The notes under the pieces were generated by a model, which saw nothing but the letters and a program-made list of their open reading frames with translations, searched no databases and was not told where the DNA came from. Source: Gammaproteobacteria bacterium (GTDB lineage Bacteria > Pseudomonadota > Gammaproteobacteria > S012-40). Taken from it: a stretch of 64,000 nucleotides of DNA. Location of the stretch: positions 306,732-370,731 of the forward strand of contig JAOUMY010000003.1 of assembly GCA_029881255.1 (NCBI GenBank), written 5' to 3'. Shown here piece by piece: positions 1-64,000 of the stretch (its first letter is position 1; every line of letters starts with the position of its first letter). A program made the translations under genes and the position numbers.

Positions 1-1
1 C

Positions 2-1189
2 CGTCCCTTTTATTTTTTCGTCGTCAATGAATCCATCATCAACGCTTTTGCAGGTCCTGGCGGCTATATTGGTGTCAATGCAGGACTAATATTGGCGTCA
101 CGGGATGAACACGAACTGGCTGGCGTCATTGCACACGAAATCGCGCACATCGCGCAACGCCACCTCGATCGTGCGTTTAGTGCCGCGGAGAAACTCACGC
201 TACCAACAGCCGCCGCCATTGTTGCGGCCATATTACTGGGCGGGAAAGATATTAATCTTGCAGAGGCCGCTCTTGCCGCCACGCTCGCCGCCAACATACA
301 GACACAACTCAATTTTACGCGCAAACATGAACTGGAGGCCGACCATATTGGCATGCAGATTCTTGTCGCGTCAGAATTTGATCCACATGCGATGCCGCGT
401 TTCTTTGAGCGTCTCCAACAGCAAGATCGGCTATATGATGATCAACTACCCGAATTTCTACGCACTCACCCAGTGACAACGAATCGCATTGCTGAATCGA
501 AAGATCGAGCAAGTAAGTATTTACTTAAGCCCAAAAGCTCGGATATCCAATATCAGCTGATAAGAGAAAAGTTACGTGTCGCCAATAGCACCAATCCTGG
601 CAAACTGGTGAAATTTTATTCTGCCAATAAAGAGGCTGGAATTGCAGAACACCGTTTTGCTCACGATTATGGCTACGCCCTCGCACTACATGCCGATGGT
701 CAGTTTAAAAAGGCGCGCAACATCCTCAATCAACTCATCAAGAATGACAAGGAGCGCATTAGCTACCGCGTATTGCTTGCCCAAATCGAGTTTGCCGATG
801 GCAACCAGGCCTTGAGTGAAAAGATTTTCCACGACGCATGGCAGCTCTATCCTCGAAATCGCACCGTCACGCAATATTATGTAGAGATGCTACTCGCCTC
901 CAACCAGGCAGCGAAAGCAATCAATCTCCTTAAAACCCAGCTCGATCAACGCCCATCACCGGTTGTATTCGAGCTTTTAGCTAAAGCTGAAGGTGAAAAT
1001 GATAGACCTGGCGCCGCCTTGGCGATGCTTGCTGAATATTATTTTATGTTTGGTCAGATTCATACTGCCATTGAACAATTGAGTCTTGCCCTACGCCAGA
1101 AAGATGTTTCCGCGTCTGAAGCCAACAGAATCGAGCAACGTATCGCCGAACTGAAGCGCATTGCAATTATCGAAAAAGAATTTCGGTAA
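2..1189 (+). CDS. bepA: BepA/YfgC-like M48 family periplasmic metalloprotease with TPR repeats (5' truncated)
   Basis: The reading frame is open through the left edge of the window, so the N-terminus, including the expected signal peptide, is missing. An HEIAH zinc motif lies at about bases 134-148 (HExxH, with the Glu as catalytic base). An ELEAD segment near 330-343 supplies the third metal-ligand Glu. The C-terminal two thirds (from about base 540) are helical, TPR-like repeats. This M48 catalytic plus TPR layout is that of BepA (YfgC), a periplasmic protease and chaperone involved in outer-membrane protein and LptD assembly. Other M48-TPR proteases share the layout, so the exact name is an inference. 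The gene ends 218 bases before soxX and looks unrelated to it. Confidence 0.85.
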   Translation, partial: RPFYFFVVNESIINAFAGPGGYIGVNAGLILASRDEHELAGVIAHEIAHIAQRHLDRAFSAAEKLTLPTAAAIVAAILLGGKDINLAEAALAATLAANIQTQLNFTRKHELEADHIGMQILVASEFDPHAMPRFFERLQQQDRLYDDQLPEFLRTHPVTTNRIAESKDRASKYLLKPKSSDIQYQLIREKLRVANSTNPGKLVKFYSANKEAGIAEHRFAHDYGYALALHADGQFKKARNILNQLIKNDKERISYRVLLAQIEFADGNQALSEKIFHDAWQLYPRNRTVTQYYVEMLLASNQAAKAINLLKTQLDQRPSPVVFELLAKAEGENDRPGAALAMLAEYYFMFGQIHTAIEQLSLALRQKDVSASEANRIEQRIAELKRIAIIEKEFR

Positions 1190-1407
1190 TTCACCGAATG
1201 CTTATTTTTCTCTCCACTTTCTTTATGGGCCAATAAGCTAAAATCACTTGAGAATTATAATTAAAAGAGTTAGTGTGCCCTGATAACACGTTGGTACTAG
1301 AGTCTTTTAGTCAAACTAGGTTGCAGTAATTCCAAATTTTTCTGAATGCAAATCTGCTACCAAAGAAAACTAATCTCTGGTTTTTATATGATCGAGGAGG
1401 GTGATGC

Positions 1408-1770
1408 ATGAAATCCAAGGGAACGCTCGTTTCAGCGATCAGCGCCGTTGCTATCGTTATCGGTAGCTTGGGGGCACAATCGGCTGTTGCGGATGTGGTT
1501 GAAGAAGGTCGCGAGATCGCTTTTGACCGTAAGAAGGGGAACTGTCTGGCGTGTCACGCCATTGATGCAAAGGGCGCCAGCCTGCCAGGCAATATCGGCC
1601 CGCCATTGAAAAACATCAAAGATAGATTTGCCAGCAAGGAAAAATTACGTGCGCAGATTTATGACGCCACGGTAAACAATCCAAACACCATCATGCCACC
1701 TTTTGGCAGACACAACATTCTGTCAGGCGGTGAGCTGGATAAAGTTGTTGAATTCATCTATTCGCTCTAA
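1408..1770 (+). CDS. soxX: SoxX, monoheme c-type cytochrome subunit of SoxAX
   Basis: Small exported cytochrome of 120 residues. Residues 1-28 form a Sec signal peptide ending in an AVA-type cleavage site. A single CLACH heme-binding motif lies near residues 47-51, and a Met in the MPPFGRH segment (about residue 97) is the likely distal heme ligand, as in SoxX. SoxX pairs with SoxA to conjugate thiosulfate onto the SoxY swinging arm in the periplasm. A strong GAGGAGG ribosome-binding site precedes the ATG. It is the first gene of a soxXYZA run with gaps of about 29-50 bases, so co-transcription is likely. The 218-base upstream stretch should carry the promoter, but I could not pick out a convincing one. 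Confidence 0.93.
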   Translation: MKSKGTLVSAISAVAIVIGSLGAQSAVADVVEEGREIAFDRKKGNCLACHAIDAKGASLPGNIGPPLKNIKDRFASKEKLRAQIYDATVNNPNTIMPPFGRHNILSGGELDKVVEFIYSL

Positions 1771-1805
1771 GTTTTTTTGAATCTAACAGGAGAAACACTG
1801 TGAGT

Positions 1806-2270
1806 ATGAAACGCAGAACCTTCTTGAAAGGCAGCCTGATGACCAGCGCACTAGGTGTCGCTGTCGGCGCCGGTTTGTTAAAGCCGAATACGGTGCTCGC
1901 TGCGTGGCCAGAGGCCGCGTTCAAGGCTGACTCAATGGATGGCGCAATTTCCGCCGTTGATGGTGGTGGCGCTACTGAAACCGACAAAATCAAATTTGTA
2001 AAAACTCCAGAAATCGCGGAGAACGGTAACGTAGTACCTATAAACATCGAAACCAGCCTGAGTGACATCGAGGCTATATCCGTACTTGTTGAGAACAACC
2101 CTTCTCCTCTAGCTTGTCAGTATTTGTTGACCAGCAACTGCGATGGTTATATCGCTGCCCGTATCAAGATGCGTAAGACATCTGACGTAACTGCGATTGT
2201 AAGAGCAGGCGGCAAAAACTATATGGCTAAGAAGCAGATCAAGGTCACTATCGGCGGTTGCGGCGGTTAA
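1806..2270 (+). CDS. soxY: SoxY, sulfur-carrier subunit of SoxYZ
   Basis: SoxY carries pathway intermediates covalently on a C-terminal cysteine. The protein ends exactly in the invariant GGCGG swinging-arm motif. The N-terminus has a twin-arginine signal (KRRTFLKG followed by a hydrophobic stretch and an Ala-rich cleavage region), which fits export of the folded SoxYZ complex by Tat. A GTG two codons upstream (base 1800) is an alternative start. The ATG at 1806 is preferred because it places the twin arginines right at the N-terminus, and an AGGAG lies just upstream. A second Cys pair in the body (near residues 98 and 106) is noted without an assigned function. It sits between soxX and soxZ in the expected order. 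Confidence 0.95.
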   Translation: MKRRTFLKGSLMTSALGVAVGAGLLKPNTVLAAWPEAAFKADSMDGAISAVDGGGATETDKIKFVKTPEIAENGNVVPINIETSLSDIEAISVLVENNPSPLACQYLLTSNCDGYIAARIKMRKTSDVTAIVRAGGKNYMAKKQIKVTIGGCGG

Positions 2271-2320
2271 TACACCGTAGCAAACAGTGTCGTAACACGA
2301 TATAGCAAAGGTATACACAG

Positions 2321-2638
2321 ATGGCAAAAAACACCATTAAGATCAGAGCTGAGATGAAAGGCGGCAAAGCCAATGTCAAAGCACTCTTCAAACACGAAAT
2401 GGAAACCGGCCTGGCGAAAGATAAAAAAACAGGGGAAAAAATCCCTGCGCATTTTATCCAGGAAGTAATATGTGAACACAATGGCAATAAGGTTCTTACT
2501 GCCAATTGGGGTGTTGCAGTTTCGAAAAACCCCTACATCTCCTTCCGCTTCTCTGGTGCAAGCAAAGGGGACACAATCAAGATTAGTTGGACAGACAACA
2601 AAGGTGATAGTGATACTGCGGAAGGCAAGATCGACTGA
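2321..2638 (+). CDS. soxZ: SoxZ, partner subunit of the SoxYZ carrier
   Basis: SoxZ, 105 residues, has no signal peptide and is expected to be exported as a passenger with Tat-targeted SoxY. The sequence has the SoxZ immunoglobulin-like signature: an N-terminal IKIRAEMKGG strand, an HEMETG segment with lysine-rich continuation, an HFIQEV segment, and a C-terminal PYISFRF...GDTIKISWTDNKG core. Length matches the family (about 100-110 residues). It lies 50 bases after soxY and 39 bases before soxA. It binds SoxY to form the heterodimer that is the substrate carrier for SoxAX, SoxB and, where present, SoxCD. Confidence 0.95.
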   Translation: MAKNTIKIRAEMKGGKANVKALFKHEMETGLAKDKKTGEKIPAHFIQEVICEHNGNKVLTANWGVAVSKNPYISFRFSGASKGDTIKISWTDNKGDSDTAEGKID

Positions 2639-2677
2639 TTTTGTCTTATCACTGACATAGAAGCTAGGGAGAAAATC

Positions 2678-3499
2678 ATGCAAAAGATGATGGCAGTTGC
2701 CGTTGCTCTGGTTGGAATACTTGGCAGTGTGAACATTGCCTCTGCTTCCCCAGAAAGCGACAAAAAGGCTTTTCAGAACTACTACAAAAATAAATTTCCT
2801 CAAACCAAGTTTTCTGATTTCGCAAACGGCGTTTATTCGATTGATGCGGCATCTCGCGAGCAGTGGGAAACCATCGAAGAATTTCCACCGTACGAGCTGG
2901 ATATATCAGAAGGCGAGGAAATCTATAACAAGAGTGCAGAACTAAAGAGCTGTTTTCCTGATGCACCGAGTGGCGTTGCACACAAGTATCCGTACTTTGA
3001 CACAAGCAAAGGTGAAGTTATCACCTTGCCACTTGCCATTAACAACTGCCTTCAGGCTGCTGGCAAGGAACCTATGAAGTATGAGAAAGGTAAAATAGCC
3101 CAGTTGACTGCATATATGGCATATCAGTCTCGCGGTAAGAAAGTCGATGTTAAAGTTCCTAATGAAGCAGCGCAAGCGGCCTACGAGGATGGCAAGAAGT
3201 TCTACTATACTCGTCGCGGTCAGCTGAATATGGCCTGTGCTCACTGTCATATTGACAATGCCGGTATGCGTATTCGTGCAGACTTGTTAAGCCCAGGACT
3301 TGGACATCCAACTCACTTCCCGGTATATCGCTCAAAATGGGGTGGTTTGGGTACCTTGCATCGTCGCTTTGGCGGCTGTAACAAGCAGGTACGCGCCAAG
3401 CCATTCAAGGCTCAGAGCAAGGAATATCGCAATCTCGAATATTTCTTGACCTATATGAGCAACGGTCTGGAGTGGAATGGACCTGGTTCTCGTAAGTAA
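2678..3499 (+). CDS. soxA: SoxA, c-type cytochrome (apparent monoheme form)
   Basis: SoxA is the catalytic L-cysteine S-thiosulfotransferase subunit of SoxAX. The 273-residue precursor has a signal peptide ending near residue 23 (ASA). Only one heme motif, CAHCH (about residues 187-191), is visible. In the N-terminal half, where diheme SoxA proteins carry another CxxCH, there is a lone Cys (KSCFPDA), so this looks like the monoheme type. The FGGCNKQ segment near residue 233 holds the Cys expected to become the persulfide-modified heme ligand at the active site. An AGGGAG ribosome-binding site precedes the ATG. It is the last gene of the first sox transcription unit; a strong terminator follows. 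Confidence 0.94.
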   Translation: MQKMMAVAVALVGILGSVNIASASPESDKKAFQNYYKNKFPQTKFSDFANGVYSIDAASREQWETIEEFPPYELDISEGEEIYNKSAELKSCFPDAPSGVAHKYPYFDTSKGEVITLPLAINNCLQAAGKEPMKYEKGKIAQLTAYMAYQSRGKKVDVKVPNEAAQAAYEDGKKFYYTRRGQLNMACAHCHIDNAGMRIRADLLSPGLGHPTHFPVYRSKWGGLGTLHRRFGGCNKQVRAKPFKAQSKEYRNLEYFLTYMSNGLEWNGPGSRK

Positions 3500-3515
3500 A
3501 TAGATGCGCCTACAA

Positions 3516-3555
3516 AACCCGGAGTTGCGGTGAAGCAGCTCCGGGTTTTTCTTTT
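3516..3555 (+). terminator. Rho-independent terminator after soxA
   Basis: A stem of about 13 pairs (left arm 3516-3528, right arm 3535-3547, with one G-U) closes a GGTGAA loop and is followed by a T-rich run to 3555. It lies 16 bases past the soxA stop and should end the soxXYZA transcript before soxB. Confidence 0.93.
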
Positions 3556-3726
3556 TGTTTTCAAAACCTTTTCCGATATCATTAATCCCGCATAAGTATC
3601 CATTAAATCTTTGTTATTGAAAGACCTATATATACATGCAAGTATTAGCGCAATTTGCGTAAAGATCGACCTTCGAAGTCGACGTATATTCTTTTGTGTC
3701 AAGCTTTTAAATAAGGTGATGGAAAA

Positions 3727-5460
3727 ATGAGCATTTCTCGTCGAGAATTCATTCAGATGTTAGCAATGGCCGGAGCAGCAGGTTTATCACTACCAGGTTG
3801 TTCTGTGGCGCCTAAGAGACAAATGGCTGCAGCCCCCTCCAACTTTTACGAAGTTCCCAACTATGGAAATGTGTCTTTCCTACACTTCACGGATTGCCAT
3901 GCACAATTGCTTCCCATTTACTTTAGAGAACCGAACATCAATATTGGTGTTGCGGGTATGGCGGGTCACCCCCCTCATCTGGTGGGCAAGAATTTTCTCG
4001 ATCATTTCAACATTCCCGCGGGTGGGATCAATGCTCATGCCTTCACCCATCTCGATTTCGTCGAGGCTTCACGTCAATATGGAAAAGTTGGTGGCTTTGC
4101 ACACCTGGCAACCTTGGTCAAGCAGCTTAGAGCCCAGCGCCCACACGCATTACTGCTAGACGGCGGCGATACCTGGCAGGGCTCAGCAACTGCTCTTTGG
4201 ACAAACGCCCAGGACATGGTCGACGCCTGTAAGTTGCTTGGCGTAGACGTAATGACAGCTCACTGGGAATTTACCTACGGCGAGGAGCGCGTCAAAGAAA
4301 TCATCGAGAAAGATCTGGAAGGACACATCGATTTCGTCGCCCAGAATGTTATCGACAATGAGTGGGAAGAGCCTGTATTCAAAGGCTATACGATGAAAGA
4401 ACAAAACGGCATTCAGGTAGCGATAATAGGACAGGCCTTTCCTTACACTCCGATTGCCAATCCGCGCCACATGGTTCCGAAATGGAGTTTTGGCATTCGT
4501 GATCAACGCATGCAGGACCAGGTTGATAAAGCGCGCGCAGAAGGTGCACAAGTCGTCATTGTGCTCTCTCACAATGGTATGGATGTTGATTTAAAGATGG
4601 CCCGCCGCGTTGTTGGTATAGACGCTATTTTGGGCGGACATACACACGATGCGATTCCAGCGCCGATAGAAGTTAAAAACGCCAAGGGCACTACGCTGGT
4701 AGTCAATACAGGTTCCAATGGAAAATTCCTCAGCGTACTCGATTTCAATGTCCAGAATGGCAAAGTAAAGGGACATCAATTCCGCATGTTGCCAGTATTC
4801 TCTAACCTGCTGGCCGCTGATGCCGAGATGGAGAAATTCATTACTGACGTTCGCGCGCCATTCAAAGCCAAACTGGAGGAAAAATTGGCCGTTGCTGATG
4901 AATTACTGTATCGACGCGGCAACTTCAACGGTACGTTTGACCAATTAATCATGAACGCCATGCTGGAAGTACAAGGCGCTGAGATCGCATTTTCGCCAGG
5001 TTTCCGCTGGGGCATTAGTAAACTGCCAGGTGAAGCGATTACCTTTGAAGACGTGATGACACAAACCGCTATCACCTACCCGCAAACCACGTTGAATCAT
5101 ATGGAAGGTTCTTTTATCAAAGAAGTACTGGAGGACGTGGCGGACAATCTTTTCAATGATGATCCGTATTACCAACAAGGTGGCGATATGGTACGCGTGG
5201 GTGGATTGAAGTATGCGATCGATCCGAACAAAAAGATCGGCGAGCGCATTACCGACATGGAATTGAATGGCAAGCCCATAGACCCCAAGAAAAAATATGC
5301 GGTCGCTGGTTGGGCCAGTGTACAGGAGAACGTCGAGGGCAAACCTATTTGGGATGTCGTCGCAGAATATCTTCGCCACAAGAAAGTTGCCAGCGTTCCT
5401 GAATTAAATATGCCGGTAATAAAAAATATGTCTGGCAATCCCGGAATGGCAGACGCCTAA
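3727..5460 (+). CDS. soxB: SoxB, dimanganese thiosulfohydrolase
   Basis: SoxB hydrolyses the terminal sulfonate from the SoxY-bound thiosulfate adduct and releases sulfate. The 577-residue protein starts with a twin-arginine signal (SRREFIQML, then a hydrophobic run and an LPGC segment). It shows the 5'-nucleotidase/metallophosphoesterase fold motifs of SoxB: FTDCHAQL, LDGGDTWQG, the SoxB-typical TAHWEFTYG in place of GNHE, LSHNGMD and GGHTHD. The C-terminal domain follows from about residue 360. It lies 227 bases after soxA behind the terminator at 3516-3555, so it needs its own promoter or read-through. No soxCD follows, which matches the partial Sox pathway of many sulfur-storing gammaproteobacteria. 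Confidence 0.96.
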   Translation: MSISRREFIQMLAMAGAAGLSLPGCSVAPKRQMAAAPSNFYEVPNYGNVSFLHFTDCHAQLLPIYFREPNINIGVAGMAGHPPHLVGKNFLDHFNIPAGGINAHAFTHLDFVEASRQYGKVGGFAHLATLVKQLRAQRPHALLLDGGDTWQGSATALWTNAQDMVDACKLLGVDVMTAHWEFTYGEERVKEIIEKDLEGHIDFVAQNVIDNEWEEPVFKGYTMKEQNGIQVAIIGQAFPYTPIANPRHMVPKWSFGIRDQRMQDQVDKARAEGAQVVIVLSHNGMDVDLKMARRVVGIDAILGGHTHDAIPAPIEVKNAKGTTLVVNTGSNGKFLSVLDFNVQNGKVKGHQFRMLPVFSNLLAADAEMEKFITDVRAPFKAKLEEKLAVADELLYRRGNFNGTFDQLIMNAMLEVQGAEIAFSPGFRWGISKLPGEAITFEDVMTQTAITYPQTTLNHMEGSFIKEVLEDVADNLFNDDPYYQQGGDMVRVGGLKYAIDPNKKIGERITDMELNGKPIDPKKKYAVAGWASVQENVEGKPIWDVVAEYLRHKKVASVPELNMPVIKNMSGNPGMADA

Positions 5461-5467
5461 TATGCAG

Positions 5468-5493
5468 GGCGACGAAGCCACAGCTTCGTCGCC
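5468..5493. terminator. Perfect 11-bp hairpin downstream of soxB
   Basis: Arms 5468-5478 and 5483-5493 are perfectly complementary around a 4-base loop, 7 bases past the soxB stop. No T-run follows on the plus strand. It may act as a 3' stabilising hairpin, a weak or Rho-assisted terminator, or a repeat unit. Confidence 0.55.
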
Positions 5494-5554
5494 AACATAC
5501 CGCTACACTTTTTGCATAGGCTTGAATCTGGTTTCTTAAAGGGTCTACCGCGAC

Positions 5555-6391
5555 GTGTTAAAAAATTTGAGTATCGGCGTATTTGATTCTGGCGTCGGTG
5601 GCTTGTCTGTTCTAAAACACATCCACGAACGACTACCCAATGCCGATCTATTGTATATCGCTGACCACGCCTACGCCCCGTATGGTAAACGGCCTGCTGC
5701 GGAAATTCGCCAACGATGCTTCAGCATTGTCGATTACTTGCTTGGTAAAAACGTCGATGCCATCGTTGTCGCATGTAATACCGCAACAGCAGCGGCCATC
5801 GAAGAACTTCGTCAACATACCGCTATCCCGATCATCGGAATGGAACCCGGAGTAAAGCCCGCCATTGAGCAGACACGCAGTGACGTGATCGCCATACTGG
5901 CAACCGATAATACCTTGGCTAGTAAAAAATTCGAACAGCTTTCCGCGCGATTTGCCGCAGAGAAAACCGTTTTGGTTCAGGCGTGCACTGACCTGGTATC
6001 AATGATCGAACAAGGTGATCCAGATGCCCTCAATATTCGTCAACGCCTGTTAGAAATTATGCCGACGTTAGTCGAAAAAAACGTTGATACGGTTGTATTG
6101 GGCTGTAGCCACTACCCTTTAATTTTAGATCAAATTCGCGCCACGGCCCCGACGCTAAATATTATCGACACGGGAGCTGCCGTTGCCAAAGAAACGGAAC
6201 GGCGCCTAAAAAACGCCGGACATACCTGGTCAACAGCCAATGTCGGTCAGATCACGCTATGTACAACGGGAAACGCAGAAGCTCGTATCCCTATCATGCA
6301 GAAATTTTTCCCACACGCACATACACATCTCGGACTGAATCTCACGGAAAATATCGAAACATCACTGGAAAAATCGACGACGTCAATTTAA
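5555..6391 (+). CDS. murI: Glutamate racemase
   Basis: Interconverts L- and D-glutamate, supplying D-Glu for peptidoglycan. The 278-residue protein shows the family motifs: N-terminal GVFDSGVGGL, YIADHAYAPYG, and the two catalytic cysteines in VVACNTA (about residue 74) and LGCSHYPL (about residue 188). The start is a GTG at 5555, the only start consistent with the conserved N-terminus. The end overlaps the convergent lptG gene by 9 bases, so the two transcripts meet tail to tail. Cytoplasmic enzyme; nothing in the sequence links it to the sox genes upstream. Confidence 0.95.
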   Translation: MLKNLSIGVFDSGVGGLSVLKHIHERLPNADLLYIADHAYAPYGKRPAAEIRQRCFSIVDYLLGKNVDAIVVACNTATAAAIEELRQHTAIPIIGMEPGVKPAIEQTRSDVIAILATDNTLASKKFEQLSARFAAEKTVLVQACTDLVSMIEQGDPDALNIRQRLLEIMPTLVEKNVDTVVLGCSHYPLILDQIRATAPTLNIIDTGAAVAKETERRLKNAGHTWSTANVGQITLCTTGNAEARIPIMQKFFPHAHTHLGLNLTENIETSLEKSTTSI

Positions 6392-7450
6392 TTTTCTAAA
6401 CAAGACTAGCGCTACGGCGAAAAACAATAAAGACGGAAGAAATGCGCCCAAGACGGGCGGAATGTTATATACCATGCTGGCATTGCCCGCAAACTGATTG
6501 AGAATATAAAACGTCACGCCCAACATCGTACCAACAAGTACGCGATTTCCGGTGGAAACATTTCTACGCCAGGCGAGCACGAAGGGTATTGCCAGTATCG
6601 CCATGACCAGCGTCGCAAACGGAGTAGCCAGCTTACTCCAAAAAGCCAACTGATATTTGCGTGCGTCGATACCATTTTGTTCGAGATACTGGCTGTACTC
6701 AAACAGGTCATCGGCCGCCATCACTTCTGGCCTGACCACCACGACTTGCATCACATCCGGATTTAGATGACTTTGCCACACCATCTCAGCCATCTGCACG
6801 GTTCGCAAATCGTCCCCGTCGGCAGTCACCACATCAACGTTTTGTAATAGCCAATCTCCTGGAGAGCGGTAGCTTGCCAACTCGGCATACAGATAGCGAC
6901 GCAACTGAGCTTTTCCACTGGTTTGAATCACCTGCACGCCTTTAAGTTCGCCATGATTTAACACCGTATCAACACGAATAAAATCATTGCCGTCCCTCAC
7001 CCAAATACCTTTGTTTGTCTTTAGGGATTTGCCATCATTCATAACCAGCGATCGTCGCGTTTCAGCATAACTATCCAGACCGGGCGCAATAAATTCTCCC
7101 AGAACGATACTGACCGACATCAATAACAATGCCGCACTGATAACAATTCGGACAATCTGCAAACGAGAAATACCGGAGGCGCGCATTGCCACCAACTCGC
7201 TGTTTGATGCCAATACCCCAAGCCCTAACATGGTTCCGATGAGCACCGCCGGGGGAAAAATATGGTAGATATGTCTAGGCACAGTCGCCAAGACATAGAG
7301 TAATGCCTCGCTACTGCTGTATTGACCTTTGCCAGTTCGCCCCATCTCGTCGACGAAAATAATCAGCAAAATAAAACTCAATAACCCTAGCGCGGCAAGT
7401 AAACTGGCTTTAATGATTTCCTGGCCGACGTATATCTTCAGCAAGCGCAT
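6383..7450 (-). CDS. lptG: LptG, lipopolysaccharide export ABC permease
   Basis: Inner-membrane permease of the LptB2FG complex that extracts LPS from the inner membrane and passes it to LptC-LptA-LptD. About 355 residues with the YjgP/YjgQ layout: two hydrophobic N-terminal regions (residues about 12-35 and 60-115), a long periplasmic beta-jellyroll region in the middle, and C-terminal membrane segments from about residue 270. The lptF stop and the lptG start overlap as TGATG, indicating translational coupling; a GTG one codon upstream (base 7453) is an alternative start. The order lptF-lptG, divergent from pepA, is the standard gammaproteobacterial arrangement. Assignment as G rather than F rests on gene order. 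Confidence 0.93.
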   Translation of the reverse strand: MRLLKIYVGQEIIKASLLAALGLLSFILLIIFVDEMGRTGKGQYSSSEALLYVLATVPRHIYHIFPPAVLIGTMLGLGVLASNSELVAMRASGISRLQIVRIVISAALLLMSVSIVLGEFIAPGLDSYAETRRSLVMNDGKSLKTNKGIWVRDGNDFIRVDTVLNHGELKGVQVIQTSGKAQLRRYLYAELASYRSPGDWLLQNVDVVTADGDDLRTVQMAEMVWQSHLNPDVMQVVVVRPEVMAADDLFEYSQYLEQNGIDARKYQLAFWSKLATPFATLVMAILAIPFVLAWRRNVSTGNRVLVGTMLGVTFYILNQFAGNASMVYNIPPVLGAFLPSLLFFAVALVLFRKLN

Positions 7451-8517
7451 CACGCTACTCCACGCAATCGAATGCCTAATTGCCGCCAGGCCATCGTGAT
7501 CGTCGCAACGACAAAAATCATGTGCAGTCCAACTATGCCTGGCAATAAAGGCACGGTATCTGACCGCAACCAGTTCTTACTCATAATCATGCCGTAAATA
7601 TAAAAAATGTAGATGAGTATGGCGAAAAACAATTTGCCGAAACGCCCCTGCCGGGGCTCACTCTTGCTGACGAAAACTGCCAGAATCAAAAGAATCACAC
7701 TGGCGAATGGAATCGAAAAACGCCAGTACAACTCAGCAATATTTTTTCGATTAAATTCATCGAACAGGCTTTCAATTCTTTTTTCTCGCACGCGATAAAG
7801 CTGACCGGCGTCCATCGGTGTTTGCAGCCGCAACTGCGCGTCCCCATAGCGTAGCAGTGCCCAACTATCTTCCTTGGCGTTGCGTTGTAACAAACTCCCA
7901 TCCTCTAATACCAGGAAGTCACCCTGCGCATTATTCTCTCTTCGGCCGCGCTTCGCGGAGAAGGCCTCCATCCCGCGTTCAGTTTCCAGAAAAACGAACA
8001 CACGTTCCAGGCCTTCTGTACCCGTTGTCTTTTCGAGATAAAATACTCCCCGATTCTTGCTGATCGGATGAAATCTCCCCGGCGTCAGCGCATTAAATTC
8101 CGCCACCAGACTTGCTTCAAAGCGCAGTTCCCGTGTGGTGCGTTCCGCCCAGGGCGCTACCCATATCGACATCACTCCCACAATAAGTGAAAACACGAGC
8201 GCATACAGCACCAACGATCGCAGTAGACGAGGCAAGCCGACACCGCAGGCAAACATCGCCGTCATTTCATAATCGCGATAAAATCGCCCCAAACTGACAA
8301 GAAAGGCAATAAACATCGCACCTGGCAGCAGCAACATCATCTGCGCCAGAATAAATACAAAAAGAATTTTGAAGATATACTCAACAGGAAGAGAGCCGCT
8401 AGCCGCATGCTCCATAAAGCGGACGAAATGATGTCCACCGAAGATTAACAAGATTACCGCCAATACAGACAAGAAATTCAGGGTAATTTCTTTTAGTAGG
8501 TATCGCTCAATGATCAC
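7450..8517 (-). CDS. lptF: LptF, lipopolysaccharide export ABC permease
   Basis: Partner permease of LptG. 355 residues: an N-terminal membrane segment after a short MIIERYLLKE leader (typical of LptF), two further membrane segments near residues 50-80 and 100-120, a periplasmic jellyroll domain around 130-250 that includes a GRFHPISKNRGVFYLE stretch, and three C-terminal membrane segments. The start is GTG at 8517. The gene diverges from pepA across a 205-base intergenic region that must hold both promoters. It is translationally coupled to lptG. The LptB ATPase and LptC are not in this window. Confidence 0.94.
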   Translation of the reverse strand: MIIERYLLKEITLNFLSVLAVILLIFGGHHFVRFMEHAASGSLPVEYIFKILFVFILAQMMLLLPGAMFIAFLVSLGRFYRDYEMTAMFACGVGLPRLLRSLVLYALVFSLIVGVMSIWVAPWAERTTRELRFEASLVAEFNALTPGRFHPISKNRGVFYLEKTTGTEGLERVFVFLETERGMEAFSAKRGRRENNAQGDFLVLEDGSLLQRNAKEDSWALLRYGDAQLRLQTPMDAGQLYRVREKRIESLFDEFNRKNIAELYWRFSIPFASVILLILAVFVSKSEPRQGRFGKLFFAILIYIFYIYGMIMSKNWLRSDTVPLLPGIVGLHMIFVVATITMAWRQLGIRLRGVA

Positions 8518-8722
8518 GCAGGGTCATCGTCCAGTCGTAAGCCAAGGTGTGTTTACACCGATAAGGAAGCGAGTAAAATGGTCGACTTTCACCAACAACC
8601 TGGTGACATTAAGTCGATTCATCAAGTTAAGCGCGCTAACGGACAATCAAGTCTAACATGAGTGGTTTATTATCCACAGACGAAAAACTGTCAACGGCAA
8701 ACCGTCTAAAAGAGGAGTAAAT

Positions 8723-10213
8723 ATGGATTTCAATGTGACGTCGACCGAAGCTGAACATCAGAAAAGTGCCTGCCTGATCGTCAGTGTCTTCGAGAAAGGC
8801 AAGCTCGGCGCAATCGCGAAATCAATAGATGAAGCCAGCAATGGCCATATCTCCTCCATCGTTCAGGATGGGGATATCAAGGGCAAGATCGGTCAGGTAA
8901 CCATGTTACACAAAGTGCCTGGCATCCAGGCGCCACGCGTAATGCTAGTAGGTTGTGGCGACGATGAAAAAGGTATCGACGAAGGACAGTTTAACAAGGC
9001 CGTCAACAAGGCCGTAGAAACCCTCAAGGCCAGTGCCGCTAATGAATGCACGGTATATCTCGGCGATGTCAAAATCAAAGGTAAAGACAAGGCCTGGGCG
9101 GTACGCGCTGGCACCATTGCCTTCCAGGCAAGCACGTACCGCGCAGACCACCTGAAAAGTAAAAAGGAAGACAATACAGAACAAGACATCGGCACAGTAA
9201 ACTGGTATGCCGAAGACGCGGAACACGCCATGATGACTGACACTATTGCCTTGGGAATTGCACTGGGCAAAGGTATCAATCTGGCGCGCGAACTGGGCAA
9301 TTTACCGGGAAACATTTGCACACCGTCCTATCTGGCGGAGACTGCCATTAATCTTGCCAGTCGTTACGACAAAATCGACACCACCGTGCTCGAAGAGTCC
9401 GACATGGAAAAACTGGGCATGGGAGCCTTATTGTCCGTGAGTCGTGGCAGTCGACAGCCTGCCAAACTCATCATTATGGAATACAAAGGCGGCAAGAAAG
9501 GCGACAAGCCTATTATCTATGTGGGCAAAGGCCTGACCTTTGATTCAGGCGGCATTTCCATCAAGCCCTCACCCTCTATGGATGAAATGAAATACGACAT
9601 GTGCGGTGGCGCCTCAGTATTGGGCACGATGTATACGATTGCAGAACTTGGCTTACCCATCAACGTCGTCGGCGTGGTTCCCAGTTCTGAAAATATGCCG
9701 GATGGCGACGCCAACAAACCTGGTGATATCGTCACCAGCCTCTCCGGCCAAACCATCGAGGTTCTCAATACCGACGCTGAAGGCCGATTGATACTTTGTG
9801 ATGCGCTGACTTATATCGAGCGTTATGACCCGAAAGTCGTCATTGATATCGCCACGCTCACGGGAGCCTGTGTGGTTGCCCTGGGTAAACACGCGACCGG
9901 GATGTTGAGTAATGACGACGATCTTGCCGACGCTATACGTAAGGCAGCCAAAGACAGTTACGACCGTGTGTGGCAATTACCGTTATGGGAAGACTATCAG
10001 GAACAATTGAAGAGTAATTTCGCTGACATGGCAAACGTCGGCGGCCCACAGGCAGGTACGATTACCGCCGCCTGTTTTCTCGCACGCTATACTAAGAGCT
10101 ATAAATGGGCTCATCTGGATATCGCTGGCACGGCCTGGAACACCGGCGCCGAAAAAGGCGCGACAGGTCGTCCGGTAAGCTTATTGGTGCAATACGCATT
10201 GAACAACTTATAA
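8723..10213 (+). CDS. pepA: Leucyl aminopeptidase (PepA, M17 family)
   Basis: Cytosolic hexameric dizinc aminopeptidase; family members in Escherichia coli also bind DNA. 496 residues with an N-terminal macro-like domain (about 1-165) and a C-terminal catalytic domain. Visible motifs are VGKGLTFDSGG (metal-ligand Lys and Asp), YDMCGGA, and the M17 signature NTDAEGRL near residue 350. An AGAGGAG ribosome-binding site lies just before the ATG. The neighbours lptF (divergent) and holC (downstream) match the conserved pepA-holC-valS neighbourhood, although here the quorum-sensing cassette and other genes lie between holC and valS. Confidence 0.96.
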   Translation: MDFNVTSTEAEHQKSACLIVSVFEKGKLGAIAKSIDEASNGHISSIVQDGDIKGKIGQVTMLHKVPGIQAPRVMLVGCGDDEKGIDEGQFNKAVNKAVETLKASAANECTVYLGDVKIKGKDKAWAVRAGTIAFQASTYRADHLKSKKEDNTEQDIGTVNWYAEDAEHAMMTDTIALGIALGKGINLARELGNLPGNICTPSYLAETAINLASRYDKIDTTVLEESDMEKLGMGALLSVSRGSRQPAKLIIMEYKGGKKGDKPIIYVGKGLTFDSGGISIKPSPSMDEMKYDMCGGASVLGTMYTIAELGLPINVVGVVPSSENMPDGDANKPGDIVTSLSGQTIEVLNTDAEGRLILCDALTYIERYDPKVVIDIATLTGACVVALGKHATGMLSNDDDLADAIRKAAKDSYDRVWQLPLWEDYQEQLKSNFADMANVGGPQAGTITAACFLARYTKSYKWAHLDIAGTAWNTGAEKGATGRPVSLLVQYALNNL

Positions 10214-10272
10214 GCAACCCGGGGCATACACATTGCTTGATTCCAGTAAGAAACACACGAGGTGACGAAGCT

Positions 10273-10689
10273 ATGGCGCGCGTCGACTTTTATCTAATGA
10301 ACAGCGATAGTGAAAGAGATTGCGATATCCTGGCCTGCCGCCTGACCGAAAAAGCTTACAAGCAGGGTTACAAAATTCAGGTAAAAACCCGTGATGCTCA
10401 GCAGAGCAAACGTATTGATGACTTGTTGTGGACTTTTTCACAAGGTAGCTTCGTGCCTCATACTGTCGATCCATCTCAGTCAGAGACGCCTGTTTTTATC
10501 AGTCACGAAGATGGCATTCGCGATAGCGCCATTTTGATAAATCTCACCGACAAGCTGCCACAGACATCGCCTGACAACGAAAGAGTGATGGAAATTGTCA
10601 GCAACCTTCCCGAACGCCGCGCCACGGCGAGGACACGATACCGTGACTATCGGGAAATGGGACACGACCTCCATACTCACCAGGTGTGA
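10273..10689 (+). CDS. holC: DNA polymerase III chi subunit
   Basis: HolC binds HolD (psi) and single-stranded DNA-binding protein, linking the clamp loader to SSB. I chose the ATG at 10273 (138 residues), giving the typical N-terminus MARVDFYLM; the frame is open further upstream into the pepA 3' end, but that extension does not resemble the family. Recognisable features are the early CDILACRLTEKAY helix, a basic VKTRDAQQSKRIDDLLWTF segment, and the FVPH..D..ETPVFI strand typical of chi. The gene starts 59 bases after pepA and is followed 31 bases later by an uncharacterised gene. Confidence 0.9.
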   Translation: MARVDFYLMNSDSERDCDILACRLTEKAYKQGYKIQVKTRDAQQSKRIDDLLWTFSQGSFVPHTVDPSQSETPVFISHEDGIRDSAILINLTDKLPQTSPDNERVMEIVSNLPERRATARTRYRDYREMGHDLHTHQV

Positions 10690-10720
10690 TTGCAAAAAGA
10701 CCGTCGCAAAGGAAGATAAC

Positions 10721-11641
10721 ATGGCAGAATTTGAACCCTCTCTGGGAGATCTCGACGACTTTGATCTCGATCAAAAAAGCACGCCTAGCGTAGGCCGTTC
10801 ATCGCCTCAGGAAAACGAGGAAGAAAGCCAGATATTGGGTGATATCTCCCTCCTGGAAGAGGCCATCGCCGAATTGGAAACCGAAGCAGATGAGGAAGAA
10901 CTGGGATCTCATCTTTCTTCGGAAGTATCACCGTATGATTTGGGTGACGAAAATGAAATTCCTGTCCTTGATGATGCCGTAGACCTGACCAATACGGTGA
11001 TCGAATTCAACCGGCAACAGCATGACAATTTAGACATGGACGGCTCGATTCCAGTCCTGGAAGACATTGCTGGAGAAACGGGCTTTTCACACGGCGACCT
11101 GGATGATCTGGCGAGCTCATTACTGAACATGGACGATGCGATTTCAAGCGGAAATGTATCGGCGAGTCAGATCAGTGAACATTTGTTGGAAATGCCTATG
11201 GATAAATCCACTATCGCACAACACGAAGATCCCATGTCCCGACCGGAAGCATCAGAGTTTCAGGTTAGCACGATAAACAATGAGAGTGGTTTTGCGGAAC
11301 AACTGTCGCAAATTGCACGCACAGTTGAACATAGTGTTGGCCTCTCCCATCCTGGCACCTTCGATATTAATCTGCCAAAAGAGCTCCACGCCCAGCTTTC
11401 ACGCAAAATCGACAATCTGGTAGTGGAAGCCACCACGTCTATCACGAACGAGCTTCACCACCAACTGACCCAACGCATGGATAAATTACTGACCGAAGCG
11501 GTCGAATCGGTTCTCCCCAGTCTGATGGAGCAATTGGCCCAAGGTTTACGCACGGAAGTAAAGTCAAAAGTAAAAGCCCAGATTCCACAGATGATAAAAG
11601 ACGTACTGGCCAATGCCCGTTTAACTGAGGAAGTCGACTAG
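10721..11641 (+). CDS. Acidic protein of unknown function with IPVL-acidic motifs and helical C-terminus
   Basis: 306 residues, not recognised. The ATG at 10721 is preceded by AAGGAAG; an in-frame extension to 10595 overlaps holC and is unlikely. The N-terminal two thirds are strongly acidic and probably disordered (DLDDFDLDQ at the start). They contain two near-identical short motifs, EIPVLDD and SIPVLED, about 30 residues apart. The last 100 residues look like amphipathic or coiled-coil helix, rich in regularly spaced hydrophobics with QL, TN and LLTEAVESVLP segments. There is no signal peptide, membrane segment or enzyme motif. Its place directly after holC is compatible with a replisome- or cell-envelope-associated scaffold, but that is speculation. 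Confidence 0.72.
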   Translation: MAEFEPSLGDLDDFDLDQKSTPSVGRSSPQENEEESQILGDISLLEEAIAELETEADEEELGSHLSSEVSPYDLGDENEIPVLDDAVDLTNTVIEFNRQQHDNLDMDGSIPVLEDIAGETGFSHGDLDDLASSLLNMDDAISSGNVSASQISEHLLEMPMDKSTIAQHEDPMSRPEASEFQVSTINNESGFAEQLSQIARTVEHSVGLSHPGTFDINLPKELHAQLSRKIDNLVVEATTSITNELHHQLTQRMDKLLTEAVESVLPSLMEQLAQGLRTEVKSKVKAQIPQMIKDVLANARLTEEVD

Positions 11642-11814
11642 TTACATCTCAAAAAAACTTTAAAAACAAACTGGTATATAATAATTTTAACTTACTCCAA
11701 TTAACTACCAAGTGGAAGGATTGACTAAACCCTCCCTAACACATAGTATTTTTCAGCTCAGATAATTCAAATAGAACTATCCGTTTCAGTCACCACTGAC
11801 ACTGGAGGGATATA

Positions 11815-12537
11815 TTGAGCTCGGTATACGATTTTATTGAAGAACTCGGCGAATGCTACTCGCTCAAAGAAATTCATGCGGTTTGCACAAAGTTCTGTAA
11901 GTCTATTAATTACGATTATTTTCACTATGGCGCGCAAATCCCGGTTAGTTTTTCGAAACCGGTTTTTGTTTTTGTCAGCGGATATCCGGATCCCTGGTGG
12001 GAACGCTACACCCAAAACAATTATCTCTATGAAGATCCTACCGTCATACATTGCGCTAACCATGTAACGCCATTTTTCTGGCAACAAATGAGCGGCTCTC
12101 GACACAAAGTCATCAACGAGGCGCGTGAATTTGGACTGCACCAAGGCATTAGCGTACCTGTTCATGGCGCAACTGGCGAAAAGGCCATTTTTAGTGTCGC
12201 ATGCGAGCATCAAAGCAAACCCAGCACGAACCTATTCAATGCCGAATTGGGTAGCCTGCTGATATTTGCAAGCTTTGTTCATGAAACCGTGCGCCGGGTT
12301 ATTATTCTGGAAGGATTCGAACAGACCCCAAGACAACTGACTCGCCGAGAAAAAGAATGTTTACTCTGGGCTGCCGAAGGAAAAACCACCTGGGAAACAT
12401 CCCAGATTCTAAATATTGCCGAGAGCACCGTGACCTTTCACCTCAGCAATGCGGTCGGCAAACTCAATGTCGCAAACAAGTCTCAGGCGGTGGCAAGAGC
12501 CGTTGTTGAGAATTTAATCTCACCTTTCTCACTTTAA
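11815..12537 (+). CDS. LuxR-family acyl-homoserine-lactone receptor / transcription factor
   Basis: 240 residues. The N-terminal domain (about 1-165) is an autoinducer-binding fold with the expected aromatic and acidic ligand residues in the YPDPWWERYTQNNYLYEDP region and a later FFWQQ Trp. The C-terminal domain (about 175-235) is a LuxR/FixJ-type helix-turn-helix: LTRREKECLLWAAEGKT, then SQILNIAESTVTFHL. The start is TTG at 11815, chosen because a GGAGG lies 7 bases upstream and the frame is not open much further. It is followed by luxI, 126 bases downstream on the same strand. As a typical LuxR it should bind the cognate AHL and a lux-box operator; a candidate operator lies between the two genes. 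Confidence 0.92.
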   Translation: MSSVYDFIEELGECYSLKEIHAVCTKFCKSINYDYFHYGAQIPVSFSKPVFVFVSGYPDPWWERYTQNNYLYEDPTVIHCANHVTPFFWQQMSGSRHKVINEAREFGLHQGISVPVHGATGEKAIFSVACEHQSKPSTNLFNAELGSLLIFASFVHETVRRVIILEGFEQTPRQLTRREKECLLWAAEGKTTWETSQILNIAESTVTFHLSNAVGKLNVANKSQAVARAVVENLISPFSL

Positions 12538-12553
12538 ACACCTTAGTTTATCT

Positions 12554-12570
12554 CGAGTCCCTCGCACTCG
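12554..12570. promoter_or_regulatory. Candidate lux-box-like inverted repeat upstream of luxI
   Basis: CGAGT and ACTCG arms around a 7-base spacer, about 94 bases before the luxI start. Dyad and position fit a LuxR operator, but the arms are short and differ from the classical lux box. Confidence 0.25.
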
Positions 12571-12663
12571 GACCTGTATTTTCTTGGAGTACCCCCTTTC
12601 GCTTCAATCCGCTTTTATATGTCTTTCTAATAAAACAAAACTTCAGTGTGGGGGACAACACAA

Positions 12664-13260
12664 ATGATCAATATTTCAATACATTTGAAAAACGACGGAC
12701 AAAACAACCAACTTCAGGAAATGTTTCGATTGCGTAATACAGTGTTTAAAGAACGACTGGGATGGGATGTCCAATCCAAAGATGGCTTGGAAATCGATGG
12801 GTTCGACGATCTCAACCCTGTTTACATGATGGCGACAAATTCCTCGAAACAACTGGAAGCGAGCTGGCGCATGCTCCCAACAGATGGCCCCTATATGCTG
12901 GCCAATGTGTTTCCCTTTCTGCTTCGGGGCGAAGAAATACCGCGCTCTCCCGGCATTTGGGAGATCAGCCGCTGGGCAGCGGTATCCTGTCCAAGCAACC
13001 GGCGCGCGCAAGCATACGCCAATGAGTCAACGATAAGTTTAATCAAATACGCATACGACTATGCAGTAGAACACAATATCTCGCACTACATTGTAGTGAC
13101 CAGCGTATCAATGGAAAAGCTGGTACACCGAATCGGTCTACCCGTTCGACGCTTCGGCGACGGAAAAGCTACACGCATAGGAAATGTGCTGTCCGTTGCC
13201 TGCTGGGTAGACATCAACGAACAATTCCACAACGTGGTTTATCCAAGAAAGGCGGCATAG
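12664..13260 (+). CDS. LuxI-family acyl-homoserine-lactone synthase
   Basis: Makes AHL signals from S-adenosylmethionine and acyl-ACP (or acyl-CoA). 198 residues from the ATG at 12664, which follows a GGGGGA ribosome-binding site; a GTG at 12646 lies within that site and is rejected. The conserved LuxI residues are all visible in order: MFRLRNTVFKERLGW (Arg, Phe, Trp), EIDGFDDLNP (the two Asp), EASWRMLPT (Arg), MLANVFPF (Phe), and GIWEISRWAV (Glu and Arg of the active site). The C-terminal region has the VVTSVSMEKLVHRIG acyl-pocket helix. Signal chain length cannot be read from sequence. It is co-directional with luxR and tightly followed (9 bases) by a receiver-like gene. Confidence 0.95.
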   Translation: MINISIHLKNDGQNNQLQEMFRLRNTVFKERLGWDVQSKDGLEIDGFDDLNPVYMMATNSSKQLEASWRMLPTDGPYMLANVFPFLLRGEEIPRSPGIWEISRWAAVSCPSNRRAQAYANESTISLIKYAYDYAVEHNISHYIVVTSVSMEKLVHRIGLPVRRFGDGKATRIGNVLSVACWVDINEQFHNVVYPRKAA

Positions 13261-13269
13261 GAAACTAAC

Positions 13270-13593
13270 ATGAAAATACTATTTGTTGGAGACACTCGTT
13301 CCCATCACTCTTTACGGGAAGTGATTACCGAGCGAAGCAATATCTTTTATCTCATGGACGCAAAAAAGGCTATCCAACAATTCGACCAGCTTGCCAATGG
13401 ATTTGAATGGCTGGTATTCGATAACCGTATCCTACGCGCTTGTGGAACAAATGGGGCTCCCGCGTATCGGGAAGACAATCTGGCAACTCTCCAGGAGCAA
13501 TCTGCTCGCACATCGCATGTCCCCACGCACGCAATCTGGTATGGCTATCACTCACCTGTAAACGACAAAAATCAAAAAGAGCGCAAAGAGTGA
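13270..13593 (+). CDS. Small receiver-like protein of unknown function downstream of luxI
   Basis: 107 residues, not confidently recognised. An AGGA lies just upstream of the ATG. The start MKILFVGDTRSHHSLREVI and the later FEWLVFDNRIL resemble strands beta-1 and beta-3 of a response-regulator receiver: an Asp at the end of beta-1 and another at the phosphoacceptor place. The usual double acidic pair is reduced to Gly-Asp, and the C-terminal part (conserved Thr/Ser and Lys) does not follow the receiver pattern. It lies 9 bases after luxI and overlaps the next gene by 4 bases (GTGA), so the three are very likely co-translated. The degenerate receiver call is an inference. Confidence 0.7.
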   Translation: MKILFVGDTRSHHSLREVITERSNIFYLMDAKKAIQQFDQLANGFEWLVFDNRILRACGTNGAPAYREDNLATLQEQSARTSHVPTHAIWYGYHSPVNDKNQKERKE

Positions 13594-14327
13594 CTGACAA
13601 TACAACCATAGAAACAGAGAACAACGCAGACAACTTAATTCACAGCCGTCGAGCGAAGGGTTTGGCGCACGAAATCAACAATTGTTTTCAAGCGATAAAA
13701 AACAACCTGTTTCTAGCCAATCGCTATTTTCTCCGAAGCGATACCAACAGCGCGGAAAATGAGATCTTTCGCGCGCAATTAAAAAGTGTGCAAATTGATG
13801 AGCTTCTACACAAATTGTGCAACATGTTGAGCACCACATCTGAAAATTTTCAAACCCGAAAAATAAATATTATAAAAGCGATTGAGTCCTCACTATCAGC
13901 AACCATTTGCCATATCAGTGAAGACATTGAGTTTGTAACGGACATCGATACGACAGACACATCTATTCTCGTGCCGATAGGCATGATTGATCGTTTATTG
14001 ACGATAGCCATTGGCAACGCCGTCCACTCCATAGGCAAGCTCGGGCGCATACGCATAAGAGCCAAACTAGCCAAGGTCGACGACCGTTGCTGTTGTTGTC
14101 AGCAGGCCATAATCGGTAAGTGGTTTGTCATCGACATTGAAGATAATTCAAGCGAACAATTAGAGGAAAGCACCATTCCTTTATTGTTCAAGCCGTACTA
14201 TCGCGAAACCGAGATGGGACGTCACACTGCCATGTTCTCTTTGGAGGACATACTTCACCGGGAGGGTGGCCACATCACCCTGTCTTCGGTTGAAGGATGT
14301 ACGGTTTTACGCTTTTACTTCTCCTGA
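13590..14327 (+). CDS. Histidine kinase-like protein with degenerate ATP-binding motifs
   Basis: 245 residues from a GTG at 13590 that overlaps the upstream stop. There is no membrane segment. An H-box-like GLAHEINNCFQ (His about residue 27) heads a dimerisation helix region. An ATPase-like domain follows: an N-box-like AIGNAVHSIG near 138-148, then a CCCC cluster (about 165-170) and a G1-region DIEDNSSEQ where DxGxG is expected. An F-box-like LFKPYY comes next, and a G2 region GRHTAMFS where GTGLGLS is expected. Phosphoacceptor and N-box survive while both glycine-rich ATP-lid motifs are gone, so it is probably a pseudokinase or a phosphotransfer/phosphatase partner. It ends 33 bases before a strong terminator, closing the luxR-luxI cassette. 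Confidence 0.8.
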   Translation: MTDNTTIETENNADNLIHSRRAKGLAHEINNCFQAIKNNLFLANRYFLRSDTNSAENEIFRAQLKSVQIDELLHKLCNMLSTTSENFQTRKINIIKAIESSLSATICHISEDIEFVTDIDTTDTSILVPIGMIDRLLTIAIGNAVHSIGKLGRIRIRAKLAKVDDRCCCCQQAIIGKWFVIDIEDNSSEQLEESTIPLLFKPYYRETEMGRHTAMFSLEDILHREGGHITLSSVEGCTVLRFYFS

Positions 14328-14360
14328 CGGAGGGCCATTTCAGCGTAGTGGCCCCTATAT

Positions 14361-14415
14361 ACTCCTCTTCGTTCAACAAAAGAGTAATCATCTGAACGAA
14401 GAGGAGTCTTTTTTT
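14361..14415 (+). terminator. Rho-independent terminator closing the quorum-sensing cassette
   Basis: A perfect 15-bp stem (14361-14375 with 14393-14407) is followed by C and seven T (to 14415). It lies 33 bases past the kinase-like gene. Confidence 0.95.
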
Positions 14416-14574
14416 GCCCTGCAATCTCCCACATTCGAGATATGTGACAACGCGCCTCCCGGCTAGCTAACTAATTCATAAGCCTAACTGAGTTGTAACG
14501 TTGAAAATCTCCAGCAGGCATTGCAAACTACCTAACTCAAACCAAGCGATTAAAATAGTTTTCTGAGACGAGAT

Positions 14575-15171
14575 ATGTCATCCATACGCATACTTTCACT
14601 AAAGGGTGAAGAAGCACTCTCTTACCTACCGGCATTAGCAAAACTCCGTATCGAAGTCTTCCGCGAATTTCCCTATTTGTATGATGGAAGCATGGCGTAT
14701 GAAGAAAAATATCTGAAGACCTATATACAGTCTCCCGACAGCGTGATAGTCGTTGCCCTTGATGGCGAAGAGGCGATTGGCGCCTCTACCGCACTTCCAC
14801 TGCGCGATGAGACGATAGAATTTCAACAACCGTTTCGTCAGCACGGATACGATATCCCGCAGGTATTTTATCTTGGTGAATCCGTGTTGCGCCGATCATA
14901 TCGCGGCCAGGGTCTGGGGGTGGCGTTTTTCACGGCCCGTGAAGCACACGCCCAAAGCCTTGGTGATTTTCCCATCTACACTTTTTGCGCAGTCGATCGT
15001 CCTGTTGATCATCCTCGACGACCAGCCGATTTCGCGCCGCTCGATGATTTCTGGAATCACCGCGGTTACGTCAAACACCCCGAACTGCATACCTTTTTCA
15101 CCTGGAAAGAGATTGATGAAGACCAGGAATCGAAAAAGAAAATGGTGTTCTGGCTGAAGACGCGTAAATAA
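14575..15171 (+). CDS. GNAT family N-acetyltransferase
   Basis: 198 residues. The acetyl-CoA binding signature RRSYRGQGLGVAFF (about residues 103-116) and the preceding beta-4 strand (YLGESVL) identify the GNAT fold. An N-terminal LAKLRIEVFREFPYLYDG region and a C-terminal FWNHRGYVKHPEL...FTWKEIDE segment match a subfamily of stand-alone bacterial acetyltransferases; the substrate is not predictable. The ATG at 14575 has only a weak AGACGAG upstream. It lies between the terminator of the quorum-sensing cassette and valS, with its own 160-base upstream region, and is probably monocistronic. Confidence 0.88.
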   Translation: MSSIRILSLKGEEALSYLPALAKLRIEVFREFPYLYDGSMAYEEKYLKTYIQSPDSVIVVALDGEEAIGASTALPLRDETIEFQQPFRQHGYDIPQVFYLGESVLRRSYRGQGLGVAFFTAREAHAQSLGDFPIYTFCAVDRPVDHPRRPADFAPLDDFWNHRGYVKHPELHTFFTWKEIDEDQESKKKMVFWLKTRK

Positions 15172-15311
15172 GTCTCGCGTACCGGGCATCCGCGGTTATC
15201 ACCGAAAAATAGATCCACCCCGCCCTCAATGTCTTTGCCTTCTTTTCCACAAGGTTTCCACCCGAGCCCGAAAAGTGACGCGGCAAAAGAGCATGTCCGG
15301 ACAAACTGGGC

Positions 15312-15317
15312 TATAAT
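15312..15317 (+). promoter_or_regulatory. valS: TATAAT -10 element, likely valS promoter
   Basis: A consensus -10 hexamer sits 45 bases before the valS ATG. No good -35 hexamer is seen at 16-18 bases, so the call rests on the -10 and its position. Confidence 0.35.
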
Positions 15318-15361
15318 CGCGGCTATTTTCTGTATACAAAAGAACACTGTTGAAGGATTCC

Positions 15362-18181
15362 ATGGATAAAACCTACGACCCCCAAGCCATAGAACAAAAG
15401 TGGTACAAGACCTGGGAGGATAAAGGCTATTTCGAGCCCAAAGCCAATGCAGCGAATACTGATCACTATTGCATTATGATTCCACCACCTAATGTGACCG
15501 GCAGCCTGCACATGGGACATGGTTTCAATAATACGGTGATGGATACGCTGACCCGCTATAACCGCATGCTGGGTAAGAAAACCCTGTGGCAGCCGGGCAC
15601 CGATCACGCCGGGATCGCAACCCAAATGGTCGTCGAGCGTCAACTCGCGGCACAGAAAAAAACCCGCCACGACCTGGGACGGGAAGACTTCATCAAGCGC
15701 GTATGGGAATGGAAAGGCGAATCCGGCGGCAATATTACCCGTCAGCTACGCCGCCTCGGTTCTTCACTGGACTGGGCGCATGAACGGTTCACCATGGACG
15801 ATGGTTTGTCGGAAGCGGTCAAAGAAGTCTTCGTACGTCTTCACCAAGAAGGTCTGATTTATCGCGGCAAACGCCTGGTCAATTGGGACCCGGTGCTGCA
15901 TACGGCGGTTTCTGATCTCGAAGTATTATCGGAAGAGGAAAACGGATTTCTGTGGCACATGAAATATCCTCTCGTCGATGGTGAAGGGTATTTAGTCGTT
16001 GCCACCACCCGGCCAGAGACCATGCTGGGTGATGCGGCAGTGGCCGTTCACCCCGGCGACGATCGCTACAAGCATTTGATTGGCCAGAAGGTGAAACTGC
16101 CATTTACCGACCGCCTCATTCCTATCATTGCCGACGACTATGTCGATCCCGAATTCGGGACCGGTTGTGTAAAAATCACCCCGGCCCATGACTTTAATGA
16201 CTATCAGGTATGGAATCGCCATCGCGATGAATCCGATATCGCGAGCTTACCCAATGGCGGTCTGATCAATATTTTTACCAAGGACGCCGCCATTATCGGT
16301 GCGACAGACGAACACGGTGATCTCATCCCGCAAGACTTTCATGGCCTGGATCGCTATGAGGCGCGTAAGAAAATTGTCGCCTCGCTAGACGCGCAAAACC
16401 TGCTCGAAAAAACTGACGATCACAAACTCATGGTCCCCAGAGGGGATCGTTCCGGCGCAGTAATTGAGCCCTTCTTAACCGATCAATGGTACGTCAAGGC
16501 TGGACCTCTCGCCGAACCGGCGATCAAGGCGGTTGAAGACGGCAGAATTAAATTTATCCCGGACAACTGGAAGAACACCTATTTCGAATGGATGCGCAAT
16601 ATCGAAGACTGGTGTATTTCACGCCAGATCTGGTGGGGCCATCGCATCCCCGCCTGGTATGACGAAAACGGTGATGTCTTTGTCGGTCGTTCCGAAGAGG
16701 AAGTCCGCAGCAAGCACAAACTTGGTGCGGAAGTCGCGCTGCGTCAGGACGAAGACGTCCTCGACACCTGGTTCTCTTCGGCGCTATGGCCGTTCTCGAC
16801 CCTCGGCTGGCCCGAAAACACCGATAGACTCAAAGCGTTTTATCCAACGCAAGTTCTGGTCACCGGTTTCGACATCATCTTCTTCTGGGTCGCACGCATG
16901 ATCATGATGGGCATGAAATTCATGGACGACGTTCCTTTTCACGAGGTCTACATCCACGGTCTGGTGCGCGACGCGCAGGGCCAGAAGATGTCAAAGTCCA
17001 AAGGCAACGTCCTTGACCCGATTGATTTGATTGACGGAATTGAGCTCGATGCCTTATTGCAAAAACGCACCAGCGGCATGATGCAACCCCATCTGCGCGA
17101 AAAAATCGAAAAGCAAACGCGCAAAGAATTCCCCGATGGCATACCTGCATTCGGCACAGATGCCTTACGCTTTACCTTTGCCGCACTCGCCTCTACCGGA
17201 CGCGATGTGAATTTCGATCTCAATCGCGTCGATGGCTACCGCAATTTTTGCAACAAAATATGGAACGCGGCACGCTACGTGCTCATGAATACGGAAGGTC
17301 AGGACTGTGGTGAATCCGGCGGTGCGCTCGAATTTTCACTTGCTGACCGCTGGATTAGCTCGGCGTTTCAGAAGGCCGCGAAACAGGTAAATGAGTCCTT
17401 GAGTCAATACCGCTTTGACCATGCGGCCCAGGCGATATACGAATTTATCTGGCATGAGTATTGTGACTGGTATCTGGAATTATCCAAGCCAGTCTTGCAA
17501 AGTGAACAGAGTCGCGAAGCGGAAAAACGCGGTACTCGTGCGACTCTGGTAAGAGTTCTTGATCAGACATTGCGCCTGGCGCATCCGATTATGCCTTTTA
17601 TCACTGAGGAAATCTGGCAACGCGTAGCACCACTTGCCGGGGTGGATAGTGAAACGATTATGCTGCAGTCTTATCCTCAATATGATAAAAGCTTTGTAGA
17701 CGAGACGGCAGAAACCGAAATGGATTGGGTGAAGAGCTTCATCCTCGGTGTACGTAAAATACGAAGCGGCATGGATATCGCACCGGGAAAACCATTGCCG
17801 GTATTGTTGCAAAACATGTCTGCGCAGGATGAGAAATTCATCAGCAGCAACAGTCTGTTTGTACAACGTCTAGCCAAACTGGAAAGCATTAACCCGGTAG
17901 GCGAAGACGCCCCGGAGTCGGCAACGGCGCTAGTGGGCAATATGAAGGTCTTAATCCCCTTGGCTGGCCTGATCGACAAGGATGCGGAAACGGCGCGTCT
18001 GAACAAGGAAATAGAAAAACTTGTGAAGAACATCGCGGGGATAGAAGGTAAACTGGGTAATAAGAATTTTGTTGATCGTGCGCCCGAGGACGTGGTCAAC
18101 AAGGAGCGTACCCGACTGGCCGAATTGCAGGCATCTATGGACAGCCTCAGAGAACAGCTGGCCAAGATCGAAAAGCTATAG
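15362..18181 (+). CDS. valS: Valyl-tRNA synthetase
   Basis: Class I aminoacyl-tRNA synthetase that charges tRNA-Val and edits threonyl-tRNA. 939 residues. The HIGH box appears as HMGHG in [10 protein letters not shown] (near residue 45) and the KMSKS loop as [12 protein letters not shown] (near residue 541). Between them lies the CP1 editing domain with [10 protein letters not shown], and [13 protein letters not shown] precedes KMSKS. The last 60 residues are the ValS coiled coil ([11 protein letters not shown]...LRE). The ATG at 15362 is preferred over the in-frame TTG at 15350 because AAGGA lies 5 bases before it. Size is normal for the family. Confidence 0.97.
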
Positions 18182-18216
18182 AGCACAGTTTTAAATTTGA
18201 CCCAGAAGGGTCGACA

Positions 18217-18251
18217 TTTTCGAGTAATTAAGTGGCCCGGTTATTCGAAAA
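18217..18251. repeat. Inverted repeat upstream of the RRM gene
   Basis: Arms 18217-18227 and 18241-18251 match in 10 of 11 positions around a 13-base spacer, 40 bases before the RRM gene start. It could be a leader hairpin in the mRNA or an operator. Confidence 0.4.
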
Positions 18252-18291
18252 TGCGAATGTTCGACAGGTCACTTTTTTGAGAGTAACTATA

Positions 18292-18564
18292 GTGAATATT
18301 TACGTTGGAAATCTGGCATATTCGGCCACAGAAGAAGATTTACGTCAGGCGTTCGGAGCTTATGGCGAAGTCAGCAGTGCAAGCATCATCAAAGACAAAT
18401 TTTCCGGTCAGTCAAAAGGCTTTGCATTCGTCGAAATGCCAAATGACAGGGAAGCCCAGGCGGCAATTGACGGGTTAAATGAAAAGCCACTTGGCGGTCG
18501 CAATGTAAAGGTGAATCAAGCTAAACCTCGTGAGAGTCGTCCTTCTCGTCCACCACGACGTTAA
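18292..18564 (+). CDS. Small RRM-domain RNA-binding protein
   Basis: 90 residues from a GTG at 18292, chosen because the RRM begins at once with NIYVGNLAY (RNP2). RNP1 follows as KGFAFVEM, both with the aromatic residues that stack on RNA. The single RRM spans residues 1-80, followed by a short basic tail rich in Arg, Ser and Pro (PRESRPSRPPRR). These small bacterial RRM proteins are similar to cyanobacterial Rbp cold-induced proteins; a role as an RNA chaperone is an inference. A weak GAG lies 8 bases upstream. The leader contains an inverted repeat (18217-18251), and a hairpin follows the stop. Confidence 0.92.
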   Translation: MNIYVGNLAYSATEEDLRQAFGAYGEVSSASIIKDKFSGQSKGFAFVEMPNDREAQAAIDGLNEKPLGGRNVKVNQAKPRESRPSRPPRR

Positions 18565-18576
18565 GCTATGTATATA

Positions 18577-18607
18577 TGACCACACTCCCTTATTAGGGAG
18601 GTGGTCA
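18577..18607. terminator. Hairpin between convergent RRM and beta-propeller genes
   Basis: TGACCAC / GTGGTCA outer arms with an inner CTCCCT / AGGGAG stem (one bulged A) fill the 47-base gap between two convergent stops. No long T-run is present on either strand; a bidirectional terminator is plausible. Confidence 0.55.
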
Positions 18608-18611
18608 TGAG

Positions 18612-19715
18612 CTATTGTTCGGCAAAACCGCTTACTGTCATCGCATAAGGTCCTTCTCCCGTCTTGGCGAGTTCACCTTCTATGCGTGCCAGCGTTCCGT
18701 TATTTGCGTTTCGGTTATATGCCACAACAGTATCCGAACCATTGTTAATAACGTAAACAAAGCGATTACTGGGGTCGACGACGACTGCGTAGGGAAACCA
18801 ATCTGCATCGTAGGGTGAGCCCTGCACTTCGGCCAAGACACCGGTCTCATTATCCAGCTCAAACGCTGTCACATTATGACTTCCCCAATTGGCAACATAG
18901 ACATACTTCTGTGACGCGTCTATGGTAACCGAATAGGGTTGGGCGCCAGAGAAAAAGGGTGAGCCTTTTACCTCTCGCAAGGTTCCGGTATGTTGGTTGA
19001 TTTTATAAACTGACACTGTCGTCGAGCCATAGTTACTCACAAAGGCGAAACGATTATCTGGACTGACTTTTACGTAGATAGGACGCTCGTCCGCACCCAC
19101 TTCCTTGCCTTGTAAAGAAATCTCGCCGGTTTTCGGGTCTATCAAATAGCAACTGACAGAATGGCCATAAAAATTTGTGACATAGGCAAAACGGCCATCA
19201 GGGCTAATATTAATCGAAATCGGGTGCTTGCCTGTTGGCGCCCACATAGACGTGGTCTTCAGTTCACCTTGCTCGGAAACACTCAGGACGTTTACCTTGT
19301 CATCGTCTTCTCGCGTCACATAGGCAAAGCGACCATCAGGCGAGACAACAATGGCATCAGGATAAGTACCAACATCAAAAGGCGAACCCGCAATCTCTTT
19401 TAGCTCGCCATCGTTATTCCTGACTTCAAATCCAGATATATTCTTTGAACCCTGATTGACTACATACACAAAGCGCCCGGACCGGCCCGAAAAAACTGAA
19501 ACCGGATAGCGACCTGTTTTATATGGAGAGCCTTTGACTGGCAACAAACGACCATCGTCTGGAGCGACTTTGAACACGGAAAGCGTGTTACTGCCTTGAT
19601 TTGCCGAATAGACAAACTCGCTTTCTGTATGCATGGCCTTTGCGGCCCATAGATTCGCGGAAAAAAAACCGAACAATACCCACAGCATTGCTGCTGAAAC
19701 ACACCGCCTTATCAT
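18612..19715 (-). CDS. Exported seven-bladed beta-propeller (lactonase / YncE-like) protein
   Basis: About 367 residues, exported by a signal peptide ending near LWAAKA. The mature part is a chain of repeated blades, each with an [F/Y]VY[S/V]-type strand, a following NxG[S/D] turn (SANQGSN, VVNQGSK, VSNYGST, VANWGSH, VINNGSD) and a SPDGRFAYV or SPDNRFAFV element. This is the lactonase/6-phosphogluconolactonase-like propeller fold (PF10282-like or YVTN repeat). The signal peptide argues against a cytosolic phosphogluconolactonase; the substrate is unknown. I prefer the ATG at 19715 (GAGGG upstream, direct signal peptide) over the ATG at 19760, which has no ribosome-binding site and adds a hydrophilic leader. 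It lies divergent to the small gene at 19865. Confidence 0.85.
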   Translation of the reverse strand: MIRRCVSAAMLWVLFGFFSANLWAAKAMHTESEFVYSANQGSNTLSVFKVAPDDGRLLPVKGSPYKTGRYPVSVFSGRSGRFVYVVNQGSKNISGFEVRNNDGELKEIAGSPFDVGTYPDAIVVSPDGRFAYVTREDDDKVNVLSVSEQGELKTTSMWAPTGKHPISINISPDGRFAYVTNFYGHSVSCYLIDPKTGEISLQGKEVGADERPIYVKVSPDNRFAFVSNYGSTTVSVYKINQHTGTLREVKGSPFFSGAQPYSVTIDASQKYVYVANWGSHNVTAFELDNETGVLAEVQGSPYDADWFPYAVVVDPSNRFVYVINNGSDTVVAYNRNANNGTLARIEGELAKTGEGPYAMTVSGFAEQ

Positions 19716-19864
19716 CCTGCGTCCCTCACCATTCTGGATTTTTCTTGGTTGTGTCATCATAGTGTAATGGAGATCAGGAATAAACCCGCTGTGCCTGAAA
19801 CGATAGTCAAATTCGACTATTTTTTAGAGAGGCGAGGATTTCAATAGCGTGATGGTTGTCTTGC

Positions 19865-20092
19865 ATGAGTGAAGATATAAATACACTGATAAATTCCCTG
19901 GTGCCGGATTGGGCAAACTGGGTCGCACAGGACGAAGATGGGTATTGGTGGGCGTTTGAAGCCGAGCCCCACATTGCCGATATTTCCTGGTATGAAAACG
20001 AAGTCGGTCGTTGTATTCGTTTGATTCAGACAGAATCAATCAGTCATTGGCGGGAAACGCTATTCACCATAGATCGTCTCGGAATGATGTGA
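19865..20092 (+). CDS. Small Trp-rich conserved-looking protein
   Basis: 75 residues, function unknown. The composition looks like a real folded protein: PDWANWVAQDEDGYWWAFE, DISWYENEVGR and SHWRETL segments, rich in Trp and acidic residues. I have an impression of similar small proteins in other gammaproteobacteria but cannot verify it. The ATG at 19865 is chosen; a TTG three codons upstream is an alternative, and no strong ribosome-binding site is seen. It lies between the divergent propeller gene and the convergent thioesterase gene. Confidence 0.62.
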   Translation: MSEDINTLINSLVPDWANWVAQDEDGYWWAFEAEPHIADISWYENEVGRCIRLIQTESISHWRETLFTIDRLGMM

Positions 20093-20117
20093 ACGAGGTG
20101 TTAAGGTATGGCGCGGC

Positions 20118-20510
20118 CTAGGATCCCTGTTCCACCAGGCGAGGCTTGCCCTCGTCGTCAACAGCCACATACGTCAAAGTAGCCTCTGTAACTTTGATAA
20201 TCTCAGACATCCGGCCGCGTTCGGCAAACACTTCGACAAACACCGTCAACGAGGTATTGCCGACTTTCGTTACATCGGCATAACAGGAAATCAGATCGCC
20301 AACGAAAACCGGTTTGTGAAATTGAAACTCACTGACAGCAACGGTGACAACGCGTCCTTTAGCGCGACGTATCGCCACTACACTTCCGGCGATATCCACC
20401 TGCGACATAATCCACCCACCAAAAATATTGCCTGCGGAGTTGGTATCCCGAGGCATAGGCATTAATCGAAGAACAGGATCTTTATCGTGTGGCAGCTTGT
20501 CTTTGTGCAT
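20118..20510 (-). CDS. yciA: Acyl-CoA thioesterase, YciA family hotdog protein
   Basis: 130 residues of a hotdog fold. The family signature is clear: DTNSAGNIFGGWIMSQVDIAG (active-site Asn and Asp region and central helix), followed by VVTVAVSEFQFHKPVFVGDLISCYADV. It hydrolyses acyl-CoA thioesters in the cytosol, and YciA homologues act on a broad chain-length range. Length is normal for YciA. It lies 37 bases after the large lipoprotein gene on the same strand, so read-through from the end of the gsp region is possible, but no functional link is evident. Confidence 0.92.
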   Translation of the reverse strand: MHKDKLPHDKDPVLRLMPMPRDTNSAGNIFGGWIMSQVDIAGSVVAIRRAKGRVVTVAVSEFQFHKPVFVGDLISCYADVTKVGNTSLTVFVEVFAERGRMSEIIKVTEATLTYVAVDDEGKPRLVEQGS

Positions 20511-20547
20511 GTGCCAAGGGTAATCCAGCCATGCTTATGTGACAAGC

Positions 20548-22512
20548 TTATTCCGGTTTCACCCGAAAATAGCCATAGCTAAGAGGAGAACGAGACAAAA
20601 TGCGATTTTCCCTGTCCACTAAATGCGCATACACATCGATGCGACACTGCACCATGCTATCGGCTATGGAGTTTAGATCGGCACACCGTTGCGTGTCACA
20701 CACATCGGAGATGAGAACATTCTCACCTTCAAACAATGTGGAGGTGGCTGGTGTTTCGCATTCGCTGGTACCTGAGGAGTAATAACGAATCAGGCGCTCC
20801 AGACGAAAGCGATAACTGTATTTTATCTTCGCCCCTTCTGGCACGCCTTCTAATCCCGAAAGCATTTCGTCCTGCGCAGGCAAATGCATCACCGGACGTT
20901 TTTCATCAACCCGCGTCGGTTTGGAGTAGGAATAACTGACAGGCGCTCCGTCGGCATAACTGATTTGCGGTTTTTTCAGTGTCCAGTGTCGGGTATTTAG
21001 CGTGTGGGTCGCAGCCTTTAACTGACGTTGTTGTGTGTCCATGGCGAACATGCGTGCCTCAACGGTATAGCTTACGTCCTTGTCCGGTGAAACGCAGGCA
21101 TCATCCAGTTCTTCCGCATACATATTGTCTCTATCACCGTCCTTTAAAAACATGGATGCTTGGTGCGTACTATTGGTTATCAATGCTGTTTCATCAGAGG
21201 ATTTCACTCGCACGGAATGTAATCTGTCCTCGTCGGAGTGGGCGGGTGCATTTACAAAAACACGCGCTTGCAAGGCGACTTTCTTAACCCGTCTACAGTC
21301 CTGACTGTCGACATGATAAATCTGAGCCTCCATCACGGCGGGTCTGTCGAGACGCGCATCCTGTGTTAACAGAAAAAAACTATGGGCCAGCATTTTCGTT
21401 GCAGGCTTGCACAAACGGATGGTTTCCCCACCTGATTCCAGATACATCCACAACACCACTGCCTGATCCGGGTCGAGGCGCGTATAAAAATCTATGTCAT
21501 TTACACCCAGCCGTCTCAGTGAGTAAACAAACAATTTTTGCATACGCTCAACATGACGATAGTCGACACCTTCATCATTCAGGGCGGCGTATCCCTGTTG
21601 AATTTGCGCCTGAAAATCCGCCAACACTTCTTCGGGATGACGATCAATCTGATTTTGATTGGCACTGACATAGGCATCTATCACCTCTTGCACACTAAAT
21701 GTCCGCCCTGCCTGTGCCGACGCACCAACCGCCTGCGCAATGCCAAATGGTAAGGCCACAAAATCGTCTAGCGGCGCACAGGCAGTCTGCATTATGTCAC
21801 GCATATATACCGCCCACTCATCCACTGTCGCCTCATTGTTGCGCAAGCCGTACCACCAGGCTTCAAAGTAAAACCGATGCGCCGCGAGCGCGCTATTGTT
21901 CGCCGCGTGTAGCAAGCCCTGACCGAACTTTTCCAATCGATGCGATCTGGAACGCTTTGCTGACAGTTTTTCAATATCGCCTTTCATGTAGCGTAATTCT
22001 TCATTCACCATCCGCGAAACGAGATCAAACGTTTCGGGAGACGGTAATGCCCAACGGTTTTCAGGTAAGCGCGATATTGTTTCGCGTAACAGGTGTGTAT
22101 GAACTGTACTGAGGATATCGATTCGTATGTACGCCGATTCTCGCGGTGCAATAGAGGCCATCAGGTGGAAGCCACGGTGCGAACTTTCAAACTCGTAGTA
22201 ATAGTCGTACCCAATACCATTGGTCATGACGCTGCTTTCCACATCCGAGAAAGCAAACATGCCGGAGGCATCACTGACTACACGCTGGAGCTCCTCGCGC
22301 TGCTTACCTTGAACCTTGAACAAGATAACTTCGGCACCGCCGAGTGGCAGGGGCACCTCACCCACAAGCGCACCATCCAATTCGCCTGAAATAGCAATAG
22401 GCTTGGAATATCGCAGTACGTTCTGAAAAGGCTCTGGTTCCCCGACCAGGGAACAAGCACTCAGAAAAAAGCTAACTAGAACTAAGGTGGTAACACCTTG
22501 GTTTCGGCGCAT
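20548..22512 (-). CDS. Large predicted lipoprotein of unknown function downstream of gspN
   Basis: 654 residues, not recognised. The signal peptide ends in a lipobox (FFLSAC, Cys near 20), so the protein is probably lipid-anchored in the outer or inner membrane. Residues 40-130 look like a carboxypeptidase-regulatory or transthyretin-like beta domain (GGAEVILFKVQG, then DASGMFAFSDVE). The middle (about 130-340) is helical. The C-terminal third is beta-rich with paired cysteines (SQDCRR, DDACVSPD, SECETPA, VCDTQRCAD, VQCRIDV) that could form disulfides. It starts 202 bases below gspN on the same strand and may depend on, or help, type II secretion; this is positional inference only. Confidence 0.85.
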   Translation of the reverse strand: MRRNQGVTTLVLVSFFLSACSLVGEPEPFQNVLRYSKPIAISGELDGALVGEVPLPLGGAEVILFKVQGKQREELQRVVSDASGMFAFSDVESSVMTNGIGYDYYYEFESSHRGFHLMASIAPRESAYIRIDILSTVHTHLLRETISRLPENRWALPSPETFDLVSRMVNEELRYMKGDIEKLSAKRSRSHRLEKFGQGLLHAANNSALAAHRFYFEAWWYGLRNNEATVDEWAVYMRDIMQTACAPLDDFVALPFGIAQAVGASAQAGRTFSVQEVIDAYVSANQNQIDRHPEEVLADFQAQIQQGYAALNDEGVDYRHVERMQKLFVYSLRRLGVNDIDFYTRLDPDQAVVLWMYLESGGETIRLCKPATKMLAHSFFLLTQDARLDRPAVMEAQIYHVDSQDCRRVKKVALQARVFVNAPAHSDEDRLHSVRVKSSDETALITNSTHQASMFLKDGDRDNMYAEELDDACVSPDKDVSYTVEARMFAMDTQQRQLKAATHTLNTRHWTLKKPQISYADGAPVSYSYSKPTRVDEKRPVMHLPAQDEMLSGLEGVPEGAKIKYSYRFRLERLIRYYSSGTSECETPATSTLFEGENVLISDVCDTQRCADLNSIADSMVQCRIDVYAHLVDRENRILSRSPLSYGYFRVKPE

Positions 22513-22714
22513 ACTCAGACCTGTTACAACTATCTGATGCCGTCCGTAACATCCGGGGTTTTCGCAATTGAAACATCTATAAATAGAATTATCGGAAAAA
22601 CCTTAAATCATCCAAGGGGGAAAAGACTGAGTTGTGAACCATGCAGAGGCGAAATGTGAACCAGGCACGGTCCACACTTAGAATACAAATTTCAAACGCA
22701 CGATAGAATGTGGC

Positions 22715-23503
22715 TTATTTGAAAAGAAATCCCAAGGTTTTGATATTTCCAGCGTTCTTAATCTGAACCTTGCCCTGTGCATCCGGCCGTCCCATCATGC
22801 TCAGAGAACGGGCCAGGGGCGAATTGCTACCCTCTCGAGAGGCGAATGCGCCATCGAAATTATATGCACCATCCGGCGCCAGGGTTAATTTACCGCTAGC
22901 TTCAAGAGGCCCGCCACCGTCGCCAAGCGTGGCTTCAATACCGGCATCGGTCGTCTGCAGGTTTGCACTTAAATCGCCGAGCACTATGCGTTGAGGAAAG
23001 CGGGTTTCAGCGCTATTCCAAACTACGCGGCCCTGTGCTTCACTGACAAGACCGTCACTCAGAACCAGTGATTCCAGGTTTAAACCAAGATCGCCTTCGA
23101 GTTTTATCGCCGGCAATCTCGCCATACGGACGATGTCACTCATCGGCATACGCGCGCGGATATTTTTAGCTAGCATATCGCCACCCAAGGTGCGATACAG
23201 TTCCGCCTTGACGCTACCGTCACCCAGCTTGAAATTCAAACCCAGTCCGACGCGTCCAAGCAGCAGAGAACTTGGATATAACTCCCAACTTAAATCCCGT
23301 AAGGTATTACCTGAAGCGCTGACAAAAGCTGCTTTTCCAGACCAGACCGTACCACTGACGCGATACAACTTTACCTTTGCAGGCAATGCCTCCAAGGTGT
23401 CCGAAAACAATCCATAAACCAATGTGGCAGGAATCTGAGTAATCAGAAAGACCAGATAAAGAACGACGCCAAAAAGTGTGTAGCGCTTCCAGTACTGCGT
23501 CAC
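22715..23503 (-). CDS. gspN: GspN, type II secretion system protein N
   Basis: 262 residues with one N-terminal membrane anchor (about 10-35) and a periplasmic beta-rich domain resembling AsmA-type repeats (LEGDLGLNLESLVLSDG; GDLSANLQTTDAGIEA). This matches GspN, an accessory inner-membrane component of some type II systems. The GTG start at 23503 overlaps the gspM stop by 4 bases, so it is translationally coupled. It is the last gene of the gspGHIJKLMN run. No terminator is visible in the 202 bases before the next gene. Confidence 0.88.
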   Translation of the reverse strand: MTQYWKRYTLFGVVLYLVFLITQIPATLVYGLFSDTLEALPAKVKLYRVSGTVWSGKAAFVSASGNTLRDLSWELYPSSLLLGRVGLGLNFKLGDGSVKAELYRTLGGDMLAKNIRARMPMSDIVRMARLPAIKLEGDLGLNLESLVLSDGLVSEAQGRVVWNSAETRFPQRIVLGDLSANLQTTDAGIEATLGDGGGPLEASGKLTLAPDGAYNFDGAFASREGSNSPLARSLSMMGRPDAQGKVQIKNAGNIKTLGFLFK

Positions 23504-24006
23504 GATGCTCCCCCTGCGAAGACCAGACGCACATTTACGCGACCAGGTGCATTCTCTTTATCAACGGCTACGGATTCAATCTGAAGAGAGTAGTTGCGCT
23601 CAAGATTTTCCAGCCAGGTAACGACGTCATCGAAAGAGGCCTGCTCTAACCACACGCGCACTTTGTCGCCGCCATCGGGTTCAACCCGCTTCATGGCGTC
23701 GCCAAGATTACCGGCCTTGGCAGTGCGATCAATCACACCCAATAATGACTGACCACCGGCGCCGACCGCGGCCTTGCGTGTACCGGAAGAACGCGTTAAA
23801 CGCTTGACCTCCTGCGCTGAATCCTCCATCCACTTGAGCAATTTACGCTGCTCTTCCACCTGTTTTTCCAGACTTTTGGCCTCGTCCATGACGGGTTCGA
23901 GGATACCAAGAAAAAGAATCATCAGCCCGAGCACGACTCCGGCAACGCCAAGCAAGAGACGCTCGCGCGGATTAAGTTGCTGCCAATACTGCTTGATCTC
24001 ATCCAT
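23500..24006 (-). CDS. gspM: GspM, inner-membrane platform protein
   Basis: 168 residues. A short cytoplasmic N-terminus (MDEIKQYWQQLNPRERLL) leads into one membrane helix (about 18-37), followed by a coiled-coil region and a C-terminal ferredoxin-like periplasmic domain. This is the standard GspM layout; the early W-x-x-L-x-P-R-E-R motif is typical. GspM pairs with GspL in the inner-membrane assembly platform. It lies 3 bases after gspL and overlaps gspN. Confidence 0.92.
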   Translation of the reverse strand: MDEIKQYWQQLNPRERLLLGVAGVVLGLMILFLGILEPVMDEAKSLEKQVEEQRKLLKWMEDSAQEVKRLTRSSGTRKAAVGAGGQSLLGVIDRTAKAGNLGDAMKRVEPDGGDKVRVWLEQASFDDVVTWLENLERNYSLQIESVAVDKENAPGRVNVRLVFAGGAS

Positions 24007-24009
24007 ACG

Positions 24010-25236
24010 CTAACTCTTCTTGATATTGATCCGGCCTTGCACCTTGTTATCACGTGCAGCCGCAGATTGAATTTCCACCTTAAGTTTACCGTCGGCGCCC
24101 AGTCGTTGTTTCAATTCGTCTAACACCTGCAAATTGTTTACTTCAAGTTCAACGTCAAGCGTGTCGTTTTTAAAACGCACACTGCGCAATACCAGCCCGC
24201 TGGTCTGACGGAAAGCACTGCCAGTATCACCGAGCAGATTTAGAAAACCGTTTTCTACCGTACCGCCACCTTTTAAAGCTTCGAGTTGTCGCTGCATCTG
24301 CACTTTGGGATTGACGACTTTTTTGGCGTCGGGGAATGCGCTTCGATAAGTCTTTTCAATTTCCGCGTTGAGTCGCTCTTTCTCGGCATCAAGCACTGAA
24401 ACGTCGTAAATGGAAATACCCAATTGCAAAACAAACCATGCCCCGGCCAGGGACGCAGCGAAACGCCACGGGCGTAAAATTTTTCCGATTTGTTCGCGAC
24501 GACTATAATCGCCTTGAAGCAGATTAATATTCTTGTCCAGCGCAATGCCTTTTCGTTCCCGCGCCAAATAATCCAGAATTCCACCGGTGGATTCCCGCTG
24601 CTCAAATGCCACGTCTTCCACATCGGGACGCACCAACTCCACCATCGACTCGGCACCATAAAAAATCAATTGCGCAGGCTTTTTATCTTCAGCCTCTTCC
24701 AGCATCAAACTCAACATAAAGGCTGCGTTATCGATGTCGAAACTCATGTTCTGCTGATCCGGTCTCACCACATAGAGTAAATCACCGTCGGCAAACAAGG
24801 CCCAGGTATCATCCATTGAGGGCAAAGACAATATATCTGCTAGCAATGCATGCGGATAAATACTGGCCTCGCTCAAGGCCGCCATCCACTCATCCATCTT
24901 GTGGCGCGCCACCACGATTGTGTTCACCGCGCCATCACTACCACGGGCGCCTACGGCAAAATGCGTATCCTCGACGATGTCGGCAACCTGATCCTCAATT
25001 GCAAAAGGTATGGCCTTGAGCATGCGTTGCTTGTTAGTGGTCGGGACGTTCACGCGAGTCAGATTAACATCCGTTCCCGGCACCATGACGATGATTTGTG
25101 CACCACTGGTTTGAGAAGCCAGATCTGAAAGTGAACCGCTGGCGACAGGCGTCGCGCCAACGCCGGGATCGATGCGCACCCAGTGCACACTCTGAAAGGG
25201 CTCACGCGCCAGTTGTATGATTAATTGAGTCGCCAT
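24010..25236 (-). CDS. gspL: GspL, inner-membrane platform protein
   Basis: 408 residues. The cytoplasmic actin-like domain (about 1-245) includes the family segment VPGTDVNLTRVNVP. A membrane helix lies near 260-280 and is followed by a periplasmic ferredoxin-like domain. GspL recruits the GspE ATPase to the membrane through its cytoplasmic domain and binds GspM through the periplasmic part. The order K-L-M-N with 2-3-base spacings indicates one operon. Confidence 0.94.
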   Translation of the reverse strand: MATQLIIQLAREPFQSVHWVRIDPGVGATPVASGSLSDLASQTSGAQIIVMVPGTDVNLTRVNVPTTNKQRMLKAIPFAIEDQVADIVEDTHFAVGARGSDGAVNTIVVARHKMDEWMAALSEASIYPHALLADILSLPSMDDTWALFADGDLLYVVRPDQQNMSFDIDNAAFMLSLMLEEAEDKKPAQLIFYGAESMVELVRPDVEDVAFEQRESTGGILDYLARERKGIALDKNINLLQGDYSRREQIGKILRPWRFAASLAGAWFVLQLGISIYDVSVLDAEKERLNAEIEKTYRSAFPDAKKVVNPKVQMQRQLEALKGGGTVENGFLNLLGDTGSAFRQTSGLVLRSVRFKNDTLDVELEVNNLQVLDELKQRLGADGKLKVEIQSAAARDNKVQGRINIKKS

Positions 25237-25238
25237 AA

Positions 25239-26288
25239 TCAGATTCCATCGGTTCCAAATGCGCGCGACACCGTGAGCAACTCACTACGGCCGCCGGTAT
25301 CGCGATAAATAATACTGTTGTAAAGCAAGGTGATCTTGCCCACCTGTGTGGTTGCCCTGATCATAAAATAGCTACTCTGCACATCCAGTCCTTGCAAGTC
25401 ATTTTCAAATGAAGTCTTCTGCGTATTGTTGTTCTTCAAGCCGTCCTTGATATTTTTGATTTCAGTGTGCTCTGTAAAATCAGACACGCTTTTAAACGGA
25501 CGGCTCGCCAACATCTGCTCCACCACGCGCGCATCCAGATAGCCAGACAACGCCTGTAAAACCAGCTTATTCGCTGAATTTGGATTAATCGTCGAGTAAT
25601 GCTCAGGCAAAGCGGACACGTATTCTAGCAAACCCGGTACCTGTTCATCCTCTATTGTTGCGCCATTGAGCAGCTCCGGGGTAAACCCCTCGATCAAAGC
25701 CAACTCGGAGGTGCTGCTTAACATGCGATTGGCCGCACGATACGGCGGAAGTTTGGCCAGGTACTCGCTGTCTTCGGCGCCAGGGAATCGAAGCTCCTGA
25801 TCCTCGTCCAGCCAGTCGAGGGTAGCATTGACCAGAGCCTCTGCCGATATGGACAAACGCAACTGGTCGGCAACGATTGAAATCAGCCGACGAAAACGTT
25901 CTCCCGCAAGCGGTACCGGCTTTCCTTTATCGTCGACCAAATTGTTAACATTAAAGCGCCCTTCCAGGTCGAGCAGGCTACCACTTACCGTACCGTTCTC
26001 AACAGGATAGGTATAGGGCACGAACAATAATTCCGGGTCATCGTATTTAGGACCCTGCTTGGTGTACTGCAGCAACAGCTCTTTGGCTACACTTTCTATT
26101 CCCAATGCATACAGATATGCCTGATCAGATTCCAGCACGTTTGCAGTGCGGCGTACGTCCAGGCCCTGACGTGAAGAAAGTGCAACTGCGGTTACCGTTG
26201 CAATCGACACAACCAGCATCGCAGTGATCAAGGCCACGCCGCGTTGCTGTCGTATCGGTGTCTGTTTTGGGCTAAATATCTTGTTCAT
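25239..26288 (-). CDS. gspK: GspK, minor pseudopilin
   Basis: 349 residues, the usual large size for GspK. The prepilin peptidase site is QQRG-VALITAMLVVS, with the hydrophobic helix directly after it; the fifth mature residue is not Glu, which is normal for GspK. A large helical insert follows, including SALPEHYSTINPNSANKLVL, which matches the conserved GspK helix-hairpin-helix-like segment. With GspI and GspJ it forms the pseudopilus tip complex. The ATG overlaps the gspJ stop by 4 bases. Confidence 0.94.
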   Translation of the reverse strand: MNKIFSPKQTPIRQQRGVALITAMLVVSIATVTAVALSSRQGLDVRRTANVLESDQAYLYALGIESVAKELLLQYTKQGPKYDDPELLFVPYTYPVENGTVSGSLLDLEGRFNVNNLVDDKGKPVPLAGERFRRLISIVADQLRLSISAEALVNATLDWLDEDQELRFPGAEDSEYLAKLPPYRAANRMLSSTSELALIEGFTPELLNGATIEDEQVPGLLEYVSALPEHYSTINPNSANKLVLQALSGYLDARVVEQMLASRPFKSVSDFTEHTEIKNIKDGLKNNNTQKTSFENDLQGLDVQSSYFMIRATTQVGKITLLYNSIIYRDTGGRSELLTVSRAFGTDGI

Positions 26289-27127
26289 GGGGTATTGTCT
26301 GTACCGCCAGCGTCTTCAGTACCATTACTATCTGTACCGCCAGTGTCTGTACCACCACTATTTGTGCCGCTAGTGTCTGTGTTGTTAGTGTCTCCCGAGT
26401 TGTCGGGAGTCTGGTCGGTATTTTGATTGTCACCAGTATTCTGATTCCCTTGGGCATTATTGCCGCCATTCGTCTGAGTTGACTGCTTTTGTCTCTTGTT
26501 TCCAGCGTATTCCCCTGGCGTCACACGAAACAGCCGTTTGATCTCACCGATTCCTTCGACTTTAATCGTCATTTCCACGCCACGGGGAAGCGCACTGGGA
26601 TTGGCCTGTTCACCGAATTGCGGCGGCCACGCATCTTGCCACTGTAAGTCCTTATCCATATAGCGAAATTTTAATTCCTTAACATCACTGAGCAAATGCC
26701 GTTCCAGTGGTTCAACTACATGCGGCTGATCGAGCATTTCCACTGACAGTCGATCCAGTTTTTCCTCGGCCAGGCGATAACTGACGCGCTCCATTGTGCT
26801 GCGGACACGCTTCATAGGATTACGTTTGCCTGCGCGGGTGAAACTCAATGGAAACTCGCCGAAAAAGCTGCCTTCCAGGGCAGGCTTACGATCGCCATAG
26901 CTATCCCGAATACTTCGTCCTATCACTTGCTCGATGTCGCGCTGGATGATCGTCATGGCCCGTTGAACTTCCACTAATCGATCCGCCTGTTGTTCGGTAT
27001 GACCTTTGGAATCGAGCACAATCTGCAAACCGGAATAGGCCATAACAGACAGAATGGAAAACACCGCCAGCGAGATCAACAGTTCAATGAGCGAGAAACC
27101 GCGCGCTTGACGCTTTAACGCAATCAT
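26285..27127 (-). CDS. gspJ: GspJ, minor pseudopilin with an extra Asn/Thr/Gly/Asp-rich tail
   Basis: 280 residues. The prepilin cleavage site is ARG-FSLIELLISLAVFS, with Glu at +5. The folded part up to about residue 205 is ordinary GspJ (VQRAMTIIQRDIEQVIGR segment). It is followed by about 70 residues of low-complexity tail made of N, T, G, D, Q and S with recurring GGTD and TDTSGT units, encoded by imperfect short repeats at about 26288-26500. GspJ proteins are usually near 200 residues, so the tail is unusual. The start overlaps gspI (ATGA). It caps the pseudopilus together with GspI and GspK. Confidence 0.93.
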   Translation of the reverse strand: MIALKRQARGFSLIELLISLAVFSILSVMAYSGLQIVLDSKGHTEQQADRLVEVQRAMTIIQRDIEQVIGRSIRDSYGDRKPALEGSFFGEFPLSFTRAGKRNPMKRVRSTMERVSYRLAEEKLDRLSVEMLDQPHVVEPLERHLLSDVKELKFRYMDKDLQWQDAWPPQFGEQANPSALPRGVEMTIKVEGIGEIKRLFRVTPGEYAGNKRQKQSTQTNGGNNAQGNQNTGDNQNTDQTPDNSGDTNNTDTSGTNSGGTDTGGTDSNGTEDAGGTDNTP

Positions 27128-27525
27128 GAATTCGGCTTCCCTATCAAGGCCAATACCGTGGCGACCGGACTCTTGCTCTCCCGATTGGTACGCACCTCAA
27201 CCTGTATCTGGCGGATATTGGCCATTTCGTCGTTCAGGGCTACGACGTTTACTTTCCAGTGCCACTCATGCCCGGCCATTTCTTCAGTGCCAGTATTTGA
27301 ACCCACCGGAGGAAATTTATTTTCGATCTGTATCTCGGCAACGCGATTCATCGCCACCCAATGAGCAAATGTTTTCTCGCGCAAATAACTGGCGTGGGAG
27401 GCATTGGTGCCGATGCTCTGAATAATCGTACCCAGCGCAATCGCTAATACAGCAAGCGCCACCAGCACTTCCATCAGTGTGAAGCCCTGTTGGCCTATGG
27501 GATTACTGTTTTTCCTTGGTGGCAT
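27124..27525 (-). CDS. gspI: GspI, minor pseudopilin
   Basis: 133 residues from the ATG at 27525, chosen over the in-frame start at 27579 because AAGG lies 6 bases before it and it gives a normal short leader (MPPRKNSNPIGQQG) before the prepilin site G-FTLMEVLVALAVLAIALG. The remainder matches the GspI beta domain (FAHWVAMNRVAEIQIENKFP). The start overlaps the end of gspH by about 23 bases, so coupling is likely. GspI nucleates the GspI-J-K tip complex. Confidence 0.93.
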   Translation of the reverse strand: MPPRKNSNPIGQQGFTLMEVLVALAVLAIALGTIIQSIGTNASHASYLREKTFAHWVAMNRVAEIQIENKFPPVGSNTGTEEMAGHEWHWKVNVVALNDEMANIRQIQVEVRTNRESKSPVATVLALIGKPNS

Positions 27526-28042
27526 ATTCAACCTTGCCGCTGTAATCGCCCTCGATCTGATAATCCGTGCCCTCGTCACGCCCGATGCTCAAGGCAAAAG
27601 GAATCATCTCACCACTGGAAAGTATAAAGATGCTCGGCACTTCATCGGTTTCACCCGGGTCGAGTGATAGCGCAACGCTCTCACCTTCGATCTCGGCCTC
27701 TTTAATCATGATGTCGTCGGGCAATTCTCGTCGACGAAACGTTTCTTCGTCCTTGTCCATAGGCACCAGCTTTCCATCAATGCCGAGGGTCATAAAATCG
27801 TAATACTTGCGAGTGAGCTGCACCGCCAGATCGCGTGAGTTCATGACCGATTCTTCCGTTGCCAAGCGCAGCAAGGCCGTCAAACGCCGAGCCTCTTCCT
27901 CCACCTTGCGGTCGGCGTTGCCACCGACAGACAGCGCGGCAAAGGTCATGATCATGCCAATGATGAAAATGACCACTAATAACTCTAAAAGCGAGAAGCC
28001 ACGGGTGTTGCGTCCACGTGGCTTCATAATCTGACTGGTCAT
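27503..28042 (-). CDS. gspH: GspH, minor pseudopilin
   Basis: 179 residues. The prepilin site is NTRG-FSLLELLVVIFIIGM with Glu at +5. The C-terminal beta domain is typical of GspH/FimT (LAVQLTRKYYDFMTL, then IFILSSGEMIPFALSI). It links the tip complex to the GspG shaft. It lies 20 bases after gspG in the operon and overlaps gspI. Confidence 0.93.
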   Translation of the reverse strand: MTSQIMKPRGRNTRGFSLLELLVVIFIIGMIMTFAALSVGGNADRKVEEEARRLTALLRLATEESVMNSRDLAVQLTRKYYDFMTLGIDGKLVPMDKDEETFRRRELPDDIMIKEAEIEGESVALSLDPGETDEVPSIFILSSGEMIPFALSIGRDEGTDYQIEGDYSGKVEYATKEKQ

Positions 28043-28062
28043 GTGAACCTAAGACGGGGATA

Positions 28063-28497
28063 TCAGGATTCGTCCAGATTCCAGTTCCCGATATCAGCGT
28101 TGATCTCGTCGCCCCCTTCAACGCCATCCGCGCCAAAAGAGTAAATGTCGAACGAGCCGTTCACGCCCGGAATCAGGTATTGATACTCATTTCCCCAGGG
28201 ATCTTTGGGCAGGCGGTCGATATAGCCACCATCTTTCCAATTGCGAGGTTCCGGCGTGCCGGAAGGCTTCTGCACCAGCGACTCCAGACCCTGATCTGTC
28301 GACGGATAGTTGAAATTGTCCAGCTTATAGAGATTTAGCGCAGCTTCCAGGGTGCGGATATCCTGCTTGGCCTTGGCGATACGCGCGGTATCCGGGCGAT
28401 CCATGACTCGTGGCACCACCACCGCTGCCAGGATACCGAGGATGACGATAACGACCATTAATTCTATAAGGGAAAATCCTGCTGATTTGCTTCTCAT
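28063..28497 (-). CDS. gspG: GspG, major pseudopilin
   Basis: 144 residues from the ATG at 28497. An AGGAG six bases upstream and the resulting seven-residue basic leader before the cleavage site (SAG-FSLIELMVVIVILGILAAVVVPRVM) fix the start; the in-frame extension to 28614 is rejected. The body has the GspG signature: LYKLDNFNYPSTDQGLESLV, GGYIDRLPKDPWGNEYQY and a C-terminal SFGADGVEGGDEINADIGNW calcium-binding loop. It polymerises into the pseudopilus. It starts the second gsp block; the 205-base region shared with the divergent pentapeptide gene must hold its promoter. Confidence 0.96.
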   Translation of the reverse strand: MRSKSAGFSLIELMVVIVILGILAAVVVPRVMDRPDTARIAKAKQDIRTLEAALNLYKLDNFNYPSTDQGLESLVQKPSGTPEPRNWKDGGYIDRLPKDPWGNEYQYLIPGVNGSFDIYSFGADGVEGGDEINADIGNWNLDES

Positions 28498-28702
28498 TCC
28501 TGCTCCTATTCCAAATCCGATGCCGCGCCGGGTGTAATGTGTGACATTAGACGGCAAAAAGTGTTCCGTACATTCTGGCGAATTTTGTGTGCTCATTATA
28601 AGGGGTATGGACAAAACAAACAGCCTGAAATTTCAGTCATTTTTAGCGCATTTCATCGACTGTGCTAGAATCCGACATGGTTATCTCAAGCATAGTGGCA
28701 AT

Positions 28703-29467
28703 ATGAAAGTTAAGCGGATTTTCCTCACACCACACACGATGGTATTGCTGTGCGCGATGCTGGTTTCTTTCCATGCCCATGCCCAATGTGAAGCACCGGC
28801 GCAGGACCGCGTTATGTGGGAGGGCTGCAATATGGCGGGAGCCGATCTCAGTGGCGCCAGCCTGAGACATGCCGTGATGACACGCATGAATCTGGACGGG
28901 GCAAAATTCGAGAAGGCCTTAATTGATGACGCGGACATGGGATATAGTTCTTTGCAGAAAGCCAATCTACGCAACGCGCGTGCAAATAATATTCGTCTGA
29001 TCGGCGCCGATTTGCAGCATGCAGATTTGAACGGCGCGCGCATGAATTACGCACGCCTCGATCGCGCCAATTTCAGTGCTGCCACATTGAAAGGGACGCA
29101 ATTGACTGAGGCCAGGATGTATAACACCAATTTTCATAAGGCGCAGTTGCAGCAAGCGAATCTCACCGGCGCATTGATGGAACAGACGGACTTAGGTCAA
29201 GCCGATCTCGGTAAAGCCATTCTGGACAAAGCGGAATTAATCAAGGCCAATCTCGAAGGGGCTAGTTTGAAAGACGCCTCGCTACAAAAGGCAAAACTCA
29301 GTAATGCCAATCTGAGCGATACGGATTTTACCAATACCAATCTCAGTGGCGCCGATTTACACGGCGCTGACATCACCAATGCCCGTTTTGACAATGCGAT
29401 ACTCGATAATGCAATTTGGGTGAACCGCAAACGCTGCCGACCTGGGTCTGTTGGGGAATGTAAATAG
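28703..29467 (+). CDS. Exported pentapeptide-repeat protein
   Basis: 254 residues from the ATG at 28703, chosen because it starts directly with a Sec signal peptide (MKVKRIFLTPH then a hydrophobic run to SFHAHA). The first mature stretch QCEAPAQDRVMWEGCNM carries two Cys that may form a disulfide. Residues about 45-240 are continuous A(D/N)LxxAxL pentapeptide repeats predicted to form a right-handed quadrilateral beta-helix. A short tail with one Cys pair (KRCRPGSVGEC) caps it. Function is unknown; most studied pentapeptide proteins are cytosolic, so an exported one is notable. It is the only plus-strand gene inside the split gsp locus. Confidence 0.88.
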   Translation: MKVKRIFLTPHTMVLLCAMLVSFHAHAQCEAPAQDRVMWEGCNMAGADLSGASLRHAVMTRMNLDGAKFEKALIDDADMGYSSLQKANLRNARANNIRLIGADLQHADLNGARMNYARLDRANFSAATLKGTQLTEARMYNTNFHKAQLQQANLTGALMEQTDLGQADLGKAILDKAELIKANLEGASLKDASLQKAKLSNANLSDTDFTNTNLSGADLHGADITNARFDNAILDNAIWVNRKRCRPGSVGECK

Positions 29468-29685
29468 GCTTCTAAAACGCTCTACCGATTTAGAACAAGC
29501 AGACAGTTAATTCGAGCTTAGCTTTCAGATATACGCGCTTATCGCACGAACCATATTCAGACAATCAATCTCAAACCTTGCTATTGGTTTTCTTTTGCAA
29601 ACGGACCGAATGTTTATCGACTACAGTCGTTTAAAAAACACCGCAAAACACGATGAGTAACCCATCAAAGTACCTGCGTCGCATA

Positions 29686-32600
29686 CTAACGTTTATCATC
29701 CGTCTGTGCGACATACGCTTCATCTGACACGACATACTTGCTGAACGCGATTAGCGGCTCAAGTAAAGTACGCATGGTTTCGCGCAGTGACGTGTGCTGT
29801 CGTAAATAGTCGGCAATGGGCGGGCTGACGTCGTAATAGAACTCGACGAATTTTCTTCCCAGGTAATTACTTAGTAGAAATTCGTCTCGGAAAGCACGTA
29901 GATAACGAACTTCAGGGGCCATACCTGTGCCATAAGCCGCGGTTGCAATAAAACAGGTTGGATCATTGTCTTTAATCACGACCGTCGAGGCGTTGCTCAA
30001 TACATTGATAGTGCCGAAAGAATTGAGATGTACTTTTAAGGCCTCATCGTTTTCGCCAATGTCATCGTCGTAGATTTCCACGGCGATAATCTTGTCGTCG
30101 TTTTCACCTTCAGACCAGAACAACTCTCCCGTTGTTTCGACGTAATCAGTACCGGCATCAGCATTACCTGCCTCGGTATGGAATAAAACGCGCGCCTCCC
30201 CATGGGCGCCGCCCTTGCGTCGCACTTTAATTATGGCCTTGCCATCACCTTCGTTGATATCGAGCTGAGTCACTTCAAAATCAATCAAGCCCGTGTCATC
30301 TACGTCGTCGTCAACAATGTATAAAGCCATTTCATCCAGCAAGCGATCATCCTCGCTATGCAATAGTTGCAAGGTCAATTTTTCTGTGCCTTCACCAACC
30401 AGGTCATCAATGATCGCCATAAACACATAGCGTAATCCGTCTTCACCATCCTGCCAGCGTAACTCTCGACTCAAAGACATCGCATCTTCGGGGCCGGACA
30501 GATCATAATGGATTCTGACCTTCACTTTGTATTCGTCTTCACTTCCACGCTGACGCGTTACCGGTATCATAATATTGCCATCGGTTTCGTTCACCGTCAT
30601 TGCGTCGTTGCTAAAACGAATTTCACCCGGTTGAATGACGCGTATGTCCATCGTATGCACACTGAACAAACTGGGGTCATCTGCATCGCTTAGCGAGAAT
30701 ACAAAACGGTATGCGCCGGATGACTTATGACCGTTCCAGTAAAACTCGCCCAGTTGCTCATCAAAACCCGCGCCAGCAGGAATTTCTATCACCTTGAAAA
30801 CGGGTTTGGTCTGGTTGTCATCCTGGGCATTCACGCTTATGCGCACGTCTTCGGTAGCGTTCACGGTAACAAAGGACGGCATATCGTATACCGGCGCTTT
30901 GTTTGTCACGGTAACTTCCACCACGTCAAACGAAACACGTCCTTGTCCGTCACTCGCCTTCATTAGAAATACCTGCTGACTGCTACGTGCGGGCGCGACA
31001 TAACTGACGCTATTGCCATCGCGGTGAAGAGTGGAAACCGGACCGTCGAGTTGCGTCCATTCTACGCTGTATTGCGAGGGCAATATCGCAGGCCTTAAAT
31101 TAACCGTCGCCGCGGGTGAAACCGTTTGATCATTGCCGGCGGAAGCGAAATTGTTTGTACTGACGACGACGGATACATCATCTTCATGTAATTCGCCATT
31201 GTCATCTGCCACTGTAAGACGAAAACGCAATACACCATTGATTGCCGGCGCGATAAACCACGGCTGCGATGACAATGCATTATTCACCACCACGGATTCA
31301 CCAAGAAACTGCTGCCATTGATAGGATGCAATAGATCCATCGACATCCAGACTACGCGTGCCATCAAGTGTAACTCGCGAGCCCGGAGTAACACGAATAT
31401 CCGCTCCGGCTTTCGCCACTGGCGCTTGATTGATATTGACTGACACTTCCCGTTCGACGGCATAAAAATTGTCGTCCGTGATACGTAAACGAAATCGCAA
31501 TGACTGCGCCTTATACGGTGCATAGAAGCCGGCCAGCATACTATTTCTCCCTACGAAATCCACCGGCGTGCCGCTTAACTGGGTCCATTCAAAGCGCGTG
31601 ATATAACCATCAGGGTCGGCGCTTTGCGCAGCATCAAGATTTACCCAGTCTCCCATATTCACTGTCGTTGGCGCATCTATCGCTATCACAACCCCTTTAT
31701 TGATTAAAAGCGATATTGTCGTTTCATCTGTTAGGCCAAGCGCATCGCTTACCGTAAGTAAGAAATCTAGATGTCCTTCACCTGTTGGCGCAACAAAATT
31801 AGCGCGCACTTTATCCGCATCGAGAAGAGTAATCGGGGGTCCACTCAATTGTTGCCACTGGTATTGTGTAATATTGTTATTAGGGTCTTCACTGATGACT
31901 GCATCAAGTGAAATATTTGCGCCGGGATTTATTTTTGCCGGAAAAACCGCAAATGCGCGGGGCGCCTGATTGATTTGTATATGTACGTCATGAGTCGCTG
32001 TGAGCCCCATATTGTCGGTTGCTGTGACCTGTAATACGACATCGCGAGTATCGCTGGGTAAGACAAAAGATTGCCGGTCGCCACTCGAAGCCGACAAAGC
32101 CACGCCTGGTCCATCCAACTGCAGCCAATCGATACTTGAGACACTGCCATCCGCATCCTGCACGTCAGCGATAAGCGTGAGCTGGTCACCGACATTGCCG
32201 ATCAAGTCACCCACGATCTGAATATGTGGTGCCTCATTGACATAGACACTTACACGATCGGTAGCCACAAGCCCGCTGTCATCCTGTACTGACAAATCGA
32301 AACTTAACCAGCCTGGCAATTGCGGCGCAACAAAGGAGGAAACCGGCGCGATAAATGTCGACAGTTCCACGGTTTCACCGGCTACTTGCTGCCATACATG
32401 GTATCGAATACTACCATCGGTATCATAACTACCCGCGCCACTCAGCGTGACCGTATCACCGGGATTGACCACGACATCGGGCCCCGCTACGGCAACAGGG
32501 GCGTGATTGACGTTCAAGCTCACCGTCGCACCCGACTGCAAACCATCGCCGTCGCTAACGGTTAAACGAAATCGCAAGACCTGCGATGTAGCGGGCGCCA

Positions 32601-34383
32601 GGAATTGCGGCGATACCGTTGCGGAGTTAGAAAGACTGACCGCGATGCCTTCAATTTGCTGCCACGAATACGAAGCGATACCCAAATCATCACCACTCTC
32701 AGTTCCATCGAGAAATACCGTTTGCCCAGTCGCAACTGCGCGATCTCTTCCCGCGTGTGCGATGGGTGCCTGGTTAATGCTTATCGTCACACTGGCATTT
32801 GCTGACAACAGTTTTTCATCGCTGGCACTGAACTGAAAAACCATACTGCCTGTTGCCGCAGGGACCGTGATTACAGCATTCGTCGTGGTCGATTGGGAAA
32901 TAGAAACTAACGGACCGGAAACCTGAGTCCATAAATAACTCATCGCCTTGCCTTCCGGATCAGAAGCCGTTGCCGTCAAGTTCAACACCTGCCCTGGATT
33001 CGCGCGTCTATTCGCCATGACACTGATTTGTGGTGCCTGATTTCCGCTTACCGCGCGTAAGGCAGCGGCCGCATCTAATATGCCTGCGCCGCATTTATTC
33101 GTTGTACAGTCGCTACTCGTTCCCGTTGGAAATGTTTTCACGCTCGCTAACAAATGTTCACGCAATTTTGCAGGTGTTAACGATGGCGACACTGACAGCA
33201 TAAGAGATGCAACACCGGCAACATGCGGCGCGGCCATGCTGGTGCCTTGCATGCTGTAGTAGGAATCGTCCCCCGCTTCTTTCAGGCCACTGTTATATGT
33301 CGATACGATCGCGCCGCTATAGCCACCACCCGGTGCGGCGATGGCGACCTCTTCACCCGTATTGCTATAAGACGCCAGTTTGCCGTCTCGCGTTACCGCC
33401 GCAACAGTAAAGGCGTTATCACACGATGCGGGTGATCCATATGCGACGTCACCGCCAGCGTTACCTGCTGCAACAACAACGAAAGCGCCTGCCGCTACTG
33501 CATCGTTAATCGCGTTTTGCTCTGTGTATCCACACGCACCGGCGGCACCTAAACTCAAATTTATAACTTGCGCGGGATTTGGATTATCGGGAACACCACT
33601 GACATGTACTCCAGCAGCCCAACGGATACCTGCGGCAATATCCGACATGTATCCACCACATCGTCCCAAAACGCGCACAGGCAAGATTTTCGAAACCCAG
33701 TTAACGCCGGCAATGCCTTTTTCATTATTACTTGCAGCGGCGATAATGCCCGCAACATGAGTGCCGTGCCACGTGCTATAACCCGCGCCACAAAAATCGT
33801 CACTGCTACTCCAATCACCGGGATCATTGGCATCGGCATCACGACCATCGCCATCATTGGAAACCGTTGTGCTTGAAATCAAGTCATAACCTGGCAGAAG
33901 TCGCGCACTCAAATCCGCGTGCGCGCGCACTCCGGTATCAACAACGGCAATAACGATATCGCTACTACCCGTTGTGATATCCCATGCCGCAGGCATTCCA
34001 ATACCACCGACATCGCTATCTCTCAGGCTCCATTGGTCAACGAAACGACTGTCGTTAGGCGTTTTGGCAATACGCACCCAGCGGTCGACTTCAGCGAACT
34101 CGATTTCATCATCGCGATTCAGCTGCGCGATAACTTCTTCCACTCCGTACGAGTCCTTGCTATCAAGATTAACAATCTGCGCGCCATCACTCATGGTGCG
34201 TATCTTGGAAAACGCCAGCCCCATACGCAATCCAAGTTCAGCAAGATGATCACGCTTGAGTATTTTCTGGCTTTGACCGGTTTCGGTTTTGAATTTAATG
34301 ATCAGGCGCGTGGGCGGATGAGAGTCGGCATAGGTGGAGGTAAAAAAGAAAACGCTTAGCAGTAAAATTAGAACACGGAGCAT
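29686..34383 (-). CDS. Giant secreted subtilase with PKD-like repeats, Calx-beta domains and CFI-box C-terminus
   Basis: About 1565 residues. The signal peptide ends near TSTYA. A protease propeptide precedes an S8 catalytic domain (about 115-440) with all triad residues visible: Asp in AVVDTGVRAH, His in WHGTHVAGI, Ser in QGTSMAAPHVAG. About eight tandem PKD/REJ-like repeats of roughly 88-90 residues follow, each with an NQAP..A start and a W.Q..G core. Then come a cadherin-like domain, two Calx-beta domains (VNETDG and INEGDG starts) and a terminal CFIATAAYG segment with LRAFRD and GRKFVEFYYDVSP, recognisable as a CFI-box. The ATG at 34383 has AGGTGG 8 bases upstream; a GTG at 34395 is an alternative. 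It is located between gspF and gspG and is a likely type II substrate. Confidence 0.93.
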   Translation of the reverse strand: MLRVLILLLSVFFFTSTYADSHPPTRLIIKFKTETGQSQKILKRDHLAELGLRMGLAFSKIRTMSDGAQIVNLDSKDSYGVEEVIAQLNRDDEIEFAEVDRWVRIAKTPNDSRFVDQWSLRDSDVGGIGMPAAWDITTGSSDIVIAVVDTGVRAHADLSARLLPGYDLISSTTVSNDGDGRDADANDPGDWSSSDDFCGAGYSTWHGTHVAGIIAAASNNEKGIAGVNWVSKILPVRVLGRCGGYMSDIAAGIRWAAGVHVSGVPDNPNPAQVINLSLGAAGACGYTEQNAINDAVAAGAFVVVAAGNAGGDVAYGSPASCDNAFTVAAVTRDGKLASYSNTGEEVAIAAPGGGYSGAIVSTYNSGLKEAGDDSYYSMQGTSMAAPHVAGVASLMLSVSPSLTPAKLREHLLASVKTFPTGTSSDCTTNKCGAGILDAAAALRAVSGNQAPQISVMANRRANPGQVLNLTATASDPEGKAMSYLWTQVSGPLVSISQSTTTNAVITVPAATGSMVFQFSASDEKLLSANASVTISINQAPIAHAGRDRAVATGQTVFLDGTESGDDLGIASYSWQQIEGIAVSLSNSATVSPQFLAPATSQVLRFRLTVSDGDGLQSGATVSLNVNHAPVAVAGPDVVVNPGDTVTLSGAGSYDTDGSIRYHVWQQVAGETVELSTFIAPVSSFVAPQLPGWLSFDLSVQDDSGLVATDRVSVYVNEAPHIQIVGDLIGNVGDQLTLIADVQDADGSVSSIDWLQLDGPGVALSASSGDRQSFVLPSDTRDVVLQVTATDNMGLTATHDVHIQINQAPRAFAVFPAKINPGANISLDAVISEDPNNNITQYQWQQLSGPPITLLDADKVRANFVAPTGEGHLDFLLTVSDALGLTDETTISLLINKGVVIAIDAPTTVNMGDWVNLDAAQSADPDGYITRFEWTQLSGTPVDFVGRNSMLAGFYAPYKAQSLRFRLRITDDNFYAVEREVSVNINQAPVAKAGADIRVTPGSRVTLDGTRSLDVDGSIASYQWQQFLGESVVVNNALSSQPWFIAPAINGVLRFRLTVADDNGELHEDDVSVVVSTNNFASAGNDQTVSPAATVNLRPAILPSQYSVEWTQLDGPVSTLHRDGNSVSYVAPARSSQQVFLMKASDGQGRVSFDVVEVTVTNKAPVYDMPSFVTVNATEDVRISVNAQDDNQTKPVFKVIEIPAGAGFDEQLGEFYWNGHKSSGAYRFVFSLSDADDPSLFSVHTMDIRVIQPGEIRFSNDAMTVNETDGNIMIPVTRQRGSEDEYKVKVRIHYDLSGPEDAMSLSRELRWQDGEDGLRYVFMAIIDDLVGEGTEKLTLQLLHSEDDRLLDEMALYIVDDDVDDTGLIDFEVTQLDINEGDGKAIIKVRRKGGAHGEARVLFHTEAGNADAGTDYVETTGELFWSEGENDDKIIAVEIYDDDIGENDEALKVHLNSFGTINVLSNASTVVIKDNDPTCFIATAAYGTGMAPEVRYLRAFRDEFLLSNYLGRKFVEFYYDVSPPIADYLRQHTSLRETMRTLLEPLIAFSKYVVSDEAYVAQTDDKR

Positions 34384-34439
34384 AATATCGGCCACCTTGC
34401 TCAGGGCCGACTGCGCAAGCGAAGACTCGCGCGTATTGC

Positions 34440-34508
34440 CACTTCACTGGCGGCCCTGCCTAAACGCAGGGTCGCCAGAGGCTCCTCTACACAGGAGACC
34501 TTGAAGTG
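34440..34508 (-). promoter_or_regulatory. Perfect three-way-junction RNA element in the subtilase leader
   Basis: Three helices abut with no unpaired junction bases. P1 is 34440-34446 with 34502-34508. A hairpin is formed by 34447-34459 and 34466-34478 with one mismatch (a G-U if read on the plus strand). A second hairpin is formed by 34479-34486 and 34493-34501 with one bulge. It sits about 57 bases before the subtilase start codon, and an additional CGGCC/GGCCG hairpin brackets the ribosome-binding site. It does not match a riboswitch consensus I recognise. Confidence 0.5.
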
Positions 34509-34773
34509 ACCGCTATTTCCATACCCTCTCTTCCTTTCCCTCATATTCCCCACACTTGAGAAATGCATGTGTAAAAAAAGAGGAATAGACCGATAGAGCC
34601 GGTGCTCGATTTTCCCCGCAAGTCGCGGGATACCGCCCTGTTCCTGTTAGGCTATCGACACGCCGAAAAAGGGGATTCATCGAAAAACTGCGATCTGGGT
34701 CACAGAACGTAAAACGCGATATAGACACGCGATAATTATCATTTATTCATGAGGATAAAGAGAGGTATTAGAC
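34509..34773. other. Intergenic stretch without a supported gene
   Basis: About 265 bases between the structured leader and the cysteine-rich gene. A short minus-strand open frame of 71 codons here has no family resemblance. A poly-T tract and two CGCGATA direct repeats (near 34716 and 34728) are visible, but nothing that I can assign. Confidence 0.5.
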
Positions 34774-35307
34774 TTATTTGGCAGACTTGGAACTGTTATC
34801 CAGATGTTTGGCCAATAGCTGTATATCACGCTGCATGTCCTTAAGCGCTACGCTTTCACTGTCATAGGCTTCAAGGATATAAACCGGGGTATTTTGGCGT
34901 AGCTCGGAGAACTCGACTCGCCACTTCGCCTTTAATTGAGCGCCCAGCTGATCAAGCACTTGTTTGACCGAATCAATACGGATGTGATTTTCGGCATAAA
35001 ACCAGACTTGCGGGTGGCGGAGTAATTCACCATCCTGCTGCGCATGCCCCTCACACGACCAGATCGGTTGCCAGGGCGAATTTGTTGCTATTGCATAGAC
35101 TAACGGCAACACCTGCGACTCGATGGGAAAACGGTCGGGTTCGGCCACCATGGCACGCGCTATGCCGCTGCAATCCATATTGCATTGACAGTCACAGCTT
35201 TTCGCGCCACAACTCGGGCAAACCACATCACAATGCGGGCATACCCGCTTACTGGGGGGCTGATCTGAGTTTGTTTGCTTACGAGGCTGGTCTATACGCA
35301 TGGTCAT
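34774..35307 (-). CDS. Cysteine-rich N-terminus protein of unknown function inside the gsp locus
   Basis: 177 residues, not recognised. After a polar leader come four to five closely spaced Cys pairs (CPHC, CPSC, CDCQC, NMDC) within residues 23-46, suggesting one or two zinc ribbons or an Fe-S site. The following domain (about 47-165) looks folded and cytosolic, with a conserved-looking IWSCEGHAQQDG stretch, VWFYAEN, and a helical SVKQVLDQLGAQL region. There is no signal peptide. It lies 92 bases below gspF on the same strand and may be co-transcribed with gspCDEF. The ribosome-binding site is weak. Confidence 0.75.
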   Translation of the reverse strand: MTMRIDQPRKQTNSDQPPSKRVCPHCDVVCPSCGAKSCDCQCNMDCSGIARAMVAEPDRFPIESQVLPLVYAIATNSPWQPIWSCEGHAQQDGELLRHPQVWFYAENHIRIDSVKQVLDQLGAQLKAKWRVEFSELRQNTPVYILEAYDSESVALKDMQRDIQLLAKHLDNSSKSAK

Positions 35308-35399
35308 TACACCGATAATCTTTGTTGATATATCGGCGTAAAAATCGAATCTATTAGTCAGCGAAGAAAGGGAAACGCATTATCGCGAAAAAAGCAGGT

Positions 35400-36617
35400 T
35401 TATTTAACCAGGGTGTTCATATCCAGTATCGGCAACATGATCGCCAATACGATAGTGACAACCACGCCACCCATGATCAGTATCATCAAGGGCTCGAACA
35501 GACTCATCATGCCGGTAATCATGGTTTCAACCTCCCGTTCCTGGTTTTCCGCGGTGCGTTCTAACATCTCTTCAAGATTTCCCGATGATTCACCTGAGGC
35601 AATCAGGTGTATCGCCATCGGCGGAAAATAACCGGAAGCGTTTAAGGCCTTGCTGATACCGGTACCTTCGCGAACCTTACGCGCTGCTTCATTGACGGCG
35701 TCACGCATGGGGAGATTGACGATAACCTGTCCAGAGATACGCATCGCCTCCAGTACCGGCACGCCACTGGCGGTGAGTATGCTAAAGGTGCGAGAAAATC
35801 GCCCGGTATTCATTGCGCGGGTGAGCCGCGCCACTATAGGAATACGCAGCAGCAGGTGGTGAAACTGACGTTTAAAGGATTCTATGCGCATCATGTAGCT
35901 AAACAGCGCGGCCGCCATCACCAGCAAAATGAAAACATAAATCCCGAAACCTGAGACAAAGGCGCTGACCATAATCAAGCCCTGTGTCAGCAGCGGCAAT
36001 TCCTGGCCAATCGTTTCGAACATCTGTACCACTTGCGGTACGACATAGGCCAGCAAAAGCATTACAACCGCTATCGCCACCAACACAATCATGATCGGAT
36101 AGACTAATGCCATGACAATGTTCTGGTTGAGCTTCTGACGCGCTTCGGTGTAATCCGCCAATCGCCCCAACACACCGGTAAGATGACCCGACTGCTCTCC
36201 GGCCTCAACCGTGCTGCGAAAGAGTTCGTTAAAGATATGAGGGTAGTCGCCCAGAGCAGAGGCCATGGTATGGCCTTCGAGAACTCGCGAACGCACACCC
36301 ATGACCATATTGCGTATACGCGTTTTCTCGGATTGTTCCGAGACCGCCATGAGCGCTTCATCAATAGGTAGTCCGGAGCGCACCAGCGTTGCGAGCTGAC
36401 GGGTGATGAGTGACAAATCGGTTGCCTTGATTCCGCGAGTCAATGAAAACTGACGTTTCCCTGCGCGCGCCTCTTTCTGGCGCACTTCCTCGACAGATAA
36501 AGGCATCCAGCCGCGATCACGTAATTGCTGACGTACCTGACGCGCGGTGTCGCCTTCAAGTACGCCTTTGGTCTCTTTGCCTTTCTCGTTTAGCGCTTTG
36601 TATTCAAACGCACCCAT
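35400..36617 (-). CDS. gspF: GspF, polytopic inner-membrane protein of type II secretion
   Basis: 405 residues. It starts MGAFEYKALNEKGKETKGVLEGDT, the classic GspF/PilC opening. Two homologous helical cytoplasmic domains (about 70-170 and 275-370) each precede membrane segments (about 170-195, 220-245 and 375-400); the signature GEQSGHLTGVLGRLADYTE is followed by GESSGNLEEMLERTAENQE in the second copy. It forms the centre of the inner-membrane platform with GspE, L and M. It starts 8 bases after gspE. GspG does not follow; the locus is interrupted here. Confidence 0.96.
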   Translation of the reverse strand: MGAFEYKALNEKGKETKGVLEGDTARQVRQQLRDRGWMPLSVEEVRQKEARAGKRQFSLTRGIKATDLSLITRQLATLVRSGLPIDEALMAVSEQSEKTRIRNMVMGVRSRVLEGHTMASALGDYPHIFNELFRSTVEAGEQSGHLTGVLGRLADYTEARQKLNQNIVMALVYPIMIVLVAIAVVMLLLAYVVPQVVQMFETIGQELPLLTQGLIMVSAFVSGFGIYVFILLVMAAALFSYMMRIESFKRQFHHLLLRIPIVARLTRAMNTGRFSRTFSILTASGVPVLEAMRISGQVIVNLPMRDAVNEAARKVREGTGISKALNASGYFPPMAIHLIASGESSGNLEEMLERTAENQEREVETMITGMMSLFEPLMILIMGGVVVTIVLAIMLPILDMNTLVK

Positions 36618-36625
36618 GACTGTTA

Positions 36626-38182
36626 TCAGCCTTCACGAGTAACGCGCAAAACTTCTTCCAGCGACGTATGCCCACTGAGCACACGACGCATCCCGTCATC
36701 ACGTATACCCGGCGTACGGGTTCTGGCCTGCTGTTCCATGCGGTGTTCGCTGTCGCCGTCATGAATCATGCCGCGGATCGACTCGTCGATTTCTACGACT
36801 TCATAAATACCGGAACGTCCGCGATAACCAAGATAGCTACAGACTTTGCATCCCTTGGGACGATAAATCGTCGGAGGATTGTCGGTAGCAACACCGAGCA
36901 ATTCACAGTCGGAATGACTCGCAGTAACCGCTTCCTTACAATCCGGGCATAACAAACGCACCAGTCGCTGAGCGACCACGCCCAATAAACTCGACGATAT
37001 AAGAAAGGGCTCGACGCCCATATCGCGCAAACGCGTAACCGCACCAACAGCGGTATTCGTATGCAGGGTGGACAACACCAGGTGTCCGGTCAAACTCGCC
37101 TGCACCGCGATTTCGGCGGTTTCCAGATCACGTATCTCACCGACCATCACCACATCCGGGTCCTGACGCAGTATGGCGCGCAGTCCGCGCGCGAAGGTCA
37201 TATCCACTTTGGTGTTGACGTTGGTTTGACCGACGCCATCGAGAAAATATTCGATAGGGTCTTCCACCGTCATGATGTTACGGCGGCGATCATTGAGTTT
37301 TGACAGCACCGCATACAAGGAGGTGGTTTTACCTGAACCGGTCGGCCCAGTTACCAGAATAATCCCGTGTGGCCGAAGAATAATGCGTTGCATGACTTCG
37401 AAAGACTTCTTGTCCATGCCCAATTGTTCGAGATCAATACGCCCGGCCTGCTTATCCAGTAGACGCAATACCACGCGCTCGCCGTGACCAGAAGGCATGG
37501 TGGAAACACGCACGTCTACCGCGCGTCCGGCGATACGCAGGGAAATACGGCCGTCTTGAGGGATACGTTTTTCAGCGATATCCAGTTTGGCCATGACCTT
37601 GATACGCGAAACAATGAGCGGCGTAACCGCCTTCTTCTGTTCCAGTACTTCGTGCAACACGCCGTCGACGCGAAAGCGCACCACCAGCCGGTTTTCAAAG
37701 GGTTCAATGTGGACGTCAGATGCGCCTTCCTTAATAGCTTCGGCTAGCAGCGCATTGATGAGACGAATAATCGGCGCATCATCGGCCGTCTCTAGCAGAT
37801 CTTCGGGTTCGGCCAGCTCCTGCGCCACGCTTTGCAGATCTAACTCGTCACCTGCATCGGCCATGGCCATGGATTGATTGTCTGCGCGTTCATATTTTTG
37901 TTGCAGACGCCGTTCAAATTCTTCGAGATCCAGACGTTGCAGACGTACCGGTTGCTGTAGAAATCGGCGAATTTCGATCAGGGTTTGCGAGCTGACTTTG
38001 GGGCCACAAAAAACTACAACTTGCCCATCTTCCTCATCGCCCAGCACGATATGGTGCCGCCGAGCAAAAGCGAAGCTGATTTTCTTATGCGCCCCATCAT
38101 CAAATTGCGCTGCCTCCGAAGGATGCTCTTCTTCAAACTCGCTGAAATGGCTACTGGGTTGACTGGTCTGCTGCATGTTCAC
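36626..38182 (-). CDS. gspE: GspE, type II secretion ATPase
   Basis: 518 residues. An N-terminal GspL-binding region (about 1-125) precedes the ATPase core: Walker A GPTGSGKTTSLYAVL (near 275), the Asp box IMTVEDPIEYFLDGVGQ, Walker B ILRQDPDVVMVGEIRD and His box LTGHLVLSTLHTN. Near the C-terminus a tetracysteine zinc motif (LCPDC ... CKVCSYLGYRGR) is present, as in GspE. It powers pseudopilus assembly from the cytoplasmic face. It lies between gspD and gspF with 8-15-base gaps. Confidence 0.97.
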   Translation of the reverse strand: MNMQQTSQPSSHFSEFEEEHPSEAAQFDDGAHKKISFAFARRHHIVLGDEEDGQVVVFCGPKVSSQTLIEIRRFLQQPVRLQRLDLEEFERRLQQKYERADNQSMAMADAGDELDLQSVAQELAEPEDLLETADDAPIIRLINALLAEAIKEGASDVHIEPFENRLVVRFRVDGVLHEVLEQKKAVTPLIVSRIKVMAKLDIAEKRIPQDGRISLRIAGRAVDVRVSTMPSGHGERVVLRLLDKQAGRIDLEQLGMDKKSFEVMQRIILRPHGIILVTGPTGSGKTTSLYAVLSKLNDRRRNIMTVEDPIEYFLDGVGQTNVNTKVDMTFARGLRAILRQDPDVVMVGEIRDLETAEIAVQASLTGHLVLSTLHTNTAVGAVTRLRDMGVEPFLISSSLLGVVAQRLVRLLCPDCKEAVTASHSDCELLGVATDNPPTIYRPKGCKVCSYLGYRGRSGIYEVVEIDESIRGMIHDGDSEHRMEQQARTRTPGIRDDGMRRVLSGHTSLEEVLRVTREG

Positions 38183-38197
38183 GCTCGCGCCCGCTCG

Positions 38198-40201
38198 TTA
38201 TTCACTTGCACTACTGTCTTTTACGCGATCTGGCGGTATCTCGATAAAGGGCATAATTTTTTGTATATCCTCATCATCCATATTGCGCGCGTCGGCCTGT
38301 ATGCCTCGCATAAAGTTATACTTGCCACCGGAGATTTGCGCTGTAACTGCCGCGTCACGCAAAATCGTCGGGCGTAAAAACACCATCAGATTCTTTTTCA
38401 ATTTACGCTTGTTTTTATATCGGAACAGACTGCCTAACAATGGGATATCACCAAGCAAAGGCACTTTGGAAACGATTTCGTCTTCCTGGTCGGAAATCAA
38501 ACCACCAAGTACGACGATGCGTTTGTCATCAACCATGACCGATGTTTTGAGTGTACGCTGGCTGGTTACCAGACCAGCAGTACCCGCAGAACCTGAAGTA
38601 ATGGAATCCACGCTGGCATCAAGTTCCAGCTTGATCGCATCACCTTCGTTAATCTGTGGCTTGACCTTGAGACGTATACCGACTTGTTTCGGCTTGTATG
38701 TCGTAAATGGATTGGTAGGCGTGCTGCCTGTACCGGTAGAGGTAAAACTTCCTGTAGGTACGGACACCTCGTCACCGACAAAGATTTCCGCTTCCTGATT
38801 ATCCATGGTCACAATGTTAGGCGTGGACAAAACATTGGTGCCGCTGTGACTGGCCAACAGTTTGATCAAGCCGCCAACAGATAAAACGTCCTGGGTAACA
38901 TCACCAATCATTGCGCCGATGGACAATCCTTCACCCATGGCACCCACACCTGCTAGCAGAGACTTGGTAGGATCCCCACCGCCAGCTGTGACCACATTTT
39001 GGCCAACCTGGGTAATTGACGGATTGCCAAAATTGGTCATCCCGATAGGCAGACCTAGCGAGGCACCATTACCAAACCACTGCACACCCATTTCCGACTG
39101 CTTCGAGGCTGAAACCTCGGTAATAATCGCTTCTACCAAAACCTGAGCGCGTCTCACATCCAGCTTATGGATAACCGCCTCCAGGGAACGGAATATATCG
39201 GGCGGGCCGGAAATAACCAGTGCATTCGAACTCTCGTCGGCCTGGATATTGAAATCACTATTTCCCTTTGATCCCCCTTTTGCTGCCTTGCCCTTGGCAT
39301 TTTCCTTGGCTTCAGTCTGGCCCACGCCGGTCAATACACTCACCAGATCTTTGGCCTTGGCATATTTCAAATAGATGACGTGCGTGTTACCAGTCATTTC
39401 AGACGGCGTATCGAGATGGGCAATAATGGTTTTAATACGTAAACGCGAACTCTTCTCGCCACCAAGGATAATGCTATTGGTTCGCTCATCTGCAACCATG
39501 GTAACGCCTTCGCTCTGTGGCTCTTTACCTTTGTTGCTACGCTCAAGACTTTGCAGAATACGCACGACTTCCGCAGCCGATGCATTCCCCAGTTGCACCA
39601 CCTCAACTTCCGCGCCACTCGACTCGTCGATACGCTCGATAATACGCACCAGGCGATCCACATTCGCCGCGCGATCAGAAATAATCAGGGTGTTGGTTTC
39701 CGCGTGCGCGGCGAGGTGACCTTGTGGAGGTACGAGAGGGCGAAGTATCGGCACCAGTCGCGCCGCAGCGATATGTTTGATATCGAGAACTCTCGTGACA
39801 ACTTCCTGACCTACGCCATCGAAAGGTACGCCGTTATGTTTGGCATCCGCATCGGGAAGTATCTTTATCACTTTTCCGGCAGGTACTGCCGTAAACCCGT
39901 GCACTTCCAATATCGCAAGAAATACCTGATACAGTTCGTTCTTGTTCAACTCGCGGGAAGAGATTACCGTCACCTTGCCCTTGACTCGCGGGTCGATAAT
40001 AAAGTTTTTGCCTGTCGCCTCTGCGACGGTGCTGATGACTGATGAAATATCCGCGCCCTTGAGATTGAGGGTCAGCGCCGATGCCATAGGACTGACAAGC
40101 AGCAAAAACAGGGATAACGCCGCCAGCTTTTTCGTTCGTCTTCCTAGCCAGGCCTGCGCGACAGCCTGTCTCTTTACCATTACTCGCATATCGCCTTGCA
40201 T
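38198..40201 (-). CDS. gspD: GspD, outer-membrane secretin
   Basis: 667 residues. A signal peptide with a long basic n-region ends near SPMASA. The N0 domain starts LTLNLKGADISSVISTVAEATGKNF, followed by N1-N3 (repeated EVVQLGNASAAEVVRILQSL-type modules). The secretin domain runs from about 390, with VPTGSF, VGIRLKVKPQINEGD and VPLLGDIPLLGSLFR at the end. An in-frame ATG at 40189 with AAGG closely upstream may be the true start. Residues 284-300 are low complexity (Lys, Gly, Ala). It forms the outer-membrane channel. Confidence 0.96.
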   Translation of the reverse strand: MQGDMRVMVKRQAVAQAWLGRRTKKLAALSLFLLLVSPMASALTLNLKGADISSVISTVAEATGKNFIIDPRVKGKVTVISSRELNKNELYQVFLAILEVHGFTAVPAGKVIKILPDADAKHNGVPFDGVGQEVVTRVLDIKHIAAARLVPILRPLVPPQGHLAAHAETNTLIISDRAANVDRLVRIIERIDESSGAEVEVVQLGNASAAEVVRILQSLERSNKGKEPQSEGVTMVADERTNSIILGGEKSSRLRIKTIIAHLDTPSEMTGNTHVIYLKYAKAKDLVSVLTGVGQTEAKENAKGKAAKGGSKGNSDFNIQADESSNALVISGPPDIFRSLEAVIHKLDVRRAQVLVEAIITEVSASKQSEMGVQWFGNGASLGLPIGMTNFGNPSITQVGQNVVTAGGGDPTKSLLAGVGAMGEGLSIGAMIGDVTQDVLSVGGLIKLLASHSGTNVLSTPNIVTMDNQEAEIFVGDEVSVPTGSFTSTGTGSTPTNPFTTYKPKQVGIRLKVKPQINEGDAIKLELDASVDSITSGSAGTAGLVTSQRTLKTSVMVDDKRIVVLGGLISDQEDEIVSKVPLLGDIPLLGSLFRYKNKRKLKKNLMVFLRPTILRDAAVTAQISGGKYNFMRGIQADARNMDDEDIQKIMPFIEIPPDRVKDSSASE

Positions 40202-40225
40202 TGTTGTTGTGTTCCGCCTTTTCCG

Positions 40226-41176
40226 TTAATTCATAGGTACCACGAAGGTTTGGGTCGAGCCGTTTCGTAGCACGTCCACAGATACCTCGGTGGCATCGGT
40301 AATTTGTTGCATGATTTCCAGCCCTTTTAATGGGCTATCGAGCTCGATGCCGTTGACCGCAGTGACGACATCACCGGGGCGTAAGCCCACGCGGTTCATC
40401 AATTCTTTATCCTGTCCGGGGAATATTCGATAACCTGAGAGTTTGCCCCCACGACGGTAAGGCTCCGCGCGTACGACGCCCATTACAGATTGAGGGTCGC
40501 TCATGAGCTTTTGTTTGTATTCCTTTACAACCGTGGTCACCTCGGGCCCTACTCTGGTGACCGCTCCTCGGGGACGATCCGGACGTGACGACTGCCTCGG
40601 GGACGGAGCTGTCCGCGCGATGTTTCGACTACCGAAATCCATGGTGCCAGCTTCCTTGTCCTCGGGCAAACGCAAAGTCTCAAATCGGTTGTTATGAAGG
40701 AGTATCACGCGGTCCGCAAATATTTCTTTGACTACCGCGCCACCAGGCAACGGCGCATTGATTCCATACGTATCCTCGTTTCCGCCACGATCAGCAATTA
40801 TCGCCCAGGAACTGCTACCACCTGCGATAACGCCGAGCAAGGTTAGCGCCAACGTGGTGTCAGGGGCTTCTTCCGGCACGTCTTCGACTGTCGGTGCCTC
40901 AATTTGCTGTTGGGCCTCGCCAAACAAATGCCAGCTGGCGATATTGTGCTGAACACTTGATACCACGTTGGTATCAGGCGAGGGGGAACGAGGCGACTGC
41001 AACAGGGCGCCAGGAACGTCGGGCAATGAAGGCTGGGGAATCAGTTTCCATGTCAACTCCGCAAAAGTGCCTGCAATGATGACAACCATCAGCACATTCG
41101 CAGCCAATGGCAGACGAGCCAGATGGGGACTCCAGTCCGATGGTAACTTCAGGCGCTGAATATCAATAGAAAACAT
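40226..41176 (-). CDS. gspC: GspC, inner-membrane protein with PDZ domain
   Basis: 316 residues. A cytoplasmic N-terminus precedes one membrane helix (about 25-48), then the homology region (SWHLFGEAQQ, TLALTLLGVIAGG, WAIIADRGGNEDTYGINAPLPGGAVVKEIFADRVILLHNNRFETLRL). A linker follows, then a C-terminal PDZ domain (YRIFPGQDKELMNRVGLRPGDVVTAVNGIEL). GspC bridges the platform to GspD and takes part in substrate selection; PDZ-containing forms are common. It is the first gene of the gspCDEF block. Confidence 0.95.
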   Translation of the reverse strand: MFSIDIQRLKLPSDWSPHLARLPLAANVLMVVIIAGTFAELTWKLIPQPSLPDVPGALLQSPRSPSPDTNVVSSVQHNIASWHLFGEAQQQIEAPTVEDVPEEAPDTTLALTLLGVIAGGSSSWAIIADRGGNEDTYGINAPLPGGAVVKEIFADRVILLHNNRFETLRLPEDKEAGTMDFGSRNIARTAPSPRQSSRPDRPRGAVTRVGPEVTTVVKEYKQKLMSDPQSVMGVVRAEPYRRGGKLSGYRIFPGQDKELMNRVGLRPGDVVTAVNGIELDSPLKGLEIMQQITDATEVSVDVLRNGSTQTFVVPMN

Positions 41177-41330
41177 GAACTTGGTCTGCGAACTCCGTTC
41201 TTTTTAACATGCGCATAACGCCGTAAAACCCTGGCGGAACGACTCGAATTGCTTATGACAGTCTTGAGCGGTGAAAGTTTATCCACAAATCGCTCGAAAG
41301 TCCTAAAAGCAAGATACTGAAAAGGCAAGT

Positions 41331-41336
41331 ATTATA
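41331..41336 (-). promoter_or_regulatory. TATAAT -10 element, candidate gspC promoter
   Basis: A consensus -10 hexamer on the minus strand lies about 155 bases before the gspC start in the 193-base gap. The matching -35 is weak. Confidence 0.35.
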
Positions 41337-41370
41337 CCGAAAGAAACATGACAATACAGGATTGCCGTGA

Positions 41371-41853
41371 TTATGGAAGAGGATATTCGCGCAAATGCGT
41401 ACCATTGCGCTCTCGAATCACATAGGGGCTAATCTCAACGCCACGCGCATAACCTCTGATAGTGCGGCGTCCAAGCGGCAACACATCCCTCGCCGCGTAG
41501 CTCACCCCGGCGCCATCGTCGCTGATGATTTCAACGCTGATTTGCCCGGACAAGGTCTGCGGAAGCTGCAGACTATAGGGCAACTCCACATATTCGCCAG
41601 CCTTGAGTGAGAGCTGCTGCTGGGCCTTACCTGTCGTCAATACCGCGCCCGAAGGATATTTGAATGTCATTGTTAGGCGCGAAAGCGAAACATGGGAACG
41701 AACACCGATACTCAACTCCATGGAGGCGCCAGCGACAGGCTCGGCATTCGGAAGTATAAAAACCTGAATAGGCGATACGGGTTTGGCCGCATGTACAACC
41801 CCGGCAACCATCAAACTACACCACCCCAACACTAACAGTCGAAGCAATTTCAT
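41371..41853 (-). CDS. Small exported protein of unknown function
   Basis: 160 residues. A signal peptide ends near VVHAA; the mature part is predicted to be all-beta (SMELSIGVRSHVSLSRLTMTFKYPSG; LSLKAGEYVELPYSLQLPQTLSGQISVEI), resembling an immunoglobulin-like or cohesin-type sandwich, with no catalytic motif. The ATG overlaps the stop of the upstream metallopeptidase gene by 4 bases (ATGA), so the two are translationally coupled and may work together. An inhibitor, chaperone or accessory role is a guess. Confidence 0.8.
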   Translation of the reverse strand: MKLLRLLVLGWCSLMVAGVVHAAKPVSPIQVFILPNAEPVAGASMELSIGVRSHVSLSRLTMTFKYPSGAVLTTGKAQQQLSLKAGEYVELPYSLQLPQTLSGQISVEIISDDGAGVSYAARDVLPLGRRTIRGYARGVEISPYVIRERNGTHLREYPLP

Positions 41854-43769
41854 TGTAGTTTCCTCACTTTCAATTCATACGAGCCATAGCGTCCGGCGGA
41901 GGGATAATATTCCGTGTCGCGGGCGGCTGTGTTTTGAACTTCGACGTGATAAGACTTATTTTGCTCCGCGACGAATTCGAGGCGCGAGGACAAGGCAATG
42001 TCATTATTTGATACCACATAGCCACAACCTGGCTCGCTAAATTCATATGCGTTCTTCGGTTGCCAATCATCGTTTTCCAGAACAGCACCCGCGATGGAAA
42101 CCGTCACACCCGCGTCGTCTACAACTCTTATGAAGGTATCTGCGCCGCTACTCAGTTTATCAGTGCGCACCTCGTATCGTTGGCCGGCAACGACATCAAA
42201 ACCAACATAGTCGATATCAAAGGCTTTGCCGGAGTTATACAGGGTATGGGATTCCGCCGTGTCTAACGCGAGTTTGCGTCCAAGACCGGTAGTATCATCG
42301 TTTTCAAAATCGTCGTCGCGAAAATACACTTTGCGTTCATCGTATATAGTTTGTAGCGCGGTCAATGCCGATGCATCCGGCGTCTGAGTTTCTAGCCAGC
42401 CGTCCCAAAAGCTTTCAAGATTGACATAAAGATTTGGGCCTAGCGCAGGGAGGTAATCATCAACAACTTGCCATATCGCGGACATGCCAAACTGTTCCTG
42501 CAGTTCCCACAAAATCTTGTTCACGGCTAACTCACTACTGGAATACACATGTACGGCAGCGAGTGTTTCATGCGTGTTTTCGTCGATCACTGTGTTTTGG
42601 AGATTCGCCACATCAAAGCTAAGCTGACTTTGATCCTGGTAAGTATCAATGTAATTTGAAGCCGTGATATCCGGATTCATAGAAAGCAATGAGGCACGCG
42701 ACGCATCCTGTCGCGCCCAGTTTTTTACCGCCATAGGGAAAAAATCTCCCCAACCTTCGCTCCAGGACAAACGCAAATCCAGGTCGTTATTGGCAAAAAA
42801 GTGACAACCGCCGGGTGAATCGTCGCGCGACACCAGTGTGGCGACGTAGTGACCAAACTCATGCAATAAAACATCATCGTCGTACTCGTCGGTATCTGCG
42901 CCGGTTTGGCTCAATACATAAATACCGTTTCCATTCCTGCACGCCGGATCACCGATGTTTGCGCAATAAAACGTGCCGCTTAAACTCCCTGGCTCCCAAT
43001 AGACTTTCAGATCAGTGACTGCGGTACTGTTAAAGCTTTGTACAAATTCAGAACCCAGAGCAAACACGTCAAGAATATTGAAAGCGCCAGTCACCTCTAC
43101 GCTCAGTGGAATATTCACTTCAAAACTGGTTTGGCTTTCGCTACTGGCAGCAAGCGGTTTGTATACCGAAAAAAGATTCTTGCTTAAATCGTGTACGCTA
43201 AGCTTGATGGTGGAATTATTGATTTGAGACTTGACGCGTATACCTATGTCGCCTTTGACTGGAACGGTCGCGCTAACCGTGCCACTTCCATCCAGAACGC
43301 CTTTGCTGATAAGCAATGAACCCTCGTTCAAAATTTCAACTTCCGCATACCGAACCACTTTGTAGGCGTTGGCGTAAAATCCGTTGGCGCCATAGAGACG
43401 GTCTTCGTAGCTAACCTTGACACTGACTTCTTTGACGTTTAAATCAATCAGAATGGTGACGGACTCTTTAAAATCTCCCGTCGAAACATTGATGGTAACC
43501 TGCCCCACTTTGTGGGCAGTCACCAGTCCATTCGCATCTACGCTGGCAATGCTTTCATCGGAACTCGTCCACACCGGCGTAGCCTGACCCGCGGTCTTGT
43601 TACCCCCTGCGTCGACGGTATAGGCCGATAGCTGTACGCTTTCTTCGAGTTTCCAGATCAGGTGACTCTCGGTTTCCACCTGTAACGCGACGGGCTTGCC
43701 TTCATCTGAAGAGTGAAAACAGGCGCTGCCCCAAAATAATAGCCATAACGCCGCAAGGCGCAATCGCAT
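41850..43769 (-). CDS. Putative zinc-metallopeptidase lipoprotein with an N-terminal BIG2-like domain
   Basis: About 639 residues from the ATG at 43769 (AGGAT 8 bases upstream; starts MRLRLAALWLLF); an ATG at 43808 is an alternative. A lipobox (WGSAC) indicates a lipoprotein. A bacterial Ig-like (BIG2) domain follows (TPVWTSSDESIASVDANGLVTAHKVGQVTINVS). A gluzincin-type zinc site is visible: LLHEFGHYVATL (HExxH) and, about 35 residues on, WSEGWGDFFPMAV, whose Glu is a suitable third ligand. The C-terminal 170 residues resemble pre-peptidase C-terminal (PPC) beta domains (GKAFDIDYVGFDVVAGQRYEVRTDKL). It lies 72 bases below cheB on the same strand. The peptidase call is an inference from motifs. 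Confidence 0.82.
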   Translation of the reverse strand: MRLRLAALWLLFWGSACFHSSDEGKPVALQVETESHLIWKLEESVQLSAYTVDAGGNKTAGQATPVWTSSDESIASVDANGLVTAHKVGQVTINVSTGDFKESVTILIDLNVKEVSVKVSYEDRLYGANGFYANAYKVVRYAEVEILNEGSLLISKGVLDGSGTVSATVPVKGDIGIRVKSQINNSTIKLSVHDLSKNLFSVYKPLAASSESQTSFEVNIPLSVEVTGAFNILDVFALGSEFVQSFNSTAVTDLKVYWEPGSLSGTFYCANIGDPACRNGNGIYVLSQTGADTDEYDDDVLLHEFGHYVATLVSRDDSPGGCHFFANNDLDLRLSWSEGWGDFFPMAVKNWARQDASRASLLSMNPDITASNYIDTYQDQSQLSFDVANLQNTVIDENTHETLAAVHVYSSSELAVNKILWELQEQFGMSAIWQVVDDYLPALGPNLYVNLESFWDGWLETQTPDASALTALQTIYDERKVYFRDDDFENDDTTGLGRKLALDTAESHTLYNSGKAFDIDYVGFDVVAGQRYEVRTDKLSSGADTFIRVVDDAGVTVSIAGAVLENDDWQPKNAYEFSEPGCGYVVSNNDIALSSRLEFVAEQNKSYHVEVQNTAARDTEYYPSAGRYGSYELKVRKLQ

Positions 43770-43841
43770 ACTTGCAATCCTGCGTACTGAAATTTCAGAT
43801 CGAAGCATATTGGAACCCGGCCCCCTGTGTACATCTAACCT

Positions 43842-44969
43842 CTAAGAGGCTCGCTTGTCTTCTAAATGACTGGATCGATTAATGATCTCAGATGGAATCT
43901 CATCCAATCCGACAATTCTCGAAGCAGCACCCCGCTTAATCGCTTCTTTGGGCATACCGAAGACAACACAACTGTCTTCATTCTGAGCTATAGTATCGGC
44001 GCCTGCCTGGCGCATCTCCAACAGACCATTGGCTCCATCATCACCCATGCCTGTCATGATAACACCCAACGCGTTCTTTCCAGCGGCCTTGGCGACCGAA
44101 CGGAAAAGCACGTCAACCGAAGGTTTGTGACGAGAAACCAGAGGCCCATCAACCACTTCCACGCAATAATGGGCTCCGCTACGCTGTATTACCATGTGCT
44201 TGCCCCCGGGGGCAATAAGAGCCTGACCGGGTATTACTCTATCACCATGCTCTGCTTCTTTGACCTTGATTTCACAGATAGTGTTCAATCGATCCGCGAA
44301 CGCCCGCGTAAATTTTTCGGGCATATGCTGCACTATCACAATCCCGGGACAGACGCGAGGGAGCCGGGTCAAGATTAATTCCAAAGCTTGAGTCCCGCCC
44401 GTCGATGTCCCTATGGCGACGATGGACTCCGTGGTCTTAAGCATTGCGCTACCGACAGGCGGTGGCAGGACGACATCGGCATTGAATTTCCCAGCGGGCT
44501 TTTGTATTTGCCGGGTATTGTTCGACGGTGCTGACACTGTCGACGAGGGTATTGTTACACGGCTCATGCGCGCATGAGAAGCAGCCTTAACGACCTCGAT
44601 GAGGTGCGACTTTTGTTCCTGCAAAAACTCTTTCAGGGCCAGCTTAGGCTTGGTCACTATGTCTACCGCACCGGCCGACATCGCGCTCATTGTCGTTTCC
44701 GCGCCTTTCTCCGTGAGAGTGGAACAAATAACCACCGGTGTGGGGCGTTCGCTCATGATCTTACGAAGAAAGGTTAGCCCGTCCATTCGAGGCATTTCGA
44801 TATCAAGCACAATGACATCCGGCCATTGCATTTCCATGCGCTTCATGGCAAACAATGGATCGGGTACGGCCGCGAGCAACTCGATACCCGGAGCTGAATT
44901 AAAGATTTCACTCAACACATTACGCACTACGGCTGAGTCATCTACTACCAGTACCTTAACAGCTGACAT
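43842..44969 (-). CDS. cheB: CheB, chemotaxis protein-glutamate methylesterase/deamidase
   Basis: 375 residues: receiver domain (about 1-125) with [11 protein letters not shown], phosphoacceptor Asp in [13 protein letters not shown], and Lys in VTKPK. A variable linker (125-180) follows, then the methylesterase domain with the catalytic triad motifs [10 protein letters not shown] (Ser), VQHMPEKFT (His) and [10 protein letters not shown] (Asp). It removes methyl groups from MCPs when phosphorylated by CheA. It lies 26 bases below cheR as the last chemotaxis gene. Confidence 0.96.
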
Positions 44970-44995
44970 TTTTCATCCCCTGCCTCGCTGGATTT

Positions 44996-45841
44996 CTACA
45001 CTTTCTTCCGATATACCGATGGCTGCACTGTTTCAAGCGTGTGGTGCAAACCATTCAGCGATTCAGAATGCCCTATGAGAAAGTAACCACCTTGTTTTAG
45101 CTGTGACGAAATTTTATTGACTAATTTTTGTTTTGTTTCGAGATCGAAGTAGATCATCACATTACGTAGAAAAATGACGTCGAACTCCCCCATATGCCCC
45201 CACTCCGACAACAGGTTCATGTGTTTAAACGTCACTTTATCCCGTAGCTTTTTGTCGACGAGCACCATACCTTGCTGAGATCGTACACCTTTCAAACAAT
45301 ACTTATACAAATAGTTTGACGGAATTCTACTCGTACGTTGCTCTGTATACAGACCTAATCTTGCCGCCTCTAATACCCGTGTACTTATATCGGTCCCCAA
45401 GACTTCCCATGGCTTATCGCCGATAACATTGTCCAAAACCATGGCAATGGTATAACCCTCTTCGCCAGAAGACGCGGCAGCACTCCAGACTCTGAATGGC
45501 GTACTCCAGCTCTGGTGGCTGCGCGCAATTTCTTCGAGCAATTCAAAATGTTTGGGCTCACGAAAAAAGTAAGTTTCGTTCGTAGTTAGCAAATCAACCA
45601 TAATTTGCTGTTCACCGATATTGCCTCCATCGGTGATCATACGATAGTAATCCATAAACTTGGTCAATCCGTGATGACGGAGACGCTTACTCAAACGCGA
45701 CACCACCAGCGAACGCTTCGCATCACTCAAGCTAATCCCTGCGAGTTCATATATCAGTTTACGAAACCGTTCAAACTCAACATCAGTGATGGAGAATTGA
45801 ACGATTCCAATACTGTCAACACGGACTTCACTTGCCGCCAT
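44996..45841 (-). CDS. cheR: CheR, chemotaxis protein methyltransferase
   Basis: 281 residues. An N-terminal helical domain (FERFRKLIYELAGISLSDAKRSLVVSRLSKRLR) and a SAM-dependent methyltransferase domain are present. Signature segments are LLTTNETYFFREPKHFELL, RVWSAAASSGEEGYTIAMVL and FDVIFLRNVMIYFD. It methylates glutamates of chemoreceptors. Neither receptor in this operon ends in a canonical NWETF-type tether, so methylation would have to be tether-independent. Confidence 0.96.
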   Translation of the reverse strand: MAASEVRVDSIGIVQFSITDVEFERFRKLIYELAGISLSDAKRSLVVSRLSKRLRHHGLTKFMDYYRMITDGGNIGEQQIMVDLLTTNETYFFREPKHFELLEEIARSHQSWSTPFRVWSAAASSGEEGYTIAMVLDNVIGDKPWEVLGTDISTRVLEAARLGLYTEQRTSRIPSNYLYKYCLKGVRSQQGMVLVDKKLRDKVTFKHMNLLSEWGHMGEFDVIFLRNVMIYFDLETKQKLVNKISSQLKQGGYFLIGHSESLNGLHHTLETVQPSVYRKKV

Positions 45842-45939
45842 AGGAAACTAACCTTTCATGCCCCGTATATACTTTGATACAAACACAAAAGCCGTCGAGT
45901 ATCCTCCAACGGCTTTGCGTGTAAGAATACTTGTCGGAT

Positions 45940-46560
45940 TTATTCAGATGCATCCGTTTGCCTTTCCTGCGCTGATTGACGCATCTTTTCTTCTGCATCA
46001 CTTTTCATTTTGCTGCTCAGTTTACGCTCGAAATGCTTGCTTGACTTACCAATCAGTTCAGCAAGCTCTTCTATTGCCAGCACCCGCTCAATATTCAACA
46101 GAATCACAAAACGGCCATTAATCTTGCCCATGCCGCTGATAAAGTCCGCCCGTATCCCTGCACCAAAACTTGGCGCGGCCTCGATGTCATTTTCGCGCAA
46201 GTTAAATACTTCGTTGATTGCATCGATTACCACGCCAACGGTAATCTTTTCTTCATCACTTGCTACTTCGACTATGATAATACATGTGCGCTTTGTAACA
46301 GGAGACGAAGGCTTACTCATTCTTGCAGAGAGATCAATGACTGGTACCACGCTACCCCGCAGATTGGTGACTCCGCGTACGAAATCAGGCACCATCGGTA
46401 TGCGAGTAACGTTCGCATATTCGATGATTTCTTTTATTGATAGCGCATCAAAAGCGTAGGAGTCATTATCAACAGTAAAAGAAAGATACTTTTTCGCATC
46501 GTCGGCAGCATCATCTTCCAGTGCCTGACTCACTAATTTGTCTCGTGCCGCACTTTCCAT
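45940..46560 (-). CDS. cheW: CheW-type adaptor (second copy)
   Basis: 206 residues. The CheW domain occupies about 20-170 with the typical segments YLSFTVDNDSYAFDALSIKEIIEY, VPDFVRGVTNLRGSVVPVIDLSARM, GVVIDAINEVFNL and GMGKINGRFVILLNIERVL. A charged, helical C-terminal extension of about 35 residues (KHFERKLSSKMKSDAEEKMRQ) distinguishes it from the first copy. It couples CheA to receptors; two different CheW proteins may serve different receptors of the same operon. Confidence 0.93.
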   Translation of the reverse strand: MESAARDKLVSQALEDDAADDAKKYLSFTVDNDSYAFDALSIKEIIEYANVTRIPMVPDFVRGVTNLRGSVVPVIDLSARMSKPSSPVTKRTCIIIVEVASDEEKITVGVVIDAINEVFNLRENDIEAAPSFGAGIRADFISGMGKINGRFVILLNIERVLAIEELAELIGKSSKHFERKLSSKMKSDAEEKMRQSAQERQTDASE

Positions 46561-46625
46561 CTGTTAACCTCGCTGTAAATATTATCGTTTGCCTTTGACC
46601 ACACCAGGAATTAGCGTTTTCGCCA

Positions 46626-47168
46626 TTATGCCAAGGCACTACCGTCGTGTTTGTCGGTTGCATCAATCATATCGCCTGCAGCAGCCTGCAGGGCATGCAT
46701 ATCTTCGAGTGAAATAACCTTGTCGATTTCCAATAGGATGATAAATTTTTCACCCATCTTTCCCATGCCACGGATAAAATCCGTACGTAAAGAGCCGCCA
46801 AATGAGGGTGCTGGATCGATATCCTCAGGATGTATATCCATTACCTCATTTACCGCATCCACAACTATGCCAACGTCCAACACAACCTGGTTGGTCTCCA
46901 CCTCGACAATGACAATACAGGTACGCTTGCTGATTTCATCTGATTGACGAGATAACCTAATAGCCAGATCCATAACCGGAACGATATGGCCACGCAGGTT
47001 TATCGCGCCGCGCACAAACTCTGGCATCATGGGCACTTCCGTGATCGACCCGTACTCTATGATTTCCTTAATATTCAGTATGGCTATGCCAAAATTTTCT
47101 TTCCCTAGACGAAAAGACAGGAATTTGTGCAATTCGCCTTCCCTGGTCAATTCTTTCTTGCTATGCAT
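46626..47168 (-). CDS. cheW: CheW-type adaptor (first copy)
   Basis: 180 residues, a single CheW domain: FLSFRLGKENFGIAILNIKEIIEYG, VPMMPEFVRGAINLRGHIVPVMDL, GIVVDAVNEVMDI and GMGKMGEKFIILLEIDKVI. It is clearly a paralogue of the downstream cheW, sharing most core positions, probably by tandem duplication. It lies 12 bases below the MCP gene and 65 bases above the second copy. Confidence 0.94.
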   Translation of the reverse strand: MHSKKELTREGELHKFLSFRLGKENFGIAILNIKEIIEYGSITEVPMMPEFVRGAINLRGHIVPVMDLAIRLSRQSDEISKRTCIVIVEVETNQVVLDVGIVVDAVNEVMDIHPEDIDPAPSFGGSLRTDFIRGMGKMGEKFIILLEIDKVISLEDMHALQAAAGDMIDATDKHDGSALA

Positions 47169-47180
47169 AGGTTTAGTCTC

Positions 47181-48974
47181 TTACTTGTCTTCGTTGCCAA
47201 ACGGTATAAAGTCGGAGTCATCTACAACAACATGACGATTAATTTTTAGCTTTTCGACTGGCTTGACAACTTCATTTCTCACGGTTGGTTTTGACGCAAC
47301 ATCTTGGCCGCGCTTGGCGCTTACAGGCTTAGCAATGTGCCTGACGGTACTTTCAGTTTTCTGCTTGGACAACTTTTCTGGAGCGACTTTAGGCACCGAA
47401 TTCCGCTTGTTAAACACAGAAGGTTTTATCTTGTTTTCTTTTTCGTTCGCTGGTGCGGTATTTGTCTTTCCCTTCTCCAGAGTAAAGAACCCTATGGTTT
47501 GCTTCAAACTTTCTACATAAGTCGTTAGCTCTTCTGATGTCGCAGCCAGCTCCTCCGAAGAAGCGGCATTCGTCTGCGCCACTTTATCCAGTTGCCCTAT
47601 TGCCGAATTGACTTCGCGTACGCCGGATGACTGCTCTATCGAGGCAGCGGAAATCTCTTGAACCAAGTCAGCTGTTTTCTGTATGGATGGGACTATCTGT
47701 TGCAGCAAACGCCCGGCGTCTTCCGCAATCTTCATGCTATTGTTTGAGAGCTGGCCGATCTCTTGTGCCGAGGTCTGACTGCGCTCGGCGAGTTTGCGCA
47801 CTTCATCGGCGACGACAGCGAAGCCTTTACCGTGTTCTCCCGCACGCGCCGCTTCAATCGCTGCGTTCAAAGCAAGAAGATTGGTTTTGTATGCAATGTC
47901 TTCGATCAGACCAATAGTGTCCGCAATGCGACGCATTGCCTCCACGGTTTCCAACACTGCTTCGCCGCCCTTTCTTGCCTCACTGGAAGCCGACGTGGCC
48001 ATATCATCCGTGACACGCGCGTTCTCTGTATTCTGGTTGATTGATGCACTCATCTGCTCTAGTGACGCGCTGGTTTCCTCCACGCTCGCTGCCTGCTCAC
48101 TCGCGCCCTGGCTCAATGATTGCGCAGTCGAGTTGACCTGCGTGGCAGCGTTTGACATATTTTCCACAGCCAACCGCACTTCAATCAGCACATTTTGAAT
48201 CTTTTCGACAAAGCCATTGAATGCGCTTGCGGTGAGCCCTACTTCATCCCTACCGAAATCCGGCAGGCGGCGCGTCATATCGCCATCGCCGTCACGCAGT
48301 TCGCGCGCGGCGATCAGCATCTCACGCATAGGTACACTGATACTGCGACTTATAAACGTGCCAAACAACAACGAGCCACCGACACCCAGCACGAGTATCA
48401 ACAGCGTGGTGAATCGGCTAGACGCATAAAGCGCTTCAGCCTGGTTGAATTCCGTTTTTGCCATTGAAAGTTGTAGCTCGATCAATTCCGAAATTTTTTC
48501 GCCCACGGGGTCAATATTTTGGTAGAGACTTTCAACAGTGTATTTCGCCAGGTTTTTTGCGTCCTTCTCACGGAACAAAATTTCGATCTCATTCATTGCC
48601 CGATCGCCCATGGCCATACGTGGCGATATTTCTTCGACCAGACGTTTCTCTTCCACTGTCAATCGCGTGCCAAGGTAAGCTGTCCACTTCTCGTAAATCA
48701 CGCTACGGGCTTTTTCCAGATTAGCCAGTCCTTTTTCGTAGGAAAAATTTCCGTTACGCACCTGATGCGCTGTATCGACTACATTTACCGCATATTCGTC
48801 AGCAACAGTCTTCAACGCATGCAGCGGGACGACCTGATTCTGGTAAACTGATTCCAGCTCATCAACAATAAGAGACATGCCACGCACACCGAGTACGCCG
48901 GTCAACACCAACATCAATGATCCAACTACCACTAGCGTGGTCAATCGAGTACTGATTTTCATGTTCTTAAACAT
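47181..48974 (-). CDS. Methyl-accepting chemotaxis protein with four-helix-bundle sensor
   Basis: 597 residues: first membrane helix (about 10-32), periplasmic helical ligand domain (33-190; 4HB_MCP-like, with [10 protein letters not shown]-like and VEEISPRM segments), second membrane helix (about 190-212) and HAMP (213-265). The signalling domain has the highly conserved hairpin [43 protein letters not shown] variable basic tail of about 120 residues ([14 protein letters not shown]) extends past the signalling domain and ends in [10 protein letters not shown]; it is unusual in length. It lies 11 bases below cheA. Confidence 0.94.
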
Positions 48975-48985
48975 ACGTATCCCTA

Positions 48986-51220
48986 TTAGTGCAGCGTCGG
49001 CTGAGGCCCTTGTTTACCAGCGTCCATTTGAACAAAACTACTGCTACTCAAACTTGCTTGGGAAATCGCTTTCTGCATCAGACCAGGCACGTCTAATATC
49101 ACGGCGACTTCACCACTACCCAAAATCGTCGACCCGCTAATCCCCTTAAGCTGCTGAAACATTTTGCCCAGCGGCTTGATCACAGTTTGAAATTCACCCA
49201 ATAATTCATCCACCACCAGACCCGCTGTCTGGCTTCCATTGTGGACAACGACAATATTTTCGCGCCCGGTAGATTCATCTGCGTCACCAAACAGGTCTCG
49301 CAATCTTAGGAAGGGAAGCACTTTTCCACGCAGATTGATGTAATTGCTATGGACAGAGATTTCCTCGTCATCTTCGTTCATTTCTATGCACTCGACGACC
49401 ATATCGAGTGGAATGACATAGGAAAGACCATTAATCTCGACCAAAAAGCCGTCGATTATGGCCAGCGTGAGAGGCAGTCGGATATTGATAGTCGTACCCG
49501 CACCCGGGCGACTGCTTACATCGACTGTACCGCGCAGTGCCTCGATATTTTTCTTTACCACGTCCATACCGACACCACGCCCCGACAAGTTTGTAACCGC
49601 TTCGGCGGTGGAAAAACCTGGCTCAAATATAAGCCGGTACATCTCTTGTTCTGTCAACACGGCATTGGCTTCAACAATTCCTTTTTCGACTGCCTTGGAA
49701 AAGATTTTTTTGGCATTCAGACCGCGTCCGTCATCAATTACCTGGATGACAATACTTCCCGAGTCGTGATACGCATTAAGAGTCAAATTCCCTTCGGGAG
49801 ATTTTCCCTGTTTCAAACGTTCGCCAGAAGGTTCTATACCGTGGTCCATTGCATTGCGAACGAGATGCATTAATGGGTCACCGATTTTTTCGACCATAGT
49901 CTTGTCAAGTTCGGTGTCGCCACCATTCAATTTCAATCGAATATTTTTCCCGAGTTCGAGACTGACATCGCGAACGACACGTTGGAAACGGTTGAAGGTT
50001 TCGCCGATTTGAACCATGCGCAGGCGCAAGGCGCTGTCACGAATTTCTTCGACCAGGTGCGACATTGAGGCAATAGATTCGAGCAAATTTGCGTCGCCGC
50101 TACGCTCAGCCTGCAAATTAGCGGTAGCCCCCGCGATAACCAATTCACCGACAAGATTGATTAATCCGTCCAATTTGTCCGCATCGACTCGCAGTTGACG
50201 CGGACCAGACACTTTACGACTACTACTCTGTTTTTGTTTGTTTAGTGCTGCCTCGACAACCTCCTCGTGGACGCGGTTGTCTGAGACCAAAATCTTACCT
50301 AACACGGTGTCGTCAACCGGGACGCCTTTTTCGCGCAAGACATGTTGTTTTTCCAGCGCCTTTAACAACTCTGCCTGGGTAAGCGTGCCAGATTCTCGTA
50401 ACATTTCGCCCAAGGAATAGACTTCGTCGGGTAAGTGCTCTATCGATGAGATATAATCCCAAACGCGTTGCACAGGAGGAAGAATCGATAATTCCAGGTC
50501 TTCTTTAACGAATTCGAAAACAGCTTCAATTTTTTCCTTGTTTACATTTTCGGCGTGAAATTTCACCAGGTAGTTCAGGTAGGAACTTTCCGGGTCCATT
50601 TCCTTCAGAGAGGAAATTTCGTCGTGGTCGACCTCTATTGATTTTACTTCTCCCAGTTTGGTGAGGTAGCGAAAGAAGGAAATGGGATCCATACCACTAC
50701 GCAGAACATCACGACTGAAACGCAGATCAATAATCCACTCTTCAGGGCCACTATACCGAGGCTCAGCGGATTTGGTCGCTTTAGCCGGTTCGGGTTTTGA
50801 TGCTGCTTTAGACGACGCATCGTCGTCTTTACCTAAAAATGTCTTTAACTGTGAGAGGATATCATCATGAATCAGAAGCGTCTGATCATCAGGATCTTCA
50901 TCGGAAACGGCGAACTCTACGAGAGAACCAATATGATCGCGTGACTGCAATAGCGCTGCGATCAATGTTTCATTTATCTTGATATTACCGCCGCGAATCT
51001 CATCGAGAAGATTTTCGACGATATGCGTAAAGGACTCGACGTAGTCAAACCCAAATATACCTGCCGTTCCTTTAATAGTATGAGCAGCGCGAAAGATTGA
51101 ATTTATCGCATCCTCATCGTCTGGACTTGTTTCCAGAAGAAGCAAGCCTTCTTCCATATTTTCCAGCAGTTCCGTCGCTTCTACCTGAAATGCGCGTACA
51201 GCCTGATCCATGGATGACAT
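48986..51220 (-). CDS. cheA: CheA, chemotaxis histidine kinase
   Basis: 744 residues with the full domain order. The P1 HPt (phosphorylated His in [14 protein letters not shown], near residue 47) is followed by an unusual central region (about 160-340; [24 protein letters not shown]) in place of a classical P2. Then come P3 dimerisation ([21 protein letters not shown]), P4 ATPase ([33 protein letters not shown]) and P5 CheW-like ([20 protein letters not shown]). All ATP-binding boxes are intact. It phosphorylates the CheY and CheB of the operon. Confidence 0.96.
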
Positions 51221-51252
51221 ATCTTAACCTCTATACTTTGAAACTACATCTT

Positions 51253-51513
51253 TTAGTCGAAAAATCCAGACATCTGATATTGTTCGAAAAGCTCTTTAAT
51301 TGGGTGACTGATGTTGTCCAGGCGTAGTTGCTTGTTTTCAGCATCAGCCTGTTTCTTCATTGCGATGAGCAATTGCAGTCCGCTGGTATCAATCTCACTG
51401 ACGTCAGAGAAATCAACTTCTACAACGTCCTCTTCGAGCGCGCGCAATAGAACTTCTTTGTTCGCCGCAGCGCTAGCGATGGTGAGATCTGATATTCGAT
51501 ATTGATCACTCAT
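51253..51513 (-). CDS. STAS-domain protein in chemotaxis operon
   Basis: 86 residues forming one STAS domain (anti-sigma factor antagonist fold): VVEVDFSDVSEIDTSGLQLLIAMKKQA, where the Ser after DT is the potential phosphorylation site. Small STAS proteins between cheY and cheA occur in several proteobacterial chemotaxis operons; their role there is poorly defined. It is 32 bases above cheA and 19 bases below cheY, so co-transcription is clear. Confidence 0.92.
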   Translation of the reverse strand: MSDQYRISDLTIASAAANKEVLLRALEEDVVEVDFSDVSEIDTSGLQLLIAMKKQADAENKQLRLDNISHPIKELFEQYQMSGFFD

Positions 51514-51532
51514 ATTGCATTCAACCTGTTAA

Positions 51533-51901
51533 TTAGGGCATCACCAATTTCGAGACGGCATCTAGCATCTGATCAGGTTTGAACGGCTTAACCATCCACG
51601 CCTTCGCGCCAGCAGCTTTTCCTTTTTCGACCATATCTTGCTGTGATTCTGTCGTTAGCATAATAAAAGGAGTGAATTTGTATTCACTCTTTTTACGGGC
51701 TTCCGTAACAAAAGTGATGCCGTCCATATTGGGCATATTCACATCACTAATGACGAGGTGAATTTTGCGTCCATCTAACTTATTCAGTCCTTCCTGCCCG
51801 TCGGCAGCCTCAATGACTTCATAACCCGCACCTGTAAGTGCGATGTTTACTACCTGCCGTAAGGAAGCAGAGTCATCAACAATTAATATCGTTTTGGCCA
51901 T
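51533..51901 (-). CDS. cheY: CheY, chemotaxis response regulator
   Basis: 122 residues, a stand-alone receiver domain: TILIVDDSASLRQVV (acidic pocket), phosphoacceptor Asp in HLVISDVNMPNMDGI, Thr in MLTTES and Lys in WMVKPFKPDQM. There is no output domain. It belongs to the Tsr-cluster-like group of CheY proteins placed upstream of cheA. It lies 17 bases below the short MCP. No cheZ is in this window. Confidence 0.95.
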   Translation of the reverse strand: MAKTILIVDDSASLRQVVNIALTGAGYEVIEAADGQEGLNKLDGRKIHLVISDVNMPNMDGITFVTEARKKSEYKFTPFIMLTTESQQDMVEKGKAAGAKAWMVKPFKPDQMLDAVSKLVMP

Positions 51902-51918
51902 CGTTTAGTTCTCCTTCA

Positions 51919-53115
51919 TCAAAAAAACTCAATATCTTTCACACCACCGTCGTCACCAGATCTTCCACCAGACAGATTGATGCGTTCCTCCTGTACGGTA
52001 TAACTCGCCATCATTCGATCAGACCATGCGTTCACATCAATTGGCACAATTTCTTCGCCGTTCGAAATTTTTTGTTTCTGATCAATAGCTAAATCTTCGA
52101 GCTCAGCCAGATCATCCATGACGTGGGCCAGTATCTGGCTGACTCTGTCCTGAAACTGTAATTTGACTAATATATCTTCGACCTCAGTTTTAATTCCTTC
52201 ACTTTCTTTTTGCAGAATTTCTGTTGAGTTACTCAGTCCCCGGGCAAGATTTTCGAAGCGGTGGAGAACCGATGAAATGGTCTCGTTAGACGAGGCCATC
52301 ACTTTGGTATCCTGTTCGCTACTCAATTCAGCCGCTTGCCGCACTTGTTCCATGGTTTTTAACAATATCTCACTACGTTGTACGATCTTTGCGCCTGTCT
52401 GCCCGGACATAGCCGAGAGATTCCTTACTTCGTCGGCCACCACTGAGAATCCTCTTCCATGCTCTCCTGCACGAGCGGCTTCGATAGCCGCGTTTAAGGC
52501 CAAAAGATTTGTCTTCTCCGCCACCTTGCCCACCTCGGACGCCATTTCCTCCATTTCCAATACGTATTCACGCAGTTGTGAAAGTTTTACATTCAGTTCA
52601 CGCTTTACATCATTGGAATGCTCTAGCGCATTCACGATAGTCCCCAAATCCCTGCCACTATGCGCGATGGCTTCATAGATTCCTGACACACCCTCACCAC
52701 CCACTGCGGCATTCGAGGCGTGGACTGATTGGTTCAGCCCCTGAACTATGGTGTAAAAGCGGCGAGACATAGACAAGATAGCTTCTTCTGTCTGGACTTT
52801 GGATGTATCTATCTGTCGCTGAAGCACGGGCAACATACGGGTGAGTAATTCCCCATTACTAAACAAATATTCGCTGAGATTTTCCACGGTATTCACTTTA
52901 AGCTCTTGCATTTCGGTTGTGTCTCGACGTGAGGTTTCGCGACTCGACATTGCCCGCAAATAGGCTATCGCTGCTCCCAGGCCACCAAGCACACCTAACG
53001 CTGGAACAAGCCAGGCAAATGGCTGGGAGACATTTCCGAACAGGTATACCCACACGCCGCTGCTACCTGCACCGCATGCTATTAGGGCAAAAAAGTAGTT
53101 TCTTGCTGTTTGCAC
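51919..53115 (-). CDS. Methyl-accepting chemotaxis protein lacking a periplasmic sensor
   Basis: 398 residues. Two closely spaced hydrophobic segments (about 7-28 and 31-52) have almost nothing between them, so there is no periplasmic ligand domain and no clear HAMP. The cytoplasmic part is helical with the conserved receptor tip [38 protein letters not shown]. It ends in a [18 protein letters not shown] segment seen in several short MCPs. It may sense membrane or cytoplasmic state. It is the first gene of the operon, downstream of a FliA-like promoter candidate. Confidence 0.92.
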
Positions 53116-53134
53116 GAAAACCTAACCAAGAGTG

Positions 53135-53164
53135 CGCTTTTACTAAGTCTTAGTCATAAAAGCG
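53135..53164. repeat. Inverted repeat upstream of chemotaxis operon
   Basis: Outer arms CGCTTTTA and TAAAAGCG with an inner CTAAG/CTTAG dyad lie between the FliA-like promoter and the first MCP start. This would be a leader hairpin or operator. Confidence 0.4.
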
Positions 53165-53180
53165 GTGTGTCATCGACAAA

Positions 53181-53208
53181 TTATCGACTAATCACGCGGG
53201 ATACTTGA
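53181..53208 (-). promoter_or_regulatory. Candidate sigma-28 (FliA) promoter of the chemotaxis operon
   Basis: On the minus strand TCAAGTAT (53208-53201) and GTCGATAA (53188-53181) match the TAAAGTTT / GCCGATAA consensus at 6 of 8 and 7 of 8 positions with a 12-base spacer, about 66 bases before the MCP start. Confidence 0.5.
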
Positions 53209-53290
53209 ACGTATCCAAAACGGTAAAAAAGATGGATAATTTCTATCAGGCCTGAAAAATCAACGATCAGCTACGATTTCATGTGGGACT

Positions 53291-54208
53291 ATGGGAAAAG
53301 ACTCGATACATATCGGTATAGACTTGGGAGGCACCAAGACGGAAATCATTGCTCTCGATCCAGGTGGAGAAACGTTGTTTCGTAAACGAGTGTCATCACC
53401 ACAGAATTCTTACCCGGCAACAATAGAGATGCTTGCGAACCTGGTAGCGGAGTGCGAAAACCGTTTGCACAATGAGTGCAGCATTGGCATCGGCACTCCG
53501 GGCAGTGTCAATCAACTCAGCGGCTTACTTCAGAATAGCAATTCTACCTGGCTCAACAACAAACCCTTCAAAGCAGATCTACAACAGCGCTTAGGCAAAA
53601 CGATAGCGATTGCCAATGACGCAAATTGTTTCACTTTGTCCGAAGCGACTGATGGCGCCGCCGCTGATTGCGAGGTCGTCTTTGGCGTAATCATTGGCAC
53701 TGGAACGGGTGGAGGCGTGGTTGTGAACAAAAGAGTTATTAGCGGTCGCAATGGCCTCGCTGGCGAATGGGGACATAATCCGTTGCCGTGGCCACGAAGC
53801 GACGAAGTTCCAGGTAATAGCTGTTACTGTGGAAAACGTGGCTGTATCGAAACCTTTTTATCGGGACCAGGAATCAGTAGGGATTTTCAAAACCGAACAG
53901 GCAAATTATCTAAGGCCGAAAACATCATTGCTTTGGCGAGACAAGGCGACGAAGTCGCTGTCGCATGCATGGACGACTACTACGAACGTATGGCCAAATC
54001 ACTCGCGCATATCATCAATATTCTCGATCCTGACGCGATAGTATTGGGCGGGGGCTTGTCCAACATCCAGGAACTATACAACGAAATCCCAAAACGCTGG
54101 CATCGCTATGTGTTCAGCCAAGGGTTTGATACTCCCTTGCTTCAAGCCCGATTTGGTGACGCCAGCGGGGTGAGAGGTGCCGCCTGGCTCAATTCGCGCG
54201 TGGACTAA
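53291..54208 (+). CDS. ROK family sugar kinase (fructokinase-like)
   Basis: 305 residues. The ATP-binding start IHIGIDLGGTKTEIIALD and the second phosphate loop GVIIGTGTGGGVVVN identify the ASKHA/ROK fold; IANDANCFTLSEA carries the catalytic Asp. The ROK zinc motif is present as GHNPLPWPRSDEVPGNSCYCGKRGC. The spacing and the ETFLSGPGISRDF continuation resemble Mak-type fructokinases, although N-acetylglucosamine or glucose kinases of this family are alternatives. It stands alone, divergent from the chemotaxis operon across a 175-base gap. Confidence 0.92.
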   Translation: MGKDSIHIGIDLGGTKTEIIALDPGGETLFRKRVSSPQNSYPATIEMLANLVAECENRLHNECSIGIGTPGSVNQLSGLLQNSNSTWLNNKPFKADLQQRLGKTIAIANDANCFTLSEATDGAAADCEVVFGVIIGTGTGGGVVVNKRVISGRNGLAGEWGHNPLPWPRSDEVPGNSCYCGKRGCIETFLSGPGISRDFQNRTGKLSKAENIIALARQGDEVAVACMDDYYERMAKSLAHIINILDPDAIVLGGGLSNIQELYNEIPKRWHRYVFSQGFDTPLLQARFGDASGVRGAAWLNSRVD

Positions 54209-54372
54209 TTCCAGCAGGTGAATCCCTGTTTTCCTTTTTGCCAGGAGGCCATTTGCATTAGCTCCAACAACCACCTGTAAATTCAGTTGTTTTAGTTATT
54301 CGAATCATTCCTCTATGCCTTCAGCCGCAGGAGAAATACTGAAGATTCCGCCGATTTTTCCGATTAACTGTG

Positions 54373-54975
54373 ATGAACAGACTATCCTGGAAAATCTGTG
54401 TGAAAACACTCTGCTTGCTACTGCTTATTCCAATGACTGCGCTTGCCAGCCACGATGCGCAGCATCGTTGCGATTATTCGATTCCGGGTTATGTGCCAAA
54501 TCGTTTTGAAATTCAACAGAATGGTAGTGTATTCGACACCGTTACTGGCCTGGAATGGCAACGGTGCAGTTTGGGCGAATCGTGGAGTGAAGAGCTACAA
54601 CAATGCCTGGGCTACCCCCAACAAGCCAATTGGCGGGACACACTTTTCTCTGTTGTACTTTTCAATCAAGAGCAATTGGCGCTAGGACGTGATAACAACT
54701 GGCGACTACCGAATATAAAAGAGCTGACGTCTATCGTTAGTATGCATTGCGCTACACCATCTATCGACACCGAGATATTTCCCGATGCTGCGAGTAGTTA
54801 CTGGTCTTCAACGCCCTATATGTCGAACACCGTTCAGTCCCTGGTCGATGGCGTAGTTATTCTCGAAAACGCAGCCTGGAATGTAAATTTCAGCTTTACC
54901 GCACAGGAACAAGCCCTGGGCATCAGTCAGCTATCTGCTGCCAGATTGGTTAGAAACGCTGGTACAACACAATGA
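54373..54975 (+). CDS. Exported DUF1566 (Lcl-type) protein
   Basis: 200 residues. A signal peptide ends near MTALA. The mature domain shows the DUF1566/Lcl hallmarks: FDTVTGLEWQRC, DNNWRLPNIKELTSIV, a D..IFPDAASSYWSSTPY segment and a final ARLVRN strand. In Legionella Lcl this domain is adhesin-related; here the role is unknown. Several Cys suggest disulfides. A GTG one codon upstream (54370) is an alternative start. Its stop overlaps the start of the next DUF1566 gene (ATGA), so both are coupled. Confidence 0.88.
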   Translation: MNRLSWKICVKTLCLLLLIPMTALASHDAQHRCDYSIPGYVPNRFEIQQNGSVFDTVTGLEWQRCSLGESWSEELQQCLGYPQQANWRDTLFSVVLFNQEQLALGRDNNWRLPNIKELTSIVSMHCATPSIDTEIFPDAASSYWSSTPYMSNTVQSLVDGVVILENAAWNVNFSFTAQEQALGISQLSAARLVRNAGTTQ

Positions 54976-55823
54976 AATGGATAAAAGCTACCGCCGGAAT
55001 TGTTCTGTTAGTTTTGGCAACGACTTCTTGTTACCACGTCACGCCGCCACCAAAAACCAACGATGAATTGAGCAGCAATTTTTCACTCAACGACACTGGT
55101 GTTGCCCTTTTTCTCGAAGAAATTAACAACGGTGATGGCACTTACAGCTACGTAACCGATTCAACCAGTGATACCGGCTTACCCGGGCAGGATGGCAAAT
55201 CTGGCCGGGATGTCGAATACGCAGGCAATCTAGACGGAAGCCTGGGATTTAATTTCAGTAAACTGGACAGTAACGGAAATGCTTTAAGTGACCAACAAAG
55301 CGATTACGCCAGCACACCTTGGTACTGCGTGAGCGACAAGGTCACTGGACTCACATGGGAAGTAAAAACCTATTCTGGTCTTCAGGACACGCGATTCCGA
55401 TATACCTGGTATAACCCTGATCCTACGGAGAATGGTGGCAATGCCGGCGCTCTTGGCAGCGGAAGTACCTGTGAATTAACACTCACCGAATGTAATACCG
55501 CGGCTTATTTAACCGCAATCAATGCACTGAACGGAACCGGTTTGTGCGGAAAGTCAGACTGGCGAGTTCCGACCCGCGAAGAACTACGATCACTCATACA
55601 CTATGGCATGCCGCGCGGCACACCCATGATAGACACAAACTTCTTTCCAAATACCAGTACCGCAGATTACTGGTCTTCACAAACCAGTTTGATAGAAGCC
55701 GACGATGGCACTTATACCGGCGCGGATGCGTGGGAAGTACACTTTCAGGCGGGGTATAGCGAAACCCACGACAAAGGCAGTACGCAAATCGCGCTCAGAC
55801 TTGTCAGAGGACCAGAAAAATAG
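54972..55823 (+). CDS. DUF1566 (Lcl-type) lipoprotein
   Basis: 283 residues. The N-terminus is a lipoprotein signal (LVLATTSC, Cys near 20). The domain is a longer relative of the upstream protein: DKVTGLTWEVK, KSDWRVPTREELRSLIHYG, DTNFFPNTSTADYWSSQT and a terminal ALRLVRG strand. An inserted loop carries two Cys (STCELTLTECN) and one more (GLCG). The pair, one soluble and one lipid-anchored, probably arose by duplication and may interact. The hybrid kinase gene follows 86 bases later. Confidence 0.9.
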   Translation: MKWIKATAGIVLLVLATTSCYHVTPPPKTNDELSSNFSLNDTGVALFLEEINNGDGTYSYVTDSTSDTGLPGQDGKSGRDVEYAGNLDGSLGFNFSKLDSNGNALSDQQSDYASTPWYCVSDKVTGLTWEVKTYSGLQDTRFRYTWYNPDPTENGGNAGALGSGSTCELTLTECNTAAYLTAINALNGTGLCGKSDWRVPTREELRSLIHYGMPRGTPMIDTNFFPNTSTADYWSSQTSLIEADDGTYTGADAWEVHFQAGYSETHDKGSTQIALRLVRGPEK

Positions 55824-55909
55824 TTGTGCATGTATTCCTCTTAAAGTCTTACACCAAAAGAACCGAAAACAACATTTGAATTGCTACGCTATCGTTCTCA
55901 ACATATAAC

Positions 55910-58327
55910 ATGAAATTGCTGCGGAAACTTTCATCCCGACCAATTAAGCAACTTGTGCTGAGTGGATTTCTGTTAACCGCAATTGTGCCAGTCACGATAC
56001 TCGGATTTCGCTTGTACCACATGGCGTGGGACAATGCCTGGCGTGAAATCGATGAAAAACATCGACTCCTTGCGCAAAATCTCGCCCAACCCGTCAGCAT
56101 TTATATTGAAAGCCTGCATTCATTACTTGCCTCACTTTCATATGAATATTCCGCCCAGGGTTTTCAGAAAGAGAATGCGACACATACCCGTCTACTCTCC
56201 AACACAGTGCGCGCACAACACAATTTTCTCTCCCTCAGCTGGGTCGACATCAAAGGGAAAGTCACGCACACCGATAGCAGAGACGGTGAGTTGAAAACTG
56301 GCGTGGACACTATCAGCGAGCTACCACTCTATTCAAAAACCCTATCAAGCAATCGCTGGGGCGTCGCCTACTCTGTCGACAGCCCTATTTCCAGAAAGCA
56401 AGCGGTGCTGATGTTACAGCCTGTACATTCCGATGCAGGAAAAAACCAGGGATTTCTGTTTGCTGAATTAAATGCCGATGTTCTGGAGAATTTACGCAAG
56501 TCGATTCAATTTGGTATAAAAGGACACTCAGCGTTTGTCGATGAACTTGGCAGAGTCATCGCTCACCCTAATCCTGATTGGGCCAAAGCCGCCAAAGATC
56601 TCTCACATCTTGAAGTTGTCCAAGCTATGATGCAGGGCAAAACGGGAACGACAGAGTTCTACTCCCCATTCATCAAAGAAAATATGGTCGTGGGTTATAC
56701 TTCAGTGCCAGGATTAGGCTGGGGAATAATGGTGCCACAACCAAAAAGTGAAGTGGAAAGCCAGGTAAATGCGCTTTTGTTTTCACAATTTATTTGGGGC
56801 TCATTTGGTCTTTTACTGGCAATGATACTTGGACTTTCCATAGCGCGTTGGGTTGTACATCCGATACGCAAGCTGGCCTCTGGTACGCACGCCTTGATCA
56901 ATAATGATTTTCAAGGAAGACTCCCTCCCACGTTAGGTAATGAGCCCTACGAAATAGTCGAATTAAGTCATGCACTTTCGCTTCTGACCACTGGCCTGAA
57001 CGCGTCTCGCACACAAGTACGAAACCTGAATACATCTCTTCAGGAAAAAATAGCAACGGCAACCGAGCGACTACGAGAAAGCAATATCAGGCTTGAACAA
57101 GCTGTAGATGATGCCGAACAAGCCAGTCGCGCCAAAAGCAGTTTTCTAGCGAACATGAGTCACGAATTACGTACACCCTTAAACGCAATTATTGGATATA
57201 GCGATATTCTTCACGAAGAATCGATTCATAACGGGCATATTGAATATCAAGGCGATATTGAAAAAATCCAGAATGCCAGCAAGCATCTTCTCTCTCTGAT
57301 AAGCGATATTCTGGATCTTTCGAAAATCGAAGCGGGTCAGATGGATATTTTTCTGGAAACATTTGAGATTGCCAGCTTTGTACAAGACATAAGCACTATC
57401 CTAACTCCCATATTGAAACAATCGGGAAACCAGTTTGAACTAGTGATGGAGAAAGACATTGGAAATCTACACGCCGACCTCGTAAAAACCAGACAGGCGC
57501 TTTTCAATCTTTTGAGCAATGCAGCTAAATTCACGACTGATGGCAAAATCACCTTGCGCGTAAAGAAAAAAACGCACTGCCACAGAGCGTGGGTCTGTTT
57601 TGAAGTACATGATACCGGGATAGGTTTAAGCAAAGAACAGATCGACAAACTGTTTATAGAATTCTCTCAGGCTGATGCCTCCACAACGCGCAAATTTGGT
57701 GGAACCGGATTGGGTCTGACTATTAGCCGCCTGTTCTGTCACATGATGGGGGGGAAAATAGAAGTTGATAGCGTACCGGGAGAAGGCAGTACCTTCACAA
57801 TCATGCTTCCGGCCGAGGTTTCGCAGTATGACCTGGATGCTTCTGCCGGACTAGCGCATAAATCAAGACCCAAATCAAACACGTTCGACAATACCCATAT
57901 TAAACAGGAACAAGTGATCCCAAGAACTGACAATAACTGGCAAGGCCAAGAACGTCGCACCCATATCAGTACTGTACTAATCATTGATGATGACCCAGCA
58001 ACTCGTGATCTGTTGCAACGTTTTCTGCGCCGTAAGGGATTCAACACGGCAGTAGCTGCAGAAGGCGAGACAGGTCTTGCCATTGCCAGAGAAATCCGCC
58101 CGGATGTCATTACGCTCGATATCAAATTACCTGATATGGATGGCTGGAGCGTACTTGAAAAGCTAAAAACGGATTCCGATTTAAAAAACATACCCGCGAT
58201 TATGTTGTCGATGATGGACAAAGATAGAAGCGCCTGGCGCGAGGCAGGGGCAGCAGCTTATATCACCAAACCTATCGATCGCGATGAGATCGAAGCCGTC
58301 ATCAAACGTTGTATCCGACGCGTCTGA
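55910..58327 (+). CDS. Cache-sensor hybrid histidine kinase
   Basis: 805 residues. First membrane helix (about 15-37), periplasmic double-Cache sensor (about 40-290, with GHSAFVDELGRVIAHPNPDW and VVGYTSVPGLGWGIMV), second membrane helix (about 293-315) and HAMP (to about 370). A coiled coil precedes the HisKA with MSHELRTPLNAIIGYSDIL (His near 416). The HATPase has NLLSNAAKFT, VHDTGIGLS and FGGTGLGLTISRLF. A C-terminal receiver (about 685-805) carries VLIIDDDPATRDLL, phosphoacceptor in ITLDIKLPDMDGW and Lys in YITKPID. All catalytic motifs are intact. No partner regulator gene is adjacent. Confidence 0.94.
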   Translation: MKLLRKLSSRPIKQLVLSGFLLTAIVPVTILGFRLYHMAWDNAWREIDEKHRLLAQNLAQPVSIYIESLHSLLASLSYEYSAQGFQKENATHTRLLSNTVRAQHNFLSLSWVDIKGKVTHTDSRDGELKTGVDTISELPLYSKTLSSNRWGVAYSVDSPISRKQAVLMLQPVHSDAGKNQGFLFAELNADVLENLRKSIQFGIKGHSAFVDELGRVIAHPNPDWAKAAKDLSHLEVVQAMMQGKTGTTEFYSPFIKENMVVGYTSVPGLGWGIMVPQPKSEVESQVNALLFSQFIWGSFGLLLAMILGLSIARWVVHPIRKLASGTHALINNDFQGRLPPTLGNEPYEIVELSHALSLLTTGLNASRTQVRNLNTSLQEKIATATERLRESNIRLEQAVDDAEQASRAKSSFLANMSHELRTPLNAIIGYSDILHEESIHNGHIEYQGDIEKIQNASKHLLSLISDILDLSKIEAGQMDIFLETFEIASFVQDISTILTPILKQSGNQFELVMEKDIGNLHADLVKTRQALFNLLSNAAKFTTDGKITLRVKKKTHCHRAWVCFEVHDTGIGLSKEQIDKLFIEFSQADASTTRKFGGTGLGLTISRLFCHMMGGKIEVDSVPGEGSTFTIMLPAEVSQYDLDASAGLAHKSRPKSNTFDNTHIKQEQVIPRTDNNWQGQERRTHISTVLIIDDDPATRDLLQRFLRRKGFNTAVAAEGETGLAIAREIRPDVITLDIKLPDMDGWSVLEKLKTDSDLKNIPAIMLSMMDKDRSAWREAGAAAYITKPIDRDEIEAVIKRCIRRV

Positions 58328-58512
58328 CACCAAGCTGCAAACTGCTGCATTTCACACACATGCGGCAAATTCCTCACTCTCTTATGTCGCACGAAACCGA
58401 TAACTCACTGTTCCATAGACGCACTTTTCCACAAATTCTTTGGCCTGAATCCTGCTCCCATGGATCGACCGCTTGTCGGTTATTGTTCCCACCGCGTTAA
58501 GGTGTGTGTTTA

Positions 58513-58542
58513 GGGAGGGATTCTATCCCTCCCATTTTATTT
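58513..58542 (+). terminator. Hairpin with T-rich tail in the kinase-tauE gap
   Basis: A perfect 9-bp stem (58513-58521 with 58525-58533) and 3-base loop are followed by ATTTTATTT. It lies about 185 bases past the kinase stop, so it may end a long 3' UTR or a small RNA. Confidence 0.7.
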
Positions 58543-58616
58543 CGCCCTCAAATGTCTGTTAAGCTAACGATCAAACAATATCGATATACTTCCCATCAAA
58601 ACGTGTGGACTAACTT

Positions 58617-59369
58617 TTGGATTACACCTTTTTTGTTGCATTCAGCATAGGCCTACTCAGTATCGTGCATTGCCTTGGCATGTGCAGCGGTATAGTGGGA
58701 GCGTTAAGTTTTAGCCTCCCCGCTGACGTGCAACAAAACCGCCAGCGTCTGTTTCCTTTTATTCTCAGTTACAATCTTGGCAGGATATTCAGTTACACCA
58801 TCGCCGGGGCCATACTCGGAATCGCGTCCAAGGAGCTGTTCAGTTTTATCAGTCCACAATATGGGCACAAGGTATTGCAATGGATTTCTGCAGCCGTTTT
58901 GTTGCTGATAGGGATGCATGTGTCCGGCTGGTTTTCCAGACTGAATCTTATTGAGCGGCTAGGCCAACCACTGTGGCGCATTCTGGAACCTGTTGGTCGT
59001 CGTATGTTACCGGTGAAGAGTTTGCCCCAGGCCTTTGTTTTTGGCGCAATCTGGGGCTGGCTGCCTTGCGGACTTGTATATTCCGCCCTTATCTGGGCCT
59101 CGTCAGCTGGCAATTCGCTGCAATCTGGACTATTAATGTTAATGTTCGGACTGGGTACTTTACCGACCGTGGTAACAGCTGGTATCTTAACCAACTGGCT
59201 GCGCGAATTGACGCAACAGCGCAATTTCAGACGACTGGCAGGTCTGTTATTGATTGCACTCGCGATATTCAGCCCTTATTACGCTCTTGGACCGGAACAC
59301 CATAATCATAATAAAAACAGCGAATTTACGTGGGGAACAGAACATGAACCAACACATATTCAGCCGTGA
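58617..59369 (+). CDS. Sulfite exporter TauE/SafE-like (DsbD_2-type) membrane protein
   Basis: 250 residues with six to seven predicted membrane helices. The N-terminal helix carries the HCLGMCSG motif and a later helix [14 protein letters not shown], both hallmarks of the DsbD_2/TauE-SafE-type family (COG2836-like), which is implicated in metal or redox handling linked to cytochrome oxidase assembly. A His-rich cytosolic or periplasmic tail (EHHNHNKN) follows. The start is TTG at 58617, the first possible codon after an in-frame stop. The ribosome-binding site is weak. Its last 26 bases overlap the sigma-54 activator gene. Confidence 0.85.
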
Positions 59370-60303
59370 TCTGATTGGTAACGATCCGGCCTTTCAAAGT
59401 GTGGTAAACACCACATCTCTCATTGCCGCTACTGATGTCACAGTACACATCATGGGTGAAAGCGGCACGGGTAAGGAACTGATTGCGCGCGCCATACACG
59501 ACGCCAGTCCGCGCCACAACGCGCCATTTGTCAGTATTAATTGCGCTGCAATCCCGGAGAATCTTGCCGAATCGGAACTCTTTGGCCACAGCCGAGGTGC
59601 GTTTACGGGGGCCGACAAACAATTTGGTGGTCGTATTTTAGAGGCCCACGGGGGTACGCTGTTTCTCGACGAGATTGGCGAACTACCAATGCCTGTCCAG
59701 TCCAAGCTGTTACGCTTTCTCGAATCCCGTGAAATTCAGCCGCTGGGCAATACCCGCGCTATATCAGTTGATGCCCGTATTCTCACGGCCACGAATCGAA
59801 ATCTGAAAGACATGGTCAAGACCGGATATTTTCGTGAAGACCTATATTATCGTCTGAGCGTCGTGCCCGTACAGCTTCCCTCTTTAAGAGAACGCAGCTC
59901 CGATGTACCGGTATTACTCCGTCACCTAACGCAACAACATGCACAGACACACCAGTTGGCTGAACCTGTTTATACCAAAGAAGCGTTGAAAATAATTCAG
60001 CGATATAACTGGCCTGGAAACGTACGCGAGTTACGCAACTTTGCAGAACGTATGCTGATATTATTTTCTGGAAGAGAAGTCTTGCCTGGCAATTTACCCG
60101 CCGAGATGAAGTCTTCTGCACCAGAACATGGCTTGAAAAAACTGTTCAAGTTGCCAGAGAGCGGTATTTCTCTCAATGATCTTGAACGCAGCTTGTTTGA
60201 ACAGGCACTGGAAACGGCTAATGGTAATCAGTCGCGAGCTGCACGCCTGCTTGGCATCAGTCGCGATACCTTTCTGTATCGCATGAAAAAGTATCACCTG
60301 TAG
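59344..60303 (+). CDS. Sigma-54-dependent transcriptional activator lacking a receiver domain
   Basis: 319 residues from the ATG at 59344, which follows GGGGAA and starts directly with the AAA+ domain. Walker [16 protein letters not shown], the sigma-54-contacting GAFTGAD loop, Walker [14 protein letters not shown] and the arginine-finger region [14 protein letters not shown] are intact, and a Fis-type helix-turn-helix ends the protein ([23 protein letters not shown]). There is no N-terminal regulatory domain, as in PspF. It would be controlled by a separate partner or constitutively active. It overlaps the upstream membrane-protein gene by 26 bases, which suggests linked expression. The target promoters are not apparent. 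Confidence 0.94.
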
Positions 60304-60402
60304 TCGCCTCATTTACGACGACTGAAGTAACACCAGGGATAGTCGCCAAGCCGGTATATATCTTGCCACCCAGGCAGAACCTATTATTCCCGGAGTTTAC
60401 GC

Positions 60403-60873
60403 ATGCGCTATATCTTTGGTATTTTTTTGTTCGTTAGTGTCAGCTATTCTTACGCGGCGCAAACCGCACCCGCTTTTGATCTGCCAACAGATAACGGGAA
60501 GGTCTCACTCAAGTCTCTAAAGAATCAGGTGGTCTATGTGGATTTCTGGGCCACCTGGTGCACGCCCTGTCGAAAGTCCTTTCCGTGGATGAACGACATG
60601 CAAAAAAAGTACAAAAATAATGGTTTGAAAATCGTGGCAATTAATCTCGACGAAGACAAAAAAAATATTGCTCGTTTTTTGCAAAAATATCCCGCCAACT
60701 TTACCATCGCCTTTGACCCCGATGGAAAAAGCGCCGAAGCGTACGGCGTTAGCGCAATGCCTAGCTCTTACCTGGTAGATAAAAAAGGAAAGTTAATAAA
60801 AAAACATGCAGGGTTTAGAGAGAAAGACCAGGAGGCATTAGAGAAAGAATTTCGCAAAGCGCTTGGTCTCTAG
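60403..60873 (+). CDS. Periplasmic TlpA/ResA-like thioredoxin
   Basis: 156 residues. A signal peptide ends near SYSYAA. The thioredoxin fold has the redox motif WATWCTPCRKSFPWM (CxxC near 52-55) and the cis-Pro in SAMPSSYLVD. The AlkyI-hydroperoxide/TlpA-type start (APAFDLPTDNGKVSLKSLKNQVVYVDFWA) matches the TlpA group, which reduces disulfides in periplasmic proteins such as apocytochrome c or copper chaperones. It lies 99 bases after the sigma-54 activator and ends overlapping the convergent PilZ gene by 4 bases. Confidence 0.92.
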   Translation: MRYIFGIFLFVSVSYSYAAQTAPAFDLPTDNGKVSLKSLKNQVVYVDFWATWCTPCRKSFPWMNDMQKKYKNNGLKIVAINLDEDKKNIARFLQKYPANFTIAFDPDGKSAEAYGVSAMPSSYLVDKKGKLIKKHAGFREKDQEALEKEFRKALGL

Positions 60874-61580
60874 TCGTCGTCAATATCGATCGATTCGCGA
60901 CGCAATTCTATATCACGCATACGGATGTAGCGCTCCAGTTTCGTTTGATTGGCGTTGTCGATATTCTGGATTTCGATTCCTAGAAACGGTTCACCTTCAC
61001 CAATCTCTCCCTTGAAACGCGCCTTGGCGGAAAACTCCACAGTGCCAACCATTGGCAAATCAATTCGACACTGCTTAATCAAACTTCCCTCCGGGACGAG
61101 TTCTACCCAACGCTTGTTCTCAAATATGAATCGCGCGCCGGTTGCCGATATATCAATTACCTTCCCACCAAAACGGGACTTCTGGTCCATAACACAATTG
61201 ATTTGTAACCGGGCTGTTCTGGTATCGACGCGATAAGCCGATCGCTTTTGTTGGTACTGCAGGACTTTTGGAAAATTGATTTCGTGCGCCGCACGCGTTG
61301 TAGCCTTATAGGCGATGCTGGTTTCAAATAAACACTCCATCCCGCCAACGACTGTTGCAATCGTCAACTTGTCACGCGGCGGCATGATACGCTCACCGTT
61401 GTGTTTATCCACGAAGGGCGATACGCCTAAAACACCGCTCTTGGAATCAATGGCAACCACCTCCGAACGACAGCTATCCTTACCCGCCTCAAACCTTACG
61501 ACGAGCCTTGCTCGCGTATGATGGAGATCGCGCATAATTTTTTCGATCTCGCGTTCGAAGATGATTTTTTGGAATTTCAA
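60870..61580 (-). CDS. YcgR-like PilZ c-di-GMP-binding protein
   Basis: About 236 residues. An N-terminal YcgR-type domain (about 1-105) precedes a PilZ domain with the c-di-GMP motif as KRSAYRV (RxxxR) and, further on, VIDISATGARF (the D-x-S-x-x-G motif). YcgR-type proteins bind the flagellar motor and slow or bias it when c-di-GMP is high. I choose a TTG at 61580 with AGGAAAAG upstream; the frame is open to 61712, but that would overlap the divergent gene, and a later ATG at 61535 is also possible. The start is therefore uncertain. Confidence 0.85.
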   Translation of the reverse strand: MKFQKIIFEREIEKIMRDLHHTRARLVVRFEAGKDSCRSEVVAIDSKSGVLGVSPFVDKHNGERIMPPRDKLTIATVVGGMECLFETSIAYKATTRAAHEINFPKVLQYQQKRSAYRVDTRTARLQINCVMDQKSRFGGKVIDISATGARFIFENKRWVELVPEGSLIKQCRIDLPMVGTVEFSAKARFKGEIGEGEPFLGIEIQNIDNANQTKLERYIRMRDIELRRESIDIDDD

Positions 61581-61689
61581 GCCACTTTTCCTGTATAAAC
61601 ACGGTCCTTCAGGGTATTTATCGTTCAAAACCCCCGCCTGCTGAAGCCCATTTTCTGTTAAAATCACCGCTTTCCATGAGGAGGTATAA

Positions 61690-62061
61690 ATGGATAATAG
61701 TAGTGAAATCATGGCATTAGAAGAAATGCGCGCGGATCAGTTTCACCACAAAAAATGGAGTAAACCGGTTTTTGGCGTGATGTTGATTGCCGTATCTGCG
61801 GCAATGGTGGTTCTACCCACGATAATGCCTCGCCCGGTCTACCACTTTGTACTGCTACTCAGTATCGCCTGTATATTCGGATTGGTTTTCAACGGCCGTT
61901 TCGCGTTGATGCTGACACGCCGCCGATTTAAGAATAAACGCCCACACTACCGCCTGTCACAACTTTCAGAGCCCGAAGATTTATCTCTCACGGCTAAAGA
62001 CGCGCTAGCAAAAGTTCACGAGCGGCAACAAAAGGAATTACAAAAACGGGGATTGCGTTAA
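61690..62061 (+). CDS. Small inner-membrane protein of unknown function
   Basis: 123 residues. A strong GAGGAGG precedes the ATG. Two membrane helices (about 28-46 and 51-70) are separated by a very short turn; the C-terminal 45 residues are charged and cytosolic-looking (RRRFKNKRPHYRLSQLSEPEDLSL). No family is recognised. It is divergent from the PilZ gene and ends overlapping nadA by 4 bases in the convergent direction. Confidence 0.8.
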   Translation: MDNSSEIMALEEMRADQFHHKKWSKPVFGVMLIAVSAAMVVLPTIMPRPVYHFVLLLSIACIFGLVFNGRFALMLTRRRFKNKRPHYRLSQLSEPEDLSLTAKDALAKVHERQQKELQKRGLR

Positions 62062-63161
62062 GGGGATACATCAAACATACGTTGCAGCGCCAGCAATGCC
62101 TCAGCCGCCTCGCTCTTTTCCACCTGGATACGATTAACGACATTGCCTTCCACCAGATTCTCCAGCGTCCAGGCCAGATGTTGCGGACTGATGCGAAACA
62201 TGGTTGAACACATACACACTGTTGGCGACATGAAGTGCACGTGCTTGCCCTGATGCTTGAACTGCTCATGAAGGCGATTGACCAGATTCAATTCGGTTCC
62301 CACCAACCATCGCGTACCAGGTTCCGAGTCTGCAATGGTTTTAATTATGTATTCGGTCGAACCGACATAATCCGATTTCTGACAGACTTCAAACGAACTC
62401 TCTGGATGAGAAATGATTTTCGCATCGGGATATTTAGCCTTGAAGTTGTCGATGTGTTCCGGGCGAAACATCTGGTGCACAGAACAGAAGCCTTTCCACA
62501 AAATCATTTTTGCTTTACGGATCTGTTCCGGTGTTAAACCACCCATGGGTTGATCGTAATCCCACACGACCATTTCATCGAGCGGTATGCCCATGCGATA
62601 CGCTGTGTTACGCCCCAGGTGCTGGTCAGGGAAAAATAGAATCTTTTCGCCTTGCGAAAAAGACCATTCGAGCACATTACGCGCATTGGTTGAAGTACAC
62701 ACAATACCGCCATGACGACCACAAAATGCCTTCAGATCGGCGGCTGAATTTATGTAGGTTACCGGCGTGACACTGGATTCAACATCTTCCAGCACCTCAC
62801 CAAGCTCTTTCCAGGATCTTTCGACTTTTGCAAGATTGGCCATGTCAGCCATCGAACAACCGGCAGCCAGATCAGGCAAAATGGCAACCTGGTTTGGACC
62901 AGAAAGAATATCAGCGACTTCGGCCATAAAGTGCACGCCACAAAATACAATAAATTCGGCTTTGGATTGCGCGGCCAGACGCGATAACTTGAGAGAGTCT
63001 CCAGAGTAATCTGCGTGTCGGAATACTTCTTCACGCTGATAATGGTGCCCCAAAACAATGACTCTATCCCCTAAGGCCTCTTTGGCTGCCTTAATTCTGG
63101 ATTCACACTCTTTGTCATCCAGAGTCGCATAAGGCTGAAGATGAATTGCTGAAACCGCCAT
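62058..63161 (-). CDS. nadA: Quinolinate synthase
   Basis: 367 residues. NadA condenses iminoaspartate and dihydroxyacetone phosphate into quinolinate for NAD synthesis and holds a 4Fe-4S cluster. Three cysteine sites expected for the cluster are visible: FCGVHFMAEVADIL, GGIVCTSTNA and the C-terminal MSPTVCMCSTMFRI. Other family signatures are VLGHHYQREEV and DYSGDSLKLSRLA. It lies downstream of aspS on the same strand with a 70-base gap, and so may share its transcript. nadB and nadC are not in this window. Confidence 0.97.
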   Translation of the reverse strand: MAVSAIHLQPYATLDDKECESRIKAAKEALGDRVIVLGHHYQREEVFRHADYSGDSLKLSRLAAQSKAEFIVFCGVHFMAEVADILSGPNQVAILPDLAAGCSMADMANLAKVERSWKELGEVLEDVESSVTPVTYINSAADLKAFCGRHGGIVCTSTNARNVLEWSFSQGEKILFFPDQHLGRNTAYRMGIPLDEMVVWDYDQPMGGLTPEQIRKAKMILWKGFCSVHQMFRPEHIDNFKAKYPDAKIISHPESSFEVCQKSDYVGSTEYIIKTIADSEPGTRWLVGTELNLVNRLHEQFKHQGKHVHFMSPTVCMCSTMFRISPQHLAWTLENLVEGNVVNRIQVEKSEAAEALLALQRMFDVSP

Positions 63162-63231
63162 ATTACTTCCCCGTTACCAACGCTAAACCACTAACAACCG
63201 AGCACCGGATTCTTGTCTTGTGGCTGTCAAT

Positions 63232-64000
63232 CTACTCCGCTTTAGGAGAGGCCGCAAGTTTGATCCCGACGTCGCGCAACTGCTGAAAAGACACCTCGGA
63301 TGGTGCGCCTGTGAGCAGACACGCCGCTGACTGGGTCTTGGGAAACGCCATTACATCACGTATGGACTCGGCGCCAACCATCAGCATAACCAGTCGATCC
63401 AGACCGAATGCGATTCCACCATGTGGAGGGCATCCGTATTTCAGTGCGTCTAACAGAAATCCAAATTTAGACTTGGCTTCTTCATCATCGATACCGAGTG
63501 CGCGGAAAACCTGTTCCTGAACGTGTTGACGATAGATACGCATAGAACCGCCGCCAATCTCAGTACCGTTGAGCACCATGTCATAAGCGCGTGAAGTGCA
63601 TTCGCCCGGTGTGCTCTCCAGTTTATCCAGATCGGATTCCTTGGGAGAGGTAAACGGGTGGTGTAATGAAACCCAGCGCTTCGCGCCTTCATCCCATTCA
63701 AACATAGGAAAATCGACAACCCATAGCGGGCGCCAACCTTCATCCATAAGACTGCGATCGTGACCAAGTTTCACGCGCAATGCACCGAGCGCCTCGTTAA
63801 CAATTTTGGTTTTGTCCGCGCCAAAGAAGATCAAATCACCGTTTTCCGCACCTGTGCGAGACAGTATCGCATCAACCGATTCATCCGGCAGGAATTTCAA
63901 AATCGGTGACTGCAAACCTTCACGCCCCTGGGACAAATCATTGACCTTGATATAGGCCAGGCCTTTCGCACCGTAGACGCCAACAAACTTGGTGTAATCG
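63232..64000 (-). CDS. aspS: Aspartyl-tRNA synthetase (5' part outside the window)
   Basis: The C-terminal 256 residues of a class II synthetase; the frame is open through the right edge. Visible are the GAD-domain region ([22 protein letters not shown]) typical of bacterial AspRS and then the catalytic segments: [40 protein letters not shown], and motif 3 as [17 protein letters not shown]. The C-terminus is normal. The bacterial GAD insertion fits the gammaproteobacterial type. nadA follows downstream. Confidence 0.96.

Follow-up and report, generated by a model that had tools for sequence, protein, structure and literature searches.

The window analyzed here, a stretch of 64,000 nucleotides from a contig of a Gammaproteobacteria bacterium (JAOUMY010000003.1), carries directly behind an AHL synthase gene a small open reading frame, orf3, whose product, judged from sequence comparison, is a member of a recurrent luxI-specific protein family that is apparently undescribed. 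The reading that we favor, and to which we give about an even chance, is that the window holds a divergent copy of a recurrent cassette, luxR followed by luxI-orf3 and a variable signalling gene, in which ORF3 serves as a contact adaptor that acts without phosphotransfer.

The core of this cassette appears, from its domains and conserved residues, to be an ordinary LuxR/LuxI pair. The luxR gene (11815–12537, forward strand) starts with TTG, has GGAGGG upstream and encodes an AHL-binding LuxR-family regulator of 240 aa, in which Pfam recognizes both the AHL-binding and the HTH domain (Autoind_bind, PF03472, E = 1.5e-33; GerE, PF00196, E = 1e-18); the protein is 38–48% identical to the luxR products of most related loci. 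The luxI gene (12664–13260, forward strand), with an ATG at 12664 and a stop at 13260, encodes an AHL synthase of 198 aa (Autoind_synth, PF00765, E = 2.9e-34), and the Pfam matches of both proteins are far over the cut-offs. In alignment, LuxI retains R24, F28, W34, D45, D48, R69, E100, S102 and R103, all of which are invariant among ten related synthases. Alignment and Pfam thus agree with the first-pass annotation, made from the sequence alone, which had noted intact key residues in this pair. The closest luxI genes, at 55% identity, are found in Thiogranum and Thiohalobacter MAGs, where orf3 follows at +7 or +10. As a separate observation, 59 of 84 LuxI proteins end in Ala-Ala, including that of the window (13252–13260), even without gene overlap, and this end may be a C-terminal degradation signal.

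Downstream, orf3 (13270–13593, forward strand, 107 aa) starts 9 bases past the luxI stop with AGGA ahead of its start, and orf4 (13590–14327, forward strand, 245 aa) starts with GTG and overlaps orf3 by 4 bases. An intrinsic terminator (14361–14415, forward strand) closes the array with a perfect 15-bp stem (14361–14375/14393–14407), a 17-nt loop and a U-run, CTTTTTTT. The folding energy of this region is -37.9 kcal/mol, compared with -18.6 in shuffles (z -6.3), and the terminator was missed by a simple terminator scan because the scan accepts loops only up to 8. Open reading frame coordinates, Pfam and folding against shuffles all place the four genes and the terminator where they had been noted before. 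Their earlier description as a single four-gene unit is less well favored. A degenerate lux-box-like site, ACCTGTATTTTCTTGGAGTA (12572–12591, forward strand), lies ~90 bp upstream of luxI, in the same place as in relatives, and a clear lux box (consensus ACCTGTAAGATCTTACAGTT) is present upstream of luxI in 41 of the 43 ORF3-bearing loci described below. Scored with a matrix derived from the lux boxes of related loci (29 sites), the window site reaches 9.3 bits, compared with 19.5–31 for true boxes, and ranks 6 of ~128,000 window positions, while shuffling of the intergenic stretch gave a score as high in 16 of 5000 cases. A repeat finder reported no inverted repeats in the luxR-luxI gap, and this weak site was found through comparison with relatives. 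As luxI probably has its own promoter bearing the lux-box-like site, an operon luxI-orf3-orf4, with luxR separate and upstream, is likelier than one transcript of all four genes; the operon is likely to be induced by LuxR-AHL.

With regard to the genomic setting, the order pepA-holC-o306-valS is uninterrupted in three relatives (G001, G009 and G012), whereas in the window the quorum-sensing cassette and a GNAT gene (11642–15365) sit between o306 and valS, at a junction that is empty in those relatives. Compared with its neighbors, the inserted cassette is unremarkable in base composition, which gives no sign of recent foreign origin.

The recurrence of orf3 was followed in genome contigs, where a scan with a LuxI alignment yielded 80 named luxI loci; the same scan with a single LuxI protein found nothing. 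In 43 of these 80 related loci, an ORF3 homologue directly follows luxI, so that the search for relatives of the 13270–13593 product beside luxI, suggested by the first-pass annotation, found the gene to be recurrent there. Its hosts include Thiogranum, Thiohalobacter, Ectothiorhodospiraceae, Nitrosospira and MAGs labelled Desulfuromonadales. The luxI and orf3 genes overlap by 4 bases (ATGA) in 35 of the 43 loci, and the others are mostly spaced by +7 to +10, as is the window (+9, like L093). Among 369 gammaproteobacterial genomes, the ten strongest matches to the family profile all lie at luxI, and below these come partial matches to ordinary receivers; among 398 genomes of the phylum, the sole match below E 1e-11 is the window itself. 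A role of ORF3 as a partner in AHL signalling, which had earlier been argued from gene position, is now also argued by this conservation. In addition, a profile built without the window protein ranks ORF3 first among 420 window open reading frames (28.9 bits, E = 2.5e-8), followed by an ordinary receiver at 12.5 bits. Both main halves of the luxI tree include ORF3 loci, one a mainly betaproteobacterial clade with Nitrosospira and the other a mainly gammaproteobacterial clade, and the median dN/dS of ORF3, 0.08 in Nitrosospira and 0.13 in Thiogranum with dS near saturation, indicates purifying selection. No model in Pfam or NCBIfam describes the family, and neither ORF3 nor LuxI was found on plasmids. 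That ORF3 is a chance open reading frame is ruled out by the profile match and by the conservation and selection seen in relatives.

Several loci carry altered forms of the luxI-orf3 pair. In L071 (4970–5977), a second LuxI is fused in frame to a whole ORF3 domain, and in L078 (3124–3573), which has a shortened luxR alongside, the beginning of luxI runs into the end of orf3 through a deletion. Just the tail region of ORF3 (75 aa) is left after luxI in L072, and a divergent frame in Nitrococcus retains the ORF3 tail. Other luxI lineages have other neighbors: two relatives of the same family (L061 and L062) have another luxI type, which lacks orf3 and adjoins a phosphopantetheinyl transferase-like gene.

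Members of the ORF3 family share an MKILxVG start (M-[KN]-I-L-x-V-G), an FDWhLhD strand with the motif (F/Y)DW and a C-terminal FEYHAP tail. Compared with PDB receivers (KdpE, FleR, RpfC and others), the family profile matches at E 1e-6 across positions 1–85 only, which cover strands 1–4. AlphaFold2 models have the order b-a-b-a-b with pLDDT of ~80–89 in the first half, and a Foldseek search with the model of a Nitrosospira member (L128) retrieved the FleR (5.6e-4) and KdpE (6.4e-4) receivers. The fold assignment rests on the family profile and this Nitrosospira member, because the model of the window ORF3 itself gave no significant Foldseek match. The receiver is cut off after strand 4 and so lacks strand 5 with its conserved Lys; in most members, G replaces one of the two receiver acidic residues; and the phospho-Asp position holds D in only about half of them, with N, E, Q, H, A or P in the others. 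On these sequence features, the family is a pseudo-receiver, a truncated receiver with a conserved C-terminal FEY(H)xAP tail. The earlier label of ORF3 as receiver-like therefore applies to the first ~85 positions of a domain that is truncated. By the profile built without it, the window protein fits the receiver-like N-terminal half of the family, with its start motif and (F/Y)DW strand, and its AlphaFold2 model shares the b-a-b-a-b order. Its phospho-site is occupied by D51, and strand 1 is followed by a single acidic residue; with the same truncation and an Asp that is unconserved in the family, it does not have the full set of receiver features. It is the shortest full member of the family, lacks the Cys hairpin (CGVEWxxxGxLQLxC) found in the second half of many members and has the tail WYGYHSP, with G in place of E relative to FEY(H)xAP; these features suggest that it may be drifting.

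The neighboring ORF4 is a short soluble histidine-kinase-like protein with degenerate G1 and G2 boxes. It matches HATPase_c at E 4e-4, below the Pfam cut-off, and the AtoS model at 1.3e-7. Alignment with related kinases shows that the H box (AHEINN) and N box are kept, as is a CxxC insert ahead of the G1 box that is also seen in the kinase of L107; DNSSEQL replaces DxGxGI at G1 and GRHTAMF replaces GKGTGM at G2. ATP binding has thus probably been lost or is poor, and autophosphorylation is probably no longer possible, as far as can be read from these motifs. The earlier description of ORF4 as histidine kinase-like stands in respect of the HATPase_c similarity, sub-threshold as it is, and has to be qualified in respect of the catalytic motifs. 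Searches of 95 genomes found no close relative of ORF4, only generic kinases at 20–28% identity, and a kinase occupies the position behind ORF3 at only two other loci, L107 and L072, the latter with the tail-only ORF3.

It had been suggested that the two proteins form a two-component-like pair, and in its classical form ORF4 would autophosphorylate and pass the phosphate to ORF3. The phospho-His motif HEINN and the N box of ORF4, and D51 and the acidic residue after strand 1 of ORF3, are what such a pair would retain. However, the G1 and G2 glycines are absent from ORF4; ORF3 has neither strand 5 nor the conserved Lys that belongs to it, and only one residue of the acidic pair; the phospho-Asp is unconserved in the family; and ORF3 homologues usually have no adjoining kinase, their neighbors being EAL/GGDEF genes, a response regulator, kinases or nothing. 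The suggestion is thus not borne out, and we consider phosphotransfer between ORF4 and ORF3 highly improbable. It is less improbable, but still unlikely in our judgement, that ORF4 is a passenger in decay, derived from a kinase and losing its function, and that only luxR-luxI, with or without orf3, is active. The degenerate ATP motifs, the lack of a close relative in 95 genomes and the weak lux box of the window would fit such decay, which is countered by a frame of 245 codons that is intact, coupled to orf3 and followed by a strong terminator, and by C-terminal HATPase features that are still recognizable.

Comparison of the gene that follows ORF3 gives ORF4 a different context. Outside the Nitrosospira clade, a signalling gene comes next in about two thirds of the ORF3 loci; it mostly encodes a protein of the EAL or GGDEF-EAL type, which may also carry PAS or receiver domains, and otherwise a response regulator of the NarL type (L088) or a histidine kinase with PAS (L107). 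Since the gene after ORF3 is variable in relatives, ORF4 of the window stands in a slot of exchangeable signalling genes. Also outside that clade, a following signalling gene was counted in 20 of 30 loci with ORF3 versus 4 of 37 without (p 2e-6), counts that are not independent of kinship, and the kinship-independent pairs are too few to prove a link between ORF3 and the signalling gene. These neighbors bear on another explanation, that ORF3 and the next signalling gene are quorum-regulated outputs without feedback on LuxI or LuxR, with ORF3 as an adaptor for the downstream protein. In 17 loci the gene after ORF3 is of the EAL or GGDEF-EAL type (assigned by Pfam, or from similarity to Pfam-tested proteins), and LuxR control of a GGDEF/EAL gene that lies beside luxI has been shown in Nitrospira (PMC8553950). 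As the whole story, however, this is opposed by about 15 Nitrosospira-type loci and L104/L109, in which ORF3 persists without a signalling gene after it, by the coupling of ORF3 to luxI rather than to the next gene and by the fusion of one ORF3 to LuxI (L071). We therefore regard a purely downstream role as less likely than not.

For the contact adaptor reading, we propose that LuxR-AHL acting at the lux box would induce LuxI and ORF3 together, and that translational coupling would hold the two in step. ORF3 would then act without phosphotransfer, as a contact protein of the pseudo-receiver adaptor type, with LuxI (or LuxR) as its most likely partner and an adjusted signal output as the effect. 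The gene after ORF3 would have been recruited to connect the cassette with another layer of signalling, which in most relatives is c-di-GMP, and the kinase-derived ORF4 of the window would be an allosteric or scaffold partner, or decaying. By analogy with CinS, RsaM and BCAM1871 (PMC3356288, PMC10710839), ORF3 is likeliest to be a contact-acting regulator coupled to LuxI, because of the LuxI fusion, the near-exclusive linkage to luxI and the gene overlap. More tentatively, ORF3 may use its FEYHAP tail to bind LuxI or the LuxI-LuxR pair independently of phosphate, tuning synthesis and coupling it to a recruited signalling enzyme (c-di-GMP phosphodiesterase, kinase or response regulator); if this is true, ORF3 would represent a class of AHL-synthase partner not described before.

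The usual picture of an AHL circuit comprises two genes, and few third genes are known (RsaL, RsaM, CinS and a crotonase-superfamily gene). The window shares with LuxI/LuxR quorum sensing of the R-I tandem type both core proteins with their key residues and, in weak form, a lux-box-like site before luxI, and differs in adding a luxI-coupled pseudo-receiver and a signalling gene. RsaM and RsaL, quorum-sensing repressors encoded between luxI and luxR (PMC10710839, PMC3386692), are likewise small conserved proteins encoded by genes that accompany luxI. RsaM (PF16245) differs from ORF3 in fold and in gene position, and ORF3 gave no match to this Pfam model. Closer in position are CinS (cinI-cinS of R. 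leguminosarum) and BCAM1871 (cepI operon of B. cenocepacia), whose genes lie directly after the AHL synthase gene, are co-transcribed with it and modulate the circuit (PMC3356288). CinS has 67 aa, and BCAM1871 has 254 aa and weak HMG-CoA reductase similarity; unlike ORF3, neither has a described receiver homology. Similarly, the third gene of the Mesorhizobium R1-I1-crotonase circuit lies 8 bp after luxI, is conserved with it and is required for the signal (PMC10470506), but it encodes an enzyme of acyl chain supply, whereas ORF3 is receiver-like. In Nitrospira, a GGDEF/EAL gene adjoining nspI is under lux box control (PMC8553950), which resembles the relatives of the window in placing a c-di-GMP protein, encoded beside luxI, under AHL control and differs in its divergent gene order and in that no orf3 is reported. 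With other pseudo-receivers and truncated receivers, the ORF3 family has in common the receiver fold and the lack of a conserved phospho-Asp, and it is set apart by the missing strand 5, the FEY tail and the tie to luxI. Nothing on the family was found in open papers, although subscription work on Nitrosospira luxI may mention a small gene after luxI; the earlier statement that no described system has this exact composition holds within the open literature searched.

A third protein derived from the receiver fold, found only with luxI in hosts as different as ammonia oxidisers and Gammaproteobacteria of the sulfur cycle, would give AHL signalling a new point of control, and the ORF3 cassettes hint that a connection between quorum sensing and c-di-GMP is built in. 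Two orf3 hosts, Nitrosospira multiformis and Arhodomonas aquaeolei, are culturable, which makes these proposals testable now.

Different genes adjoin luxI in further lineages. A luxI clade comprising L089, L092, L097, L098 and L106 has a second LuxR-family gene downstream instead of orf3, and in MAGs labelled Rhodospirillaceae or Marinimicrobia (L131, L146, L154 and L156–L158) luxI is followed by a gene that, judged by eye, is cytochrome P450-like.
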